The notes beneath the pieces are model-generated. The model searched no databases, had not been told where the DNA came from, and saw only the letters and a program-made list of their open reading frames with translations. Positions 1-56,806 of a stretch of 56,806 nucleotides of DNA are shown one piece after another. Within the stretch, counting starts at the first letter, position 1, and the number at the start of each line of letters is the position of its first letter. The DNA is from Oscillospiraceae bacterium (lineage in GTDB: Bacteria > Bacillota > Clostridia > Oscillospirales > Acutalibacteraceae). The DNA is taken from contig SVPH01000017.1 of assembly GCA_015065965.1 (NCBI GenBank), positions 1 to 56,806 of the forward strand. The letters run 5' to 3'. The translations under genes were made by a program, and so were the position numbers.

Positions 1-1
1 A

Positions 2-526
2 GCAGATATGAACGTTTACTCAACCTTTCATATCTGCTGGGGTGCACAGGCTGCCCTTTATTACCACTACGGTGTTCCTAAATATCCTCTAAAAGAAAAA
101 CTTTTCGGTGTATTCCCTCATAAATGCCTTGATCCGTATCATCCGCTTATGAGAGGTCTTGACGAGATATTTTACGTGCCTCATTCAAGGCACACAGAGA
201 ATCAAATGAATGACATCGCACTGGTAAAAGATCTTCAGATTCTGTCGCACTCAGAACTAGCAGGCGTTCACCTTATTTCCGATATGGACTGCAGAAACTT
301 TTTTGCAACGGGTCATTCCGAATATGACCGCGAAACGCTGGCAAAGGAATACTTCAGGGATGTTAACAAAGGGCTTGAAATAAAAGTGCCTTATAACTAC
401 TTCCCCGATGATGACCCTAATATGATTCCGCCTGTTACATGGAGAGGAACAGCAAACCTGCTTTTCACAAACTGGCTCAACTATTTTGTATATCAGCGCA
501 CACCTTACGATTTAAGTACATTGTAA
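2..526 (+). CDS. metA: Homoserine O-acyltransferase (MetA), C-terminal part
   Basis: The frame is already open at the window edge, so only the last ~174 residues are present; the full enzyme is usually about 305. The fragment carries the nucleophile region (FHICWGAQ, whose Cys is acylated) and further on the HSEYD motif, which supplies the catalytic His and Glu. The family transfers an acetyl or succinyl group from CoA to the hydroxyl of homoserine, the entry step of methionine synthesis in the cytosol. Most Firmicute members use acetyl-CoA, but the residue that decides the donor lies outside the window. The gene ends at a strong bidirectional hairpin, so it is the last gene of its transcript. 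Confidence 0.93.
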
Positions 527-534
527 AAAACAAA

Positions 535-554
535 GGGGCGGTTAATTCCGCCCC
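535..554. terminator. Bidirectional terminator between metA and the DUF1294 gene
   Basis: Seven-base GC-rich arms (GGGGCGG / CCGCCCC) enclose a six-base loop. An A-rich stretch lies before it, giving a T-rich tail on the minus strand. It separates two convergent genes and can serve both. Confidence 0.8.
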
Positions 555-559
555 AAACA

Positions 560-850
560 TTAAATAAAATTAAATTTTCCGAATATAATCAAACACGCTA
601 TCGCTGCATGCAGCGCAATTTCAAGCGGCAAACCAATCATAAATTTCATATGCTTGGTTTTATGGCGTATGACTCTCATTGTTACAAACATCGGCAGAGC
701 ACCGCCGAAAAGACCGATAAGCATCAGAGTTGCCTCCGGCACTCTCCACTTGCCCCTTCTGGCAGCGGATTTATCAGCAACGGTTATTATAACCGCAACT
801 ATTCCCATAAGGACAAAATAAATTAACAGTAACTTTGAAAATAACGGCAT
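560..850 (-). CDS. DUF1294 small membrane protein
   Basis: The 96-residue protein has three or four hydrophobic stretches and the DUF1294 layout: a DKSAARRGKWRVPE loop followed by a GLFGGALP helix and an MRVIRHKTKH segment. DUF1294 proteins are inner-membrane proteins of unknown function. An in-frame ATG also exists at 859, but the AAGGA ribosome site touches that codon and is ten bases from the ATG at 850, so 850 is preferred. The gene converges on metA and lies back to back with the GHL10 lipoprotein gene. No function can be read from the context. Confidence 0.8.
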   Translation of the reverse strand: MPLFSKLLLIYFVLMGIVAVIITVADKSAARRGKWRVPEATLMLIGLFGGALPMFVTMRVIRHKTKHMKFMIGLPLEIALHAAIACLIIFGKFNFI

Positions 851-896
851 TTTAAACATTCCTTAAGATATATTTTGGCTGAAAGAGAATATGCTT

Positions 897-2330
897 ATGA
901 AAAAAATAATTCCATTATTGTTGATTATATGCCTTTTACTGCCGTCATGTCAACTGAAAAATCCTCAAATCTCGGATGAAACAACAATTCAGGTTATGGC
1001 AACGACCGCAGCATCGGAAACAACAGACATATATGAAACGGCATATATTCCGTCACAAAGCACAGCACTGACAACAACCCGCATATACGGCACATTGGCA
1101 ACAACATCCGAAAACAAATACACAACATTGTCGGCACAAACAACCCTTCGCCAAACAATCAACTCAACCAAAGCAACAACCAAAAAACATACAACAACTA
1201 CATTAACCGCAACAAAAGCGCAGGTGGCTGAATCAGAACTTCGCGGAGTCTGGATATCCTGCTATGACCACATAAGCGCCGCAAACAAGACAAGAGCGCA
1301 GTATAAATCAGAAACGGACAGCATGTTCAAAAACATAAAAAGCCTCGGACTGAACACTGCTTTTGTACATTTGAGAGCATTTTCTGATGCTTTTTACAAA
1401 TCCGAAATATATCCTTATTCTGCATTTATTGCAGGCAAGGAAGGCGCTGCGTTATCGTTTGACCCGTTTGAGGTTATGCTTGAAAGCGCTGAAACATATG
1501 GTATATCCGTGCACGGCTGGATAAATCCGTTCAGAGTATCGACAAAAAAAGATACAACTCTGCTGAGCGCTAAAAACCCTGCAAAAGCAATTATTGATTC
1601 GGGTAACATAAACGGAGAAATCTGCATTCTTGATAACGGAATTTATTATAATCCTTCATGCACCGAAAATCATAAAAGAATTATTGATGGTGTGCGTGAA
1701 ATCATTCAAAAATACGATATAGACGGCATACACATAGACGATTATTTTTATCCGTCAACAGAGGAAAAGGTTGACAGCCTTCAGTATACTCAATACAAAT
1801 CAGACGGCGGCAAACTCAGCCTTAACGAATGGCGCACAGCAAACGTGAACGCTTTTGTTTCTGCTTTGTATTCAGCCGTTAAGGCACATAACAGCAGCCT
1901 CATTGTAAGCATCAGCCCTTCTGCAAAATTAAGCGAAAACCAAAACAAACATTATGCTGACTGTGAACTGTGGCTTTCAACCAAAGGCTATGCGGATTTG
2001 ATTATTCCTCAGATTTATTTCGGCTTTGAACACGAAACTCTGGGCTTTGAAAACCTGCTCAATCAATGGGGAAAACTGAAGAGAAACTCATCTGTAAAAC
2101 TTGCCTGCGGAATAGCAAGTTATAAATGCGGCACGGCTGATAATTACGCAGGCTCAGGCAAAAACGAATGGCTGAACAATTCGGATATCCTTGCCCGTCA
2201 GGCAGAGCATATAAGAAAAAATCCGAATTACGGCGGCTTTGTGCTGTTCTCATATCAGGATTTAACAAGAACAGGCTGCAAGGCTGAAATTCAGAACTTA
2301 AAAGAAACAATCAACACGGGGAAAAACTAA
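897..2330 (+). CDS. GHL10-type glycoside hydrolase-like lipoprotein
   Basis: The N-terminus is a lipoprotein signal ending in the lipobox LPSC (Cys18 from this start). Residues ~23-106 form a Thr/Ser/Ala-rich linker, probably a wall-spanning stalk. From about residue 114 comes a GHL10 (Pfam PF02638) TIM-barrel domain: ELRGVWISCYDH, then GLNTAFVHLRAF, VHGWINPFR, and DGIHIDDYFYP near the predicted active site. Family members are thought to act on cell-envelope or host polysaccharides; the substrate is not established here. ATG 891 is in frame, but the AAAGAG site is better spaced for 897. The stop overlaps the next start (TAATG), indicating translational coupling with the amidase gene. Confidence 0.88.
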   Translation: MKKIIPLLLIICLLLPSCQLKNPQISDETTIQVMATTAASETTDIYETAYIPSQSTALTTTRIYGTLATTSENKYTTLSAQTTLRQTINSTKATTKKHTTTTLTATKAQVAESELRGVWISCYDHISAANKTRAQYKSETDSMFKNIKSLGLNTAFVHLRAFSDAFYKSEIYPYSAFIAGKEGAALSFDPFEVMLESAETYGISVHGWINPFRVSTKKDTTLLSAKNPAKAIIDSGNINGEICILDNGIYYNPSCTENHKRIIDGVREIIQKYDIDGIHIDDYFYPSTEEKVDSLQYTQYKSDGGKLSLNEWRTANVNAFVSALYSAVKAHNSSLIVSISPSAKLSENQNKHYADCELWLSTKGYADLIIPQIYFGFEHETLGFENLLNQWGKLKRNSSVKLACGIASYKCGTADNYAGSGKNEWLNNSDILARQAEHIRKNPNYGGFVLFSYQDLTRTGCKAEIQNLKETINTGKN

Positions 2331-5245
2331 TGAAAAAAAACAAAATTCTGATTGCCGCAATATCAGGCATAGCGGTTATCATCATCGGCATAGTTGTTGC
2401 CATGTTTGCCACCGGCAAATTCAGTTCGCTCATAAATTCATTTGAGAGTGAACCGACAACAACCGTGCCTGCAGAAACAACACAAGCAATTATTCAGGTT
2501 TCAGGCAGGCCAAAAAGCGTAAAACCGGAATCAATAATCGCAACCGAATACTCCGATTATTCAGAGTCAAGTGCCGAAGATCTTGCAAAGTTTGAAAATT
2601 TGGGTTTTAACACCGTTATTTTTGAACTTAATTCAAACAACACTGAAACCGTGGCATCTCTGCTTGAAATTGCAGGCAAAAACTCGCTTTATTACGGCAT
2701 CTATGCTGATATTTCACAAGGCAGCGATTATCTTACCGACTTCTCAAAAAAACTCAACACCGACTTTATTATTCTGGGCGGTTATGATGAAACGCTTACC
2801 GATTATACCGAAAAAATCAGCACGATATGCAAAACGATAAAAGAAGATATTGACCCTGCAATGAGCATCGGTCTTAAGCCTTCATACACTTCAAAAGCAA
2901 CTCAGGCACTCACAGATATTGTAACAAACGGTAACGCTGATTTTGTTTATCTTTGCCATGAGAGCAAAAAGAACTCTGTTTTTGAATCGGCCCAGGCTGT
3001 GTGGAATGAAGAAACCTGCCCTCTTTGGCTTTGCCACAATCTCAGCGGACTCTCATCATTTTCAACCGATGATGCATCTGCAATGGTTGACCTTATTGCG
3101 GCATCAGCCGATATGTCTATGTGCAAGGCACTTGCATTTACTCCTTTTACCGATATTTCAAAAGCAAGCGGAACATCTGCCGATATTGTTATGAACTATG
3201 TCCGTGAGCGTGACACATATCTGCTTGACAAAAACTTCTCGCTCACAAGCCACAAGAATACCAACATCACGGTTGAGCAGTCAACAATCACTTTCAGAGG
3301 GACAAGCAGCCCTGCACATGAACTCAAATGCAACGGCAAAGTTCTTAATGTTGCAAAAAACGGTGACTTTTCTGTTGACGTCGGTCTTGAAGTCGGCAAA
3401 AACACAATTAAGTTTGAACACAAAAATAAAACTTACACATACACAGTAACCTATAAAATCAAGTTACTTAAATCCGTTTCGCCCGCAGACGATATTTCCG
3501 TTCCGGGAGAAATGCTTGTTGAAGTTTCTGCAATCGCACACAAAAAAGCCTCTGTTTCGGTTGTATTCAACGGCAAAACATACAAGATGACAGCAACAGG
3601 AGGTGCTTCGGACTCCGAAGAAGAAACACCTGATGAATCATCGGATTTCACAACCTTCACAGCAACGCTTGAAACTCCTGCAAGCACCGATAAAGTTCAA
3701 AAACTCGGCAAATATAAAGTTACGGCAAAATACAGTTCTCTTACCGAAACTCTCAGCGGTGCAAACATCAACATTACTGCACAGGAAATTGTTGTTCCTC
3801 CTCCTGTGACACAGCCTGTAACAACAACCACTACAACACAACTTCCGACAACAACGACAACATCGGCTGACGAATCGGGTGAAAACTCCACTGACGTAAC
3901 GCACTCTTCCGGCGAAAGCACATCAGCAACCGTGTCGGAATCCGAATCGGGTAATGTCGGCGGAACATTACAGAAATATTACTACTCGGAAAACTATGGT
4001 CTTGGCACTGCAAGAATTTGCGAAATAATTGACGACTATGTTGAAACATATCCCGGCAATACAACAAGTACGTTTTCAGTTCCCGACTGCTCGCCACTGC
4101 TCAAAGGCACGGTTGATTATGTGAAATCCACCGCCACATATGACGGTGATACATACTATATACTTGCATCGGGTGTTAAAGTTCCTCACTTGCGCGAAGA
4201 GAGGCTGGCAAGCGGCATTGAAGGCAAGATTACCCATGTAAACATAAAAGATGGTTATATTATGCCTAAAAACAATATCAATGTTCTCTCAAGCAGCACA
4301 AACAGCGGTGACACCGTTATTGTTCTTGAAATGAACAGATCCGTTGCCTTCAACGCTTCTCTTTTAGGGCAGACATATACGCTCTATAACGGCAACAAGT
4401 TAAGACCCGTTGTTGTTTCCTCTCTCAACTGTACAGGATTTGAAATTACATTCAGTGACACGGTTTCCGCTCAGGGCAACGTTTCACTGATGAACTCTGT
4501 ATGTAAGAGCGCAAAGTGGTCTTCTGACTCTTCAAAATCAACAGTCACCCTTTCGTTTGAACTTGCTCAGAAAGGTAAGTTCTACGGTTTCCACTATGAA
4601 TACGATAAAAACGGAAATCTTGTTATTACAATAAAACACAAGCCCGCATCATCGCTCAGCGGCTACACAATCATGCTCGATCCCGGTCACGGCGGCATTG
4701 ACCCCGGCGCAGGCTGTGCGGTTTCATCGGCAAGTCTCGGTCAGGAAAAGGATATAAACCTCTCAATAGCAACAAAGGTAAGAGAACTTCTTGAGGCCGA
4801 AGGCGCAAAAGTAATTATGACAAGATCAACGGATAAATGGGTATGCTATGCAGACAGAAACGCTGCCGTACGCAATCAGAACCCTGATATGTTTATTGCA
4901 ATTCACTGCGACTCCAGCAGTTCTGCATCGGCAATGGGCACATCGGCATACTATTACAGAGCCTATTCACAGCCGCTTGCAAAAGAAATCCATGAAAATA
5001 TAGTAAACGCATATAAAAACCAAATTTATAAAGACAGAGATGAAAGCATAAAAAGCAAAATCAGCAGAGGTGCAAACTTCTACGCATTCAGAGTTGCAAG
5101 AGTTGAAGAATGCCCTGCAATACTTATCGAATACGGTTTTGTTTCAAACACTGACGAATGCCAGATTCTTCAGACTGCCGCAAACAGAGATGTTCTTGCT
5201 GCAGCAACCGTACAAGGCATAAAAGATTATATCAGCCAAAGTTAA
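2330..5245 (+). CDS. Membrane-anchored N-acetylmuramoyl-L-alanine amidase with barrel-like N-terminal domain
   Basis: A 971-residue surface protein. Residues ~5-27 form a membrane anchor, followed by a short Thr-rich stretch. Residues ~60-290 look like a divergent TIM barrel resembling the GHL10 domain of its neighbour (LGFNTVIFELNSNN). Beta-rich regions follow, then a Thr/Ser linker at ~494-542. The C-terminal domain (~778-971) is Amidase_3: DPGHGG with His787, Glu806 and His859 as predicted zinc ligands and Glu934 in IEYGF as catalytic residue. It should cut the bond between muramic acid and the stem peptide of peptidoglycan outside the cell. It is coupled to the upstream lipoprotein and overlaps the convergent gene by 14 bases. 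Confidence 0.9.
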   Translation: MKKNKILIAAISGIAVIIIGIVVAMFATGKFSSLINSFESEPTTTVPAETTQAIIQVSGRPKSVKPESIIATEYSDYSESSAEDLAKFENLGFNTVIFELNSNNTETVASLLEIAGKNSLYYGIYADISQGSDYLTDFSKKLNTDFIILGGYDETLTDYTEKISTICKTIKEDIDPAMSIGLKPSYTSKATQALTDIVTNGNADFVYLCHESKKNSVFESAQAVWNEETCPLWLCHNLSGLSSFSTDDASAMVDLIAASADMSMCKALAFTPFTDISKASGTSADIVMNYVRERDTYLLDKNFSLTSHKNTNITVEQSTITFRGTSSPAHELKCNGKVLNVAKNGDFSVDVGLEVGKNTIKFEHKNKTYTYTVTYKIKLLKSVSPADDISVPGEMLVEVSAIAHKKASVSVVFNGKTYKMTATGGASDSEEETPDESSDFTTFTATLETPASTDKVQKLGKYKVTAKYSSLTETLSGANINITAQEIVVPPPVTQPVTTTTTTQLPTTTTTSADESGENSTDVTHSSGESTSATVSESESGNVGGTLQKYYYSENYGLGTARICEIIDDYVETYPGNTTSTFSVPDCSPLLKGTVDYVKSTATYDGDTYYILASGVKVPHLREERLASGIEGKITHVNIKDGYIMPKNNINVLSSSTNSGDTVIVLEMNRSVAFNASLLGQTYTLYNGNKLRPVVVSSLNCTGFEITFSDTVSAQGNVSLMNSVCKSAKWSSDSSKSTVTLSFELAQKGKFYGFHYEYDKNGNLVITIKHKPASSLSGYTIMLDPGHGGIDPGAGCAVSSASLGQEKDINLSIATKVRELLEAEGAKVIMTRSTDKWVCYADRNAAVRNQNPDMFIAIHCDSSSSASAMGTSAYYYRAYSQPLAKEIHENIVNAYKNQIYKDRDESIKSKISRGANFYAFRVARVEECPAILIEYGFVSNTDECQILQTAANRDVLAAATVQGIKDYISQS

Positions 5246-5618
5246 ATCTCTTTCTGACATAATCACTTATCCAAAATGCCGGTATACTTATAAAAAACCA
5301 TGCAAGACAAAACTGAGGGCATATTTGCCCAAACAGATTAAGCGGTTTTTCCGAATAATCCCAAACATTCCATCTGAGTACAACGTTAACTATCATGCCA
5401 ACGCTGAATTCAAGGCTTGTTATAACCGTTGCACCAAGCAGACACCTCGTAATGACGCTCAATCCTCTTGTTTGGTTAATCAGATTTATCAGCATCATAA
5501 CCGCTCCGCCGGTTAAAGCCATTGTCCAGTGGGTATATCCTCTGGCAACAACTTCAATCAGTCCGTAGGTTACTGCTCCTATGGCAAAACACATAAAATA
5601 TTCTTTCACTTTCGACAT
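5232..5618 (-). CDS. PF06541-type (putative ABC-transporter type IV) membrane protein
   Basis: The 128-residue protein has four hydrophobic segments and the family signature near its end (YSEKPLNLFGQICPQFCLAWFFIS), typical of the putative ABC-transporter type IV / CmpB family PF06541. The transporter label is a family name only; no nucleotide-binding subunit lies nearby. The start follows a GGGTGA-type ribosome site. The 3' end overlaps the amidase gene on the other strand by 14 bases, so the two transcripts converge without a terminator between them. It is divergent from the sulfatase operon. Confidence 0.75.
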   Translation of the reverse strand: MSKVKEYFMCFAIGAVTYGLIEVVARGYTHWTMALTGGAVMMLINLINQTRGLSVITRCLLGATVITSLEFSVGMIVNVVLRWNVWDYSEKPLNLFGQICPQFCLAWFFISIPAFWISDYVRKRFNFG

Positions 5619-5657
5619 TGAATCACCCAGTTTATATTTTGCAAAAGAGGTGTTTTT

Positions 5658-6722
5658 ATGCGGCAGATGACCGCCTTAATAAAGCCCGCATCCTCTGCCT
5701 GCAACCTCAGATGCAGTTACTGTTTTTACTGCGACGAGGCTGATGCAAGAGAAAAAAATCAAAATTCATTTATGAGTTGTGAAACAGCGGAAAACATCAT
5801 ATCAAAAATGTTTGATTTCTGCGGAGAAAATTCAACACTCACTTTTATGTTTCAGGGCGGCGAGCCGCTGCTGGCAGGTATTGATTTCTTCAGAAATTTC
5901 ATTGAAACTGCAGAAAAACTCAAAACAGACGGCAGCCGCATTTATTATTCTTTGCAGACTAACGGTACTCTTATTGATGAGAAATTCTGTAAACTGTTTA
6001 AAGAAAACGATTTTCTTGTGGGTGTTTCAATCGACGGCGATAAACCTCTCCATGATAAAAACCGTTCGGATTCTTTTGATAAAGCGATGCACGGTATTGA
6101 ACTTTTAAGAAGCCATAATGTAAGTTTTAACATTCTTTCTGTCATAACTTCGCATACAGATGCAAAAAAACTGTATGATTTTTATATGGCAAACAACTTT
6201 CGGGATGTTCAACCGATTTACTGCCTCGACTCTTTGAGCGGCGACAAAGCAAATTACAGCATTGATGCAAAGCAACTCGCCCGTTTCAAAAAGCGACTTT
6301 TCAACCTGTGGTTTGCAGAGGTTTCAAAAGGCAACCATTTCTATGTGCGTGATTTTGATAATCTGCTTTCCCTTATGACTAAAGGTGTTGCCGAGCAATG
6401 CGGAGCAAGCGGCAGATGCAACGCCCAACTTGTTGTTGAGGCTGACGGTACATGTTACCCGTGCGATTTCTACTGCCTTGATAAGTTTGAATGCCTCAAT
6501 ATAAATCAGGCAGATATAAACGATATATTAAACTGTGACGGTTTAAAGAAATTCTTTGAATTTGACGAGCCCAAAAACAGTCTTTGCGCCACCTGCCACG
6601 TTAAAACTCTTTGCGGCGGAGGATGTAAAAGATACAGAAGCCTTTATAATCAACTTTCAGGATACTGCCCTCAAATGGATTTTATTTTGCATGCGGTTGA
6701 AAAACTGCGCAATGTCAGATAA
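5658..6722 (+). CDS. Anaerobic sulfatase-maturating enzyme (radical SAM/SPASM)
   Basis: Residues 15-22 hold the radical SAM cluster motif CxxxCxxC (CNLRCSYC), followed by an MFQGGEPLL glycine-rich SAM site. The C-terminal half has the Cys-rich SPASM pattern (CGASGRCNAQ, CYPCDFYC, CATCHVKTLCGGGC) that binds two auxiliary 4Fe-4S clusters. At 354 residues it is close to the usual 370-400. The family oxidises an active-site Cys or Ser of sulfatases to formylglycine without oxygen, in the cytosol. The very next gene encodes a Cys-type sulfatase, which fits as its substrate. An AGAGG ribosome site precedes the ATG. The sulfatase start lies 13 bases after the stop. Confidence 0.93.
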   Translation: MRQMTALIKPASSACNLRCSYCFYCDEADAREKNQNSFMSCETAENIISKMFDFCGENSTLTFMFQGGEPLLAGIDFFRNFIETAEKLKTDGSRIYYSLQTNGTLIDEKFCKLFKENDFLVGVSIDGDKPLHDKNRSDSFDKAMHGIELLRSHNVSFNILSVITSHTDAKKLYDFYMANNFRDVQPIYCLDSLSGDKANYSIDAKQLARFKKRLFNLWFAEVSKGNHFYVRDFDNLLSLMTKGVAEQCGASGRCNAQLVVEADGTCYPCDFYCLDKFECLNINQADINDILNCDGLKKFFEFDEPKNSLCATCHVKTLCGGGCKRYRSLYNQLSGYCPQMDFILHAVEKLRNVR

Positions 6723-6735
6723 CGGAGGTATTTTA

Positions 6736-8025
6736 ATGAATAAACCAAATATTATTTTCTATTTTTCAGACCAGCAAAGAGCAGATTCTGCAGGATGCTA
6801 CGGTCAAAAACTTCCCGTAACACCTAATCTTGATGCAATGGCTCAGGAAGGAACTCTTTTTGAAAATGCCTTTACCTGCCAGCCTGTTTGCGGTCCTATG
6901 AGAGCATGTCTGCAAAGCGGTGTTTATGCCTCTCAAAACGGTTGCTACAGAAACGATATTGCTCTTCCGACAGACACAAAGGGCATTGCCCATTATCTGA
7001 CAGAAGCGGGCTATGACACGGCATATATCGGCAAATGGCACCTTGCATCCGATAAAAATCACAGGCTTGCAACCAAACCTACTCCCAAAGAGCGCAGAGG
7101 CGGCTATGACTACTGGAGGGCTGCCGATATCCTTGAATTTACATCCCACGGCTATAACGGTTATGTATTTGATGAAAACAACCAGAGAATAGACTTCAAA
7201 GGTTACAGAGCAGATAATATAAATGATTTTGCAATTGAATATGTAAAGAAACCGCACGACAAACCTTTCTTTATGTTTGTTTCTCAACTTGAACCTCATC
7301 ATCAGAACGACAGACTGCGCTTTGAATCACCAAAGGGTCTAAAAAACAAATTTAAAAACTATGAGGTTCCGGGTGACCTTGTCGGCACACTCGGTGACTG
7401 GCGTTTGCAGATGCCTTCATATCTTGCCTGCTGTAACAGTGTTGACACAAACTTCGGCAAACTTATTCAAGCACTTAAAGATGAAGGTCTTTACGATAAC
7501 ACGGTTATAATCTATACTTCTGACCACGGCTGCCATTTCAGAACACGCAATTTGGAATATAAGCGTTCGTGCCATGACGGCAGCACAAAAGTGCCTCTTG
7601 TTATTACAGGCGGTGCGTTCACCGGCGGCGGCAGAGTCAGCGATCTTGTTTCACTCATTGACCTTCCTGCAACGGTTCTTGACATTGCAGGTGCTGAGAT
7701 TCCCGAACACTTTATGGGCAAGAGCCTTACCGATAAAAAAGGTCATGACAGCGTGTTCATGCAGATTTCAGAAAGCCAGATAGGCAGAGCGGTAAGAACT
7801 GATAAATGGAAATACAGCGTTGCGGCAAAAAACGCAGACAAAGCATTTGCGGACAGGTACACAGAAGACTGTCTTTATGATCTTGAAAAAGATCCTTATG
7901 AAAAGAACAACCTCATTTCTGCGCCTGAATATAAGGAAATCCGTGCAGAACTCCGTAAAATTCTTCTTGAATATATGGTAAAAGCGGGCGAGCCCGTTCT
8001 TGATATAGTAGAAAAGGAGAAATAA
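6736..8025 (+). CDS. Cys-type sulfatase, cytosolic
   Basis: The start is set at the ATG after GGAGG (TAACGGAGGT); longer in-frame extensions run back into the maturase gene and are unlikely. The 429-residue protein opens with PNIIFYFSDQQRADS, the metal-binding start of type I sulfatases. It carries the C-x-P-x-R signature at Cys52 (CGPMRACLQSG), the residue converted to formylglycine. IGKWHL and YTSDHGCH supply further metal and substrate residues. It hydrolyses sulfate esters, probably of sugars. There is no signal peptide, so the substrate must first be imported. It is followed after two bases by a secreted esterase gene in the same operon. Confidence 0.93.
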   Translation: MNKPNIIFYFSDQQRADSAGCYGQKLPVTPNLDAMAQEGTLFENAFTCQPVCGPMRACLQSGVYASQNGCYRNDIALPTDTKGIAHYLTEAGYDTAYIGKWHLASDKNHRLATKPTPKERRGGYDYWRAADILEFTSHGYNGYVFDENNQRIDFKGYRADNINDFAIEYVKKPHDKPFFMFVSQLEPHHQNDRLRFESPKGLKNKFKNYEVPGDLVGTLGDWRLQMPSYLACCNSVDTNFGKLIQALKDEGLYDNTVIIYTSDHGCHFRTRNLEYKRSCHDGSTKVPLVITGGAFTGGGRVSDLVSLIDLPATVLDIAGAEIPEHFMGKSLTDKKGHDSVFMQISESQIGRAVRTDKWKYSVAAKNADKAFADRYTEDCLYDLEKDPYEKNNLISAPEYKEIRAELRKILLEYMVKAGEPVLDIVEKEK

Positions 8026-8027
8026 AA

Positions 8028-9071
8028 ATGAAAAAAATCATTGCAATCATCCTCGCACTAACCTGTCTTGCTGTTTTCCCTGCAAGCGCAAACGCATTGT
8101 CGGTTGAGGGCGGCATTGAACCGCTCAAAGATTTGTTTGTTGCCGGCGAAGGTCCTGTTACCGGAGAATATTCGGTTGACTACAGTTACTATTCACCCGT
8201 AAAAGAAAACGATGCGGCAAAATATCCTCTTGTTGTGTGGCTTCACGGTATGGGTGACGGTTCTGAACCGGGCAAACCCGTTGAGAAAAGTAACATTGCC
8301 TACTGGGCAAGCGACGAATTCCAGAAACGCTTTAAAGATGCAGGCGGTGCATTTATCCTTGCAGCCCGCTCAAGAGAAGAAAACAACATTTTCTGGGGCA
8401 ACGAAATGGTCGAACCGCTCAGAGCAGCAATTGACGATTTTATTGCAAAGAACAACAAAAACATTGATTTGAGCCGAATTTATGTAGGCGGTTATTCAAT
8501 GGGCGGTAAAATGACACTCAAAATGGCAATCGCCTACCCTGAAATGTTTGCGGCGGCATTCCCCATCTGCCCTGCATGGTCACCCTCTGAAGAACTCGCG
8601 GCTAAACTTGCCGATACTCCCGTATGGATAACATCGAGCACCCGTGATCCTCTTGTAAACTATTATCTCGCCGTTTCTCCCACATGGGAAAGGATTGTTA
8701 ACGCATCCAATGTTGCTGACAAATGCAGATTTTCAACCCTTACCAAAGTATGCTATGAAGACGGCAAGGCAACATCAAGCAGCCACCATGCATGGTTTGC
8801 GGTAAACCATGATATGTTTACAAACCTTAACGGCGATTACCATTACATGAAAACCGTTAACGGCATTGGCGAAGAGGTTACTCTTACCTACCCTGACGGA
8901 ATGATTTCATGGCTTTCTGCCCAAACATCAGATTATGACGGCACGCCTTGCAAAGGCATGGGCAATCTGACTGATGCCGAAGGCACGGATGACCTGATAC
9001 ATATCGACGGTTTCTTCGGATTTTTCAAACTTATTTTCAACGCAATTTTAATGATTCTCGGCATAAAATAA
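8028..9071 (+). CDS. Secreted alpha/beta-hydrolase esterase
   Basis: A signal peptide ends near residue 23 (ASANA). The mature protein has an alpha/beta-hydrolase fold of the putative esterase/PHB-depolymerase-like group: LHGMGDG near the oxyanion hole, nucleophile Ser157 in GGYSMGG, and a probable catalytic His in SSHHAWF. Such enzymes remove acyl groups from sugars or other esters outside the cell. A final hydrophobic segment (FFGFFKLIFNAILMILG) may keep it at the membrane. The ribosome site is AAGGAG. Its place after the sulfatase suggests both strip substituents from one imported or surface glycan; that link is inference. Confidence 0.8.
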   Translation: MKKIIAIILALTCLAVFPASANALSVEGGIEPLKDLFVAGEGPVTGEYSVDYSYYSPVKENDAAKYPLVVWLHGMGDGSEPGKPVEKSNIAYWASDEFQKRFKDAGGAFILAARSREENNIFWGNEMVEPLRAAIDDFIAKNNKNIDLSRIYVGGYSMGGKMTLKMAIAYPEMFAAAFPICPAWSPSEELAAKLADTPVWITSSTRDPLVNYYLAVSPTWERIVNASNVADKCRFSTLTKVCYEDGKATSSSHHAWFAVNHDMFTNLNGDYHYMKTVNGIGEEVTLTYPDGMISWLSAQTSDYDGTPCKGMGNLTDAEGTDDLIHIDGFFGFFKLIFNAILMILGIK

Positions 9072-9080
9072 ACAAACAAA

Positions 9081-9107
9081 AACGGCAGTTCGTAATGAAC
9101 TGCCGTT
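9081..9107. terminator. Bidirectional terminator after the esterase operon
   Basis: Eleven-base perfect arms (AACGGCAGTTC) flank a five-base loop, with A-rich and T-rich flanks. It separates convergent genes. Almost the same stem recurs at 16214-16242. Confidence 0.85.
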
Positions 9108-9120
9108 AACTATTTTATTT

Positions 9121-10587
9121 TCAGTTTGCCTGTTCAACCGTTCCTCTTGATTTCATAAGACTTTCGTACATAGGCTCAAGTTTTGACTTGCTGAGAGGAT
9201 AGCCGAATTTGAAGAGGATAAACACAAGCGTATACACAATTGCGGGGATAATTGTGCAAACGAAAAGGATTCCGTCACCTACTTCAGGGATGTAGCCCTT
9301 ATCGCCCATTGTTGCACCGTCATATCCTGCAACAGCGCTCAGAAGTTTCATGCCGCCTACATCAGCGATTGTCTGACCGAGGTTACGGCAGAAGGTATAA
9401 ACCGCATAAACCGCGCTTTCACTGCGGATACCTGTTTTATATTCCTGATAATCAATAACATCGGTGATAATCGCCCAGTTAGTGATGCTGACAAAGGAAT
9501 AACCGAATCCAATGATAAATGTGAAAATCATGAAAACAACAGGTGCGCTGCCGAGTCTGTCACAACGGGGAACAACAAAGAACATCAGCACTGCCGCAAC
9601 AGCCGAGAAAAATGTTCCAACGCTGCAGAGTTCTTTTTTGCCGAATTTTTTAACAAGTTTAGGCATAAAGAAAATCATGACTGCCATGGGCAGATAATTT
9701 GCAATTGTGCCGATAATTGAAAGGTCTGTGTTCTCAAAATAGTTCTTATAAAGGTACTGGTTAAGTGAACCGAACTGAAGTTGACCGCTGATAAGAATTC
9801 CCGAAAGTGCTGCAACAACAAAAGGTCTGCTTGTAAGCATTCCTTTATATGTTTTCTTCATATCAACCTTGGGATCTTCTTCGGAAGCAACTCTTTCCTT
9901 AGTTGTTTTGAAGCAAAGGAAGAAGAAGATTATGGACAGAATGCCCATTATGATGCCGAAGGTAAGCATGCCGTTTGCATCGGCAGCCTTTACAGCCACG
10001 CCTTCACTGTTTGTACCGGTTACACTGTATATAATCATGGGACCGATAAGAAGAGGTATTGCGCCGCCCAGACCTGCACCGATTGAACGGAAGGTTGAAA
10101 GAAGAGTTCTGCCCTCAGGGTCATCGGTAATAACCGAAGCAAGCGAACCGTAAGGAATATTGATTGTTGTATACATCATACCAAAGCCGATATATGTAAT
10201 ATACATCATGGTAAGAACAACAGTTTCGCTGGTTGTAAAATCTCTGAAATTAACAAAACAGAGCATTGCCATTATGCCAAGCGGAATTGAAAACCATTTG
10301 ATATAAGGTCTGAATTTTCCGTCTTTATTGGGTCTTTTCTTTGCAACAATGTTGCCCCAGAGAGGGTCATTGATTGCATCCCACAACCTTGCAATAAGCA
10401 AAAGGGTTGTTATTTTATTTTCAGCAACTTTAAGAACATCTGTATAGAAAACTTTAAGATACGATGATATGTAGGTCAGCACAAAAAGGTTGGCCGCATC
10501 GCCGAGCGCATAACCCAGGCCGTCTTTAAAACCGATCTTATTGGGATGCTTGAATTCAGCAGCCTCAAGTGAACGTTGTTTTTCCAA
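9121..10587 (-). CDS. GPH-family (MelB-like) sugar:cation symporter
   Basis: A 488-residue polytopic protein with about twelve membrane segments. The N-terminal signature GLGYALGDAANLF and the LWDAINDPLWG motif after helix 2 are typical of the glycoside-pentoside-hexuronide:cation symporters. It would import a sugar or glycoside with sodium or protons across the cytoplasmic membrane. The start follows an AAGGAGG site and a TTGAAT/TATTCT promoter. It converges with the sulfatase-esterase operon and lies ahead of no other gene on its strand, so it is probably monocistronic. The cargo cannot be read from the sequence; a desulfation substrate or a product of the nearby glycosidases is possible. 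Confidence 0.88.
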   Translation of the reverse strand: MEKQRSLEAAEFKHPNKIGFKDGLGYALGDAANLFVLTYISSYLKVFYTDVLKVAENKITTLLLIARLWDAINDPLWGNIVAKKRPNKDGKFRPYIKWFSIPLGIMAMLCFVNFRDFTTSETVVLTMMYITYIGFGMMYTTINIPYGSLASVITDDPEGRTLLSTFRSIGAGLGGAIPLLIGPMIIYSVTGTNSEGVAVKAADANGMLTFGIIMGILSIIFFFLCFKTTKERVASEEDPKVDMKKTYKGMLTSRPFVVAALSGILISGQLQFGSLNQYLYKNYFENTDLSIIGTIANYLPMAVMIFFMPKLVKKFGKKELCSVGTFFSAVAAVLMFFVVPRCDRLGSAPVVFMIFTFIIGFGYSFVSITNWAIITDVIDYQEYKTGIRSESAVYAVYTFCRNLGQTIADVGGMKLLSAVAGYDGATMGDKGYIPEVGDGILFVCTIIPAIVYTLVFILFKFGYPLSKSKLEPMYESLMKSRGTVEQAN

Positions 10588-10620
10588 CAGAATACCTCCT
10601 TATTCATAAAATTTCATTTT

Positions 10621-10649
10621 AGAATAACATTTTAAAACATAAAATTCAA
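10621..10649 (-). promoter_or_regulatory. Promoter of the sugar symporter gene
   Basis: On the minus strand TTGAAT (10649-10644) is followed after 17 bases by TATTCT (10626-10621), about 30 bases before the AAGGAGG site. Confidence 0.55.
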
Positions 10650-10671
10650 GTAGTTGGCAATATAAATCTAA

Positions 10672-12030
10672 TCAAAACGCAAAATATTTTTCGCGCTGAT
10701 TTCTCACTCTGCCGCTGATAAACTCAAGAGTTTCCTTAGCCCCTTCAACACCGCACGCATAATCTTTCATCGCTCTGCCTTCTTCATAGCAAAGGTCATC
10801 ATGAAGCGGAAAATAATCCTGAAGCAGGAATGTTGCGTATCGTGCAAGCCTGAAATCACCTACAAGACGGAACTCAGTGCTGATGCCGTCAATTGCAATC
10901 GAATAATAATTCTTTATTGAATTGATGATTGCTTCTCTCTCATTTGCAGGCGAGAAAACCATAGTTGAAGCAACATACGCGTTTTCGTTGTTAATTGAAC
11001 TGTGGCTGTCAGTGCTGCCGACAATGGGGAAATTATAGCCCTGAGCCTTGATTTCATAGTATTTATGGGTCTGGAACCCGTTATGCTCATAATAATTTTC
11101 GCCGCCGAGAACTTCAAACGCATCAAAAGGATGAGTTTTGAGCATATAGTCGGTTATGTTTTCGGGAACCTGATGAACATTTGAGAGCCAATAAGGATGG
11201 CAGAAAATACCGAGACCCTCTGCCTTTTTAATGTGGTTAAACACCCACACGCAGCAGGCATATGTAAACGGCTCAATACCTTCAGGGATGTCAAGAGTTT
11301 TTGCAAATTCATCTATTTCAGCACGGAACTCTTCTTCTGACATTGTATCAGGGCAGGAAAATCCTTCAAAAGAACGCTCCTTATCGTTTCTGTAGTATTC
11401 ATCTCTGACAAGAGCATTTACGGAATATTTGCCGCCAAAGTTAACAATATGGATATCGTTGATATGGTCATCGCCGTATTTGGGCATATGAACTTCTTCG
11501 CCGGGGCAGATATTGAATTCAATGGGAACATCTTTATAAATATCAATAGCCTCAAGCGATGGCCAATAGCGGTGATGATCCGTTATTGCAAAGAAATCGT
11601 AGCCGTGTTTTCTGTAATTTGCGCAGACGATTGCGGGTGACTGCCTGCCGTCCGAACAGCAGGTATGCATATGAAGGTCACCGATAAGAGGATACCTGCC
11701 GCAAAGGTCCTCATCAAGAGCATAAACACTCAGTTCAAGAAGTTCTTTGTTTGAGTTTTTATCATAGATTCTGGCATAATACTGCTGCTCACGAGGAAAA
11801 GTATGAGTAAACTTTATACAGCCGTCAAACTCAAACGGAACTTCATATCCGTTGCCTCTGTGAGGGTAATTCCTCGGATCACCGTCATCAAGCCCAAAGA
11901 TTTTGAGCACTATATCATCGGGATTTTTAAATTCAGCATGGTAACCGAGAGGTTTGATTGTTATTGTAACTTCTTTACCGGCAGGAAAAACCTTCGGGTA
12001 AATATCATAATAATGAAGTTCTGTTCTCAT
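10672..12030 (-). CDS. PHP-domain metal-dependent hydrolase
   Basis: Residues ~115 onward contain the PHP metal motifs in order: DLHMHTCCSDG (HxH), ITDHH, GEEVH, a FCHPYW segment and GSTDSH near the end. PHP domains bind two or three metals and hydrolyse phosphate esters; members include histidinol phosphatases, polymerase subunits and many uncharacterised phosphoesterases. The first ~110 residues form a separate beta-rich domain of unknown role. AAGGAG precedes the start. It lies 12 bases after the oxidoreductase gene on the same strand, so the two form an operon. The context of sugar genes suggests a sugar-phosphate substrate, but that is inference. Confidence 0.8.
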   Translation of the reverse strand: MRTELHYYDIYPKVFPAGKEVTITIKPLGYHAEFKNPDDIVLKIFGLDDGDPRNYPHRGNGYEVPFEFDGCIKFTHTFPREQQYYARIYDKNSNKELLELSVYALDEDLCGRYPLIGDLHMHTCCSDGRQSPAIVCANYRKHGYDFFAITDHHRYWPSLEAIDIYKDVPIEFNICPGEEVHMPKYGDDHINDIHIVNFGGKYSVNALVRDEYYRNDKERSFEGFSCPDTMSEEEFRAEIDEFAKTLDIPEGIEPFTYACCVWVFNHIKKAEGLGIFCHPYWLSNVHQVPENITDYMLKTHPFDAFEVLGGENYYEHNGFQTHKYYEIKAQGYNFPIVGSTDSHSSINNENAYVASTMVFSPANEREAIINSIKNYYSIAIDGISTEFRLVGDFRLARYATFLLQDYFPLHDDLCYEEGRAMKDYACGVEGAKETLEFISGRVRNQREKYFAF

Positions 12031-12042
12031 AATAACATCTCC

Positions 12043-13029
12043 TTAAATTTCAACAGTTTTGCCTGTTTCATATGAAATATATGAATTTTCAAGCAGAACC
12101 GCAAGTTCAATAGCATCCTTCATGCCGATGCCTGCAGGTGAACCTGTGCCGTTGATACACGCATCAACAAATCGTTCAATAGGATGTTCATCCTCATCCG
12201 GAAGTCTGTCCGGCGAAATAAAGCCTTTGTTGAGTTTTGCGGTTTCGGTTGTTTTGTACTTGATTTCGCCGCCCTGCCAAAGAAGTATACCGTCTGTACC
12301 GTGAACTTCAATTGTATACGGTGATGAATAAGCGAGGAATGAAGTTTCGGAAACACCGATTGCTCCGTTTTCAAATTCGATGACGGAAATTGCATTTTCA
12401 TCAACAGGTGTTCCGAGAACGGAGTTTGCAATGCCCGTTATTTTTTTAGGCTTTCCGCAAAGATAAGCAAGGAGATACATCGGATGGCAGCCGAGGTCCA
12501 TCATTGCACCGCCTGCGCAGTCTTCTTTAACAAACCAGTATTCGGGCAGCCAATTTCCGCTGACACCGTTATGCGCATTGCGCACTCTTACATTTGTTAC
12601 TCTGCCGAAATCTCCGTTTTCAATATGTTCTTTTGCAAACTTTACGACAGGCCATGCCTTATGAGGGAAAGAAATAACAAAAGTCACTCCGTTTTCTTCA
12701 ACTGCTTTTGCAATTTCATTGCATTCAGCAACGGTGCACGCAAGAGTCTTTTCGGTAAATATGTGCTTGCCGGCCTTTGCAGCACGCAAAAGCACATCGG
12801 TATGCATTGTTGTTGGAGTACAGCAGCAAACAGCATCAACATCGTCCCTTGCAAGGAGAGTATCAAGGTCTGACTCAAAATCAACACCGAGTTTCTGTGC
12901 CCACTCCGCACCTCTTTCCGGCTTCTCATCCCATACGGCTGTAATCTCTGCCTTGCCTGTTTCTAAAAAATCTCTTGCATATCCTTCAGCATGAACATGC
13001 CATTTTGAAAGCATTGCAACTCTGAGCAT
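12043..13029 (-). CDS. Gfo/Idh/MocA-family NAD(P)-dependent oxidoreductase
   Basis: The 328-residue protein has an N-terminal Rossmann domain and a C-terminal beta-sheet domain of the Gfo/Idh/MocA type (EYWFVKEDCAGGAMMDLGCHPMYLL). The conserved lysine is in EKTLACT, the family's EKP motif with Thr in place of Pro. A strong AGGAGG (13038-13043) fixes the start at 13029 rather than the earlier in-frame codon. Such enzymes oxidise or epimerise sugars, inositols or their derivatives in the cytosol. It is the first gene of an operon with the PHP hydrolase. The N-terminus (MLRVAMLSKWHVHAEGY) lacks the classical glycine-rich loop but matches a known subgroup of the family. Confidence 0.85.
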   Translation of the reverse strand: MLRVAMLSKWHVHAEGYARDFLETGKAEITAVWDEKPERGAEWAQKLGVDFESDLDTLLARDDVDAVCCCTPTTMHTDVLLRAAKAGKHIFTEKTLACTVAECNEIAKAVEENGVTFVISFPHKAWPVVKFAKEHIENGDFGRVTNVRVRNAHNGVSGNWLPEYWFVKEDCAGGAMMDLGCHPMYLLAYLCGKPKKITGIANSVLGTPVDENAISVIEFENGAIGVSETSFLAYSSPYTIEVHGTDGILLWQGGEIKYKTTETAKLNKGFISPDRLPDEDEHPIERFVDACINGTGSPAGIGMKDAIELAVLLENSYISYETGKTVEI

Positions 13030-13094
13030 AATCAAATCCTCCTGTTTTGCGGAAAACCGCAATTTTACTGTTTTATATTACCATAACAAAACAA

Positions 13095-13121
13095 AAAAGT
13101 CGAGATGTTTTCCCGACTTTT
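13095..13121 (-). terminator. Terminator of the small membrane protein gene
   Basis: Arms AAAAGTCG / CGACTTTT close a short loop, and the minus-strand 3' side continues in a T-rich run. It lies between the 83-residue gene and the oxidoreductase. Confidence 0.7.
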
Positions 13122-13159
13122 CGTGTTCTTGAAATAATAATATTTCTGTGATATAATTA

Positions 13160-13411
13160 CTACTCTGACAGATTTTCCTTGTGCTTTGAGGAATATTCAA
13201 GCGCAAGCGAACCGATACATACAAAAACCGTAACAGGTCTGACTGCCGCAAGCAGTTTTTCACTGACATCAACGGCTTTATAATAATCAAACCACTCCCC
13301 CGCTCCTATGTAGAATACGGTTGAAACGGCAAGCATCAAAATTATGATTATCCAACCAAAAGTAAAAACTCTTTTTGTCGGGCGGTGTATCTGAGAAAAA
13401 ATCCTTTTCAT
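13160..13411 (-). CDS. Small two-helix membrane protein, unknown function
   Basis: The 83-residue product has a basic N-terminus, a membrane segment at ~17-36 (TFGWIIIILMLAVSTVFYIG) and a second weaker one at ~58-70. I do not recognise the family. A textbook promoter, an AAGGAGG ribosome site and a terminator frame it, so it is a real, separately transcribed gene. It is divergent from the isomerase-like gene at 13494. Confidence 0.7.
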   Translation of the reverse strand: MKRIFSQIHRPTKRVFTFGWIIIILMLAVSTVFYIGAGEWFDYYKAVDVSEKLLAAVRPVTVFVCIGSLALEYSSKHKENLSE

Positions 13412-13431
13412 ATATGCCTCCTTATACTGAA

Positions 13432-13460
13432 ATTATACAATATAAAGTGCGCTGTTTCAA
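13432..13460 (-). promoter_or_regulatory. Promoter of the small membrane protein gene
   Basis: On the minus strand TTGAAA (13460-13455), a 17-base spacer and a perfect TATAAT (13437-13432) precede AAGGAGG. Confidence 0.7.
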
Positions 13461-13493
13461 ACATAAAATATTACCAATCAAGGAATGAACAAA

Positions 13494-14267
13494 ATGGCTT
13501 TCGGAATATCAACCTCCTGCCTCTATCCCATGACAACAGAAAAATCGCTTGATACACTCGGTAAAATGGGTGTAAAAACATGCGAAGTTTTTCTCAATTC
13601 CATAAGCGAAACAACAACGCAATTTGCAAAAATTCTGAATGATATAAAAGATTATCACGGCATGGAGATTGTATCCGTTCATCCGTTTTCTTCTTTTTCG
13701 GAAACCTATATGATGTTCAGCCAATACGAAAGGCGTTTTAATGATATTCTTGAATTTTATAAAAAGTGTTTTGAAGTAACAAACCTTCTCGGCGCAAGAA
13801 TTTCCATAATTCACGGCTCTCTGCTCACGGGTGACCTCAGTTACAATGAATATTTCTGCCGTTTTCAAGAAATTATTAATGCAGGCAAAGAATTCGGCAT
13901 AACCGTATGCCAAGAGAATGTTAACCGCCATTTCAGCGAAAATCCCGAATTCCTTAAGAAGATGCGCAGTGAACTCGGCAGGGATTTTAAAATGGTTTTT
14001 GATGTTAAACAAGCCGTAAGAGCAGGCTTTTCTCCCCTTGATTTTGCCGAAGAATTCAAAAAAGACATTGTCCACATTCATATCAGTGATCATGATAAAA
14101 ACCGCGATTGTCTGCCTCCCGGCTGCGGTAACTTTGAGTTCAAAAAACTGATTGAAATAATGGACTCTGCTGATTATAAAGGTGATTATATCATTGAACT
14201 TTACAGAAATAATTTCGGTCAGCCGAGCGAACTTACTCAGGCACTTGCTTATATGCAAATTTTGTGA
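13494..14267 (+). CDS. Sugar phosphate isomerase/epimerase-like TIM barrel
   Basis: The 257-residue protein has the xylose isomerase-like / AP endonuclease 2 barrel fold: FGISTSCLYP at the start, EIVSVHPFSSF, ISIIHGS, ITVCQENVNR, MVFDVKQAVRAG and IVHIHISDHD near the end, giving the usual Glu, Asp and His metal ligands. Such enzymes isomerise or epimerise sugars, inositols or keto-sugar derivatives. An ATG at 13485 is in frame, but AAGGA lies too close to it, so 13494 is preferred. It may serve the same pathway as the divergent oxidoreductase and PHP genes; this is inference. Confidence 0.8.
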   Translation: MAFGISTSCLYPMTTEKSLDTLGKMGVKTCEVFLNSISETTTQFAKILNDIKDYHGMEIVSVHPFSSFSETYMMFSQYERRFNDILEFYKKCFEVTNLLGARISIIHGSLLTGDLSYNEYFCRFQEIINAGKEFGITVCQENVNRHFSENPEFLKKMRSELGRDFKMVFDVKQAVRAGFSPLDFAEEFKKDIVHIHISDHDKNRDCLPPGCGNFEFKKLIEIMDSADYKGDYIIELYRNNFGQPSELTQALAYMQIL

Positions 14268-14273
14268 AATTGC

Positions 14274-14301
14274 TTGCAAAATCCGCAAAGTATGTTATAC
14301 T
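14274..14301 (+). promoter_or_regulatory. Promoter of nrdR
   Basis: TTGCAA, a 16-base spacer and TATACT lie about 36 bases before the nrdR start. No clear NrdR box pair was recognised here. Confidence 0.55.
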
Positions 14302-14337
14302 GAATAATGTAAATAATTTTTAAGGAGAATAAAGGTT

Positions 14338-14793
14338 ATGAAATGTCCGTTTTGTAACTGCGAAGAAAGCAAGGTTATTGATTCAAGACCCACAGATGAA
14401 GGCGAGCGCATCCGCCGCCGCAGAGAATGCATCAGTTGCCAAAAGCGTTTTACAACTTACGAAATAATTGAAAGCGTTCCCGTAATTGTTGTAAAAAAGG
14501 ATAAATCAAGAGAAGTTTTTGACCGCAGCAAACTCTTTAACGGTATGCTCAGAGCCTGTGAAAAAAGACCTGTCGGTATAGAAGAACTCGAGAAAGCCGT
14601 TTCAGAAATCGAAAGCACTCTTCAAAACTCTCTTGACAGAGAAATTACATCTGTGCATATCGGTGAACTTGCAATGGACAAACTCAGAGAACTTGATGAA
14701 GTTGCATATGTTCGCTTTGCTTCGGTTTACCGTCAGTTCAAGGATATAAACACTTTTATGGATGAACTCGCAAAAATTCTTAGCGAAAAATAA
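14338..14793 (+). CDS. nrdR: Transcriptional repressor NrdR
   Basis: The 151-residue protein has the full NrdR layout: an N-terminal zinc ribbon ([18 protein letters not shown] ... [12 protein letters not shown], four Cys) and an ATP-cone domain ([18 protein letters not shown] ... [15 protein letters not shown]). It senses ATP/dATP and represses ribonucleotide reductase genes by binding NrdR boxes. Length matches the family (about 150). The ribosome site is AAGGAG. It is transcribed from its own promoter and ends at a terminator, so it is a single-gene unit; no reductase gene lies in the window. Confidence 0.97.
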
Positions 14794-14804
14794 TAAATCA
14801 TACG

Positions 14805-14834
14805 GGAGCGTGGTTATTTGCCATGCTCCTTTTT
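14805..14834 (+). terminator. Terminator of nrdR
   Basis: Nine-base arms GGAGCGTGG / CCATGCTCC with one G-T pair and a seven-base loop, followed by five T. Confidence 0.8.
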
Positions 14835-14848
14835 AGGGTGAGATATTA

Positions 14849-15703
14849 ATGAAAAAATGCTTATCGCTCCTTCTTGCCTTGCTGCTGATTTTTCTCTGTT
14901 CGTGCAAGAACGAAGAACCTTTAAAACACAAAACAGCCGATATGCTCAACATAACAAACACTGATAAAACATTTCAAGGATGCATGAGCAGGCTGAATTC
15001 CGTAATTGACGCAATGAGCGCAAAAATAGAAATACTTGAAAGCGCTCATAACTCGGTTATTAAATCAGAAAACCCTGATGAATATTTTCTTGAAGAAGAT
15101 TATATCCTCACATCTTTTGAACCGTTTATTCTTGCATCTTCACCAATCACCGACGGTTTCACATCGGACATGACCAACGAATCCGCTCAGGAGTATTATA
15201 AACTGAACAGCAACGGTATGGATATAATTTTTGAATCCGAAAACGAAAACTATAATCTCACTTTTGTTTCGGAGTCACTTGTTGAAAACTACACTGCCGA
15301 GTACGATGCGGAAAATGACAGCCTGAGATATACACACAGCGTTGAAGATGACGGTGCTGAAACGGTTAAAGAGTTCCTTGAATTTGCCAAGACAGAAAGC
15401 GAAGGCTATGTTATTCAAAACCTTACGCAGCGCTGTTACATTGAATTCAACTCTGATGATGAGATTGTTTATTTCTGCTACGGAGAACTTAAGGGAGATG
15501 AATTTTCTCCCGATGAAAGCATTTATCCCCTGCCGCAAGAAGAAACAGATGGTTTCTGGGTAACCTCAAAGGGTAAAATGATGTTCTCCAATATTCACAC
15601 TTATGAAAACGGCATTCTTATCCATGAGGATTGCAGCAGCGGTCCTTGGAAAACAATAAAAATAAATGCCGATGACTTTGCTTCGGCTTTTTACAGGCAG
15701 TGA
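14849..15703 (+). CDS. Lipoprotein of unknown function
   Basis: The 284-residue protein starts with a lipoprotein signal and lipobox LCSC (Cys19). The mature part is acidic, with no motif I recognise; residues ~35-60 could form a helix and the rest is probably beta-rich. The gene starts right after the nrdR terminator and its stop lies four bases before the YbaK-domain start, so those two are likely co-transcribed. It should sit on the outer face of the cytoplasmic membrane. No function is proposed. Confidence 0.75.
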   Translation: MKKCLSLLLALLLIFLCSCKNEEPLKHKTADMLNITNTDKTFQGCMSRLNSVIDAMSAKIEILESAHNSVIKSENPDEYFLEEDYILTSFEPFILASSPITDGFTSDMTNESAQEYYKLNSNGMDIIFESENENYNLTFVSESLVENYTAEYDAENDSLRYTHSVEDDGAETVKEFLEFAKTESEGYVIQNLTQRCYIEFNSDDEIVYFCYGELKGDEFSPDESIYPLPQEETDGFWVTSKGKMMFSNIHTYENGILIHEDCSSGPWKTIKINADDFASAFYRQ

Positions 15704-15707
15704 TATT

Positions 15708-16208
15708 ATGAATCTGAGTGAAAACGCTTCTCAGGTATGCGAATATATTGAAAAAATCGGAATTGAATACGATATAGTTACTCATGAACCCGTTTTTTCT
15801 CTTGAAGAATGTCAAAGAATTAACGGATTAATTAACGGCGTAATATGCAAAAACCTGCTTCTCAAAACAGATTCGGGAAAAATTTTTTATCTGTTTATGA
15901 TAAAAGACAACAAAAGATTTGTCACAAAAGATGTTTCAAAAAAACTCGGATGCTCACGGCTTTCATTTGCATCAGAAAAGTATATGGAGGATATGCTGAA
16001 CACCTGTGCAGGCTCGCTGAGCGTAACAAGCCTTATTTTTGATAAAGAGAAAAATGTTTCCCTTGCAATAGACAGCGACGTACTTAAAGAAGAATTCATC
16101 TGTTGCCATCCGAGCGACAACACTGCAACGCTGAAGATAAAAACAGAAGAAATCCTGAATGTTTTCTTGCCGTCACTCGGCATAGAACCAAAAATAATTG
16201 AAGTATAA
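15708..16208 (+). CDS. YbaK/ProX-type aminoacyl-tRNA editing protein
   Basis: The 166-residue protein matches free-standing prolyl-tRNA editing domains (YbaK/EbsC/ProX): EYDIVTHEPVFS at the start, KNLLLKTDSGK with the conserved lysine, and CHPSDNTATLKIKTEEI near the end, equivalent to the HP-NT motif. Such proteins hydrolyse tRNA(Pro) mischarged with Ala (ProX) or Cys (YbaK). An earlier in-frame ATG at 15666 lies inside the lipoprotein gene, so 15708 is taken as start. It is the last gene of its transcript, closed by the hairpin at 16214. Confidence 0.87.
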   Translation: MNLSENASQVCEYIEKIGIEYDIVTHEPVFSLEECQRINGLINGVICKNLLLKTDSGKIFYLFMIKDNKRFVTKDVSKKLGCSRLSFASEKYMEDMLNTCAGSLSVTSLIFDKEKNVSLAIDSDVLKEEFICCHPSDNTATLKIKTEEILNVFLPSLGIEPKIIEV

Positions 16209-16213
16209 AATAA

Positions 16214-16242
16214 AACGGCAGTTCAAACCTGAACTGCCGTTT
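16214..16242. terminator. Bidirectional terminator between ProX-like and acyl-CoA ligase genes
   Basis: Arms AACGGCAGTTC / GAACTGCCGTT with a six-base loop and A/T-rich flanks. The stem is the same eleven bases as at 9081. Confidence 0.85.
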
Positions 16243-16248
16243 ACTGTT

Positions 16249-17886
16249 TTATTTATAGTTTCTTGCAATTTTAAGAGTTGTTGTTTTGGGGAACTCTTCA
16301 TCGCGGACTTTATATTTGCCGATATTCTTGAAAAGAGGCATGCTGCGGTTAAAATCATCAACAGCAGATCTGATATTGCTCCTTGCATCGGGATAATCTT
16401 CTTCGTTGAGGAAAAATTCAGCAACTATTTTACCGTTTTCCTCATAAACAAGAACTTCCTTAACAAAATCAATTCTTGAAAGTTTATCTTCAAGTTCCTC
16501 AGGTGAAACGTTTTTACCGTTTGAAAGGCAGATAAGATTCTTCTTTCTGCCAACCATGAATAAGAAACCTTCACTGTCAATTCTGCCGTGGTCGCCTGTT
16601 TTAAACCACTCGCCGTCAAATGCTTCCGCTGTGGCTTCAGGGTCGTTATAATAACCCTTCATAACATTTGTACCCTTAACGTAAATTTCGCCGACGCCCT
16701 CTTCATCGGGATTGTGAATTTTAATTTCACAGCAATCAAGGGGAACACCTACCGAACCGAACTTGCGGGCACCGGGTCTGTTACAGGTTATTGCCGGCGA
16801 ACACTCTGTCATACCGTAACCATTATATATTTCAATACCGAATTCATGCATACCTTTCTCATATTTCGGATCAAGGTTTGCACCGCCGCAAACAATCATA
16901 TTGAGATTGCCGCCAAGGTTATCAATAATTGTTTTAAAAATCTTGCGTCTTCTGTCAATTCCGAGTTTAAGAAGTGTGTTGCTGATTTTAAGGCCCTTTT
17001 TGAGAATATCCTCTCTGCCTGTTCTTCTTGCTGTTTTCCAGATGCGGTCATAAATTGTTTCAACAACAAGGGGCACTCCCGAGAAATTATAAGGATGATA
17101 TTTCTTTAAATCACCCTGAATATTTCCTATACCGTCACAAAGATATCCCCACTCGGTAAGAATATATGACGAGAAAAGAGCGCTGACCCATGCATATGTA
17201 TGGTTAAGAGGAAGAAATCCGATGGCATGGCGGCCTGTGTGTGCACGGCAAGCCGATGAACAGTTACTTGCAATATTGAAATGAGTAAGCATAACGCCCT
17301 TACTCTTTGCAGTTGTTCCCGAAGTATATGCAATACAGGCAAGGTCATCCGGCATTACATCTGCCTTTATGAACGAATCATCGCCATTCTGCATTGCTTT
17401 TCTGCCTTCTTTGAGATAAACATCGTAATAATCGCTGATATTGAAATAATGCATCTCCGGCATATTGGGGTCCGCTTTGAAGTCCTCTGCCATTTTAATG
17501 AACTTGTGAGTATAAACAAGTGCATCACAGCCGCAACGGATAAGTTGATCCGCAAGATCCTCTGCCGAAAGTTTGCAGTCCATGGGAACAGTTATGTTGC
17601 CGCCGACAAGAGTAGCATAATAAACAATCATCCACTCATAGCAGTTTTCACCGATAATTGCAATTTTCTTTTTGCCGTTAAGACCTTTGAGATTAAAGAA
17701 AGTACCTATTGCGCTCATTTCTTCAAAAGTCTGGTTAAAACTTCTTTCGCACTCATTCTTGTCTTTGTCAAGAAAAACAAACTGTCTTTTGTCGCCGCCC
17801 TTTTCCGTACCTTTTACAACTATCTCTTTTATAGTTTTGTATGTAGGCAGATTTGCATTGGCTAAATTTACATTCTTTTTCTTCAT
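16249..17886 (-). CDS. AMP-forming acyl-CoA/acyl-acid ligase
   Basis: The 545-residue protein has the ANL adenylate-forming layout: P-loop YTSGTTAKSKGVMLTH, GYGMTECSP in the middle, GEWFKTGDHGRIDSEGF with the conserved Asp, and the hinge/C-terminal domain starting at GRKKNLICLSNGKNVSPEELE. It activates a carboxylic acid, most likely a fatty acid, with ATP and joins it to CoA or another thiol. The usual catalytic lysine near the C-terminus may lie in FPKTTTLKIARN. A full promoter (TTGAAA/TAAAAT) and an AGGAGG site precede it. It is divergent from a DUF212 gene and a phosphopantetheinyl transferase; carrier proteins are not in the window, so a joint pathway is a guess. Confidence 0.9.
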   Translation of the reverse strand: MKKKNVNLANANLPTYKTIKEIVVKGTEKGGDKRQFVFLDKDKNECERSFNQTFEEMSAIGTFFNLKGLNGKKKIAIIGENCYEWMIVYYATLVGGNITVPMDCKLSAEDLADQLIRCGCDALVYTHKFIKMAEDFKADPNMPEMHYFNISDYYDVYLKEGRKAMQNGDDSFIKADVMPDDLACIAYTSGTTAKSKGVMLTHFNIASNCSSACRAHTGRHAIGFLPLNHTYAWVSALFSSYILTEWGYLCDGIGNIQGDLKKYHPYNFSGVPLVVETIYDRIWKTARRTGREDILKKGLKISNTLLKLGIDRRRKIFKTIIDNLGGNLNMIVCGGANLDPKYEKGMHEFGIEIYNGYGMTECSPAITCNRPGARKFGSVGVPLDCCEIKIHNPDEEGVGEIYVKGTNVMKGYYNDPEATAEAFDGEWFKTGDHGRIDSEGFLFMVGRKKNLICLSNGKNVSPEELEDKLSRIDFVKEVLVYEENGKIVAEFFLNEEDYPDARSNIRSAVDDFNRSMPLFKNIGKYKVRDEEFPKTTTLKIARNYK

Positions 17887-17936
17887 TGTTTACCTCCTGA
17901 AGTAAAAAAGGAAACAAAAACTGATTTCCGACGGTT

Positions 17937-17965
17937 ATTTTAACACACTAATCGCTGTTTTTCAA
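17937..17965 (-). promoter_or_regulatory. Promoter of the acyl-CoA ligase gene
   Basis: Minus strand: TTGAAA (17965-17960), 17-base spacer, TAAAAT (17942-17937). It lies back to back with the promoter at 17976. Confidence 0.55.
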
Positions 17966-17975
17966 CAAAAAGGTA

Positions 17976-18004
17976 TTGATTTTTTTCAGTCAATGTTGTA
18001 TGAT
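17976..18004 (+). promoter_or_regulatory. Promoter of the DUF212-PPTase operon
   Basis: TTGATT, a 17-base spacer and TATGAT lie 46 bases before the DUF212 start. Confidence 0.6.
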
Positions 18005-18049
18005 TAACTGAACTATGATTTTTAAAAGCATTGTTTTAAGGAGTTTAAT

Positions 18050-18538
18050 ATGAGAATTTTTATCGTTTGCCTTATCGCTTGGTTTATTGCTCAGGTAATA
18101 AAAGTTATCATAAATACAGTTAAATATATAATCGACAAAAAGAAAGGCAGAAAAGCAAAAAAAGTTACGCTTGAAACACTTTTCAAACTCGGCGGAATGC
18201 CAAGTTCACACACTGCAACGGTTATTTCATTGGCTGCTTGTGTAGGTCTTCACAGCGGATTCCATTCAGATGTTTTTGCGGTAAGCGGTGTATTTGCATT
18301 TATCACAATGTTTGATGCACTCAAAGTAAGGCTGCCCATCAGCAGACTTACAGATGCATTTAACAGAATTCAGGCAAAAGTTTGCAATGACGATGCAAAA
18401 GATGTTAAAAAAGTTGAGGGTCACACAATTCCCGAAATTATCGGCGGAATCGTTGTTGGTATTTCTGTTGCCCTCTTCATGGTTAAAGTTGTAGGAATAT
18501 ACGACATTGAAATACCCTTTATTGATTGGCTTCCCTGA
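18050..18538 (+). CDS. DUF212 divergent PAP2-family membrane protein
   Basis: The 162-residue protein has an N-terminal membrane helix and three or four more, with the DUF212 signature LGGMPSSHTATV and a later EGHTIPEIIGGIVVG. The SSHTA and GHT motifs resemble the PAP2 phosphatase active site, but the function of DUF212 (YuiD-like) is not established. Length matches the family. The ribosome site is AAGGAG. The stop overlaps the ATG of the PPTase gene (TGATG), so the two are translationally coupled. Confidence 0.88.
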   Translation: MRIFIVCLIAWFIAQVIKVIINTVKYIIDKKKGRKAKKVTLETLFKLGGMPSSHTATVISLAACVGLHSGFHSDVFAVSGVFAFITMFDALKVRLPISRLTDAFNRIQAKVCNDDAKDVKKVEGHTIPEIIGGIVVGISVALFMVKVVGIYDIEIPFIDWLP

Positions 18539-19137
18539 TGAAAATTTATCATTACAACTTAACTGACACCGATGATAGTCTGTTAAAAGAATGGTTTGCG
18601 CAGATGAGCAGCGAAAAGAAACAATCGGTTTCAAAAATGAAGGTTGAAAGCAAGAAAAACCTTCGTATCGCTGCCGATGCACTTTGCCGCAACGCACTTG
18701 CTGATTTCTGCAGCATATCCCCTGCCGAAATAACTTTTGAATATTCTGCTCACGGCAAGCCATACGCAAAAGGTTTACCTGCTCATTTCAGTGTAAGCCA
18801 CAGCGGAGATATTGCTGTATGTGCTGTATCCCATAGCGAAATCGGAATTGACATTGAAAAAATTCGTTCGGTCAATCCAAGAGCATCGGAAAAATTCGCA
18901 ACTGAAAACGAACGAGAATACATCCGGAACAGCGAAACCGGTTTTTTTGAAATATGGACTTTAAAAGAAGCATATTTTAAATGTATCGGAACAGGGCTTG
19001 GCACTGATATCAAAGATGTTTCATTTGATATAAACGGAAAAGATATCACATGCTCAGAAAGCGGATATAAATTGTCATTTATTGAAATCGACAAAAACTA
19101 CATATGCTCAGTATGCAAAAAAACGGCTCAGGACTGA
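18538..19137 (+). CDS. Sfp-type 4'-phosphopantetheinyl transferase
   Basis: The 199-residue protein starts at the ATG overlapping the upstream stop; a longer frame has no ribosome site. It shows the Sfp motifs in order: GKPYAKG with FSVSHSGD (~residues 75-92), GIDIEKIR with the Mg-binding acidic residues, and WTLKEAYFKCIGTGL. These enzymes move phosphopantetheine from CoA to a serine of acyl or peptidyl carrier proteins. The target is unknown; no carrier protein or synthase is in the window. It is a little shorter than Sfp itself (224). The terminator stem overlaps its last codons. Confidence 0.92.
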   Translation: MKIYHYNLTDTDDSLLKEWFAQMSSEKKQSVSKMKVESKKNLRIAADALCRNALADFCSISPAEITFEYSAHGKPYAKGLPAHFSVSHSGDIAVCAVSHSEIGIDIEKIRSVNPRASEKFATENEREYIRNSETGFFEIWTLKEAYFKCIGTGLGTDIKDVSFDINGKDITCSESGYKLSFIEIDKNYICSVCKKTAQD

Positions 19138-19152
19138 GCCGTTAATTTTTTT
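19122..19152 (+). terminator. Terminator overlapping the end of the PPTase gene
   Basis: Ten-base arms AACGGCTCAG / CTGAGCCGTT, followed after two A by seven T. The stop codon TGA lies in the descending arm. Confidence 0.8.
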
Positions 19153-19201
19153 ATCATAATACTGTTTAAAAAATTTATTTAAAAGGTTAAATAATTGTTA
19201 A

Positions 19202-19222
19202 GGGCTGCCGAAAAAGCAGCCC
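19202..19222 (-). terminator. Terminator of the DAHP synthase-fucosidase operon
   Basis: Seven-base arms GGGCTGC / GCAGCCC with a loop of seven, just after the fucosidase stop on the minus strand. The following T-run is weak. Confidence 0.6.
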
Positions 19223-19230
19223 ATTAAAAT

Positions 19231-20514
19231 TTATTTTGAAAGTTTTATTGTATACAGCCAATTGCAGTCTACCGTATCGGGATTGATTGCAGGGAACACG
19301 ATTTCTGCCTTGCCGCTGTTATCTTTAATTTCCAACACTGCATCACTGCCGAGAAGACTTGCCTTGAGCGCAGGGTCATAATCAACGAGTTCAAGAACCT
19401 GTGAACCGAACGGAAAACGGTTCATAATTGCATAAACATCGTTGCCCTTCTTTGTGTAGTACACACCCTCTTGCAAACTCTTCGAATATATGCGTGTACC
19501 GTAAATAGCCTCACCGTTAACACGCAGCCAATCGCCCATCTGGAGAAGTCTTTCCTCCATTATAACAGGGATTGTTCCGTCTGCGGCAGGGCCGATATTG
19601 AGCAGGAAGTTACCGCCCTTTGAAACAAGGTCACAAAGCATTTCGATAAGTTCTTTTGCGCTCAGATAATCTGTAAGTTCTTCGTTACGGTTGAAACCGA
19701 AAGATCTGCCGATACCTCTGCATTCCTCAAAGGGTCTGTCAAGTTCAACATCTTCGATTTTTCTGCCTTCTTCAATATAACCGTATTCGGTTGTGAAATT
19801 GCCGCCGAGACGGCCTCTTGTTTCTTTACCCCAGCGGTCATTGGGAACAATTATATCCTTAACACTTGATTCATTATAGAGCCACTGCAGAAATTCTGTT
19901 GAATGCCATATATTTGAGGGGTGTTCCCATTCACCGTCTGTAAAAAGAGTATTTGGCTGATACTTTTCAACAAGTTCCTTAAGCATGGGTATAAGATGCT
20001 CAAGTGCATACTGTTCGGGATTTTTAAGATATGTGGGGTGGAACCATTCATAAACGGAATGATATACGCCAAAACGCACATCCGTGCCTACAAGAGCATC
20101 TTTAAGTTCCTGAAGAAAATCGCGGTGAGGACCAACATCAACGCTGTTCCAGTTCCATGCATAATCTGACTTATAAAGGCAGTAGCCGTCATGATGTTTT
20201 GAAACTATATTTATATATTTTGCGCCGCTCTTTTGGAAAAGATCTGCCCATTTCTTTGCATCAAAAAGTTCTGCCTTAAAACCATTTACAAAATCCTCAT
20301 ACTTTGTTTTTTCACCGTAAACTCGGTTATGGAAAGCATGAGTTTCGCTTGATTTATCTTCAAGTTGCCTCATATACCACTCGGCATAGTCTCCCTTTTT
20401 GGTATATGCAGGCACAGAATAAAGTCCCCAATGAATGAAAATACCGAATTTTGCATCGCTGAACCATTCGGGAACGGGGCGTTTATTAAGGGATTCCCAG
20501 TTGTTTTCGTACAT
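19231..20514 (-). CDS. GH29 alpha-L-fucosidase, cytosolic
   Basis: The 427-residue protein starts at an ATG after a GGAG site; a 50-residue in-frame extension overlaps the DAHP synthase gene and is not credible. GH29 motifs are clear: FGIFIHWGLYSVPAY, EWYMRQ, YINIVSKHHDGYCLYKS, and nucleophile Asp193 in LFTDGEW, then GGNFLLNIGPAADG. It removes terminal alpha-L-fucose from oligosaccharides. There is no signal peptide, so it acts on imported, probably host-derived, fucosides. Only 22 bases separate it from DAHP synthase on the same strand, and no promoter is visible between them, so the two appear to share a transcript. Confidence 0.93.
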   Translation of the reverse strand: MYENNWESLNKRPVPEWFSDAKFGIFIHWGLYSVPAYTKKGDYAEWYMRQLEDKSSETHAFHNRVYGEKTKYEDFVNGFKAELFDAKKWADLFQKSGAKYINIVSKHHDGYCLYKSDYAWNWNSVDVGPHRDFLQELKDALVGTDVRFGVYHSVYEWFHPTYLKNPEQYALEHLIPMLKELVEKYQPNTLFTDGEWEHPSNIWHSTEFLQWLYNESSVKDIIVPNDRWGKETRGRLGGNFTTEYGYIEEGRKIEDVELDRPFEECRGIGRSFGFNRNEELTDYLSAKELIEMLCDLVSKGGNFLLNIGPAADGTIPVIMEERLLQMGDWLRVNGEAIYGTRIYSKSLQEGVYYTKKGNDVYAIMNRFPFGSQVLELVDYDPALKASLLGSDAVLEIKDNSGKAEIVFPAINPDTVDCNWLYTIKLSK

Positions 20515-20536
20515 CTTTATCACTCCGTTATGTTTA

Positions 20537-21565
20537 TCAAAGCAAATCTGCAAGGTCATAGATAAGTTTTTCGGTTTTCTCCCAACCAAGACACGGGTCT
20601 GTAATTGACTTGCCGTAGACACATTCGCCGATTTTCTGAGCACCGTCTTCAATATAACTCTCAATCATAAAGCCTTTAACAAGTTTCTTTACATCAGCAT
20701 CATGGCGGCAACTATGGAGAACTTCTTTGGCTATTCTCACCTGCTCAAGATATTTTTTGCCTGAGTTTGCGTGATTTGTATCTACAATAACGCCGGGGTT
20801 TTCAAGCCCGCTGTTTGCATAAATCTCTGCAAGGTGAACAAGGTCTTCGTAATGATAGTTAGGCATAGACTGACCGTGTTTATTGACATAACCTCTGAGA
20901 ATAGCATGAGCACAAGGATTGCCCTCCGAGTGAACTTCCCATCCTCTGTAAATAAAGGTATGCTTGTGCTGAGCGGCTGTGATTGAATTCATCATAACCG
21001 AAATATCACCGCTTGTAGGGTTTTTCATGCCTACAGGGATGTCTATACCGCTTGAAACAAGTCTGTGCTGCTGATTCTCAACCGAGCGTGCTCCGATAGC
21101 AACATAAGCAAGAATATCGCTGAGATATCTGTAGTTTTCAGGATAGAGCATTTCATCTGCACAGGAAAAGCCGGTTTCTCTGAGCGCTCTCATATGAAGT
21201 TGCCTGATTGCAACAATACCCTTGTACATATCGGGCTTTTCATTGGGATTAGGCTGATGAAGCATACCTTTGTATCCGTCACCCGTTGTTCTGGGCTTGT
21301 TTGTATAAATACGGGGAATAATAAGAATTTTATCGCTGACTTTATCCTGAACTGTACGCAGGCGTGAAATATAATCAATAACACTATCCTCATTATCTGC
21401 AGAGCAAGGGCCGATAACAAGAGCAAGTCTGTCATCCTTGCCTGTAAATATATCCTTGATTTCAATTGCTCTTTTTGTAACAACCGTTTCAAGGTCATAA
21501 GTAAGCGGATACTGCTCCTTAACTTCCTGAGGAATAGGGAGTTTTCTTTCAAAAACCATACTCAT
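20537..21565 (-). CDS. aroF: 3-deoxy-7-phosphoheptulonate (DAHP) synthase, type I-alpha
   Basis: The 342-residue protein has the type I-alpha features: LVIGPCSADNED with the metal-binding Cys, KPRTTGDGYKG, GARSVENQQHR, GMKNPTSGD, HANSGKKY, and GFMIESYIEDGAQ. It condenses phosphoenolpyruvate with erythrose 4-phosphate, the first step to aromatic amino acids, in the cytosol. Length matches the E. coli isozymes (about 350). AAGAAG is correctly spaced for ATG 21565, not for the earlier GTG at 21574. A good promoter lies at 21601-21629. No other shikimate gene is near; its partner in the operon is a fucosidase, which is odd. Confidence 0.95.
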   Translation of the reverse strand: MSMVFERKLPIPQEVKEQYPLTYDLETVVTKRAIEIKDIFTGKDDRLALVIGPCSADNEDSVIDYISRLRTVQDKVSDKILIIPRIYTNKPRTTGDGYKGMLHQPNPNEKPDMYKGIVAIRQLHMRALRETGFSCADEMLYPENYRYLSDILAYVAIGARSVENQQHRLVSSGIDIPVGMKNPTSGDISVMMNSITAAQHKHTFIYRGWEVHSEGNPCAHAILRGYVNKHGQSMPNYHYEDLVHLAEIYANSGLENPGVIVDTNHANSGKKYLEQVRIAKEVLHSCRHDADVKKLVKGFMIESYIEDGAQKIGECVYGKSITDPCLGWEKTEKLIYDLADLL

Positions 21566-21600
21566 TTTAAACACTTCTTTGCTATATAAATTTGAATAAT

Positions 21601-21629
21601 ATTATATATAATTAAATTTGAAAATGCAA
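21601..21629 (-). promoter_or_regulatory. Promoter of the DAHP synthase gene
   Basis: Minus strand: TTGCAT (21629-21624), 17-base AT-rich spacer, TATAAT (21606-21601). No T-box or trp-type leader was recognised. Confidence 0.6.
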
Positions 21630-21690
21630 TATCAAATATTCAAAAACTTGCAATATTATTCAATAAAATCATTTGTCCGGGCACATAAAA

Positions 21691-21716
21691 AACGGCGGAA
21701 GCATTGCTCCGCCGTT
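21691..21716 (-). terminator. Terminator of the LRR protein gene
   Basis: Arms AACGGCGGA / TCCGCCGTT around an AGC-ATT-GCT inner stem, followed on the minus strand by TTTTTT. Confidence 0.8.
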
Positions 21717-21734
21717 CATTTCAATTATAAGACT

Positions 21735-22955
21735 TTATTCTGCTGTTCTTTCCGAACCGTAAACCACATCAATGCTCTTTTTGAAAAGCATAAAATCATA
21801 CTGCGGTCTCCAACTGTTGCCGGTTTCAACGCTGTCAAACTCTTCTTCCGAAGCAGCAACATGTATTTTGCTGACGCCTTTGAGTACATCTCCGTCTTTA
21901 TATACGGTATCCCAGAATGCATGGTGACCTATATATGTAACGCTTTTGGGGATATAAACATAAGTCATCGCCTGATTATAACTGAAAGCATCCGAGCCGA
22001 TATACTCAAGTCCTTCAGGAAGGGAACAATAAACTTCACCGAGAGCATCCTCGGAGGTAAAATGTGTATCGGTAATCTCAGCCTCTGTTTTGTAACTGTA
22101 CACATTCTCAAGCAGCGGAATCTCAAAGAAGCCGAGCGTTTGAATGGTTTTCAGTCCCTCGGGAAGATACACATTTTTCATGTTGGCATAGTTAAAGCAA
22201 AGTTGACCGATAGTTTTAACCGATGACGGAACAACATATGTCAGAACATCTTTGACATACTGCTCATAATTCGCATCCTCTGCAACAGGCTCTATTCTGT
22301 AACCGTTTTCATCATATTTTGCATATCCGTATTTTTCGGCAAGATATGTATCATGGTCACAGGGGCGGCAGATTATTTCGGTTTTATCTTTGCTGTAAAG
22401 AACACCGTCAACATCGCAATAATTGGGGTTGTTTTCATCAACTTCAATCTGCTGCAAAGCCCAGCAAGAATAAAACGCCTTGGGGTCGACGAATTCAACC
22501 TGAGGGCCGATATTAATTACCTTAACTTTTTCATCGCAGTTGAGTGCATATGCGCCGACTGAAGAGATAATCTTTGTTTCGTCCTTTACAATCTTGAAGT
22601 TTGTATCGACATCGGGATTATCACGGTCATACTCAACGCTCGAAACAAAATCAATATCAAGAGTTGTTATATATCCCGTGTTGCTGAATTTTGAAAGGAC
22701 AAATCCTGACTCATTCTGTTCATATTCAAAAGTATCCTTTTGAACGGTTCTCACGCTGAAATAACATGAAATTGAAACGGCTACAATAATAACCAACGCA
22801 AATATAACCTTTTTAAGCCCGTAATGCTTATAGGGTTTGTTAATATGAGGCGCTGCAAGACCTTCTACCTTATAAGTCCATATTTCGTCTTCGGGGATGT
22901 CGAGATGAATGGGTTCTTCGATTTGATTTTTCATCTTTTTTTCTTTTTTACTCAT
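21735..22955 (-). CDS. Membrane-anchored BspA-type leucine-rich repeat protein
   Basis: The 406-residue protein has a ~45-residue cytosolic N-terminus, a single membrane segment (KKVIFALVIIVAVSISCYFSV) and an extracellular part with LRR_5 (BspA-like) repeats such as VPSSVKTIGQLCFNYANMKNVYLPEGLKTI (abridged as VPSSVKTIG, VYLPEGLKTI, LPEGLEYIGSDAFSYN, IPKSVTYIGHHAFW). Such repeats usually bind proteins or glycans at the cell surface. It follows the permease gene after 11 bases and shares its transcript, so it might help capture the cargo of that permease. It ends at its own terminator. Confidence 0.8.
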   Translation of the reverse strand: MSKKEKKMKNQIEEPIHLDIPEDEIWTYKVEGLAAPHINKPYKHYGLKKVIFALVIIVAVSISCYFSVRTVQKDTFEYEQNESGFVLSKFSNTGYITTLDIDFVSSVEYDRDNPDVDTNFKIVKDETKIISSVGAYALNCDEKVKVINIGPQVEFVDPKAFYSCWALQQIEVDENNPNYCDVDGVLYSKDKTEIICRPCDHDTYLAEKYGYAKYDENGYRIEPVAEDANYEQYVKDVLTYVVPSSVKTIGQLCFNYANMKNVYLPEGLKTIQTLGFFEIPLLENVYSYKTEAEITDTHFTSEDALGEVYCSLPEGLEYIGSDAFSYNQAMTYVYIPKSVTYIGHHAFWDTVYKDGDVLKGVSKIHVAASEEEFDSVETGNSWRPQYDFMLFKKSIDVVYGSERTAE

Positions 22956-22966
22956 ATTATCACCCC

Positions 22967-24721
22967 TTATCCTAAATATCCGCCGGAAACAGTTGTGCCT
23001 TCTTCTTCGGCTTTCTTTTCGGTAACTTCCGCACGGCGTTTGAGAACTTCCATAACCATATTTTGCTTTTTGCTGTCATAATCCCAGAACAGGTATGGAA
23101 TAGTCATAAGGAAGAAACCGATAACATCAACTATCAGAGGAATAACAATTATATTTCTTCTTGAATCGTCAACAAACAGAACGTCCCAGTTGCTGTTGAA
23201 GCCGTATTTAAGAAGCATAAGCGGAATGATAAGACCTACAAATGAAGTAATCGGGCCTGTAAACCAACCGAAAACTCCGGCAAAACTTTCAAGGCGTTCG
23301 CCGGAAAGATACATCTGATAGTCACCTATACGAACGTTCATATCGTGACCTGCAGTTGTAGGAACGGTTTTTGTCATTTCCATGAAGAACAGGACAACAA
23401 CGCAAATTGTACCGCAAAGAGTGAGATTATCTCCGCAGAACCACATTGCTGCCGCGATCAGTGCATTACCGATTGCTCTTGTAAGTTGATAGAAAACCAT
23501 AATCTGCTTATACGAAAACCTCTTAAGGAAATAAGGCGAGAGGAAATCGGGCGGCGTACCGGCAAAGGAAATCAGCATAACAATAAGGCTGTAAGGTAAG
23601 CCGCTTAAGCGGAATGTATAGAAATAAAGAATCGTTACAAACGGCAGCATACCGTTGCCGAGCGAGTCAATAAGGCCTACAATGGTGTTAATGAGCAGGT
23701 ACTTATTATGAAGAACGCCAAACATACCGTCCCAGAATTTGATCTGAACTTTCTTTTCAACAGGCGGCTGAGGAATTCTTTCTTTAATTCTTCCGGCAAA
23801 AATCATTGTGAACGCGGCAAGAACACAAAATGTTATAGGGATAACATATCTGTAAACATTGATATCTGCCCATTCGTATCTGAGCATACCAATGGCAGCA
23901 GGCATAATTATGCCCACAATTGTGTTGAAAAAGTGAGAAATTTTAACAGGATAACTTCTGACATATATTCTTTCCTGCAGATTGGGGCTGATGCTCTTGG
24001 TACAGGTTTCAAGGTTATTGGCAAAACCGAATACGTTATATGTTGCAAAAAGAAGATTTGCAACCCATACTCTTGTTGCAACATCGGGGATATTATAAAC
24101 CGGCAGCCAACCTATAAGAATTACCATTATGCATTTGGGCACAACATCGCAATAGAGTGAATATTTATATCTGCCGAATTTCGGAAGTAACTTTTTACGC
24201 CAGAAGATATTTCGTGCGCCGACCCAGCCCGTATAAAGGAAATGCGTGCCGAACGTTTTAAAGCAGGCAGTGGCATTCATACCCTCAAGCCCGTTCAGAT
24301 ATGTAATAAACGCACTTGTCTGATTAAACAAAAGTGAATAATCAAACAGGATAGTAGATATGCCGAACAACATCATTGCAACGTAAACGCCATAGAATTT
24401 TCTCTCTGTCTTTTTGGGAAGAAAACCGAGGTTATCGCACACAAACCACCACATAAGTGCCGAAATATAACCGAGAGGCATATTCAGAATGCCGATAACC
24501 GAAAATGTGAGGTAGGGTAACTTGTAGTGGTGCATGATAAGATAACAGGATGAGAAAAATCCTATATATTCAAGCACCTTTGAGCCTGCGTAGTTGCTGC
24601 CTACGGCAAAAACAACATCCTTATACTCCTTATAAGGCACATACTTGCCCTCTGCGGGAGTATTCCAGTGAGTTTTAATCTCCGTGAACAGCGATTTAAC
24701 TTTGCCGAGTAAACCGCTCAT
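22967..24721 (-). CDS. MFS/GPH-like permease, unknown cargo
   Basis: The 584-residue polytopic protein has about twelve predicted membrane segments, a long central loop (around IPQPPVEKKVQ) and a charged cytosolic tail. It is longer than classical GPH symporters and its signatures are diverged, so only a major-facilitator-type carrier is claimed. It is the first gene of a two-gene operon with the LRR surface protein, from a TTGACT/TATTAT promoter. The alpha-L-rhamnosidase gene lies just upstream on the same strand with its own promoter, so a rhamnoside or related glycoside is a possible cargo. Confidence 0.7.
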   Translation of the reverse strand: MSGLLGKVKSLFTEIKTHWNTPAEGKYVPYKEYKDVVFAVGSNYAGSKVLEYIGFFSSCYLIMHHYKLPYLTFSVIGILNMPLGYISALMWWFVCDNLGFLPKKTERKFYGVYVAMMLFGISTILFDYSLLFNQTSAFITYLNGLEGMNATACFKTFGTHFLYTGWVGARNIFWRKKLLPKFGRYKYSLYCDVVPKCIMVILIGWLPVYNIPDVATRVWVANLLFATYNVFGFANNLETCTKSISPNLQERIYVRSYPVKISHFFNTIVGIIMPAAIGMLRYEWADINVYRYVIPITFCVLAAFTMIFAGRIKERIPQPPVEKKVQIKFWDGMFGVLHNKYLLINTIVGLIDSLGNGMLPFVTILYFYTFRLSGLPYSLIVMLISFAGTPPDFLSPYFLKRFSYKQIMVFYQLTRAIGNALIAAAMWFCGDNLTLCGTICVVVLFFMEMTKTVPTTAGHDMNVRIGDYQMYLSGERLESFAGVFGWFTGPITSFVGLIIPLMLLKYGFNSNWDVLFVDDSRRNIIVIPLIVDVIGFFLMTIPYLFWDYDSKKQNMVMEVLKRRAEVTEKKAEEEGTTVSGGYLG

Positions 24722-24750
24722 AAAAAAACTCCTTATTTTTATTTAGTTTA

Positions 24751-24780
24751 ATAATACCATACCAAAGCAATTAAAGTCAA
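24751..24780 (-). promoter_or_regulatory. Promoter of the permease-LRR operon
   Basis: Minus strand: TTGACT (24780-24775), 18-base spacer, TATTAT (24756-24751). Confidence 0.55.
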
Positions 24781-24821
24781 ATAAAAGATAACTGTTTTAG
24801 AAATCAAAATCATATCAACTT

Positions 24822-27002
24822 TTACAGCGCATACTCAAAATGATTATTACCTGTATTGAGTTTATATGTTTTACCGCCGAAAACAAACTCGGCACACTGA
24901 TTTTCAGGAACAGCAATATCAAATACAATTGACCTGTCAGATTTTGCATAAGATAGCGAGACTATGCCTGATTTAAATGTTCTGTGACCTTCAAGTTTAT
25001 TTATACCGTCAACAATCAAGGGTGAAATAACAATGTTTTCATAACCGGCGCTGCCGTTCTTTGCACGGATACCGAGAAGGTAATCATAAAGATAAGCCGT
25101 TACCGCACCGAACATAGGGTGGTTATGCGAACGGTCACGCAAAGAACCCGGCCAATATTCCCAAAAAGTTGTTGCTCCGAGGCGTCGCATTTCCGCAAAA
25201 GAATGACGGCTCCGCGATAAAAGCAGATCAAAGGCAAGTTGACCGTTACCATGCTCAAACAGAACTTGTGTCAGAATATCAGTGCCAAAAATTCCGGTGT
25301 CATAACCTTTAAGTTTACCGTAACACTCAACCAAATTGGCATAAGTTCTTTCATCACCCAAGCCAATATCAACCGCAAATGCATTTGCACCTTGCTGTCC
25401 GCCGAGAAAATTGCCGTCCCACTTATTGAAGTAGGCCGCAGTAATCGCTTCTTTTTTGAGCCTGACTCGCTGCTCAAACACAGGAATATCATCGTCTTTT
25501 CCTATTATTTTTGCTATTTCAATACATCGGTTAAGCGCTTTGATGTAAAAATAATTATTAACAAACGGAGCAGGAAGAATTACCGAAATCGGTGTGCACC
25601 AATCGCCAAGGCACCATTCCCCTTCTTTATCGCTGACAACAAGATTTGCCGTCGAATGAGCCTCAAGGTAATCAAAGTAACGCATCATGTTAGGATAGCA
25701 CTCTTTGAGCACCAATGAATCGCCGTAATGCTTATAGAACTGATACGGCACTTCAACAATTGCGCTGCCCCAGCCTCCCGGACCTCCGCCGGAATGCACA
25801 TAAGGCGCTGTATACTGTATATGCCCCGTCAGTTTATCCTGACAATCGCATATATCTTTTATCCACTTACGGTAAAAACTCTCGGCATCAAGAATATTCA
25901 TTGCCGCATGGCAGACAAGTTGACCGTCACCTGTATATCCTCTGCGTTCAAGGTGAGGACAGTCCGACGGAATGCCTGCATGCATATTTGTAAGTTGTGT
26001 ATTAACATATGTATCGTGAATCCAGTTAAGAAGTTCGTTATCCGATTTAAATGAGGATATTACTTTAACATCGCTGTGAACAACCTCAACACATTCAGGC
26101 ACTGCATTGCCGTAAACAGCAAAATATCTGAACGCAAGCCAAGTAAACAGCGGTCTGACCGTTCTCTCACTGCCGTCACAGATAAACTCAACTTTCTGAT
26201 CTTGAACAAACTCCGGGTCAAGGTTGTTTTCAGAATCAATTTCCTCAGAAAAAATAACGCTAACCTTTTCGCCTGCTTTGCCCGAAAGTTTCATAACCGG
26301 ATAACCGCTGATATTCTTTCCGCAGTCATACACGGTAAAACCGTTGCCTTTCTTTATTTCGGTAACGCCGAGAACACCGCACACCCTGTCTGCAGGACAA
26401 TCGCTGAAAAGATAATCCGTTTCGGGCGGTTTTGCAGGCACAGCATATTCCCAACCGCTGTCATCAAACTCTGATAAAACGGCGTTGATGTTTTCAGAAA
26501 GGTAATTATGAAGTTCTCCCTCAGTGAAATTATAATCGCAAACAAAACTTGCACCTATTTTATCCGAAACAGATGAAACATAGTCAAAACCACCGTTTTC
26601 ATCCTCGCCGAATATGCGCCAGATTGCCTTTGCATCGCCGTATTTTTTCTGATCCTCGCAGGTATACCATCCGCCGCCGAAATGAATTGCAATAATGTTT
26701 TCGCCGTTCTTAACCATTGATGTTACATCATATTCAGGCACATATATGCGATGACCGCTTATTACTTCGCCGACAGGAAAATTCTCTCTTTCCTCAAAAT
26801 CAGTGCTGAGCGGTAAAAACAAATCATTGCCTACCCTTTTACCGTTGATATAACAGTGAAAAAATCCCAAGCCAAGAACTCTGAGCGTTGCTTTATTTAC
26901 ACTATTAAGATTAAATCTGCCTCTGACAACGAACAACTTATTTGTATCATAATTTTCAGCGCCAAGCCATTCTGCATGTGAAAACATTTCTTTTAGAGTC
27001 AT
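24822..27002 (-). CDS. GH78 alpha-L-rhamnosidase
   Basis: The 726-residue protein has the GH78 layout: an N-terminal beta-sandwich (GLGFFHCYINGKRVG, PLSTDF), a second sandwich domain (FTVYDCGKNISGYP), then the (alpha/alpha)6 barrel with DCPHLERRGYTGDGQ, where acidic catalytic residues lie, and GATTFWEYWPG, ending in a beta domain. It releases terminal alpha-L-rhamnose from plant or bacterial glycosides. No signal peptide is present, so it is cytosolic and works on imported rhamnosides. It is preceded by a TTGAAT/TATAAT promoter and has a GGAAGG-type ribosome site. The length is slightly short for the family (about 850-1000). Confidence 0.88.
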   Translation of the reverse strand: MTLKEMFSHAEWLGAENYDTNKLFVVRGRFNLNSVNKATLRVLGLGFFHCYINGKRVGNDLFLPLSTDFEERENFPVGEVISGHRIYVPEYDVTSMVKNGENIIAIHFGGGWYTCEDQKKYGDAKAIWRIFGEDENGGFDYVSSVSDKIGASFVCDYNFTEGELHNYLSENINAVLSEFDDSGWEYAVPAKPPETDYLFSDCPADRVCGVLGVTEIKKGNGFTVYDCGKNISGYPVMKLSGKAGEKVSVIFSEEIDSENNLDPEFVQDQKVEFICDGSERTVRPLFTWLAFRYFAVYGNAVPECVEVVHSDVKVISSFKSDNELLNWIHDTYVNTQLTNMHAGIPSDCPHLERRGYTGDGQLVCHAAMNILDAESFYRKWIKDICDCQDKLTGHIQYTAPYVHSGGGPGGWGSAIVEVPYQFYKHYGDSLVLKECYPNMMRYFDYLEAHSTANLVVSDKEGEWCLGDWCTPISVILPAPFVNNYFYIKALNRCIEIAKIIGKDDDIPVFEQRVRLKKEAITAAYFNKWDGNFLGGQQGANAFAVDIGLGDERTYANLVECYGKLKGYDTGIFGTDILTQVLFEHGNGQLAFDLLLSRSRHSFAEMRRLGATTFWEYWPGSLRDRSHNHPMFGAVTAYLYDYLLGIRAKNGSAGYENIVISPLIVDGINKLEGHRTFKSGIVSLSYAKSDRSIVFDIAVPENQCAEFVFGGKTYKLNTGNNHFEYAL

Positions 27003-27035
27003 AACTAACCTTCCTTTCGGTTATCTGTAATATTA

Positions 27036-27063
27036 ATTATATCATACAAACAGGATAATTCAA
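27036..27063 (-). promoter_or_regulatory. Promoter of the rhamnosidase gene
   Basis: Minus strand: TTGAAT (27063-27058), 16-base spacer, TATAAT (27041-27036). Confidence 0.6.
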
Positions 27064-27068
27064 TAAAA

Positions 27069-27091
27069 AAGCCGCCTTTTAAAAGACGGCT
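27069..27091 (-). terminator. Terminator downstream of the kinase-like gene
   Basis: Arms AGCCG(T)CTTTT / AAAAG(G)CGGCT on the minus strand are followed by six T. It lies about 130 bases after the kinase-like stop. Confidence 0.75.
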
Positions 27092-27135
27092 GCATTGTTT
27101 TTCCAATTGATGGCAACTTATTTCACCAAAAATAA

Positions 27136-27161
27136 ACTCCCAAACGCTGTTGCATTCAGGA
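27136..27161. repeat. Hairpin repeat, variant of the tRNA-operon terminator
   Basis: The 26 bases begin CTCCCAAACGCTGTTGCATT and end CAGGAG. They closely match the core of the terminator at 27949-27974 (ATCCTGAACGCTGTCGCATT then CAGGAT) in the same orientation. The kinase-like gene lies between the two copies. Confidence 0.55.
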
Positions 27162-27199
27162 GTCTCTGTGTTTACAACTTGTTTTTGTCAAAATTAAAA

Positions 27200-27224
27200 C
27201 AGTTCGACAAATTGGAATTTGTCG
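27200..27224 (-). repeat. Stop-codon palindrome, copy A
   Basis: It contains GACAAATTGGAATTTGTC (27206-27223), nine-base arms counting the outer C-G pair. Read in the direction of the kinase-like gene it begins directly after that gene's TAA. The 3' extension GAACTG is shared with copy D. Confidence 0.75.
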
Positions 27225-27740
27225 TTATAAATCAATATTGATTTCGTACTTTTCTTCAATGAGTATATAGTTCACACCATACCTCTGCGCCAGGTCAAAC
27301 ATTTCAGCATTATCTGCCAATACACTCTCCATTGCACACCATTCATCATCCAAACGATTTTCAATGACATTTGCATATTTCTTTATGTCAGCAAAGTGAT
27401 TTCTGATATAATCTTCACTCATTACAAGGCAGTAATATTTAATATCTTTGAGATATTCGTTTTCAAAATCTTTCTGCCAATCGAACGGAATATAACAACC
27501 TTCAACAACAAAGTTCTGCTTGTTTTCAATAGCAGTTTTTATCATTTCACGGACGATGGGCCATAAGTATGCGGTCAACTCATTATCATCACTCATAGGA
27601 GTAAGTTCTGTATTACCGCTACGAATTAAACCCATTTTCAGATGGTCTATTGAAAGATATGGGTATTTATACTTTTCAAGCAGTTTTTGTGCAAGTGCTG
27701 TCTTGCCCGTGTGCGATGCACCTGTAATTAGAACAATCAT
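27225..27740 (-). CDS. P-loop kinase-like NTPase (AAA_33 type)
   Basis: The 171-residue protein opens with VLITGASHTGKTAL, a Walker A loop (GxxxxGKT), followed by LSIDHLKMGLIRSG, a small-kinase-like segment, and FVVEGCYIPFDW, a possible Walker B strand. It resembles small-molecule or zeta-type kinases; the substrate is unknown. GCAGGG is ten bases from the ATG at 27740 and directly abuts an upstream in-frame ATG (27749), so 27740 is preferred. The gene sits alone between the rhamnosidase and the tRNA operon. It has a promoter and leader shared with the gene at 45048, a palindrome right after its stop, and hairpin repeats on both sides, which marks it as a likely acquired gene. Confidence 0.75.
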   Translation of the reverse strand: MIVLITGASHTGKTALAQKLLEKYKYPYLSIDHLKMGLIRSGNTELTPMSDDNELTAYLWPIVREMIKTAIENKQNFVVEGCYIPFDWQKDFENEYLKDIKYYCLVMSEDYIRNHFADIKKYANVIENRLDDEWCAMESVLADNAEMFDLAQRYGVNYILIEEKYEINIDL

Positions 27741-27776
27741 TATCTTCATCCCTGCAAATTCTAATTTGTAGATATG

Positions 27777-27805
27777 ATTATAGCACACACAATCCGAAAT
27801 TACAA
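27777..27805 (-). promoter_or_regulatory. Promoter of the kinase-like gene with palindromic leader
   Basis: Minus strand: TTGTAA (27805-27800), 17-base spacer, TATAAT (27782-27777). Eight bases later comes the palindrome CAAATTAGAATTTG (27768-27755), then GCAGGG. The promoter at 44983 has the same boxes, spacing and downstream order. Confidence 0.7.
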
Positions 27806-27825
27806 TCTGTGCTGATACCTCAAAA

Positions 27826-27850
27826 TAAAAACAGCAAGGCAAAGCCTTGC
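27826..27850 (-). terminator. Second terminator after the tRNA operon
   Basis: Arms GCAAGGC / GCCTTGC with a three-base loop, followed on the minus strand by TGTTTTT. It would stop read-through from the tRNA operon before the kinase promoter. Confidence 0.6.
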
Positions 27851-27944
27851 AAAAAACTTCTTCACTATTACTTCTTACTTATTACTTTCCAAAAAATCCT
27901 GAATGCGATTTTAGGGAAAAGTGAAGAAGTAATAGATAATAAGT

Positions 27945-27977
27945 AAAAATCCTGAACGCTGTCGCATTCAGGATTTT
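27945..27977 (-). terminator. Terminator of the tRNA operon
   Basis: Arms AAAATCCTGAA / TTCAGGATTTT around a ten-base loop, directly after tRNA-Cys on the minus strand. Its core recurs at 27136-27161 and, as a half copy, near 27887-27915. Confidence 0.8.
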
Positions 27978-27978
27978 T

Positions 27979-28053
27979 TGGAGGTGCCACCCGGATTTGA
28001 ACCGGGGAATCAGAGTTTTGCAGACTCGTGCCTTACCACTTGGCTATGGCACC
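27979..28053 (-). tRNA. tRNA-Cys (GCA)
   Basis: The minus strand folds as a cloverleaf: acceptor GGTGCCA / TGGCACC, D arm AGTGGTAAGG, anticodon loop CTGCAAA with GCA, T arm GGTTCAAATCC, discriminator U and encoded CCA. The outer anticodon-stem pair is mismatched. It is the last tRNA of the operon. Confidence 0.95.
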
Positions 28054-28100
28054 ACACAATATTAAGATATGATTTTCTGCACGAGATTATGCAAAAAAAA

Positions 28101-28176
28101 TGGAGCGGATGACGAGGCTCGAACTCGCTACCTCCACCTTGGCAAGGTGGCGCTCTACCAGATGAGCTACATCCGC
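28101..28176 (-). tRNA. tRNA-Gly (GCC)
   Basis: Cloverleaf with acceptor GCGGATG, anticodon stem CCACC / GGTGG, loop TTGCCAA giving GCC, T loop GTTCGAG, and encoded CCA. Confidence 0.97.
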
Positions 28177-28182
28177 ACCTGT

Positions 28183-28258
28183 TGGTGCCTCCGGCCGGAA
28201 TCGAACCAGCGACACGTGGATTTTCAGTCCACTGCTCTACCAACTGAGCTACAGAGGC
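28183..28258 (-). tRNA. tRNA-Phe (GAA)
   Basis: Cloverleaf with acceptor GCCTCTG, anticodon stem TGGAC-type pairing, loop CTGAAAA giving GAA, T arm GGTTCGATTCC, and encoded CCA. Confidence 0.97.
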
Positions 28259-28265
28259 ATAGAAA

Positions 28266-28293
28266 TGACCTGTAATACGAATATTACAGGTCA
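28266..28293 (-). other. Hairpin inside the tRNA operon
   Basis: Perfect eleven-base arms TGACCTGTAAT / ATTACAGGTCA with a six-base loop lie between the Phe and Asp tRNAs. It may direct RNA processing or cause partial termination; the minus-strand tail TTTC is short. Confidence 0.6.
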
Positions 28294-28298
28294 CTCAA

Positions 28299-28375
28299 TG
28301 GCGACCCGGAACGGGCTCGAACCGTCGACCTCTAGCGTGACAGGCTAGCGTTCTAACCAGCTGAACTACCGGGCC
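28299..28375 (-). tRNA. tRNA-Asp (GTC)
   Basis: Cloverleaf with acceptor GGCCCGG, anticodon stem CTAGC / GCTAG, loop CTGTCAC giving GTC, T arm GGTTCGAGCCC, and encoded CCA. Confidence 0.97.
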
Positions 28376-28377
28376 AT

Positions 28378-28453
28378 TGGTGGGAACAACAGGGCTCGAA
28401 CCTGTGACCCTCTGCTTGTAAGGCAGATGCTCTCCCAGCTGAGCTATGCTCCC
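28378..28453 (-). tRNA. tRNA-Val (TAC)
   Basis: Cloverleaf with acceptor GGGAGCA, anticodon stem TCTGC / GCAGA, loop CTTACAA giving TAC, T arm GGTTCGAGCCC, and encoded CCA. It is the first tRNA of the operon. Confidence 0.97.
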
Positions 28454-28486
28454 ACATGGCGTTGCTTTCGTCAAGCAACGTACGTT

Positions 28487-28515
28487 ATAATACACTACTT
28501 TTTCGGAATTGTCAA
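28487..28515 (-). promoter_or_regulatory. Promoter of the tRNA operon
   Basis: Minus strand: perfect TTGACA (28515-28510), 17-base spacer, TATTAT (28492-28487). A short leader with a seven-base hairpin (28461-28479) precedes tRNA-Val. Confidence 0.8.
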
Positions 28516-28573
28516 CCCTTTTTTAAAAAAAATTTTAAAAATTTTTCAAAAAATTTTTAGTGCGTTTTCAGAA

Positions 28574-29443
28574 TTATTTTTCCGCAAATCCGAGAACTTC
28601 TTCAGACGTAAAAATATACTTCTTTTCACAGAAATGGCAGGACACTTCAGTAGTCTTTTCCTGAGCCATTTCAAGCAGTCCTTCCCTGCCGATACTTATA
28701 AGGGCCTTTGAAACTCTTTCCCTTGAACATGTGCATCTGTATTCGGGATTTGATGTATCAAGAATCTCAAGGTCGAAACCTTTGAGTACATGGCGGCAGA
28801 TATCCTCCGGACTCATGCCGTTTGTGAGCATCTGAGTTACAGGCTCAATATCTTTTATGCATTCTTCAACTTTATCAATTGTATCGTCAAGTGCGGTGGG
28901 AAGAAGTTGAATTATAAAACCTCCGGCCGCTTTAATTGACAAATCGGGATTAACAAGCACACCGAGAGCGCAAACACTCGGTAACTGCTCACTTGTTGCA
29001 AAATAACTTGTTATATCTTCAGCAATTTCACCTGAAACAATAGGAACCTGACCTATATACGGTTCCTTAAGACCGAGGTCTTTCATAACCGTAAGGCTTC
29101 CTTCCGTACCTACTGCACCGGCAACATCAAGTTTTCCTTTATTGTTGAGAGGAATTTCAACTATGGGATTAGAAACATATCCTCTGACATTACCCTCGCT
29201 GTCCGAAACAGCAATTACTGAACCTGCAGGGCCGCCGCCGTTAAGGCGGAGTGTTATACTGTTATCTTTACCCTTAAGCACAGCGCCCATCATAGAAGCG
29301 GCAGTGAGAAGTCTGCCGAGTGCAGCAGAGGTTACGGCAGATGTTCTGTGAATCTGCTCCATTCTGTTGATTATATCTGTTGTGTCTGCTGCAATGACGG
29401 TTAAAGTTCCGTCTGTTGAAATCATTCTTACAAGTTCACTCAT
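28574..29443 (-). CDS. hslO: Redox-regulated chaperone Hsp33
   Basis: The 289-residue protein has the Hsp33 fold signatures (TSAALGRLLTAASMMGAVLKG, LRLNGGGPAGSVIAVSD, GQVPIVSGEIAED) and the C-terminal zinc-binding cysteines in the CxC...CxxC pattern (RCTCSRERV, SCHFCEKK). Under oxidative stress these cysteines form disulfides, release zinc and switch on holdase activity in the cytosol. Length matches the family (about 290). It lies four bases after the methyltransferase gene and is the last gene of a three-gene operon with the TrpR-like regulator. Confidence 0.96.
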   Translation of the reverse strand: MSELVRMISTDGTLTVIAADTTDIINRMEQIHRTSAVTSAALGRLLTAASMMGAVLKGKDNSITLRLNGGGPAGSVIAVSDSEGNVRGYVSNPIVEIPLNNKGKLDVAGAVGTEGSLTVMKDLGLKEPYIGQVPIVSGEIAEDITSYFATSEQLPSVCALGVLVNPDLSIKAAGGFIIQLLPTALDDTIDKVEECIKDIEPVTQMLTNGMSPEDICRHVLKGFDLEILDTSNPEYRCTCSRERVSKALISIGREGLLEMAQEKTTEVSCHFCEKKYIFTSEEVLGFAEK

Positions 29444-29447
29444 AATA

Positions 29448-30188
29448 TCACTTCTTTTTCGTTAAAAATACAGCCCTTTGACTATCGGGCTTTACATTAT
29501 CTGTTGTAAGGTCATCAAATATACCCACAACCTCAAAACCGGCATCTTCAAGCCATGTTGAAATATCGCTGAGTTCATATGCCTGCTCTGTAAAACCTTC
29601 ACCGCTGCGATAATAAACTCCATCCTCTTCCTCGAAGAAATCAAGCGAAATATCAACGCTGTTATCGCTGCTGTTATAATTATTCTGCCATGAACAGAAC
29701 AAATCGTCAAATTCATATATAAACGCATTGTCCGCAAGGACATTCTTGTGTTTATATATTGTATTAACATCAAAAGCAAACGCTCCGCCTTTGTTCATGA
29801 AAAGCGAAACCTTTTTAAAAGTCTGCCTGACTTCATCGGCGCTATTCAGGTGATTTATACCGTCAAGAACACAGATTGCGCAGTCAACCGTTCCGTAAAG
29901 GTCAATATCCTGCATGGATTGGTTGAGCAAAAGCAAGTTTTTTCCGCTTTCAAACATTTTCTGCTGAGCGGCATTAAGCATACCGATACTGCTGTCAATA
30001 CCGATAACATCAAAACCTCTTTCAGCCATCTTAACGGACATGCTGCCTGTTCCGCAGCCAAGATCAAGAAGAATCCCGCTGTTTACTCCGCACATTGAAA
30101 GAAGCCTGCAAAAATAATCTGCACGCTTCTCATACTCAACATTATCGGTCAGACGGTCATAAAATCGGGAAAAATTATCGTAGGACAT
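29448..30188 (-). CDS. Class I SAM-dependent methyltransferase
   Basis: The 246-residue protein has the SAM-binding motif I LLDLGCGTGSMSVKMAERG, motif II IGIDSS, and CAICVLDGINHL as a later core strand. The substrate is not evident; relatives are annotated only as methyltransferases of small molecules or RNA. Its ATG overlaps the upstream stop (TAATG), so it is translationally coupled to the TrpR-like regulator. It precedes hslO by four bases. Confidence 0.87.
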   Translation of the reverse strand: MSYDNFSRFYDRLTDNVEYEKRADYFCRLLSMCGVNSGILLDLGCGTGSMSVKMAERGFDVIGIDSSIGMLNAAQQKMFESGKNLLLLNQSMQDIDLYGTVDCAICVLDGINHLNSADEVRQTFKKVSLFMNKGGAFAFDVNTIYKHKNVLADNAFIYEFDDLFCSWQNNYNSSDNSVDISLDFFEEEDGVYYRSGEGFTEQAYELSDISTWLEDAGFEVVGIFDDLTTDNVKPDSQRAVFLTKKK

Positions 30189-30475
30189 TATTTCTCCATC
30201 CTCTTGAAAATTTCCTCATAACCGTTGCAGCCGTACTGTAATGATCTGTTAACACGGCTGATGGTTGCAGTGCTTGCGCCCGTTGCGGCTACAATATCGC
30301 TGTAAACCTTTTTATCTCTGAGCATTTTGGCAACAACTATACGCTGAGAAAGTGCTTTAAGTTCGGGAACAGTGCAGAGATCCTCAAAGAAATCATAGCA
30401 TTCTTCAAGAGTCTGAAGATTGAGAACCGCCTCAAAAAGAAAATCAACATTATCATCTTTAATTTTGTTAGACAT
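30188..30475 (-). CDS. YerC/YecD-type TrpR-related DNA-binding protein
   Basis: The 95-residue protein matches the TrpR-like YerC/YecD family: FFEDLCTVPELKALSQRIVVAKML, then a helix-turn-helix (YSDIVAATGASTATISRVNRSL) and YGCNGYEEIF. It should bind DNA as a dimer; the targets are not known. The ATG after GGAAGG is used; the longer frame upstream contains no ribosome site. It is the first gene of an operon with the methyltransferase and hslO, with a TAATG overlap. Confidence 0.9.
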   Translation of the reverse strand: MSNKIKDDNVDFLFEAVLNLQTLEECYDFFEDLCTVPELKALSQRIVVAKMLRDKKVYSDIVAATGASTATISRVNRSLQYGCNGYEEIFKRMEK

Positions 30476-30645
30476 TATTATACTTCCTTTCCGAACGCTT
30501 TTATACTTTAACATTTTAACATATGAAACGCAAAATGTAAATATCAAACGCTAAAATTTTTGCAGAAATAGAAGTCCGCACACATTATACATTGATATAT
30601 ACTATTGCAAAGTGACATATTTTACATAAATATTTAATTTAACTC

Positions 30646-30674
30646 TTGCAGATATCAAACCGAAAGTATATAAT
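30646..30674 (+). promoter_or_regulatory. Promoter of galT
   Basis: TTGCAG, a 17-base spacer and TATAAT lie about 30 bases before the ATG. The AGAGG ribosome site follows. Confidence 0.7.
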
Positions 30675-30706
30675 ATAAGTACATTTGTTGAAAGCAGAGG
30701 AATTTT

Positions 30707-32191
30707 ATGATTGATTCATATATAAAAGCATTGATAACATATGCCGTAAATCACGGTCTTATTGAAGAGAGTGACATGGTTTACTGCACAAACAACATCC
30801 TCGCTCTTTTGAAAAAAGATGCTTATGACAACAGTTGCAACGAAGCAAGCGGAGAAATCAATGAATTGCTTGATGCTCTTTGTGATTATGCGGCAGAAAA
30901 CGGAATAATTGAGGATTCCATTACATACAGAGATTTGTTTGATACCGCACTTATGGGTGCACTTACTCCGAGACCTTCACAGGTTATCGAAAAGTTCAAA
31001 TCACTCTACGCCGATTCACCTGAAAAGGCAACCGATTATTATTACACTCTCAGCGGCGATACAAACTATATCCGCCGTGACAGAATAGCAAAAATACTCA
31101 AATGGCAGCATAACGGAGATTACGGTACAATTGACATCACGGTTAACCTTTCAAAGCCCGAAAAAGACCCAAAAGCAATTGCCGCTGCAAAAAATGCACC
31201 TCAATCGGGTTATCCGAAATGCCAACTCTGCAGGGAATGCGAGGGTTATGCAGGCAGAGTTGATTTCCCTGCAAGGCAGAATCACAGAATCATCCCTATT
31301 ACAATAGATAATTCGGGCTGGTTCATGCAGTATTCACCTTATGTTTATTACAACGAACACTGCATTGTTTTTAACGGCGCACACACACCGATGAAAATTG
31401 ACAAGGCAGCATTTTCAAAACTTCTTGAATTTGTTACTCTTTTTCCCCATTATTTTATCGGTTCAAATGCTGACCTGCCCATTGTCGGCGGTTCAATTCT
31501 CAGCCACGAACATTTTCAGGGTGGCAGATATGAATTTGCGATGGAAAGAGCGCCCATTGAAAAAGAGATATCTTTTGCAGGTTTTGAGAATGTCAGCGCA
31601 GGTATCGTAAAATGGCCGATGTCAACAATCAGACTTCTCTCAGACAGCAGAGAAAGCCTTGCTGAACTTGCCGATAAAATACTTAATGCATGGCGCGGAT
31701 ATACAGACGAAAGTGCGTTTATCTTTGCTCACACTGATGCTCCGCACAACACAATAACTCCCATTGCAAGGCGCAGAGGAGAAAAATACGAACTTGACCT
31801 TGTCCTGCGTAACAACATAACAACTGAAGAACATCCCCTCGGCGTTTATCATCCCCATGCCGAACTTCATCATATTAAGAAGGAAAACATCGGACTTATT
31901 GAAGTTATGGGTCTTGCAGTTCTTCCTCCCAGACTCAAAGATGAACTTGAAGCACTTGCCGACGCAATAGTCAACGGCAAAGATCTGCTTGCCGACAACA
32001 AAACTGCTCTCCATGCAGAATGGGTTAAAGATTTTATCGGAAATCACTCGGATATCAATTCAGAAAATGTTATGGATATCCTTAAAGCCGAAGTCGGTAA
32101 AGTTTTTGCAACCGTTCTTGAACACGCAGGCGTATTCAAACGCGATGAAGCGGGATTTGCCGCTTTCATGAGATTTATTGAATCCGTTTAA
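30707..32191 (+). CDS. galT: UDP-glucose--hexose-1-phosphate uridylyltransferase, class II (GalT)
   Basis: The 494-residue protein is of the Gram-positive GalT class, which is longer than the E. coli type (about 350). It carries PRPSQV, YPKCQLCRECEGYAGR, HRIIPITIDNSGWFMQYSPY and the active-site histidine triad-like motif HEHFQGG (His267, His269, Gln271), where the second His is uridylylated. It swaps UMP between UDP-glucose and galactose 1-phosphate in the Leloir pathway. galK and galE are not adjacent, so it stands alone under its own promoter. A weak hairpin (32200-32213) follows it. Confidence 0.95.
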   Translation: MIDSYIKALITYAVNHGLIEESDMVYCTNNILALLKKDAYDNSCNEASGEINELLDALCDYAAENGIIEDSITYRDLFDTALMGALTPRPSQVIEKFKSLYADSPEKATDYYYTLSGDTNYIRRDRIAKILKWQHNGDYGTIDITVNLSKPEKDPKAIAAAKNAPQSGYPKCQLCRECEGYAGRVDFPARQNHRIIPITIDNSGWFMQYSPYVYYNEHCIVFNGAHTPMKIDKAAFSKLLEFVTLFPHYFIGSNADLPIVGGSILSHEHFQGGRYEFAMERAPIEKEISFAGFENVSAGIVKWPMSTIRLLSDSRESLAELADKILNAWRGYTDESAFIFAHTDAPHNTITPIARRRGEKYELDLVLRNNITTEEHPLGVYHPHAELHHIKKENIGLIEVMGLAVLPPRLKDELEALADAIVNGKDLLADNKTALHAEWVKDFIGNHSDINSENVMDILKAEVGKVFATVLEHAGVFKRDEAGFAAFMRFIESV

Positions 32192-32242
32192 TTCTTAAAC
32201 AATGCCATTTGGCATTAAATATTTTTAAAAGGAGAATATCCA

Positions 32243-33157
32243 ATGAAAAAACTTTTTGCTCTTATCCTCGCATTTGCAATGCTCTTCAGTTTTGCTGCTT
32301 GCGGAGATAACACAGAAGAAACAACAACCACCACTGCACCTGTTGAAGAAACAACAGACGCAGCAGTTGAAGTAACAGATGCTGTTACCGACGCTGTCAT
32401 TGACGAAACCGAAACTGCAACAGGCGAAACAACTCTTGCAGCAGAGGAAACAACCCTTGCAGCAGATGCAACAACTCTTGCAGAAGAAACAACCGCTACA
32501 GCACCTGCAACAACCGACGAAATTCTTGCAGTTTATAACGATGCCATCAACGGTGCAATCAGCGCTAAGGCAGGTTATGACAAGAAGAGAGTTACAAACA
32601 TCCAGAATCTTGAGGGCGGCGCTCTTATGAAGATTCAACTTGTTCAGGATGAAGTTGCAAACTTCCTCGGAGTTGGTACAAAAGAATACCCCAACGCTAA
32701 AGGTAAGGCTGAATTCATGAGCAAGGCTTCTCTTACTGCTGCTGATGTTACATCAGCTGACTGCAAAGAAAGCGGTGGCAAATACACAATCACCATCGGT
32801 CTCAAGGATGGCGCCAGCAACTCATCCGCATCAGGCAAGAAGGATTCTTCTCCCCTTCTTAAGTCAGGTCTTTATGTAGGCGAAGGCGATTCCAGCAAGT
32901 TTGACTATAAGAGCGCTGACAACATCTATGTAGCACTCAACGGTCTTGACGAAGCATCTGTTGAAGCAGTTGAACTCAAAACAACAAAAGCAAAGATAGT
33001 TTGCGTTGTTGATGCTGCAACAGGTAAGATTGAAAAACTTACCATATCCTTCGTTTTCAATGCAGATCTTACATCTGTTAAGTATCTTGTCGCTTCCATC
33101 AAAAAAGCAACAGGCGTTGCTGATACAACAGTTACCTTCAGCAACTTCAAATATTAA
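32243..33157 (+). CDS. Thr/Glu-rich lipoprotein of unknown function
   Basis: A lipoprotein signal ends in lipobox FAAC (Cys20). Residues ~25-90 form an ETT/TTLA-repeat linker (ETTLAAEETTLAADATTLAE), clearly low complexity. The C-terminal ~210 residues form a globular domain I do not recognise (YNDAINGAISAKAGYDKKR, VAVNGLDE-like strand region). Codon use is strongly biased and it has AAGGAG, so it is probably well expressed. It should sit on the outer face of the membrane. A strong terminator follows. Confidence 0.8.
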   Translation: MKKLFALILAFAMLFSFAACGDNTEETTTTTAPVEETTDAAVEVTDAVTDAVIDETETATGETTLAAEETTLAADATTLAEETTATAPATTDEILAVYNDAINGAISAKAGYDKKRVTNIQNLEGGALMKIQLVQDEVANFLGVGTKEYPNAKGKAEFMSKASLTAADVTSADCKESGGKYTITIGLKDGASNSSASGKKDSSPLLKSGLYVGEGDSSKFDYKSADNIYVALNGLDEASVEAVELKTTKAKIVCVVDAATGKIEKLTISFVFNADLTSVKYLVASIKKATGVADTTVTFSNFKY

Positions 33158-33171
33158 TTCTCAAAAAATTG

Positions 33172-33204
33172 CCCTGCAGCACATATGTGTTGCAGGGATT
33201 TTTT
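33172..33204 (+). terminator. Terminator of the lipoprotein gene
   Basis: CCCTGCAGCACATATGTGTT folds back on itself with TGCAGGG (one G-T mismatch site), followed by six T. Confidence 0.85.
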
Positions 33205-33478
33205 ATTGTATTCTGTTTCTTCTTCGGTCAGTTGATTCACACTGCGTTTTGCAGACAAGAATCGTATCACTGCCTATAACCTCAATATCCTCCCAACAGA
33301 TGCGGATACGTTCTCTTTTGCCGCAAACACCCCAGTACTTTGGCTTACCGTATACAATAAGCGCAACCACTCTTCCGCAGCAACTGTCCACTTCTATATC
33401 GCTCACAAGTCCTATGCGGCAACCGTTTGATTTGTTTATTACCTCTTTACATCTGAGTTCGGTAATACAGCAATTCAT
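33203..33478 (-). CDS. YlmC/YmxH-family sporulation protein (PRC-barrel)
   Basis: The 91-residue protein matches YlmC/YmxH: ITELRCKEVINKSNGCRIGLVSDIEVDSCCGRVVALIV-type barrel strands, then WGVCGKRERIRICWEDIEVIGSDTILV. The family is a small PRC-barrel protein conserved in spore formers, of unclear role. ATG 33478 is well spaced from AGGGG; an in-frame GTG at 33487 overlaps that site. The stop lies at the T-run of the convergent lipoprotein terminator. It supports a spore-forming host. Confidence 0.88.
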   Translation of the reverse strand: MNCCITELRCKEVINKSNGCRIGLVSDIEVDSCCGRVVALIVYGKPKYWGVCGKRERIRICWEDIEVIGSDTILVCKTQCESTDRRRNRIQ

Positions 33479-33520
33479 ATCTATCACCCCTATTTAATTA
33501 TATGGTATAATAAACAAAAA

Positions 33521-33547
33521 CAGACCGAAAGGAAATCTTTCGGTCTG
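33521..33547 (-). terminator. Terminator of the 44-residue gene transcript
   Basis: Perfect eleven-base arms CAGACCGAAAG / CTTTCGGTCTG with a five-base loop; the minus-strand side continues in TTTTTG. Confidence 0.85.
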
Positions 33548-33655
33548 CTGATTTTTCTGAAACTCTGAGTCGGGTAAATGCCCTTCTCAGATTATATGAA
33601 ATCACCCGAAGGTGACATTGTCAGGGTTGATGAGAATCAGCCCTCTCTGCCGCAA
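33548..33655 (-). other. Structured 3' region or small RNA
   Basis: Between the 44-residue gene and its terminator the minus strand shows nested pairings: a TCACC-TTCG-GGTGA tetraloop hairpin (33602-33615), closed by TTCTCA / TGAGAA (33631-33636 with 33584-33589), an AGGG / CCCT stem (33623-33626 with 33641-33644) and a GGG / CCC stem (33572-33583). I recognise no known RNA family. Confidence 0.45.
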
Positions 33656-33790
33656 TTATTTATGGGCATTGAGAAGTGCGTCCAACTCAAAAATCTTTAA
33701 GAGTTTTTTGAATGTAAGAAACTTCTTCTCTTCGCTGATTTCATCAATGAGTTTTTTCTCCACTGCATAAGTTGTTTTTTCGAAATTCAT
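33656..33790 (-). CDS. 44-residue small protein, unknown
   Basis: The ATG at 33790 follows AAAGGA with nine-base spacing and a TTGACT/TATAAT promoter. The product begins MNFEKTTYAVEKKLIDEISE and ends LDALLNAHK; it is Lys/Glu-rich with a likely amphipathic helix. I do not recognise it. Its own promoter, ribosome site and terminator make a real transcript very likely, whether the protein or the structured region after it matters. Confidence 0.6.
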   Translation of the reverse strand: MNFEKTTYAVEKKLIDEISEEKKFLTFKKLLKIFELDALLNAHK

Positions 33791-33823
33791 TTACATTCAT
33801 CCTTTCTTGTTCGTTGTGGCTTT

Positions 33824-33851
33824 ATTATACACCATTTTTCAAAAAAGTCAA
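33824..33851 (-). promoter_or_regulatory. Promoter of the 44-residue gene
   Basis: Minus strand: TTGACT (33851-33846), 16-base spacer, TATAAT (33829-33824). Confidence 0.75.
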
Positions 33852-34057
33852 GTGATTTTGCACAAAATAAAAGGTCTGTATTTGTGCATATTCGCCAAAG
33901 AAAGTGCTTTGTTAAAACTATTCAGCCTCAACAGATTTAAAATAAAGAATGAATTTATTTTGTGTTATTTGTACAACTTCAAATGTCGTTATTTGTATAA
34001 AACAGACAAAAGCAAGGCAGTGCTGAGTTTTTTATTCAAAAAAGTTTGTTAAACATT

Positions 34058-35101
34058 TTATTGAAAAATACAGATTTTTTCAACAATGAAAGCGGAATCG
34101 CTGTATTTATTCGCGCAGGATTCAAATATTCCTGCGGTTTTACCGTTCATATCGTCAATCCCTTCAAGCAAAGGAGGCTGACGCAGGTTATCCGACTCGG
34201 TGTTTTTGCAAAGATGATATGCAGGAACCGATACTTTGCCGTAATTAACCGAGAAATCATGCTCGCTTTTTGTTACATCTTCATGTAATCTGAGCGATGA
34301 GTTGTTATCTCTTCCGTATGAAACACTCAATGCAAATGTGCCGTCAGGCAGTCTTGCAAATCCCTGAACGCAATTAGGAGTTGTAAAAATCATCGCAGGT
34401 ATAACAGCACCGTCGCCCTCATTACCAAATGCCGAAGCAATATCCGAAATCCTATAGGCATTGCAGCGTGCATATGTTGTTTCAAACAGTGATATTGACA
34501 TGTGATGAGATTTATCGGTGTCATAACCGCCGTCTGTTGTGAAAGTATAGAATTCACCTGCGTAAAGATATGTACCGTCGCTGTTCAGATATGAACACTT
34601 CACGTCAGTTGTTATTTTTTCAGAAAGGATAAGTGATCCGCCGTCAAACGCAAACATGACATCATCCATCTTAACACGGTAAATCTTTTTACCGTCAACA
34701 ATATACAGATATTTTCCATCCTCGGCAATACCGCCCGCATGACCGGTAAAATCCTTACCGTTCGATTTTTTTAAATTGAGTGTTTTGATTTTCTCTCCGT
34801 TTTCAGCGTTGACAACAGAGATAATTGATACATTATCATCATGGTAATAAGATATAAAATGGAGTTTCAGACTTTCACTGTAACAGTAACCCTGAGGAAC
34901 ATATCCGTTTTCGATTTCAGGTATATCGCAGAGTTCGGTGTAATCCGAATAATCTCTTATACCGAAAGTGCTTCTTATTGCTCTTACTGCAATTTCAACG
35001 TAACCTTCAATGTTTCTTCTGAAATCACTCACCTCTCCCGTCAGCGAAAAGCCCGAAAGAAGAAGCGATGACGCTATAATTAATGCAATGATTCTTTTCA
35101 T
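34058..35101 (-). CDS. Secreted protein with propeller-like repeats, unknown
   Basis: The 347-residue protein has a signal peptide (MKRIIALIIASSLLLSGFS). The body has repeated strand patterns such as GHAGGIAEDGKYLYIVDGKKIYRV and NSDGTYLYAGEFYTF, as in beta-propellers, and VQGFARLPDGTFALSVSYGRDN. No catalytic motif was recognised. It should act outside the cell. It is next to a secreted lipase on the same strand, 57 bases apart with a weak hairpin (35120-35145) between, so co-expression is possible. Confidence 0.7.
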   Translation of the reverse strand: MKRIIALIIASSLLLSGFSLTGEVSDFRRNIEGYVEIAVRAIRSTFGIRDYSDYTELCDIPEIENGYVPQGYCYSESLKLHFISYYHDDNVSIISVVNAENGEKIKTLNLKKSNGKDFTGHAGGIAEDGKYLYIVDGKKIYRVKMDDVMFAFDGGSLILSEKITTDVKCSYLNSDGTYLYAGEFYTFTTDGGYDTDKSHHMSISLFETTYARCNAYRISDIASAFGNEGDGAVIPAMIFTTPNCVQGFARLPDGTFALSVSYGRDNNSSLRLHEDVTKSEHDFSVNYGKVSVPAYHLCKNTESDNLRQPPLLEGIDDMNGKTAGIFESCANKYSDSAFIVEKICIFQ

Positions 35102-35158
35102 ATTCTCTCCTTATTAATTAAGGGTGACTGTTAAAAGCCACCCTTATGATCATAATGT

Positions 35159-36436
35159 TCAATTCGGAAGTGCATTAAGCATTTCACACAGTTCAATATA
35201 AAACTCCTGAGTTTCCTGCGTATCCGCAAACAAGCCGATTGCGCTGCCGTGGTCACCTTCGTATACGGGCATTACATTCCAAACACCTTTTTCGATGTTC
35301 TCGCTGTTAAAATCCTTGTGAGGTTCATCAAGCGGATATTTTGCGCTTTCAGTATTCACAAGAGCATCATTTGCATGCCAGTCATCATCATACTCCACGC
35401 CTGTTGTGGGATCCGTAAATTCCATAATACCCATTACAAGCGCAGTAAGATAAATAACGGGGTTGGTTTTAATTTTAGGAATCTCAATGCCCAACAGAGG
35501 AACTTCTTCCGTTGTTGAAAAAGCATATGAGAAATAATATACATCTTCATTCACATCAAGTTGGCTGTTGATATCAACCGAGCCTGCAGGAGTAAGATCG
35601 TACAAACAGCAGTCGGTTTCGCTGTCGAGAGCCCTTTTCATGGAAACGAAAAGATTATCCGCCTTTTCACCGCCCGGCACATCGGTAAGTCCAAACTGTT
35701 CAAGATGGAAATCAACCATCCTGCCGTTAAGATAAGTCCTGCCCATAATGCCGGCATAAAGATAACTTACAAAACGAACTATCTCATATAATCCGAGCGC
35801 CTTTAGAGGATAATAGACCGAAGCACTGTTGTGCGGAGTACAGATCGTGGTTGCACTCTTGACCCAATCGCCCTTACCGCCTGTAAAAAGACCAGAAATT
35901 TCATCCGACGGTGTAACTGCCTGCTCTTCGGCAGAACCATCTGTAAGCAACTGTATGAGCATTCTCACTGTTGTTCCGCCAAAACTGTGCCCGATAAGAT
36001 GAACTTGTTTGATTTTTCCGTTTTCGTCAAGTTCACCCCAATTCGGGACAAGTGCCTGATAGTATGTTCTTCCGTATCTTTCATGGTTATTCGCCTTGGA
36101 ATGTGCCTCGCCGTAATCAACGGTTGTTCCCGCAAGTTGAGCATACAGTTCACATGCTCTGTCCCACGCACTGCTGAGAGGACCAACAGAAGCGGAATAA
36201 CATTCATAACCTTCATTGCGAAGAAATGTCATCAGGTCGCCCGTAGTTGCGCCCCAATAAGGCACAACACCGTTGATTCCTTCTGCGCCGCCCCAGCCGT
36301 TAAGACCGTGAACAAAGATAAAAGGTTCATTATTCAGCGGCTTCCACTTGTTATTATCGGCAAAAGCAACCGCCGAAAAAGAACTCACAAGAATAACAGC
36401 CGCCATGAAAGCACTGATTATTCGACGAATTTTCAT
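35159..36436 (-). CDS. Secreted lipase of family I.5 type
   Basis: After a signal peptide (cut near AVAFA) the 425-residue protein follows the Staphylococcus/Geobacillus lipase layout: PFIFVHGLNGWG, YWGATTGDL, SVGPLSSAWDRACELYAQLAGTTVDYGEAHS-type region, HERYGRTYY, nucleophile Ser151 in IGHSFGG, later NDALVNTES with a likely catalytic Asp and EGDHGSAIG with the His. It hydrolyses acylglycerols outside the cell. Relatives have AHSQGG at the nucleophile, so substrate preference may differ. AAGGAAG sets the start at 36436. A ten-base palindrome CAAACGTTTG (36477-36486) upstream may be an operator. Confidence 0.85.
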   Translation of the reverse strand: MKIRRIISAFMAAVILVSSFSAVAFADNNKWKPLNNEPFIFVHGLNGWGGAEGINGVVPYWGATTGDLMTFLRNEGYECYSASVGPLSSAWDRACELYAQLAGTTVDYGEAHSKANNHERYGRTYYQALVPNWGELDENGKIKQVHLIGHSFGGTTVRMLIQLLTDGSAEEQAVTPSDEISGLFTGGKGDWVKSATTICTPHNSASVYYPLKALGLYEIVRFVSYLYAGIMGRTYLNGRMVDFHLEQFGLTDVPGGEKADNLFVSMKRALDSETDCCLYDLTPAGSVDINSQLDVNEDVYYFSYAFSTTEEVPLLGIEIPKIKTNPVIYLTALVMGIMEFTDPTTGVEYDDDWHANDALVNTESAKYPLDEPHKDFNSENIEKGVWNVMPVYEGDHGSAIGLFADTQETQEFYIELCEMLNALPN

Positions 36437-36530
36437 TTTTATCACTTCCTTTTAACTAATTCATGTTTAATTAAATCAAACGTTTGTTAAATTAGTGTTA
36501 AAAACAAATCAAAACATGATCAAAAATTAA

Positions 36531-37751
36531 TTAAAGGTTACCGACCTTTCTGATAACTGCCTTCAAATCTTCAACATCCATAATCTTGGGAACAGGATAG
36601 AGAGGATTGCCTTCCCTGTTTGCTCTCTTTGCGATTGTATCAATATCCTTTTCCTGAACTTCAAGATGTTCGGGAATGTTAAGCAATCTGTTGAATTCTT
36701 TGATTTTCTCAATGAAAAGATTTGCTTTCTGTGCTTCATTCATTCCCTTTGTATCAAGACCGGCAACATCGGCAAGTTTTGCAAGCGGTTTATATGCGGT
36801 TTCTCCGAAACTTTCAAGAACATAAGGCAGAATGACCGCATTGGCAAGACCGTGAGGTGTGCCATACATACCGCCGAAATTGTGAGCAATTGCATGAACA
36901 TAACCCACATATGCTCTTGTGAATGCAATACCGGCAAGATATGATGCTTCAAGCATATTTTCTCTTGCTTCGATATCCTTGCCGTTTTCATAAACTTTGA
37001 GGATATTCTCAAAAATCATCTTTGTTGCTTTTTCAGCAGCAGCAACAGTACCCTTGGTATTGCTGTGACCGATATAAGCCTCAACTGCGTGGGTAAGAGC
37101 ATCCATACCTGTTGTTGATGTAATATGAGGAGGAAGTCCTACTGTAAGTTCAGGGTCAAGAACTGCATACTTGGGTCTGAGAACAGGGTCCTGCAGAGCA
37201 TACTTTTCATGCGTAGTCGGATCCGAAACAACGGCTGCAATTGTTGTTTCCGAGCCTGTGCCCGCCGTTGTGGGAACTGCATAAATTGTGGGAAGTTTTT
37301 TGAGGATTTTAAGTGTACCTCTCATCTTCTGAACGGTTTTGTTCGGTCTTGCAATTCTTGCTGCAGCAACCTTTGCACAGTCCATGGGTGAACCGCCGCC
37401 GAATGCGATAACAGCCGAGCAGTTGTTATCAACATAAAGTTGCCTTGCTTCTTCAATATTATTAATTGTGGGATTAGGCTGTGTGCCATCATAAACAGCG
37501 TACTTTACGCCTGCTTTATCAAGACCTTCAAAAAGTCCGTCAAGCAGATGAAGACCCATAAGACCTTTATCGGTTACAACAAGAACGCTGTTGTGACCGT
37601 TTGCTTTGACAACCTCAGGGAGTTTTTTTACGCTTCCTGCGCCTTTAACGAGTTCGGGTTCTTTCCAATTAAGGAAATTAACCGCTACCCTGAATACGCC
37701 CTGATATGTTCTGCAATACATTTTAAAAAGTGTTGATGCTGCCAAAATCAT
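36531..37751 (-). CDS. Iron-containing alcohol dehydrogenase
   Basis: The 406-residue protein has the group III ADH features: VIAFGGGSPMDCAK for NAD(P), VPTTAGTGSETT, TTGMDALTHAVEAYIG with metal-binding Asp and His, and HAIAHNFGGMYGTPHGLANA with further His ligands. It interconverts alcohols and aldehydes in fermentation; the exact alcohol is not readable. GAGG precedes the ATG, and a TTGCTT/TAAAAT promoter lies upstream. The first ~25 residues are unusual for the family but have no better internal start with a ribosome site. Confidence 0.9.
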   Translation of the reverse strand: MILAASTLFKMYCRTYQGVFRVAVNFLNWKEPELVKGAGSVKKLPEVVKANGHNSVLVVTDKGLMGLHLLDGLFEGLDKAGVKYAVYDGTQPNPTINNIEEARQLYVDNNCSAVIAFGGGSPMDCAKVAAARIARPNKTVQKMRGTLKILKKLPTIYAVPTTAGTGSETTIAAVVSDPTTHEKYALQDPVLRPKYAVLDPELTVGLPPHITSTTGMDALTHAVEAYIGHSNTKGTVAAAEKATKMIFENILKVYENGKDIEARENMLEASYLAGIAFTRAYVGYVHAIAHNFGGMYGTPHGLANAVILPYVLESFGETAYKPLAKLADVAGLDTKGMNEAQKANLFIEKIKEFNRLLNIPEHLEVQEKDIDTIAKRANREGNPLYPVPKIMDVEDLKAVIRKVGNL

Positions 37752-37783
37752 TACCTCAATTCTTAAAAATAAATTTATAGTTT

Positions 37784-37812
37784 ATTTTATCATATATTTT
37801 CCCATAAAGCAA
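37784..37812 (-). promoter_or_regulatory. Promoter of the Fe-alcohol dehydrogenase gene
   Basis: Minus strand: TTGCTT (37812-37807), 17-base spacer, TAAAAT (37789-37784). Confidence 0.5.
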
Positions 37813-37992
37813 TAGAAATCAGCATCATAAAAACGGCTTTTTTGTAACATAACAAAACAGTTGCAATTATTTTTCGGAAATGATATAATTTTTTAACACC
37901 GTACTTTTTATTGGCAAACTCTCAGGTTTTGTCCTGTTAAATCTCCGTGTTTTCGGTATAATTACCTTTGAAGAACTGAAAGGAGTACTGTT

Positions 37993-38679
37993 ATGAATCA
38001 GGAAAAAATCGGAAAATTCATTGCAGAACGCAGGAAAGAAAAGAATCTGACACAAGAACAGTTAGCAGAAAAATTAGGGGTTTCAAGCAAGTCAATAAGC
38101 CGATGGGAAAATGCAAAAACCATGCCCGATATTTCTTTGTTTGAACCGCTCTGCAACGAATTGGATATTTCGTTTAACGAATTATTGACAGGGGAAAAAC
38201 TTAATAACAACAACTCTGAATTTTTATCAAAGGAAGCACTTATCGGATATGAACGTTACATTAAACGCAAAAGCAAAATAAAAATAGCGTTTTTATCCGT
38301 GATAACTTTTCTGGCGATTATATTATCTTCCATGATTATTACATTGGCATTCAACAAAACCTTTTTCGGAACAACCTGCAGTCTGGATTTTGCCGACGGT
38401 GCAAACGTTCCTGTTCCGAGGTTTTCATATTACAGAAGATCAAGCGGAATGGAAAAACATACCATACAACTAAAAACACTTAAACAGCCTGATGAAATTA
38501 ATGTTTTTATTGACAGATATTTAAGTTCTCTGCAAAAGATTGAACACAACGGCAAAACATGTTATTATAATCAAAATGACGATTTTACAATCGTTCAATA
38601 CAGGGTAAACAATGACGGTATAGGTTTTATAAACACTATCTATATAACTTATTGCGACAGAAATATCAACAAAAACTAA
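37993..38679 (+). CDS. XRE-family regulator with a membrane segment
   Basis: Residues ~5-60 are an XRE helix-turn-helix (IAERRKEKNLTQEQLAEKLGVSSKSISRWENAKTMPD). A membrane helix follows at ~98-120 (IAFLSVITFLAIILSSMIITLAF) and then an outside domain of ~105 residues with two Cys. Such fusions may sense an external signal and act on DNA from the membrane; the signal is unknown. AAAGGAG precedes the ATG, and a TATAAT lies at 37957-37962 region without a clear -35 box. A GH5 gene follows after 41 bases on the same strand and may be co-transcribed or controlled by it. Confidence 0.82.
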   Translation: MNQEKIGKFIAERRKEKNLTQEQLAEKLGVSSKSISRWENAKTMPDISLFEPLCNELDISFNELLTGEKLNNNNSEFLSKEALIGYERYIKRKSKIKIAFLSVITFLAIILSSMIITLAFNKTFFGTTCSLDFADGANVPVPRFSYYRRSSGMEKHTIQLKTLKQPDEINVFIDRYLSSLQKIEHNGKTCYYNQNDDFTIVQYRVNNDGIGFINTIYITYCDRNINKN

Positions 38680-38720
38680 ACCGGATTTGTAATTCATAAT
38701 ATAATGAAAGGAAAATTTGT

Positions 38721-40205
38721 ATGTTAAAAATCAGCACTTTCGAAAAGAAATTTATTGATTCCGAAGGAAGACAGCGAATTTTCAACGGCGTTAACCTTTG
38801 CGACAAAGGTTATCAGAAAAATCCAAATGATAAAAGAAAGACTTATGAACTGAATTTCAGCGAAGATCTTATTTCAAGACTCAGCGAAAACGGATTTAAT
38901 ATTGTCAGACTCGGTCTTACATGGGACGCCGTTGAACCCGAGCCCAACAAATACGACGAAGAATATCTTGACAAAGTCCAGAAAGTTGCCGATCTCTGTG
39001 AAAAATACGGCATATACTTTTATCTTGACATGCATCAGGATCTCTACGGCGGAACGGTAAATACCCCTGCTGACGGCGCACCTGCATGGGCATGTATTAC
39101 AGACGGAGCAAAGTTTAAACCCACAAGATTTGTATGGGCTGAAGGCTATTTCTGGGGCAAGGCAATACACAGATGCTTTGATAATTTTTGGGCAGATAAA
39201 GAATATAACGGCATACCGCTGCAAACCTATTTCTGCAATATGTGGAAACATGTAGCCGAAAGATTCAAAGACCACCCTGCTCTTTTCGGTTTTGACCTTC
39301 TTAACGAACCTTTCCCCGGCACTGACGGAGGAAAAGTTTTCAGAAAACTTATTGCAAACCTTGCAAAAACCGTTATAACAGACAAACGCTGCAAAAAACT
39401 CTGGATGATCAAACAACTTGTTACGGGCAATGCCATCCGCGTTCTTGAGCCTTTTGATGATCCCTCACTTTTCCGCAAAGTAACAAGCGCAGGCGATGAA
39501 CTCATCAGAAAATTTGACACAGGGCACTACTCAAAATTCATAAATAAAACAGCCAAAGCAGTCCGTGAAGTAACCGATAACGGCATTATCATCATGGAAA
39601 ACAGTTACTACTCAAATCTCGGCATCCCCTATTCCGCTCCCGCCGTTAATTACGACGGAAAACGCGAGGAAAATCTTTGCTTTGCACCCCACGCTTACGA
39701 CCTTATGGTTGACACTCCTGCTTATAAATATGCCAGCAATTCACGAGTAGGCTCTATCTTTGATGAACATAAGCGTTCGCAGGACAGACTTGGTGTTCCC
39801 CTTCTTGTCGGTGAATGGGGAGGTGCATCGGAGGGTACGGAATGGCTTCACCATATAAGATATCTGCTCGACAAATTTGACGGCAACCAATGGAGCCAGA
39901 CATATTGGGCATATTATGACGATATGCTTAATGACCACATTAACACCTGCCTTCGCAGGACCTCACCGGTTGCAGTATGCGGAAACATTGTCAAATACGG
40001 TCTCGACCGCGAAAACGATATTTTTACTCTTACTTACGAACAGGACAGAGAGTATTCCCTGCCTACCGAAATTTACATGCATAAGGCTGCCGCAAAAATA
40101 GAATGCGACGGTGAATATATCCTTGAACCCATAGGTAATAACGGCGCTGCAATGCTTAAAATCACTTCAGGCACAGGCACTCATAATGTAAAAATTCAAT
40201 TCTGA
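38721..40205 (+). CDS. GH5 glycoside hydrolase, endoglycosylceramidase-like
   Basis: The 494-residue protein has the GH5 barrel motifs: NIVRLGLTWDAVEPEP, YFYLDMHQDLYG, acid/base Glu196 in DLLNEPFPG, APHAYDLM, and nucleophile Glu365 in LLVGEWGG. The YLDMHQDLYG segment and the C-terminal beta domain point to the endoglycosylceramidase-like subgroup, which releases the glycan from glycosphingolipids or cuts related beta-glycosides. There is no signal peptide, so it may be cytosolic and act on imported glycosides. It follows the membrane XRE regulator and ends at a bidirectional terminator. Confidence 0.85.
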   Translation: MLKISTFEKKFIDSEGRQRIFNGVNLCDKGYQKNPNDKRKTYELNFSEDLISRLSENGFNIVRLGLTWDAVEPEPNKYDEEYLDKVQKVADLCEKYGIYFYLDMHQDLYGGTVNTPADGAPAWACITDGAKFKPTRFVWAEGYFWGKAIHRCFDNFWADKEYNGIPLQTYFCNMWKHVAERFKDHPALFGFDLLNEPFPGTDGGKVFRKLIANLAKTVITDKRCKKLWMIKQLVTGNAIRVLEPFDDPSLFRKVTSAGDELIRKFDTGHYSKFINKTAKAVREVTDNGIIIMENSYYSNLGIPYSAPAVNYDGKREENLCFAPHAYDLMVDTPAYKYASNSRVGSIFDEHKRSQDRLGVPLLVGEWGGASEGTEWLHHIRYLLDKFDGNQWSQTYWAYYDDMLNDHINTCLRRTSPVAVCGNIVKYGLDRENDIFTLTYEQDREYSLPTEIYMHKAAAKIECDGEYILEPIGNNGAAMLKITSGTGTHNVKIQF

Positions 40206-40212
40206 TAAAAAG

Positions 40213-40240
40213 ACGGCTGTACCCCGAAAGGTACAGCCGT
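40213..40240. terminator. Bidirectional terminator between GH5 and radC
   Basis: Eleven-base arms ACGGCTGTACC / GGTACAGCCGT with a six-base loop; the radC side ends in TTTTT. Confidence 0.85.
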
Positions 40241-40246
40241 ATAAAA

Positions 40247-40969
40247 CTATATAAACAGATTTTTAAATTTATCAACAGATGCAAGTGAGATTGAATCGCC
40301 GCCCGCAACGATAATGTGATCGACAAGCCTTATACCCACACCTTTTAAAACAGAACAAAAGTCGCTTGTCATAATTACATCGTCTTTTGAAGGCGCAGCA
40401 ACTCCGTTAGGGTGGTTATGAGCAAATACAACTCTGTCCGCATTATTTCTGAACGCTGTTTCAAGAACATTTCTTTTATCAATCACCACGCTGCCCGAAC
40501 TGCCTTCGCCTAACTTGCAACAATTTATGAGATTGCCCGTTCCGTCAAGGCACAGCATATAAAAAACTTCATGTTTATTTTTGCCGTAAAACTTTTTGGT
40601 AATATAATTTATTACATCATCAGGCTCCGAAAGATTGATTTTTCCTGAAACCGAACTTTCAATATATCGCCTGCATATTGCAGGAACCGATGACAGAAGA
40701 AGTGCGGAACTCTCGCCTATTCCTTCAATTTCAAGAAGTTGCTCAAACGAAGCATCGAATACTCTGCTGAATGAACCGAATGTTTCAATAAGATTATGAG
40801 CAAGTTCGTTTGTATCTTTTCTGGGGATTGAATAAAACAAAAGCAACTCAAGCAAATTGTGGTCAGGCATGCCGTCGGCACCTGCTTTAATAAAAGTTTC
40901 CCTCAACCTTGCTCTGTGGTTTGCATGAAGATTTTTCTCTTTTCTGTCCTTTTCAGACACAGAATACAC
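40247..40969 (-). CDS. radC: RadC family JAB/MPN-domain protein
   Basis: The 240-residue protein has the N-terminal UPF0758 region with a helix-hairpin-helix (LLEIEGIGESSALLL) and the JAMM metalloprotease motif FAHNHPNGVAAPSKDD with Glu upstream. RadC was once linked to DNA repair, but its function is unresolved. It appears to start at GTG; the second GTG (40960) is better spaced from AAGG and would drop three residues. It is divergent from the pseudouridine synthase gene and ends at the terminator shared with GH5. Confidence 0.93.
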   Translation of the reverse strand: MYSVSEKDRKEKNLHANHRARLRETFIKAGADGMPDHNLLELLLFYSIPRKDTNELAHNLIETFGSFSRVFDASFEQLLEIEGIGESSALLLSSVPAICRRYIESSVSGKINLSEPDDVINYITKKFYGKNKHEVFYMLCLDGTGNLINCCKLGEGSSGSVVIDKRNVLETAFRNNADRVVFAHNHPNGVAAPSKDDVIMTSDFCSVLKGVGIRLVDHIIVAGGDSISLASVDKFKNLFI

Positions 40970-41050
40970 CGCCTTATGTAAAGTATTTTATGATTATACA
41001 CCAAAACTCATCAATTGAAAAGATAAAATACAATATTGAGGAGATATATT

Positions 41051-42037
41051 GTGAAAACGATTATTATTTCAAAAAACGATTCCGATCAGAGGCTGGATAA
41101 ATTCATATCAAAAGCAGTGCCTGCCCTGCCAAAATCTCTTATGTATAAGTACATTAGAACCAAAAGAATAAAAATCAACGGCAAAAAGGGTGATATTTCA
41201 ACAAAACTTGTTGAAGGTGACACAATTGATATGTATATCAATGATGAATTTTTTGCTCCTGCAGATGAACACTACGATTTTCTCTCGGCATCAAAAAAAC
41301 TTGATATAGTTTATGAAGACGAAAACATAATTCTTCTTGACAAAAAAGTCGGCATTCTTTCTCACCCCGATGAATCCGAATACAATGACACTTTGATAAC
41401 CCGTGTAAAAAGATATCTTTATGAAAAAGGCGACTACAATCCAAAAGACGAAAACTCCTTCGCACCTGCTCTTGTTAACAGAATTGACAGAAACACGGGT
41501 GGAATAGTAATAGCGGCAAAAAACGCCGAAAGTCTCAGAATTCTCAACCAAAAACTCAAAGACAGAGAGATGGAAAAGTATTATCTCTGCGTTATTCACG
41601 GTACTTTGAAAAAAAAGAGCGGACTGCTTACCGGTTGGCTTATAAAAGATGAAAAGAAAAATAAGGTTGAAGTTTTTGCATCCGAACGAAAAGGTGCAAA
41701 AGAAATCCGCACCAAATACTCCGTTATTGATGAAAAAGACGGTCTTAGCCTTGTTGAAGTTGAACTCCTTACCGGCAGAACGCATCAGATTAGAGCACAC
41801 TTTTCAAGCATAGGTCATCCCCTGCTCGGCGACGGAAAATACGGAACGAATTCACTAAACAAAGTGCTCGGATACAAAAAGCAGTTTCTTTATTCATACC
41901 GTTTGAAATTCACATTCACAAGCGATGCAGGCTGCCTTGAATATCTTAACGGGAGAAGTTTTGAAATCCCCGATGTATGGTTCCGCAGAGAGTTTATTGA
42001 CGGCACTTTAACTGAAAAAACAAAGCAGAAAATGTGA
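41051..42037 (+). CDS. RluA-family RNA pseudouridine synthase
   Basis: The 328-residue protein has an N-terminal S4-like RNA-binding domain (DQRLDKFISKAVPALPKSLM) and the RluA catalytic domain with NRIDRNTGGIVI, whose Asp attacks the uridine, and LTGRTHQIRAHFSSIGHPLLGD. It makes pseudouridine in rRNA or tRNA; members include RluC and RluD, and the site cannot be told here. GAGGAG is eight bases before a GTG start at 41051. It is divergent from radC and followed by the PpiC gene with its own promoter. Confidence 0.92.
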   Translation: MKTIIISKNDSDQRLDKFISKAVPALPKSLMYKYIRTKRIKINGKKGDISTKLVEGDTIDMYINDEFFAPADEHYDFLSASKKLDIVYEDENIILLDKKVGILSHPDESEYNDTLITRVKRYLYEKGDYNPKDENSFAPALVNRIDRNTGGIVIAAKNAESLRILNQKLKDREMEKYYLCVIHGTLKKKSGLLTGWLIKDEKKNKVEVFASERKGAKEIRTKYSVIDEKDGLSLVEVELLTGRTHQIRAHFSSIGHPLLGDGKYGTNSLNKVLGYKKQFLYSYRLKFTFTSDAGCLEYLNGRSFEIPDVWFRREFIDGTLTEKTKQKM

Positions 42038-42063
42038 ATAACCTATAAATTTAATTAAAACGC

Positions 42064-42090
42064 TTGCAAAATATTTAAAAATAGTATAAT
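42064..42090 (+). promoter_or_regulatory. Promoter and leader of the PpiC foldase gene
   Basis: TTGCAA and TATAAT are 15 bases apart (a little short). A ~90-base leader follows with a small hairpin CCGA-TTTTGT-TCGG. Confidence 0.5.
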
Positions 42091-42181
42091 ATAATGTCAT
42101 TGTGCCGATTTTGTTCGGTCGGACTTTTAACCGCAGTTACTCTTCGGTTAACAAAACATATAAAGAAAAGGATGAACAGTA

Positions 42182-43846
42182 ATGGCAAAAAACGAACCCT
42201 CAAAGAGCAAGGCTGAACTTTACCGCGAGGAACGTAAAGCAAGAATAGCAAAAGCCGCAAAGCAGAACGCAAAAAGCATTGAAAAGAGAACCGCTGCAGC
42301 AAGCATAGCAAAAAAAGTTGTTGCAATCGTTCTTGCAGTGGCAATCGTCGGCTTCGGCGGATTCAAACTTCTTGAAACAACAGGTGTTATCAGCAGAGCA
42401 GCAACCGCTGTTAAAATAGGTGACACAAAGGTTTCCGCAGCACAGTTCAATTATTATTACACAATGGCTTACAATGAAGTTGTAAACCAGACAACCTCAT
42501 ATGAACAATACTACGGCTCAAACATCCTCGGTTTTGACACCAATCTGCCTCCTGATGAGCAGGATTCAACCGAAAAGGATGAAGACGGAAATGCTCTTAA
42601 GTGGTCAGAAGTTATCAGACAGAGAGCAGTCACAATTGCTCAGCAGACCGTCGGCTACTACAACGAAGCAGTTGCTGCAGGTATAACTCTTACTGAAGAT
42701 CAGGAAGCAGAAATTCAGGAAACCGTTGAAAACTACAGAACACAGGCTGCTCAAAGCAACTACTCGCTCAATGCATTCCTTAAAATGTATTTCGGCGCAG
42801 GTTTCAATGAGAAAGCATTCACAAAACAACTTGAAATGGAAATGCTTGCTCAGAACTTCACAGATGATAAGCAGAGCGAAATTAACGATACTCTCACAGA
42901 CGAAGTTATTACCGAAGAATACAAAGCAAATCAGAAGAAATATGATTATGCCGACATTCGTTACTATTCACTTGCTTTCAAAACACTTACCGCTAACGAA
43001 GGCGAAAGTGAAGATGCTCTCAAGGCAAGACAGGTTGAAGCAAACAAAGAAATTGTTGCCAAGGCTAATGAAATCCTTGCAAAAGCAACCGATGAAAATG
43101 CTCTTATTGAGGCTGTTAAGGCTCACAACAACAGTGAAACAGATACAACCAAGAAAACAATTGCAGGCACATATTCATCATTCTCAACTTCAGTTTCAGA
43201 AAAAGGCGCAGACTGGGTATTTGAAGCAGGCCGCAAAGCCGGCGACAAAACCGTTATTGAAGGCGACAGCGCAGCATATATCATTTATATCCTTAAACCC
43301 GCTTATAACTCAAACAGCGTAAGTGTACGCCACTGCCTTGTAGAGTTTGATGCTAAAGATGCAGAAAACGTAACAGATGCAGAGAAGACTGCCGCTCACA
43401 AAAGTGCAACAGAACTTCTTAACGGTCTTGGCGATAAAGTAACCGAAGATGCATTCAGCTCTATGGTTAAAGAAAACACAGCAGACGAAGCATCAGCAGA
43501 AACCGGCGGTCTCTACGAAAACATCAGAATCAGCGACAACTATGTTGAAAACTTTGAAGCATGGAGTTTTGATCCTGCAAGAAAAGCAGGAGATACAGGA
43601 ATTGTTGAAACCGAGTACGGTTATCACATCATGTATTTCGTAAGTGACAACACAGAAGACCTTGACTGGAAGAACTCAATCAAAAACACCAAGTCAAACG
43701 AAGCACTCACTGCATATCAAGAAGAACTCTTCGCTGAAGACGGCAAAAACGTTATTACAGAAAGCGATACATGGACAAATTACATCGTTGATAATTATTG
43801 CGACACAATCAGAAAGAACCTTGCATACTCACAGATGTATAACTAA
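42182..43846 (+). CDS. Membrane-anchored PpiC-type peptidyl-prolyl isomerase (PrsA/SurA-like)
   Basis: The 554-residue protein starts with a ~40-residue Lys/Glu-rich cytosolic tail, then a membrane helix (AIAKKVVAIVLAVAIVGFGGF region, ~42-60). Outside is a SurA/PrsA-like N-domain (KIGDTKVSAAQFNYYYTMAYNEV) and a parvulin-type domain at ~365-480 (SVRHCLVEF, TGGLYENIR, GDTGIVETEYGYHIMYF). It helps secreted proteins fold at the outer face of the membrane. There is no lipobox, unlike PrsA of Bacillus. It is a single-gene unit with a strong terminator. Confidence 0.88.
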   Translation: MAKNEPSKSKAELYREERKARIAKAAKQNAKSIEKRTAAASIAKKVVAIVLAVAIVGFGGFKLLETTGVISRAATAVKIGDTKVSAAQFNYYYTMAYNEVVNQTTSYEQYYGSNILGFDTNLPPDEQDSTEKDEDGNALKWSEVIRQRAVTIAQQTVGYYNEAVAAGITLTEDQEAEIQETVENYRTQAAQSNYSLNAFLKMYFGAGFNEKAFTKQLEMEMLAQNFTDDKQSEINDTLTDEVITEEYKANQKKYDYADIRYYSLAFKTLTANEGESEDALKARQVEANKEIVAKANEILAKATDENALIEAVKAHNNSETDTTKKTIAGTYSSFSTSVSEKGADWVFEAGRKAGDKTVIEGDSAAYIIYILKPAYNSNSVSVRHCLVEFDAKDAENVTDAEKTAAHKSATELLNGLGDKVTEDAFSSMVKENTADEASAETGGLYENIRISDNYVENFEAWSFDPARKAGDTGIVETEYGYHIMYFVSDNTEDLDWKNSIKNTKSNEALTAYQEELFAEDGKNVITESDTWTNYIVDNYCDTIRKNLAYSQMYN

Positions 43847-43865
43847 AATCATAACAGATTAAATT

Positions 43866-43900
43866 ACGGAGTAACCCTTAAACCGGGTTGCTCCGTTTTT
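43866..43900 (+). terminator. Terminator of the PpiC gene
   Basis: Twelve-base arms ACGGAGTAACCC / GGGTTGCTCCGT (one mismatch) and a T-run. Confidence 0.88.
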
Positions 43901-43933
43901 CATTCATGTAAAATCATTAAATAATATTCATTA

Positions 43934-43968
43934 GCCATACAAGTTGAATCAAATTCAACTTGTATGGC
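43934..43968. other. Perfect 16-base hairpin ahead of the catalase operon
   Basis: GCCATACAAGTTGAAT and its exact reverse complement are separated by only CAA, then AATTTTT follows. It could be a terminator or an operator; the PpiC gene already has its own terminator, and the catalase operon starts 50 bases later. Confidence 0.7.
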
Positions 43969-44018
43969 AATTTTTACGTAAATCTGTGCATACTAAAAAC
44001 AAGAAAGGACGGTTATAA

Positions 44019-44138
44019 GTGAACAAAGAAAAAACTGCAAACAATAAAAGCAAAGACAATATCAAACCTAAAGACATTAAAGGAAAAATTGAAATTTCCG
44101 ACAAGCGTGAGCGAAAAGACGGTCCGGGCGGAAATTAA
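44019..44138 (+). CDS. 39-residue basic protein upstream of Mn catalase
   Basis: A GTG start follows GAAAGGA with good spacing. The product is very charged (NKEKTANNKSKDNIKPKDIK at the start) and ends KDGPGGN. I do not recognise the family. It lies 12 bases before the catalase gene in the same orientation, so it is probably co-expressed; a role as a small spore or coat component is only a guess. A CATACTAAA stretch 30 bases upstream might be a sporulation-sigma -10 box. Confidence 0.6.
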   Translation: MNKEKTANNKSKDNIKPKDIKGKIEISDKRERKDGPGGN

Positions 44139-44150
44139 AGGAGGATTTCT

Positions 44151-44819
44151 ATGTTCAAACACGAAAAAATGCTTTTTCATCCCGTTGCTGTTGAAAAACC
44201 CAATCCGCAGTATGCGGCACTTTTGCAAGAACAACTCGGCGGTGCAAACGGCGAACTCAAAGCCGCAATGCAGTATATGTCACAGAGTTTTCGAATAAAA
44301 GACCCCGAAATCAAGGATTTGTTCCTTGATATTGCCGCAGAAGAACTCGGTCATATGGAAATGGTTGCACAGACAATCAATCTTCTGAACGGCCACGATG
44401 TAAGTGCCGAATCTGTTCCCGCAGGCGAAATTCAGACACACGTTCTCACAGGGCTCAATCCCGGACTTATTAATGCTTCGGGTTATTCTTGGACGGGCGA
44501 TTATGTTTCGGTTACGGGCGATTTGTGTGCAGACCTTCTTTCAAACATCGCATCCGAGCAAAGAGCGAAGGTTGTTTATGAATATCTCTACCGACAGATT
44601 AACGACAAGAAAGTAAGAGAAACAATTGATTTTCTTCTTAACAGAGAAGAAGCGCACAACGCAATGTTCCGTGAAGCCTTCAATAAGGTGCAGAACAGCG
44701 GCTCAAATCAGGATTTCGGAACAACAAAAGCCGCTAAAATGTATTTCAGTATGTCCGAACCCTCGCCAAATAATAATCCGTTTTCGGAAACAAAAGTTAG
44801 CCCTCCGTCATTTAATTAA
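44151..44819 (+). CDS. Manganese catalase-like protein (CotJC family)
   Basis: The 222-residue protein is a ferritin-like four-helix bundle with the di-manganese ligands in place: NGELKAAMQY (Glu), AAEELGHMEMV (Glu and His), ASEQRAKVVYEYLY (Glu) and NREEAHNAMF (Glu and His). It should split hydrogen peroxide; CotJC relatives are packed in the spore coat. It is shorter than full Mn catalases (about 270) and slightly longer than CotJC. AAGGAGG precedes the ATG. It is second in an operon after the 39-residue gene. Confidence 0.9.
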   Translation: MFKHEKMLFHPVAVEKPNPQYAALLQEQLGGANGELKAAMQYMSQSFRIKDPEIKDLFLDIAAEELGHMEMVAQTINLLNGHDVSAESVPAGEIQTHVLTGLNPGLINASGYSWTGDYVSVTGDLCADLLSNIASEQRAKVVYEYLYRQINDKKVRETIDFLLNREEAHNAMFREAFNKVQNSGSNQDFGTTKAAKMYFSMSEPSPNNNPFSETKVSPPSFN

Positions 44820-44842
44820 AATCACAAAGATTACAGAAGTAT

Positions 44843-44877
44843 AATCAAAACTCTCGGATAAGCCGGGAGTTTTGATT
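44843..44877 (+). terminator. Terminator of the catalase operon
   Basis: Arms AATCAAAACTC / GAGTTTTGATT with an inner CGG/CCG pair and T-rich tail. The promoter-bearing repeat begins right after it. Confidence 0.8.
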
Positions 44878-44886
44878 ATTAACTGC

Positions 44887-45047
44887 TATTTCTTCACCCT
44901 TACCTAAAATCGCAGTCAGAAAATTTAAGGTAAAAGGTAAGAAGTAATGATGAAGAGGTATGGGCAAGACAGCCTCACACGATTGTAATTTTAGGTTTGA
45001 TATGTTATAATCAGTTCGACAAACAAGCATTTGCAGGGATGAAAACT
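44887..45047 (+). repeat. Promoter-bearing upstream repeat, copy 2
   Basis: It aligns by eye with the reverse complement of 27741-27930 along its whole length, with gaps. The outer part is an imperfect inverted repeat (TCTTCA / TGAAGA, TTACCT / AGGTAA). The inner part carries the promoter and leader of the beta-helix gene. Confidence 0.7.
44983..45011 (+). promoter_or_regulatory. Promoter of the GH28-like gene with palindromic leader
   Basis: TTGTAA, 17-base spacer, TATAAT. GTTCGACAAACAAGCATTTG (45014-45033) and GCAGGG follow. Boxes, spacing and order equal those of the promoter at 27777-27805. Confidence 0.7.
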
Positions 45048-46322
45048 ATGATTAGTGCTAACGAATATGGTTTTTTGCCAAAAAACAACCCATACAAAAA
45101 TTCCAAAGTTTTTCAAAAAGCAGTTGATAACGGAGGAATAATTCAGGTTACTGTCCCCGGTGTTTATGAAATTTCCGAGCAGATTGAAATAGGTGATAAC
45201 ACAAAACTTGTGTTCTGTGAAGGCGTAATTATTCGGCGTAAAGCAAGTGACAGCGGTATCAACAAATGCGCTTTTATAAATAAAGGTGCACTTAACGGAG
45301 AATACAACCGTAACATTGAAATTGTCGGATTACATCTTGACTGTAACGGTATTGAAAGCAATGATTTTGGTGTGAACAGTCGGATTGCGGGACTGCGCGC
45401 ACAGGTTGCAATGATCTATGTTGAGAATTTAAAAATTGATGGTTTTGAATGCCATGGGTTGCTTGAAAAGGATTATGCAATTCAGGTAAGCGCATTTAAA
45501 AATATTATTCTCAATGATTTGTATATAACAGGAAATAAAGACGGTGTTCATCTGGGATGGGGTGACGGATTTGTTATCAGCAACAGCAAGTTCCGCACGT
45601 TCGATGACCCGATAGCACTCAACGCTTTTGATTACGCTACCTCAAACACTCATGTAGGCTGGATTGAAAACGGAATAATCGAAAACTGTGTTGATCTTGA
45701 CGATAATACAACAACAGGATTTTTTTGCAGGATTCTTGGCGGTGCATGGTGCAGATGGTACAAAGGTATGCAGGTTCAGCACTCGGACACCGTTGCGGTA
45801 AACGGTAAAACATACCGTGTTCTTATGAATCCGAAAGACGGAAAGCGTTACACTTCCCATACTCCGCCTTGCCACGAAAAAGGTATTGCAGAATATGACG
45901 GTATAAATTGGGTCGTTGTTCGCAATACAGAAGAATTCGATTGCGGTTGCCGCAACATAATAATACGAAATTGCTCACTTCAGAAAAAGCGTAACATAGG
46001 AATTGCAATAAGCCTTAATTATGATACCTATGCACGCAGTTATTATCCCGGCTGCGTTTGCGTTCCTCAAAGTGAAATTACTCTCGAAAACATCATTTTA
46101 GAAAATGATGTTGACATTTTGCTTCATTCAAATTATCCGACAGCAAATATAACACTCAAAAATATAGATTTCAAAAACTCAAAGTTTTGTTTTGATACCG
46201 TATCAAAAGCAGATAAAATCATTTATCCTGAGGTTGAGATAAACGCAGAAAATGTTGTTTTTAATAAAAACACAATACAAACCAACCCGAAGCATCCGAT
46301 AAAAATATGCTTTACGAAATAA
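45048..46322 (+). CDS. GH28-like right-handed beta-helix protein, cytosolic
   Basis: The 425-residue protein has a start region AVDNGGIIQVTVPGVYEIS typical of pectate-lyase/GH28 folds, then beta-helix repeats with NKDGVHLGWGDGF and FDDPIALN, which resemble the Asp-bearing motifs of GH28 polygalacturonases (NTDG, DDCIA). The family cuts alpha-linked galacturonan or rhamnogalacturonan. No signal peptide is present. GCAGGG is better spaced for ATG 45048 than for the ATG it touches at 45039. The next gene is GH78-like, so the pair fits breakdown of imported rhamnogalacturonan pieces; that is inference. Confidence 0.72.
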   Translation: MISANEYGFLPKNNPYKNSKVFQKAVDNGGIIQVTVPGVYEISEQIEIGDNTKLVFCEGVIIRRKASDSGINKCAFINKGALNGEYNRNIEIVGLHLDCNGIESNDFGVNSRIAGLRAQVAMIYVENLKIDGFECHGLLEKDYAIQVSAFKNIILNDLYITGNKDGVHLGWGDGFVISNSKFRTFDDPIALNAFDYATSNTHVGWIENGIIENCVDLDDNTTTGFFCRILGGAWCRWYKGMQVQHSDTVAVNGKTYRVLMNPKDGKRYTSHTPPCHEKGIAEYDGINWVVVRNTEEFDCGCRNIIIRNCSLQKKRNIGIAISLNYDTYARSYYPGCVCVPQSEITLENIILENDVDILLHSNYPTANITLKNIDFKNSKFCFDTVSKADKIIYPEVEINAENVVFNKNTIQTNPKHPIKICFTK

Positions 46323-46326
46323 TAAA

Positions 46327-46350
46327 GATAAATTTTAATTTGTAAAACAG
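46327..46350 (+). repeat. Stop-codon palindrome, copy H
   Basis: GATAAATTTTAATTTGTAAA begins four bases after the stop of the GH28-like gene. By eye it matches copy A, read in gene orientation, at about 21 of 27 positions. Confidence 0.55.
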
Positions 46351-46406
46351 TTTGAAAAACTTGAATTTATTAATCAAAAGTATTGCTATAAAGTGAGATT
46401 TTTACT

Positions 46407-47867
46407 ATGAAAGATAAAAAATACTTCTTGAGCAAAGCCCAAAATAATTACCCTGAACTTATTTACACAGTTCTTACTTCCCGTATAAACGAATTCACCG
46501 CCACAAGCGGTGACAGCATACTCCTTGACCTTGGCGAACACGCCGTGGGACATTTTTCCTTTACTTTTGATAAGGTAGATATTTTTGTTGATGCTCCCGT
46601 TCGGTTAATCATCAAGTTTGGTGAAGATTTGAGAGAAATCAATGATGATTTTTCTCAATATAAGGGCACACTTTCAAAAACGTGGTTACAGGAAGAAATA
46701 GTAAATCTCGATTCTCCTCAAAAAACAACCCTACCCCGAAGGTACGCTTGCAGATACATAAAAATAACGGTAGAAAAAGCCAACAGACCTATAAAACTGT
46801 TTGACTTCTCTTTCCGCGCTTCAACAAGTGCGGATGCTTCCGTTCTGAAACCTGTAAACACAAAGGATACCTTGCTGAATAAAATTGACCTTGTTGCAAC
46901 CAACACTCTCAAAGAATGTATGCAGACTTTCTTTGAAGACGGACCCAAGCGTGACCGCCGTCTCTGGATTGGCGATCTAAGACTTGAAGCCCTCACAAAT
47001 TATTACACATTTAACAACCTCGAAATCGTAAAAAGATGCTTATATCTTTTTGCTGCAGGCGAATGCAACAATCTCGGTTTTCTGCCGTCATTTGTTTACG
47101 AAACACCCTATTATCATTCGGGAGCAACGCATATTGAGGATTATGCACTTTTGTATGTCGTAAGCGTATGCGATTATTATGAGCATACCGGTGATATAAG
47201 TGTTATAAATGACCTTCTTCAAATCTGCAAATCGCAACTTGAATGCTTCAGAGAAACGCTCGATGAAAATCTGATTGTCACAAGACAGGACGGTTGGTTT
47301 GCTTTTATCGACTGGTGTCCCGGTCTGGAAATTCTTACATCGCTGCAAGGTGTTTATCTCTACACGCTTGAACGCTTTGCAAAATTACTTAAAGCAATCG
47401 GTGATGAAGAATGCGAAAAATATTTATCTCATCTTTATGAAGTCCGTTGCGCTTGCAAAACATATCTTTACAATGAAAATGAAAATGCATTTATTAACGG
47501 TTTTGACAACAATCAATTCAGTGTCCATTCTCAGGTATGGATGATATTGGGCGGTGTAATAAGCGGAGCAGAAGCAAAAGAACTTTTGCTTTCCTGTCTT
47601 GATAATGAAAAAGCCAAACAACCTGTCACTCCATACATGCGCCATTATGTGACAGAGGCAATGTTAAATCTGGATATGAAAAATGAAGCCGTTCAATATC
47701 TTAAGAAGTTTTGGGGAGGAATGCTTGACCACGGTGCAGACACATTCTGGGAAGCATACATTCCTGATGATCTTGATTTTTCACCGTACGAGGACAGAAT
47801 GATAAACAGTCTCTGCCATGCCTGGAGTTGCACACCGTCATATTTTATCCGAAAATACGGGATGTGA
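46407..47867 (+). CDS. GH78-like (alpha/alpha)6-barrel glycosidase, short form
   Basis: The 486-residue protein resembles GH78 rhamnosidases: an N-terminal beta-sandwich (SILLDLGEHAVGHFSF), then the barrel with FEDGPKRDRRLWIGDLRLEAL, equal to the usual DCP-R-ER-GWTGD motif, HGADTFWEAY and CHAWSCTPSYF. It is much shorter than full GH78 enzymes, lacking accessory sandwich domains. There is no signal peptide. The ribosome site is weak. It probably releases rhamnose or a related sugar from an oligosaccharide processed with the upstream GH28-like protein. Confidence 0.8.
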   Translation: MKDKKYFLSKAQNNYPELIYTVLTSRINEFTATSGDSILLDLGEHAVGHFSFTFDKVDIFVDAPVRLIIKFGEDLREINDDFSQYKGTLSKTWLQEEIVNLDSPQKTTLPRRYACRYIKITVEKANRPIKLFDFSFRASTSADASVLKPVNTKDTLLNKIDLVATNTLKECMQTFFEDGPKRDRRLWIGDLRLEALTNYYTFNNLEIVKRCLYLFAAGECNNLGFLPSFVYETPYYHSGATHIEDYALLYVVSVCDYYEHTGDISVINDLLQICKSQLECFRETLDENLIVTRQDGWFAFIDWCPGLEILTSLQGVYLYTLERFAKLLKAIGDEECEKYLSHLYEVRCACKTYLYNENENAFINGFDNNQFSVHSQVWMILGGVISGAEAKELLLSCLDNEKAKQPVTPYMRHYVTEAMLNLDMKNEAVQYLKKFWGGMLDHGADTFWEAYIPDDLDFSPYEDRMINSLCHAWSCTPSYFIRKYGM

Positions 47868-48047
47868 TTTATGGTAATGATTTATATTATGAAGGATTAA
47901 CGGTGTATTATAGATGAATCAGGTATTCCTGACAGAGTCAAAGCATCTGAAAAAACACAATTTGTTAATATGAAACACCCGAAGCAACAGCAAGTTGCTT
48001 GTTTATAAAAACATTCGGCGTTAGAATAATACTGAGGTGATAAATTT
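47868..48047 (+). other. Intergenic stretch with possible gene remnant
   Basis: A short open frame (about 47910-48008) without a start codon encodes a protein-like string beginning RCIIDESGIPDRVKASEKTQ and ending at TAA. It may be the tail of a decayed gene, but this is weak. ACAATTTGTTAAT at ~47959-47971 looks like half of the stop-codon palindrome. A small AAGCAAC / GTTGCTT hairpin follows. No clear promoter was found. Confidence 0.3.
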
Positions 48048-48812
48048 ATGGAAACAAAAGATATTATTCTTGAACTCAGAACAAAAAACGGTATGTCACA
48101 GGATGAACTGGCAGACAAAGTATTTGTAACCCGTCAGGCGGTCAGCCGTTGGGAGAACGGTGAAACTACGCCGAACACCGAAACTCTGAAGTTGTTATCA
48201 AAGTTGTTTGATGTTTCTATCAACACTCTTTTAGGTTCTCCGAGAAAACTTATCTGCCAATGCTGCGGTATGCCGCTTGAAGATGCCAATATCAGCAAAG
48301 AAACAGACGGCTTTTTTAATGAGGAATATTGCAAATGGTGTTATGCCGACGGTGAATATATGTATCATGATATGGATGAACTGATAGAGGTCTGCGTGCA
48401 GAATATGGCAAGTGAGCACTTCACTTCAGAACAGGCTCGTGCATATATGAAGGATATGCTTCCCAAACTTGATTACTGGAAAAAATATAAAAATCTTGAC
48501 GGTGCGGAAAAGTTTGAAGAATTTAAACAACGGCTGATCAGTGAGTTTAACGATTTGCATATCGAAGGAATGCCGAAGGTTGAAAAACTCAACGCTCTTG
48601 TGGGCGGATATATCAACCTTGAATACCGCCTCCCAAATGGTCAGACTGTGAAATTCCTTGATGACAATGCAACCTATCTCGGAAATCAACTTGAATGTGA
48701 ATTCGGCGGTGAGCGTTGTTTCGGTATTGCCGCAAATATGGATTTTTTGCTTGTTTGCACATACGAAGAAAACGGTAAAAATCCGGAATTGGTTGTTTAT
48801 AAAAAGAGATAG
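48048..48812 (+). CDS. XRE-family regulator with PF12674-type zinc ribbon
   Basis: Residues ~5-63 are an XRE helix-turn-helix (MSQDELADKVFVTRQAVSRWENGETTPN). Next comes a zinc ribbon with CQCCGMPL and EEYCKWCYADGEY (four Cys, PF12674 type), then a helical segment. The last ~85 residues (YINLEYRLPNGQTVKFL) may be a small beta domain that binds a ligand. It is probably a repressor or activator of nearby glycan genes. The ribosome site is GAGGTGA. Its stop is overlapped by palindrome copy G, and GH16 follows on the same strand. Confidence 0.83.
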   Translation: METKDIILELRTKNGMSQDELADKVFVTRQAVSRWENGETTPNTETLKLLSKLFDVSINTLLGSPRKLICQCCGMPLEDANISKETDGFFNEEYCKWCYADGEYMYHDMDELIEVCVQNMASEHFTSEQARAYMKDMLPKLDYWKKYKNLDGAEKFEEFKQRLISEFNDLHIEGMPKVEKLNALVGGYINLEYRLPNGQTVKFLDDNATYLGNQLECEFGGERCFGIAANMDFLLVCTYEENGKNPELVVYKKR

Positions 48813-48833
48813 ACAAATAAGAATTTATAGAAC
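48812..48833 (+). repeat. Stop-codon palindrome, copy G (diverged)
   Basis: GACAAATAAGAATTTATAG followed by AAC begins at the last base of the TAG stop of the XRE gene. By eye it matches copy A at about 19 of 27 positions. Confidence 0.45.
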
Positions 48834-48873
48834 AATTATAAAAATCAGAATTTGTACGAAAGGATAAAAAATC

Positions 48874-49944
48874 ATGTTCAGAAAAAGTATGGTTTTTTTG
48901 CTTGTTTTAACTATGTTGCTCGGCTTGCCGTCAGTCGCATATGCCGAAGAATGTGTTCCCGAAAGGGAAGGCTATGTGCTTGATTTCAGCACCGAATTTA
49001 ATGACGGCAATTTAAATACAGAGTATTGGTTACCGCAATATCTGCCTCACTGTACTGCCAACACAGCGGGGTCCACTGCAAGATATAAAGTCGAGAACGG
49101 TTATCTGAATCTGTATATCACAAAAGATTCTCCCGATTATTTCGGCGGTCAGCCCGGCTCTGCAGACCCCGATAATCTTCTATGGATAGCCAACGGTATT
49201 CAGACTTGGGAAAAGAATCATCTGCATCCGGGCGGTGCTCAGCAGAGGGAAGTTGAGCCTTATGAAGGATATGCTACACAGTACGGCTACTTTGAGATAA
49301 GAATGAAAATGCCTGACACAGGTGGCGGCGGATACGCTTCGTGGTGGCTGATCGGTGCTCAGGATGATACCGACGGAACAGGTTCTGTTCAGAACGGTGA
49401 AATAGATGTGTTGGAAACCTTTTTTAAATCTCCGGGAGTATTTGAGCCCAAGATCCATGCTTGGGATGATCCCGATCTTGACGAATGGGCAAGCAGGGTT
49501 GAATTGGATGGCGACCCAAGTGACTATGTTAATGAATTTCACACATATGCTATGGACTGGAGACCCGAAGGAATAACATTTTATGTTGACGGAAAAGAAG
49601 TGGCGCAGACGATGGAATCACCGCAATACAGAATGTGCATGATTTTGTCTATGTATATAAATTCTGATTTCAGCGGTTGGGATGAACCCGAAAATAACTA
49701 TCCAATAGAATGGCTGATTGATTATGTCCGTGTCTATAAAGATAAAAACGGTTATGACGAGAGCAACCGCCTTACTGAATTTGAGCGCTTCATAAAAGAT
49801 ATATGCGACTCACTTACCGCGTTTTGGCATCGTGTCCTATCTTTTTTTCAAGACCTCTGTCCGCAATGTCGTCAGTTCTTTGAGCGTTTGTTAAGTAAGA
49901 TTCCCGCTTTGTACAGAACAGCAAATTCCAATTTGTTAAACTGA
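48874..49944 (+). CDS. Secreted GH16 beta-glucanase-like enzyme
   Basis: A signal peptide ends near SVAYA. The GH16 fold follows with GYFEIRMKMPDTGGGGYASWWLIG and the catalytic motif ExDxxE at Glu176, Asp178, Glu181 (GEIDVLETF), then MDWRPEGITFYVDGKEV. GH16 enzymes cut beta-1,3 or beta-1,3/1,4 glucans or galactans outside the cell. Residues from ~290 form an extra helical, Phe/Cys-rich tail. The last codons (ANSNLLN) are made of palindrome copy D, so the original C-terminus may have been replaced by the repeat. A terminator follows. Confidence 0.88.
   Translation: MFRKSMVFLLVLTMLLGLPSVAYAEECVPEREGYVLDFSTEFNDGNLNTEYWLPQYLPHCTANTAGSTARYKVENGYLNLYITKDSPDYFGGQPGSADPDNLLWIANGIQTWEKNHLHPGGAQQREVEPYEGYATQYGYFEIRMKMPDTGGGGYASWWLIGAQDDTDGTGSVQNGEIDVLETFFKSPGVFEPKIHAWDDPDLDEWASRVELDGDPSDYVNEFHTYAMDWRPEGITFYVDGKEVAQTMESPQYRMCMILSMYINSDFSGWDEPENNYPIEWLIDYVRVYKDKNGYDESNRLTEFERFIKDICDSLTAFWHRVLSFFQDLCPQCRQFFERLLSKIPALYRTANSNLLN
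49922..49943 (+). repeat. Stop-codon palindrome, copy D (inside the GH16 3' end)
   Basis: CAAATTCCAATTTG is followed by TTAAACTG; the last two bases of the copy are the first two of the TGA stop. Copy A shows the same core followed by TCGAACTG. Confidence 0.7.
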
Positions 49945-49950
49945 AACTTC

Positions 49951-49984
49951 AAAAGCAACAGCCCGAAAGCTGTTGCTTTTTTTC
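49951..49984 (+). terminator. Terminator of the GH16 gene
   Basis: Arms AAAAGCAACAGC / GCTGTTGCTTTT with a six-base loop and a run of T. Its descending arm contains the -35 box of the next promoter. Confidence 0.85.
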
Positions 49985-50000
49985 GTGCAGGTGGTATAAT
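49973..50000 (+). promoter_or_regulatory. Promoter of the membrane beta-helix gene
   Basis: TTGCTT, 16-base spacer, TATAAT. The leader GTTCGATAAATCAGATTTCA (50003-50022) then GGAGGG resembles those at 27.75 and 45.02 kb in order and position. Confidence 0.65.
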
Positions 50001-50002
50001 GT

Positions 50003-50028
50003 GTTCGATAAATCAGATTTCAGGAGGG
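50003..50028 (+). repeat. Leader half-palindrome, copy F
   Basis: GTTCGATAAATCAGATTTCA begins two bases after TATAAT and runs into the AGGAGG ribosome site. It corresponds to GTTCGACAAACAAGCATTTG in the leader at 45014. Confidence 0.45.
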
Positions 50029-50037
50029 TTTATTTTT

Positions 50038-52677
50038 ATGAAGAAAACCTTGAAAGCGAAAATATCCGGAACAATTTGTCTTGTTTTGGGCATAGCTTTT
50101 GCAATCGTCGGATTGTATTATTTCCATATGCAGTATCTCTGCTTTGAATATACACCGCTTCAGTTTATTCTCGGCTTTGTTGTCTGCCTTGGCGGAGCAT
50201 TGCTTTCGATACCGCTGAGTAAAAAAACGGATAAAAAGAAAACAGCATTGAATGCAGCCTTGACGGTTTTGGTCTTTGCGCTTGTCCTTATCGGACTTAT
50301 GTTTTTGATAAATGCCGTAATCGGCAGCGGTGAGCTTGAGCTTGCGGCAATGGTTATTCCCGTGTATCTCACATTCATTATCACATCTGTTATGGCTTTG
50401 CTTTGCGTGTTCAGGATATTTGACAGCAAGATTTTAAAAGCGATTCTCTCCGTACTTATTGTTATCGGTTTTCTCTTCGGAAGTCATTCATATATCAAAT
50501 CGCATATTTATGTTTTGCTTTACGAAGATTACACTGCTCCTGTGCCTGTTATATCAACAGTATCAAAAGAAAAGAATGATGATAAAATGATTATCGGCGA
50601 TTTTTATGTCAGCACGAACGGCAATGATGAAAACAGCGGAACAAAAGATTCGCCGTTTCTGACAATTGAAAAAGCGATTGAAGCTGTAAGAAATACAGAT
50701 AAAGCCGGTAAAAACGGAATAACCGTCTGCATCGAAGCGGGTGAATACCGTGTGTCTACTCTTAACTTTACCAAAGAGGATTCAGGCACAGAGGAATGCC
50801 CCGTAACTTACTGTTCTTATAACGGTGAGGTTGTTATCAACGGCGGTATAACACTTGATACCGCTGATTTTAAAAATGTAAAAAGTTATCCCGAAATTGA
50901 AGAAAGACTTTCTGCCGATGCTCGGGAAAATGTTACGGTTGTTGACCTGACAAAAGAGCCGTATTCTCTCACAAGCGATGATTGGGGTAAGATTTATGCA
51001 ATCGGCTCTTACCATACGGCAGATAACTATGACGGCGATTACACAGGACCTCTTTATTGCGAGCTTTTCGTGGATGACATAAGACAAACCGTTGCAAGAT
51101 ATCCCGATAATGAATATCTTTATACCGAAGAGGTTGTAAAAACAGGTTTGGGCAAGGAATCCGACGGAGCGCTTACAGAGGTTAAAGATTGGGATAAAAT
51201 CCGCAACCCCGAATCCGATATTTACAAAGTCAATCCTGAACTTGCAAAGAGAATTTCAGGCTGGAAAAATCTTGAGGATGTGTGGATGTTCGGCTATTGG
51301 AAATATGACTGGGCGGATGCTTCAACTCCCGTAGGAAGTTTTGATAAAGATACCCGTGAGCTTTCTCCCAGATTCGTTAGTCTTTACGGAACAAAAACCG
51401 ATGCACCTTACTATTTTTTCAATGTTCTTGAAGAACTTACAACAGAGGGTGAATGGTATCTCGACAGAGAAAACGGATTGCTTTGTATGTGGGAACCTGA
51501 AAACAAGGATAATGCAGAAATTATTCTTTCTCTCTCACTCAATCCCGTAATTAATTCCGAAGCTAATTACATCACCTTTGACGGATTAATCGTAAAAGGA
51601 ACACGAAGTGACGGCGTAGTTATAACAGGCAATAATAATACCGTTCAGAATTGCCTTATCAAAAATGTTGCAGGCAATGCTCTTGTTATGAACGGAAGCA
51701 ACAATCTTGCATATAACAACGAAATTACCCGTACAGGAAAGGGCGGAATTATTATTTCCGGCGGTGATACAGAAGCTCTTACTCCCGGCAACAGCAAGGC
51801 TGACAACAATTACATCCACGATTGGTCGGAAATTTACCAGACCTATCAGCCTGCCGTTACTCTTGAAGGCGTGGGAAATATCTGTTCTCATAACGAAATG
51901 GCAAACTCTCCTCACGAAGCAATTACTTACAAAGGCAACAATCATATTATTGAATATAACCTTATCCACGATGTATGCCTTCTTTCGGATGATGCGGGTG
52001 CAATTTATTCGGGAAGAAGCTGGGTGTGGTACGGCAATGTTGTAAGATACAACTGTATCTATAACGTCGGTTCGGAAAATCACAGACCCGACGGTATTTA
52101 TCTTGATGATGCGGTTTCAGGTCAACAGATATACGGCAACCTTCTTATCAATATTCCGAGCAATTCAATTCACGTCGGCGGCGGCAGAGACAATGTCATA
52201 ACCAATAATATTATAGCGAATCCGGGCAATAACGCCCTGAGATTCGATGACAGAGCAAGAGAGGGTGCTATTGAAAACGGATGGTTTACTCACGCTCATG
52301 TCGGCAGCGGTGATATGTGGGAAGCACTGTATAATTCACCCTGGCAGAGTGAAACCTGGCAAAATGCATTCCCCGAATACAAGAACTGCACAGACGATAT
52401 TTCAAAATCAGATTCGCCCGATTATATTCCCAACCCTGCAAGCACCTTCAAAAATAATATTATCATTAATAAAAATATGGGCTACGGCGAAGTTTACAGC
52501 TCCGTTTGGAAGTTCAGCGATATAAGCGAAAATGCAATATATAATGTAGGCAAATGCGATGAAATCTTTGTCGATATCAATAACGGAGATTATAATATCA
52601 AAGATATTGATGAAATCAGAAAAGATGCTCCTGGTTTTAAAGAAATCCCTCTTGAAATGATAGGTAGGGTAAACTGA
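50038..52677 (+). CDS. Polytopic membrane protein with extracellular beta-helix (GH141/DUF1565-like)
   Basis: The 879-residue protein starts at the ATG after AGGAGG. Residues ~1-160 hold four or five membrane helices (ICLVLGIAFAIVGLYYF, FILGFVVCLGGALL, VLVFALVLIGLMFLI, VYLTFIITSVMALLCVF, ILSVLIVIGFLFG). From ~185 comes DFYVSTNGNDENSGTKDSPF, the start of DUF1565-type right-handed beta-helix domains, followed by many helix rungs (NNTVQNCLIKN, NNLAYNNEITRTG, GDNVITNNII-like). Related secreted proteins include GH141 and polysaccharide lyases. A multi-helix anchor is unusual for the fold. The palindrome copy E overlaps the stop. Confidence 0.78.
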   Translation: MKKTLKAKISGTICLVLGIAFAIVGLYYFHMQYLCFEYTPLQFILGFVVCLGGALLSIPLSKKTDKKKTALNAALTVLVFALVLIGLMFLINAVIGSGELELAAMVIPVYLTFIITSVMALLCVFRIFDSKILKAILSVLIVIGFLFGSHSYIKSHIYVLLYEDYTAPVPVISTVSKEKNDDKMIIGDFYVSTNGNDENSGTKDSPFLTIEKAIEAVRNTDKAGKNGITVCIEAGEYRVSTLNFTKEDSGTEECPVTYCSYNGEVVINGGITLDTADFKNVKSYPEIEERLSADARENVTVVDLTKEPYSLTSDDWGKIYAIGSYHTADNYDGDYTGPLYCELFVDDIRQTVARYPDNEYLYTEEVVKTGLGKESDGALTEVKDWDKIRNPESDIYKVNPELAKRISGWKNLEDVWMFGYWKYDWADASTPVGSFDKDTRELSPRFVSLYGTKTDAPYYFFNVLEELTTEGEWYLDRENGLLCMWEPENKDNAEIILSLSLNPVINSEANYITFDGLIVKGTRSDGVVITGNNNTVQNCLIKNVAGNALVMNGSNNLAYNNEITRTGKGGIIISGGDTEALTPGNSKADNNYIHDWSEIYQTYQPAVTLEGVGNICSHNEMANSPHEAITYKGNNHIIEYNLIHDVCLLSDDAGAIYSGRSWVWYGNVVRYNCIYNVGSENHRPDGIYLDDAVSGQQIYGNLLINIPSNSIHVGGGRDNVITNNIIANPGNNALRFDDRAREGAIENGWFTHAHVGSGDMWEALYNSPWQSETWQNAFPEYKNCTDDISKSDSPDYIPNPASTFKNNIIINKNMGYGEVYSSVWKFSDISENAIYNVGKCDEIFVDINNGDYNIKDIDEIRKDAPGFKEIPLEMIGRVN

Positions 52678-52693
52678 CAAATTCCAATTTGTC
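52676..52693 (+). repeat. Stop-codon palindrome, copy E
   Basis: GACAAATTCCAATTTGTC is a perfect dyad and begins inside the TGA stop of the beta-helix gene. It lies 15 bases before the annotated end of the recombinase gene on the other strand. Confidence 0.75.
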
Positions 52694-52707
52694 GGGCACA
52701 ATCATTT

Positions 52708-54396
52708 TCAATCACACAAATATTTAAAATTAAACAAGGACATTACCCGGCAGTGAAAACCGCTCTGAGTAATGTCCTGTTTTTGTTCACAAAGCCGCTT
52801 GAAACAAGGCGAAAAAGCCTGTTTTTCCGAGAATAATGTCCAAATAATGTCCAAGGGGTAAAAATAACGGAAATGAAAAAAGCTGAAACCGTTGTATATC
52901 AACGATTTCAGCTTTTCTGAAGATGGTCCGAGAGAGGATACCAATCCCGAACTTAACCCCGAATTTTCTATCTCTTTAAATGAAATTTGTTTTGAACCTT
53001 TTTTGTAATTAAGGTTAATCAAAATCTTATCGTCATAAACCACTATACTGTTAACAAAGTGGTCAACTAAAGTTTTGCGACCCTTTACAGTATCCGTATC
53101 AACATCCCTGAAGCTCATTATGTAAAAATAAATCTGCTCGAATGTGTACGTAGGTTTCCTGATTTCTTCTTTTATTATACTTGCTTCAAGCTCGGATTTC
53201 AACACTTCCAAATCGTCAAGACGTTTTTTCGTTGAGTCATTCAATATTCCTGCCTGAATTGCGTTAAGCATATTCTCGATGCCTTTTTCTGTTTCTTCAA
53301 GTTGCTTTCTGAGCAACGGAAGCTCGCTGCTTTCCTTTTCCTGAAGTTCAAATGCTTTTGTCGCAAGATAGTTAACAAACCCGTCATCCATAAGCATTTT
53401 CTTTATGTGTCCGATAACAACTTCTTCAAGCTTGTCCTTACGGATTGATTTGTGCTTTGCATCGCAAAGCTTCTTTTTCTTTGTGTTTACACATCTGTAA
53501 TAATGATATTTGTTCCCCGTACAACTTGTTCCGCTTTCGCCAACCATATACGATTTGCAAGTTCCGCAGAACAGTTTTGTTGTGAAAATATACGCATCAT
53601 CATCGGTTCTTCGTCCGGTTGCCTTTCTGCTTGTTGCAATGCGATACTGTACGCTGTCATACAATTCCGGACTGACTATCTGAGGTATGCCGCCCGGAAT
53701 AACAATATCACGGTAAACATATTCGCCTTTGTATCTCGGATTATGAAGAATACCTCTGATAAAATTCAGATCAATGTTTTTGCCCCTGACGCTTTTTACA
53801 CCTTTTTCATTGAGATAATCACAGATTTTCTGCATTGTTATTCCCGAATCATACATCTCAAATATTTCAAGAACAACAGGTGCGGTTTCTGGATTGAGCT
53901 GATAATGTTTATCCTCGTCAATTCTGTAACCGAATGTAAGTGTTCCGCCGTTATACTTGCATTTAAGAGCATTCTCCGTATGACCTCGGGTGACTTTCAC
54001 CGACAGTTCCGCCGAATAATATTCCGCCATTCCTTCAAGCAACGATTCAAGAATAATTCCTTCGGGACCGTCGGAAATATTTTCTTTGACCGACATAACC
54101 CTGACACCGTTCTTTTTGAGAATGTGTTTGTAATGAGCACTGTCGTATCGGTCTCTTGAAAATCTGTCGAGCTTCCAAACGAGTACAATATCAAACAATC
54201 TCTTTTCACTGTCGGCAATCATCCTCTGAAAATCAGGTCTGTCATCGGTACGGGCAGAGAGTGCTCTGTCAACATAGCTGCCGAGAATCGTGATTCCGTT
54301 TCGCTCGGCATACTCCGTACATTCACGAATCTGACCGTCAATTGATTCTTCACGCTGACTGTCGGAAGAATAACGTGCGTAGATAACTGCTTTCAA
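52708..54396 (-). CDS. Large serine recombinase
   Basis: The 562-residue protein has a resolvase domain (VIYARYSSDSQREESIDGQ with catalytic Ser10, then VWKLDRFSRDR), a recombinase domain (GYRIDEDKHYQLNPE, FIRGILHNPRYKGEYVYRD), a zinc ribbon (FCGTCKSYM ... YRCVNTKKKKLCDAKH) and a coiled coil at ~345-420. Such enzymes integrate and excise phages or conjugative elements at att sites. It starts at TTG overlapping the TGA of the XRE gene (TTGA), so it is coupled to it. The last ~75 residues, after SSLGPSS, are read from a terminator-like hairpin and AT-rich DNA and look like read-through, not a normal C-terminus. Confidence 0.92.
   Translation of the reverse strand: MKAVIYARYSSDSQREESIDGQIRECTEYAERNGITILGSYVDRALSARTDDRPDFQRMIADSEKRLFDIVLVWKLDRFSRDRYDSAHYKHILKKNGVRVMSVKENISDGPEGIILESLLEGMAEYYSAELSVKVTRGHTENALKCKYNGGTLTFGYRIDEDKHYQLNPETAPVVLEIFEMYDSGITMQKICDYLNEKGVKSVRGKNIDLNFIRGILHNPRYKGEYVYRDIVIPGGIPQIVSPELYDSVQYRIATSRKATGRRTDDDAYIFTTKLFCGTCKSYMVGESGTSCTGNKYHYYRCVNTKKKKLCDAKHKSIRKDKLEEVVIGHIKKMLMDDGFVNYLATKAFELQEKESSELPLLRKQLEETEKGIENMLNAIQAGILNDSTKKRLDDLEVLKSELEASIIKEEIRKPTYTFEQIYFYIMSFRDVDTDTVKGRKTLVDHFVNSIVVYDDKILINLNYKKGSKQISFKEIENSGLSSGLVSSLGPSSEKLKSLIYNGFSFFHFRYFYPLDIIWTLFSEKQAFSPCFKRLCEQKQDITQSGFHCRVMSLFNFKYLCD
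52737..52784 (+). terminator. Terminator of the beta-helix gene
   Basis: Arms AGGACATTAC / GTAATGTCCT enclose a 22-base loop and are followed by GTTTTT. The arms contain two of the four local copies of TAATGTCC. Confidence 0.6.
52834..52852. repeat. TAATGTCC direct repeat near the recombinase 3' end
   Basis: TAATGTCC occurs at 52834-52841 and 52845-52852, an 11-base period. Further copies lie at 52770-52777 and, inverted, at 52738-52745. Confidence 0.6.
52878..52916 (-). terminator. Terminator-like hairpin inside the recombinase reading frame
   Basis: Arms AAAAGCTGAAA-CGTTG / CAACG-TTTCAGCTTTT with one mismatch pair and a five-base loop; the minus-strand side continues in T. It probably is the original recombinase terminator. 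Confidence 0.7.
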
Positions 54397-54749
54397 TCAT
54401 CTGTCACCCCCTCAGAACTCAAAAGTTTCAGAAGAGTTGCCTTGAGTTGATGGTTTGCTCTGGAGTTGGGGTCAAAGCACATTTCAACAAACTTTTCCAT
54501 TTCGGGACTGTACTTTGTTTTGTGCTCATATAGTTTGCCTTGCGGATTATCCGTTCTGCCGTAGATATAGTCAAGAGAAACATCATAGTAATCTGCAAGC
54601 TTAACCATATTTTCAGGCGAAGGTGTTGCCGAACCATTTTCATATCGGTTGATGCTCGACTGCTTCATACCCGAAATCTGAGCAAGTTTGTTCTGAGAAA
54701 GACCCACACTTTCACGGAGCGCTTTCAGCCTTTTGCTGATGATTTCCAT
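54393..54749 (-). CDS. XRE-family repressor upstream of the recombinase
   Basis: The 118-residue protein is an XRE/Cro-CI helix-turn-helix (KALRESVGLSQNKLAQISGMKQSSINRYENGSATPS, residues ~8-45) with LDYIYGRTDNP after it and a helical tail. The ATG at 54749 follows GGGAGG; the longer frame upstream overlaps the promoter. It is likely an immunity-type repressor of the element to which the recombinase belongs and may repress its own promoter through the palindrome at 54800. Its stop overlaps the TTG start of the recombinase. Confidence 0.88.
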   Translation of the reverse strand: MEIISKRLKALRESVGLSQNKLAQISGMKQSSINRYENGSATPSPENMVKLADYYDVSLDYIYGRTDNPQGKLYEHKTKYSPEMEKFVEMCFDPNSRANHQLKATLLKLLSSEGVTDD

Positions 54750-54780
54750 CGTTTCACCTCCCATATTATATTGTGTAACC

Positions 54781-54809
54781 ATTGTAGCACAAATAAATAT
54801 AGTTGTCAA
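54781..54809 (-). promoter_or_regulatory. Promoter of the XRE-recombinase operon
   Basis: Minus strand: perfect TTGACA (54809-54804), 17-base spacer, TACAAT (54786-54781). Confidence 0.8.
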
Positions 54810-54812
54810 CTA
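54800..54812. promoter_or_regulatory. Probable operator over the -35 box
   Basis: TAGTTGTCAACTA is a 13-base perfect dyad with a central T that covers the -35 box. It is a good site for the XRE repressor of the same operon. Confidence 0.55.
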
Positions 54813-54915
54813 CAATTTTGCATAGGAACTGAAAAGGGTTAGGCGAAATTTTTTGCCTAAACAAACAACACAAGCCTTTCTCTTGTTACGAGACTTTTTC
54901 TCTCAAAAGGCGTTA

Positions 54916-54944
54916 TTGATTTATGCATATACATAATGTAAAAT
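54916..54944 (+). promoter_or_regulatory. Promoter of the XRE/TPR regulator gene
   Basis: TTGATT, 17-base spacer, TAAAAT. The ten-base palindrome GAAGCGCTTC (54954-54963) lies just after it and may be an operator. Confidence 0.55.
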
Positions 54945-54986
54945 TTAATCAAGGAAGCGCTTCTGAATTTAATTTGAGGTGAACTT

Positions 54987-56066
54987 ATGAAAATTTATTT
55001 TAGCGAAAACTTGAAAAGACTGAGAACTCAAAAAGGATTAACGCAGGAAAAACTCGCAAATTTTATCGGTGTTTCTTATCAGACAATCAGCAAATGGGAG
55101 AATAGTGATACATACCCCGATATAACCACCTTACCTGCGATAGCAAAGTTTTTTAATGTAAGTGTTGATGAATTGCTCGGTGTAAATCAAGCGGAAAACG
55201 AAGCCGAAATTGCTGAACAAATCGAAGCATATGACAATTTGACCGATAAAAGGCCGATGTGGGATTTAATCAGTACTCTGAAAGAAAAATTCCCCAACGA
55301 TTTCCGTGTGTTAATCAGATACATCGCATATCTTTCACGCTATTCTGACGATAAAAGCAAAAGATTATCCGAAGTTTTGGCAATATATGAAAATATTCAG
55401 CAGAACTGCACCGATGACCAAATACGAATCATGTCAAAAAGAGCATTGATTGAGTTGTATCACTCACTTTCAAAGAAAGAGGGCAACGAAATATCATTTG
55501 ATGACTGTGAGAAAATTATTTTGCAAATGCCCCGTATGCGTGACAGCAAAGAAACCTTTTCTTTCTTTTATCCGCAAACTCATCCTGAGCGTGAAGAAAA
55601 TATCAGAAAAACCATTGAAGAAGAAATTCTTTTACTACACACTCACTTGGAAAGCTATTACTTTTTCAATGATAGTTTTGATACCGATTTCAAGATGGAA
55701 ATGTGTAAAAAAGAAATTGATTTTCTGAATTTCATTTATGATGACGGCAATTACGGAAAACTGTGGCAAGTAATGATACATAATTACGGTCATCTTGCAA
55801 TCAGATTTTCACAAAAAGGTGATGCTGAAACAGCTCTTATATATCTAAAAAAATCAGCAGAGCTTGCCGTTAAATTTGATAGTATGAACAGAATCACCAC
55901 AATGCACTCAAAACTTTTTGAAGGAAAACAATTTGACAAACATACTCTTGGAAGCACCTATTGTGCGAAACAAACCGTAAAAAAACGTTTGACTGAAAAA
56001 TATCCTTTATCCGACGAATTAAAGAGTATGGAAGAATTCAAATCAATTATATCAATGTTAGAGTAA
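54987..56066 (+). CDS. XRE-family regulator with TPR-like sensor domain
   Basis: Residues ~5-60 are an XRE helix-turn-helix (LKRLRTQKGLTQEKLANFIGVSYQTISKWENSDTYPD). The remaining ~295 residues are all helical, with a pattern of paired helices as in TPR regulators (LAIRFSQKGDAETALIYLKKSAELAVKF). Such proteins often respond to peptides or to partner proteins. GAGGTGA precedes the ATG. It has its own promoter with a palindrome GAAGCGCTTC downstream, which suggests autoregulation. No target gene is adjacent; a truncated AraC gene follows. Confidence 0.85.
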   Translation: MKIYFSENLKRLRTQKGLTQEKLANFIGVSYQTISKWENSDTYPDITTLPAIAKFFNVSVDELLGVNQAENEAEIAEQIEAYDNLTDKRPMWDLISTLKEKFPNDFRVLIRYIAYLSRYSDDKSKRLSEVLAIYENIQQNCTDDQIRIMSKRALIELYHSLSKKEGNEISFDDCEKIILQMPRMRDSKETFSFFYPQTHPEREENIRKTIEEEILLLHTHLESYYFFNDSFDTDFKMEMCKKEIDFLNFIYDDGNYGKLWQVMIHNYGHLAIRFSQKGDAETALIYLKKSAELAVKFDSMNRITTMHSKLFEGKQFDKHTLGSTYCAKQTVKKRLTEKYPLSDELKSMEEFKSIISMLE

Positions 56067-56163
56067 TAAGGCGGTTCTGTTCAAGAAAACATTTTCGTTT
56101 GCAGATATAATTGTGTTGTAGAAATCGATTTTTACAATCAATCTGAACACAGGAGAATGTATT

Positions 56164-56370
56164 ATGGAGAACACAGAACTCATATTCAAAGCAGTTGAAT
56201 TTGCAAAACAAAATGTAGCCGACAACGAAATATCCGTTGAAGACGTTGCTGCAAACGCAGGCTTTTCCATTGATTATTTCAATCGCATATTTCTCACTCA
56301 CACGGGATTTACCGTGACAGCGTATATGAATTATTATATCACATTATTTCGTTCAAATCAAGGGAAATAA
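56164..56370 (+). pseudogene. Truncated AraC-family regulator
   Basis: The 68-residue product begins like an AraC DNA-binding domain (VEFAKQNVADNEISVEDVAANAGFSIDYFNRIFLTHTGFTVTAYMNYY): the first helix-turn-helix and linker helix are intact. After YMNYY the expected second helix-turn-helix is replaced by ITLFRSNQGK and a stop. A good GGAGA ribosome site suggests the start is genuine. The gene is therefore cut short by a deletion or frameshift; half an AraC domain alone is unlikely to bind DNA well. Confidence 0.7.
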
Positions 56371-56391
56371 AAAACATATCATCATACGAAC

Positions 56392-56420
56392 AAGCCCGCA
56401 GGTTTTTGGCCTGCGGGCTT
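56392..56420. terminator. Terminator between truncated AraC and the S24-like gene
   Basis: Eleven-base GC-rich arms AAGCCCGCAGG / CCTGCGGGCTT with a seven-base loop between convergent genes; T-runs are weak. Confidence 0.75.
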
Positions 56421-56425
56421 GGTGT

Positions 56426-56806
56426 TTAATACTCGGTTTCATCATTGTAATCATCGTCGTATTCGCCTTCGAATTCATCCTCACATTCAATAAAATCGTG
56501 AAAATAGAATTCATCGGGATTACGATATCCGACAAGCTTGCCGAGAAATCTGATTTTATCTGTAAAAACCGTTACAGGTTGATATGCGTCATCCTCAAAA
56601 TACAGTTCGCACTTTCCGTCTCTTTCATTTGTAACAAAAGCCGGAATAATTACTCCTTCCAGTTCAATTGCCTGATAATCACCGAAATAAACTTCATCGG
56701 GGTCATATTTGATTATATAACCCTCTTCAATTCCGTGATTAGCAAAGCTGCTGTCCCTGATAACAAACTCATTCTTGCGAAGTGCCACGGGTTCAAGTTC
56801 ATCATC
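56426..56806 (-). CDS. LexA/S24-peptidase-like protein, C-terminal part
   Basis: The frame is open to the window edge, so the N-terminus is missing. The visible ~126 residues resemble the S24/LexA beta-fold: FVIRDSSFANHGIEEGYIIKYDPDEVYFGDYQAIELEG, where other members have DSM-x-GI-x-GD and a nucleophilic Ser. The matching catalytic Lys strand is not recognisable, so it may be inactive. The last ~20 residues are very acidic (CEDEFEGEYDDDYNDETEY). Full members carry an XRE domain upstream and act as repressors. A GTG at 56788 could be read as a start but continuity upstream argues against it. Confidence 0.5.
   Translation of the reverse strand, partial: DDELEPVALRKNEFVIRDSSFANHGIEEGYIIKYDPDEVYFGDYQAIELEGVIIPAFVTNERDGKCELYFEDDAYQPVTVFTDKIRFLGKLVGYRNPDEFYFHDFIECEDEFEGEYDDDYNDETEY

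Follow-up and report, generated by a model that had tools for sequence, protein, structure and literature searches.

The window analysed here, which is the whole stretch of 56,806 nucleotides, contains genes that are bounded by two forms, designated R and L, of one near-palindromic site (Table 1). Consensus sequences were derived from alignments of 17 R sites and 31 L sites. R (GACAAATAAGAATTTGT) precedes gene starts, ahead of the ribosome-binding site, and is often followed by the GAGG of the latter; L (GACAAATTCCAATTTGTC) is found at stop codons, usually with GAAC or GGGC next to it. When reversed, R corresponds to the L motif with a different centre, the centre triplet being mostly AAG in R versus TCC in L. 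The dyad copies named in a preliminary description of this DNA were all recovered: those at 27206 (minus strand) and 52676 (plus strand) are perfect, that at 49920 (plus strand) is good, and those at 46327 and 48812 are diverged. They had been placed at or just after stop codons, which holds for most of them; the GH16 copy lies inside the last codons of the gene, before its stop codon. A related half directly after TATAAT had been reported for three gene starts. This was confirmed at 27.75 and 45.02 kb, with a spacing of 6 bp, and by eye at 50.01 kb, where the half is more diverged. Searches of the window's array against Rfam gave no match. A short inverted-repeat element (CTTCTTCAC.../...GTGAAGAAG) was seen by eye upstream of both window platforms (27860-27950 and 44885-44960).

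Table 1. Sites, genes and flanks in the window, with the basis of each assignment.
Feature	Coordinates	Strand	Basis or remark
L site, perfect GACAAATTCCAATTTGTC	27206..27223	-	Profile score 30.8; one base past the kinase-like gene's stop codon
Cassette gene, small AAA/zeta-like kinase	27225..27740	-	Pfam AAA_33, E 1e-5, just under cut-off
R site	27753..27770	-	6 bp after TATAAT (27777-27782), ahead of ribosome-binding site
TATAAT of platform promoter (predicted)	45006..45011	+	10/12 matches including its -35
Platform R site	45018..45035	+	Profile scan and TATAAT spacing
Cassette gene, GH28-like	45048..46322	+	Pfam GH28, E 8e-4, below cut-off
Diverged junction, two half-sites 27 bp apart, second weak	46327..46371	+	Profile scan
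Cassette gene, GH78-like	46407..47867	+	Pfam search
Degenerate L and flank common to L142:7411	47957..48000	+	By eye; a different gene precedes in L142
Cassette gene, XRE and zinc ribbon	48048..48812	+	Pfam search
Junction: half-site at stop, 9 bp, R	48812..48856	+	Profile scan
Cassette gene, GH16	48874..49944	+	Pfam search; stop 49942-49944
L site inside GH16 end	49920..49937	+	Followed by terminator-like hairpin
TATAAT, 6 bp, diverged R of next unit (~50007)	49995..50024	+	By eye; under scan thresholds
Cassette gene, beta-helix membrane protein	50038..52677	+	Pfam search
L site, perfect, array end	52676..52693	+	Exact core and profile
Platform right flank, terminator-like hairpins to tRNA-Pro 3'-end remnant	52694..52930	+	Nine other loci
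Large serine recombinase; probably integrase of element in tRNA-Pro 3' end	52708..54396	-	

The exact core CAAATTCCAATTTG occurs three times in the 2.33-Mb genome, each time on the contig of the window (27208-, 49922+ and 52678+), and the reversed control not at all. The window was scanned on both strands at 16 bits with profile matrices built without the window's own rows. This yielded six L-type and seven R-type matches, some of which are a single palindrome read twice; the means for shuffled windows were 0.0 and 0.2, respectively (20 shuffles of two-base blocks). If three mismatches are allowed, the 14-bp core shows no enrichment in the window (20 copies vs 20.7 expected), and the signal is therefore carried by the longer profile only. 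Pairs of half-sites 27 bp apart are present at 46327/46354 (the second weak, 10.7 bits) and 48812/48839. The same spacing was found in 9 of a set of 14 junctions; the two window junctions fall below the thresholds of that set. The preference for stop codons, suspected from the window, was strong and confined largely to the same strand: with sites having less than 250 bp upstream left out, 98 of 145 L sites lay at -25 to +20 of a same-strand stop codon and 8 at this distance of an opposite-strand one, compared to 19 of 725 random positions.

All six cassette genes of the window recur at other loci, where in most cases a site adjoins the gene and the neighbouring genes differ. The earlier proposal that a gene and its 3' site act as one unit is supported, and both observations which had been named as refuting it, namely hits without stop-codon bias and genes lacking the repeat at their boundaries, came out the other way. 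Homologues of the kinase-like gene were found at nine other loci, eight of which have site-like sequence at one end of the gene or at both (by eye). The GH28-like gene is also present in L217 and L016 (query out of frame) and the GH78-like gene in L135, L069 and L260, each among other neighbours. For the XRE gene one other locus was found (L072); there it follows the GH16 gene and in the window it precedes it, on the same platform. The GH16 gene is present at six other loci with differing downstream sequence, and the gene that follows it is an acetyltransferase, a small membrane protein, a VOC protein or the beta-helix gene. The last of these was found in G063, G034, G028 and G011 at 94-96% identity, with different right flanks in G034, G028 and G011.

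Different genes were found on conserved platforms in prophages, on ParA/ParB elements and at further loci. To the right, the prophage contigs L305 and L308 show 99.97% identity along 3666 bp, counted from 4 bp before L; to the left, they show 89.2% identity along 4338 bp, and the match stops one base short of the end of R. The segments between R and L (1530 vs 453 bp) are unrelated (shared 13-mers 0.00). Phage records resembling L308 were not found. A ParA/ParB element carries an ANT(6) cassette in Faecalicatena orotica (L287) and a DUF3784 cassette in Monoglobus pectinilyticus (L397, NZ_OY725736.1); here the left flanks are 94.4% identical over 3140 bp, ending within R, and the right flanks, from L position 3 onwards, 83.8% identical over 253 bp. 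The L287 cassette (4366-6105) consists of a nucleosidase-like gene and a gene for an ANT(6) aminoglycoside 6-adenylyltransferase (NF033084, above cut-off), and the ANT(6) cassette was also found in L222, L250, L262, L276 and L311, from several gut species. Nine loci, two of them from one genome, have one platform in common, as judged from their pairwise matches left and right of the cassette, and between them contain eight different cassettes. Platforms of different loci have 79-389 bp of left and 80-172 bp of right flank in common. L064, L068 and L070 form a further case of different cassettes on a common platform. In these counts, contigs present twice (L248/L320, L288/L313 and L064/L259) were taken as one. 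Seen in this way, the gene would be exchanged together with its site as a single cassette, as in integrons.

Loci that differ by a single unit were also found. L130 has the order CAT-R-methyltransferase and L132 the order CAT-R-new gene-methyltransferase, with one border of the insert in R and the other end degenerate. L124 combines the promoter flank of L074 with the right flank of L134 around one site and without a gene, and is apparently an empty platform. One promoter-R-gene-L unit of G147 is missing from three sister species, with no clean empty site; this comparison is uninformative because the rest of the sisters' intergenic DNA is unrelated. Contig ends within 300 bp of the 96 exact-pattern sites were located on the gene side in 27 cases and on the flank side in 3, with 1.9 expected per side; assemblies thus tend to break on the gene side. 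Several cassettes per platform in the population, or a repeated flank, would both fit these breaks, and only the first would mean current activity.

Swaps of this kind might result from ordinary homologous recombination via common promoters, terminators or leaders, with the palindromes as transcription signals that are carried along. The stretches that platforms of different loci have in common, given above, are in line with this explanation. However, the borders fall inside the 18-bp core across many platforms, including L287/L397 with right flanks that are 16% different, and single-cassette units sit between differing chromosomal genes in different genomes. We therefore consider homologous recombination quite improbable as the source of the exchanges.

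The mobile unit could also be the intergenic piece that runs from an L to the next R, similar to REP/BIME or MITEs with the palindromes as inverted ends, in which case the genes would be bystanders. L and R are indeed inverted copies, and many right-flank homologies end after 45-260 bp. A phage sequence (L306:1500-13100, IMG/VR 3300032167_007702) contains several palindrome-bounded intergenic pieces of 200-280 bp at the ends of structural genes, which have their interiors in common and of which one copy is inverted. The preliminary description had named a lineage-specific intergenic repeat as the main alternative, and the MITE-like pieces of L306 with these ends conform to it; elsewhere, however, it is the genes that vary. 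The prophage, isolate and shared-platform pairs change genes and keep both outer flanks, L132 gains a gene at a single R, and in several pairs (for example window/L064, L079/L133, L082/L295 and L305/L308) the right-flank homology extends over 2-3.5 kb without homology on the gene side. These observations make movement of intergenic pieces an unlikely explanation for the arrays as a whole, and movement of the genes as cassettes is considered further below.

The location of the exchange was estimated from pairs of sites that have one side in common. Pairs are not independent; sites with identical surroundings were merged, which left 293. Where L sites have the right flank in common but not the gene (301 pairs from 157 sites), agreement is 0.94-1.00 over positions 3-14 and about 0.3 ahead of position 0. 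Where they have the gene in common but not the right flank (84 pairs from 81 sites), agreement is 0.83-1.00 over positions 3-14 and drops from position 15 onwards. For R sites with a common upstream flank (64 pairs), agreement lasts to position 14 and drops from 16, and for those with a common gene (17 pairs) it begins at position 3; position 7 is variable in both classes of R pairs. The agreement profiles thus bound the exchange to the core, and because the core is alike in all sites any finer placement is made without confidence. Position 10 rather tracks the flank. The centre of R in L287/L397 differs with the cassette, which points to approximately AAAT. That R mostly keeps AAG and L keeps TCC is what one would expect if the exchange took place on one side of the centre.

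On the upstream side, a perfect TATAAT was present 3-10 bp from R in 24 of 78 sites and in none of 78 shuffled ones. When near matches are included the number is 30 of 78, and in 22 of these 30 the spacing is exactly 6 bp; the other R sites include internal junctions. Such a layout would correspond to an attI-like platform with a predicted promoter upstream of the insertion point. The platform common to nine loci has the order promoter, hairpin leader (often with another insertion), R, cassette, L and terminator-like hairpin. The conserved hairpin leader (GGGCTTTGCCC, TTTGTAATACAAA) between promoter and R was observed in L313:6650-6993 and eight homologous loci, and gave no Rfam match in the six loci searched. 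In the prophages, R directly follows a deformylase-like gene, and a promoter-like sequence was seen by eye within the segment of L305. Just to the right of the prophage L is a conserved module with genes for a small HTH-like protein and serine recombinase (L073:1-1593, L305:6122-9678 and L308:4863-8419); in L305 and L308 two serine recombinase genes of this module are present in tandem.

A link between the cassettes and the serine recombinase beside the window array, at which the genes were said to end while all pointing one way, did not hold up. The genes of the array do run one way, and the recombinase is encoded on the other strand. The right flank of the last L was found in ten copies in eight genomes (nine other loci and seven other genomes) at 86-96% identity, and the recombinase is next to it in two of the ten (window and G028); in three of the eight copies without it the contig stops 0.35-0.8 kb after L, too soon to exclude a recombinase. 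On the gene side of the nine other copies there was no homology in eight and the same gene (beta-helix) in G063. In G014 and in one G002 copy the flank continues into a tRNA-Pro (GGG), some 230 bp from L, and in G063 a tRNA-Pro is located a further 2.9 kb on; it is at the 3' end of this tRNA that the sequences of the window, G028 and several others part. The rare linkage, together with the continuation into and divergence at tRNA-Pro, makes it most likely that the serine recombinase belongs to an element inserted at tRNA-Pro. It would thus be the integrase of that element, residing in the tRNA-Pro 3' end and outside the cassette system. A tRNA at the other end of the element was not found in that part of the window. 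The recombinase frame is about 70 codons longer than the usual end of its homologues and reaches into the platform flank (52708-52915). The tRNA-Pro 3' end beside the platform is the apparent insertion point for several different elements (window 52694-52930, L064-L071).

That the neighbouring serine recombinase would nevertheless move the cassettes is hardly credible. The window frame ends 15 bp from L and serine recombinases are found within 4 kb of sites in 14 loci, but these enzymes are of several kinds with differing neighbours, and, of the ten flank copies just described, two lead to tRNA-Pro without it and that of the window diverges at the tRNA end. In addition, a serine recombinase would need identical centres, and those of R and L differ as described above.

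The distribution of the sites was determined at several levels. At one mismatch or less, GACAAATTNNAATTTGTC was found in 21 of 60 genomes (own one counted), and its reversed control in one (G008). The L model gave a best E ≤0.001 in 19 of the 45 genomes of the genus, and E ≤1 in 41 of 45, a level at which chance matches are expected. In the order, 101 of 394 genomes from 18 families had matches at E ≤0.001, and many genomes of ~99% completeness, including the single-contig G212, had none at this threshold. The exact 22-bp form was found in 96 stretches among 84,980 species genomes. By title, all of these are Clostridia or Bacillota, save one labelled 'bacterium'; they are mostly MAGs, many from animal gut, and the isolates among them are Pseudoflavonifractor (two), Anaeromassilibacillus and Faecalicatena. 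A second lineage has a 64-68 bp site that consists of L, a 25-bp spacer and R, and that recurs between different genes. It was found in 17 of 45 genus genomes at E ≤0.01, over at least 55 bp in 12 and as halves in the others, and is identical over 56-68 bp in five genomes (query source counted).

Among 105 representative genes that end at a site, GNAT acetyltransferases were most frequent (at least 19), followed by methyltransferases, hydrolases and XRE regulators. Most of the 105 show a site at the 3' end only, and some may therefore not be cassettes. Recombinase families were absent from the 25 most frequent matches listed for these representatives. Genes with a site on both sides are small: 30 of 38 encode 105-248 amino acids.

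Candidates for the enzyme were sought in the same genomes. None of the 45 genus genomes had an integron integrase (TIGR02249) above cut-off, although incomplete MAGs could hide one, and scanning of the frames near the sites did not reveal a recombinase that is constantly beside them. When the tyrosine recombinases of six genomes were compared, one (Xer) was common to five. A XerC-like family of about 310 amino acids, with the best TIGR02249 scores in the genus, was rejected: at E <1e-80, four of its nine genomes (G425, G324, G343 and G152) were among the site-bearing 101 of 394, and no site of at least 16 bits was adjacent in the six loci read. Its members (L084, L085 and L398-L401) are sporadic in the order, some of them near contig ends.

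The cassettes could also be moved by the host Xer, with the 26-bp palindrome acting as a dif-like site, as has been proposed for pdif modules. This is a version of the cassette explanation, within which its weight lies, and we regard it as possible but doubtful. The size and symmetry of the palindrome fit a 10-6-10 site, one Xer is common to five of the six genomes, and the sites span the order. The palindrome is, however, not dif itself, as it is missing from the near-complete genomes mentioned above, and G026 has Xer and yet shows no site match at E ≤1. A dif of this genus was not found for comparison: the Firmicute-type dif pattern gave 8 matches in 6 genomes versus 6 for the reversed control.

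Overall, the data are very probably explained by a mobile gene-cassette system that works like an integron, as far as can be judged from comparison of sequences. A platform would comprise a promoter, the near-palindromic site and a terminator, with the site often 6 bp after TATAAT and otherwise behind a leader or another gene. A cassette would be one gene, sometimes two, with its own ribosome-binding site, and would be joined at the site to the platform or to another cassette. The most likely course is that circular cassettes are attached to the platform by a site-specific recombinase whose gene lies elsewhere, acting at a single point of the core, within positions 3-14 and probably 3-10 of GACAAATTCCAATTTGTC (counted from 0). 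Integration would split the platform site, so that its left part and the right half of the cassette site form R before the gene, and the left end of the cassette and the right half of the platform site form L at the stop codon; excision would be the reverse. The enzyme acting in trans would most likely be a tyrosine recombinase, and the cassette genes may be transcribed from the platform promoter. Sites are present in roughly one in four of the genomes sampled from one gut-Clostridia order, and a system of this kind would provide a way of exchanging genes that searches relying on attC would be expected to overlook. Its cassettes already include an ANT(6) aminoglycoside-resistance gene in cultured isolates. 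The defined site and the natural swaps provide a starting point for finding the recombinase and the mechanism.

Integrons have in common with this system a promoter platform, small cassettes, a recombination site at the gene end and a single region of exchange; GNAT-rich cassettes, a resistance gene and clusters without adjoining integrase are shared with integrons and CALIN. The differences are the absence of IntI above cut-off in the genus genomes, the short palindromic sites, the scattered platforms and the short arrays seen. The attC boxes have the consensus RYYYAAC and GTTRRRY. The two boxes did not occur together within 14 bp of the core in any of 213 L and 78 R sites (291 in total). GTTRRRY alone was found in 25 L and 11 R sites (8.5 and 4.5 when shuffled), mostly outside the core, and RYYYAAC alone in 5 and 2 (10.8 and 1.7 when shuffled). 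The pairing between half-sites showed no covariation in the 14 junctions compared, where 3526 and 4121 of 5000 shuffles reached the observed pairing, and fold z-scores ranged from -0.4 to -2.7. As judged by the boxes the site differs from attC, as had been noted in the preliminary description; the 64-68 bp site of the second lineage is nearer to attC in size. In Firmicutes, integrons are reported to be extremely rare, a single complete case being mentioned (PMC9024848). Since no enzyme was found, the hairpin test was unsupportive and the attC boxes do not occur together, the claim made here is one of integron-like working and not of integron membership.

REP/BIME sequences and MITEs form inverted pairs of palindromes just past stop codons, a likeness that is seen in phage L306; the arrays differ from them in that genes too are exchanged, with the palindromes as borders. 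The nearest system without an integrase of its own is that of the pdif modules of Acinetobacter plasmids, in which genes lie between short, inversely oriented, near-palindromic sites of about 28 bp. A gene between two inversely oriented sites is likewise what was found here. These modules are reported to move, presumably, via Xer recombination and without a dedicated integrase (PMC6449649, PMC7399989). Unlike pdif, the present sites do not have the dif sequence, are missing from many near-complete genomes and are tied to the ribosome-binding site and the stop codon, and the exchange appears off-centre. A description of such a system was not found in the literature covered, in the parts available (most subscription papers and all preprints are outside its scope). 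We lean towards the view that the arrays represent a separate integron-like class of gut Clostridia, with its own palindromic counterparts of attI and attC and an undescribed recombinase, by which genes, those for drug resistance included, would be passed among chromosomes, prophages and ParA/ParB elements within the order and outside it.
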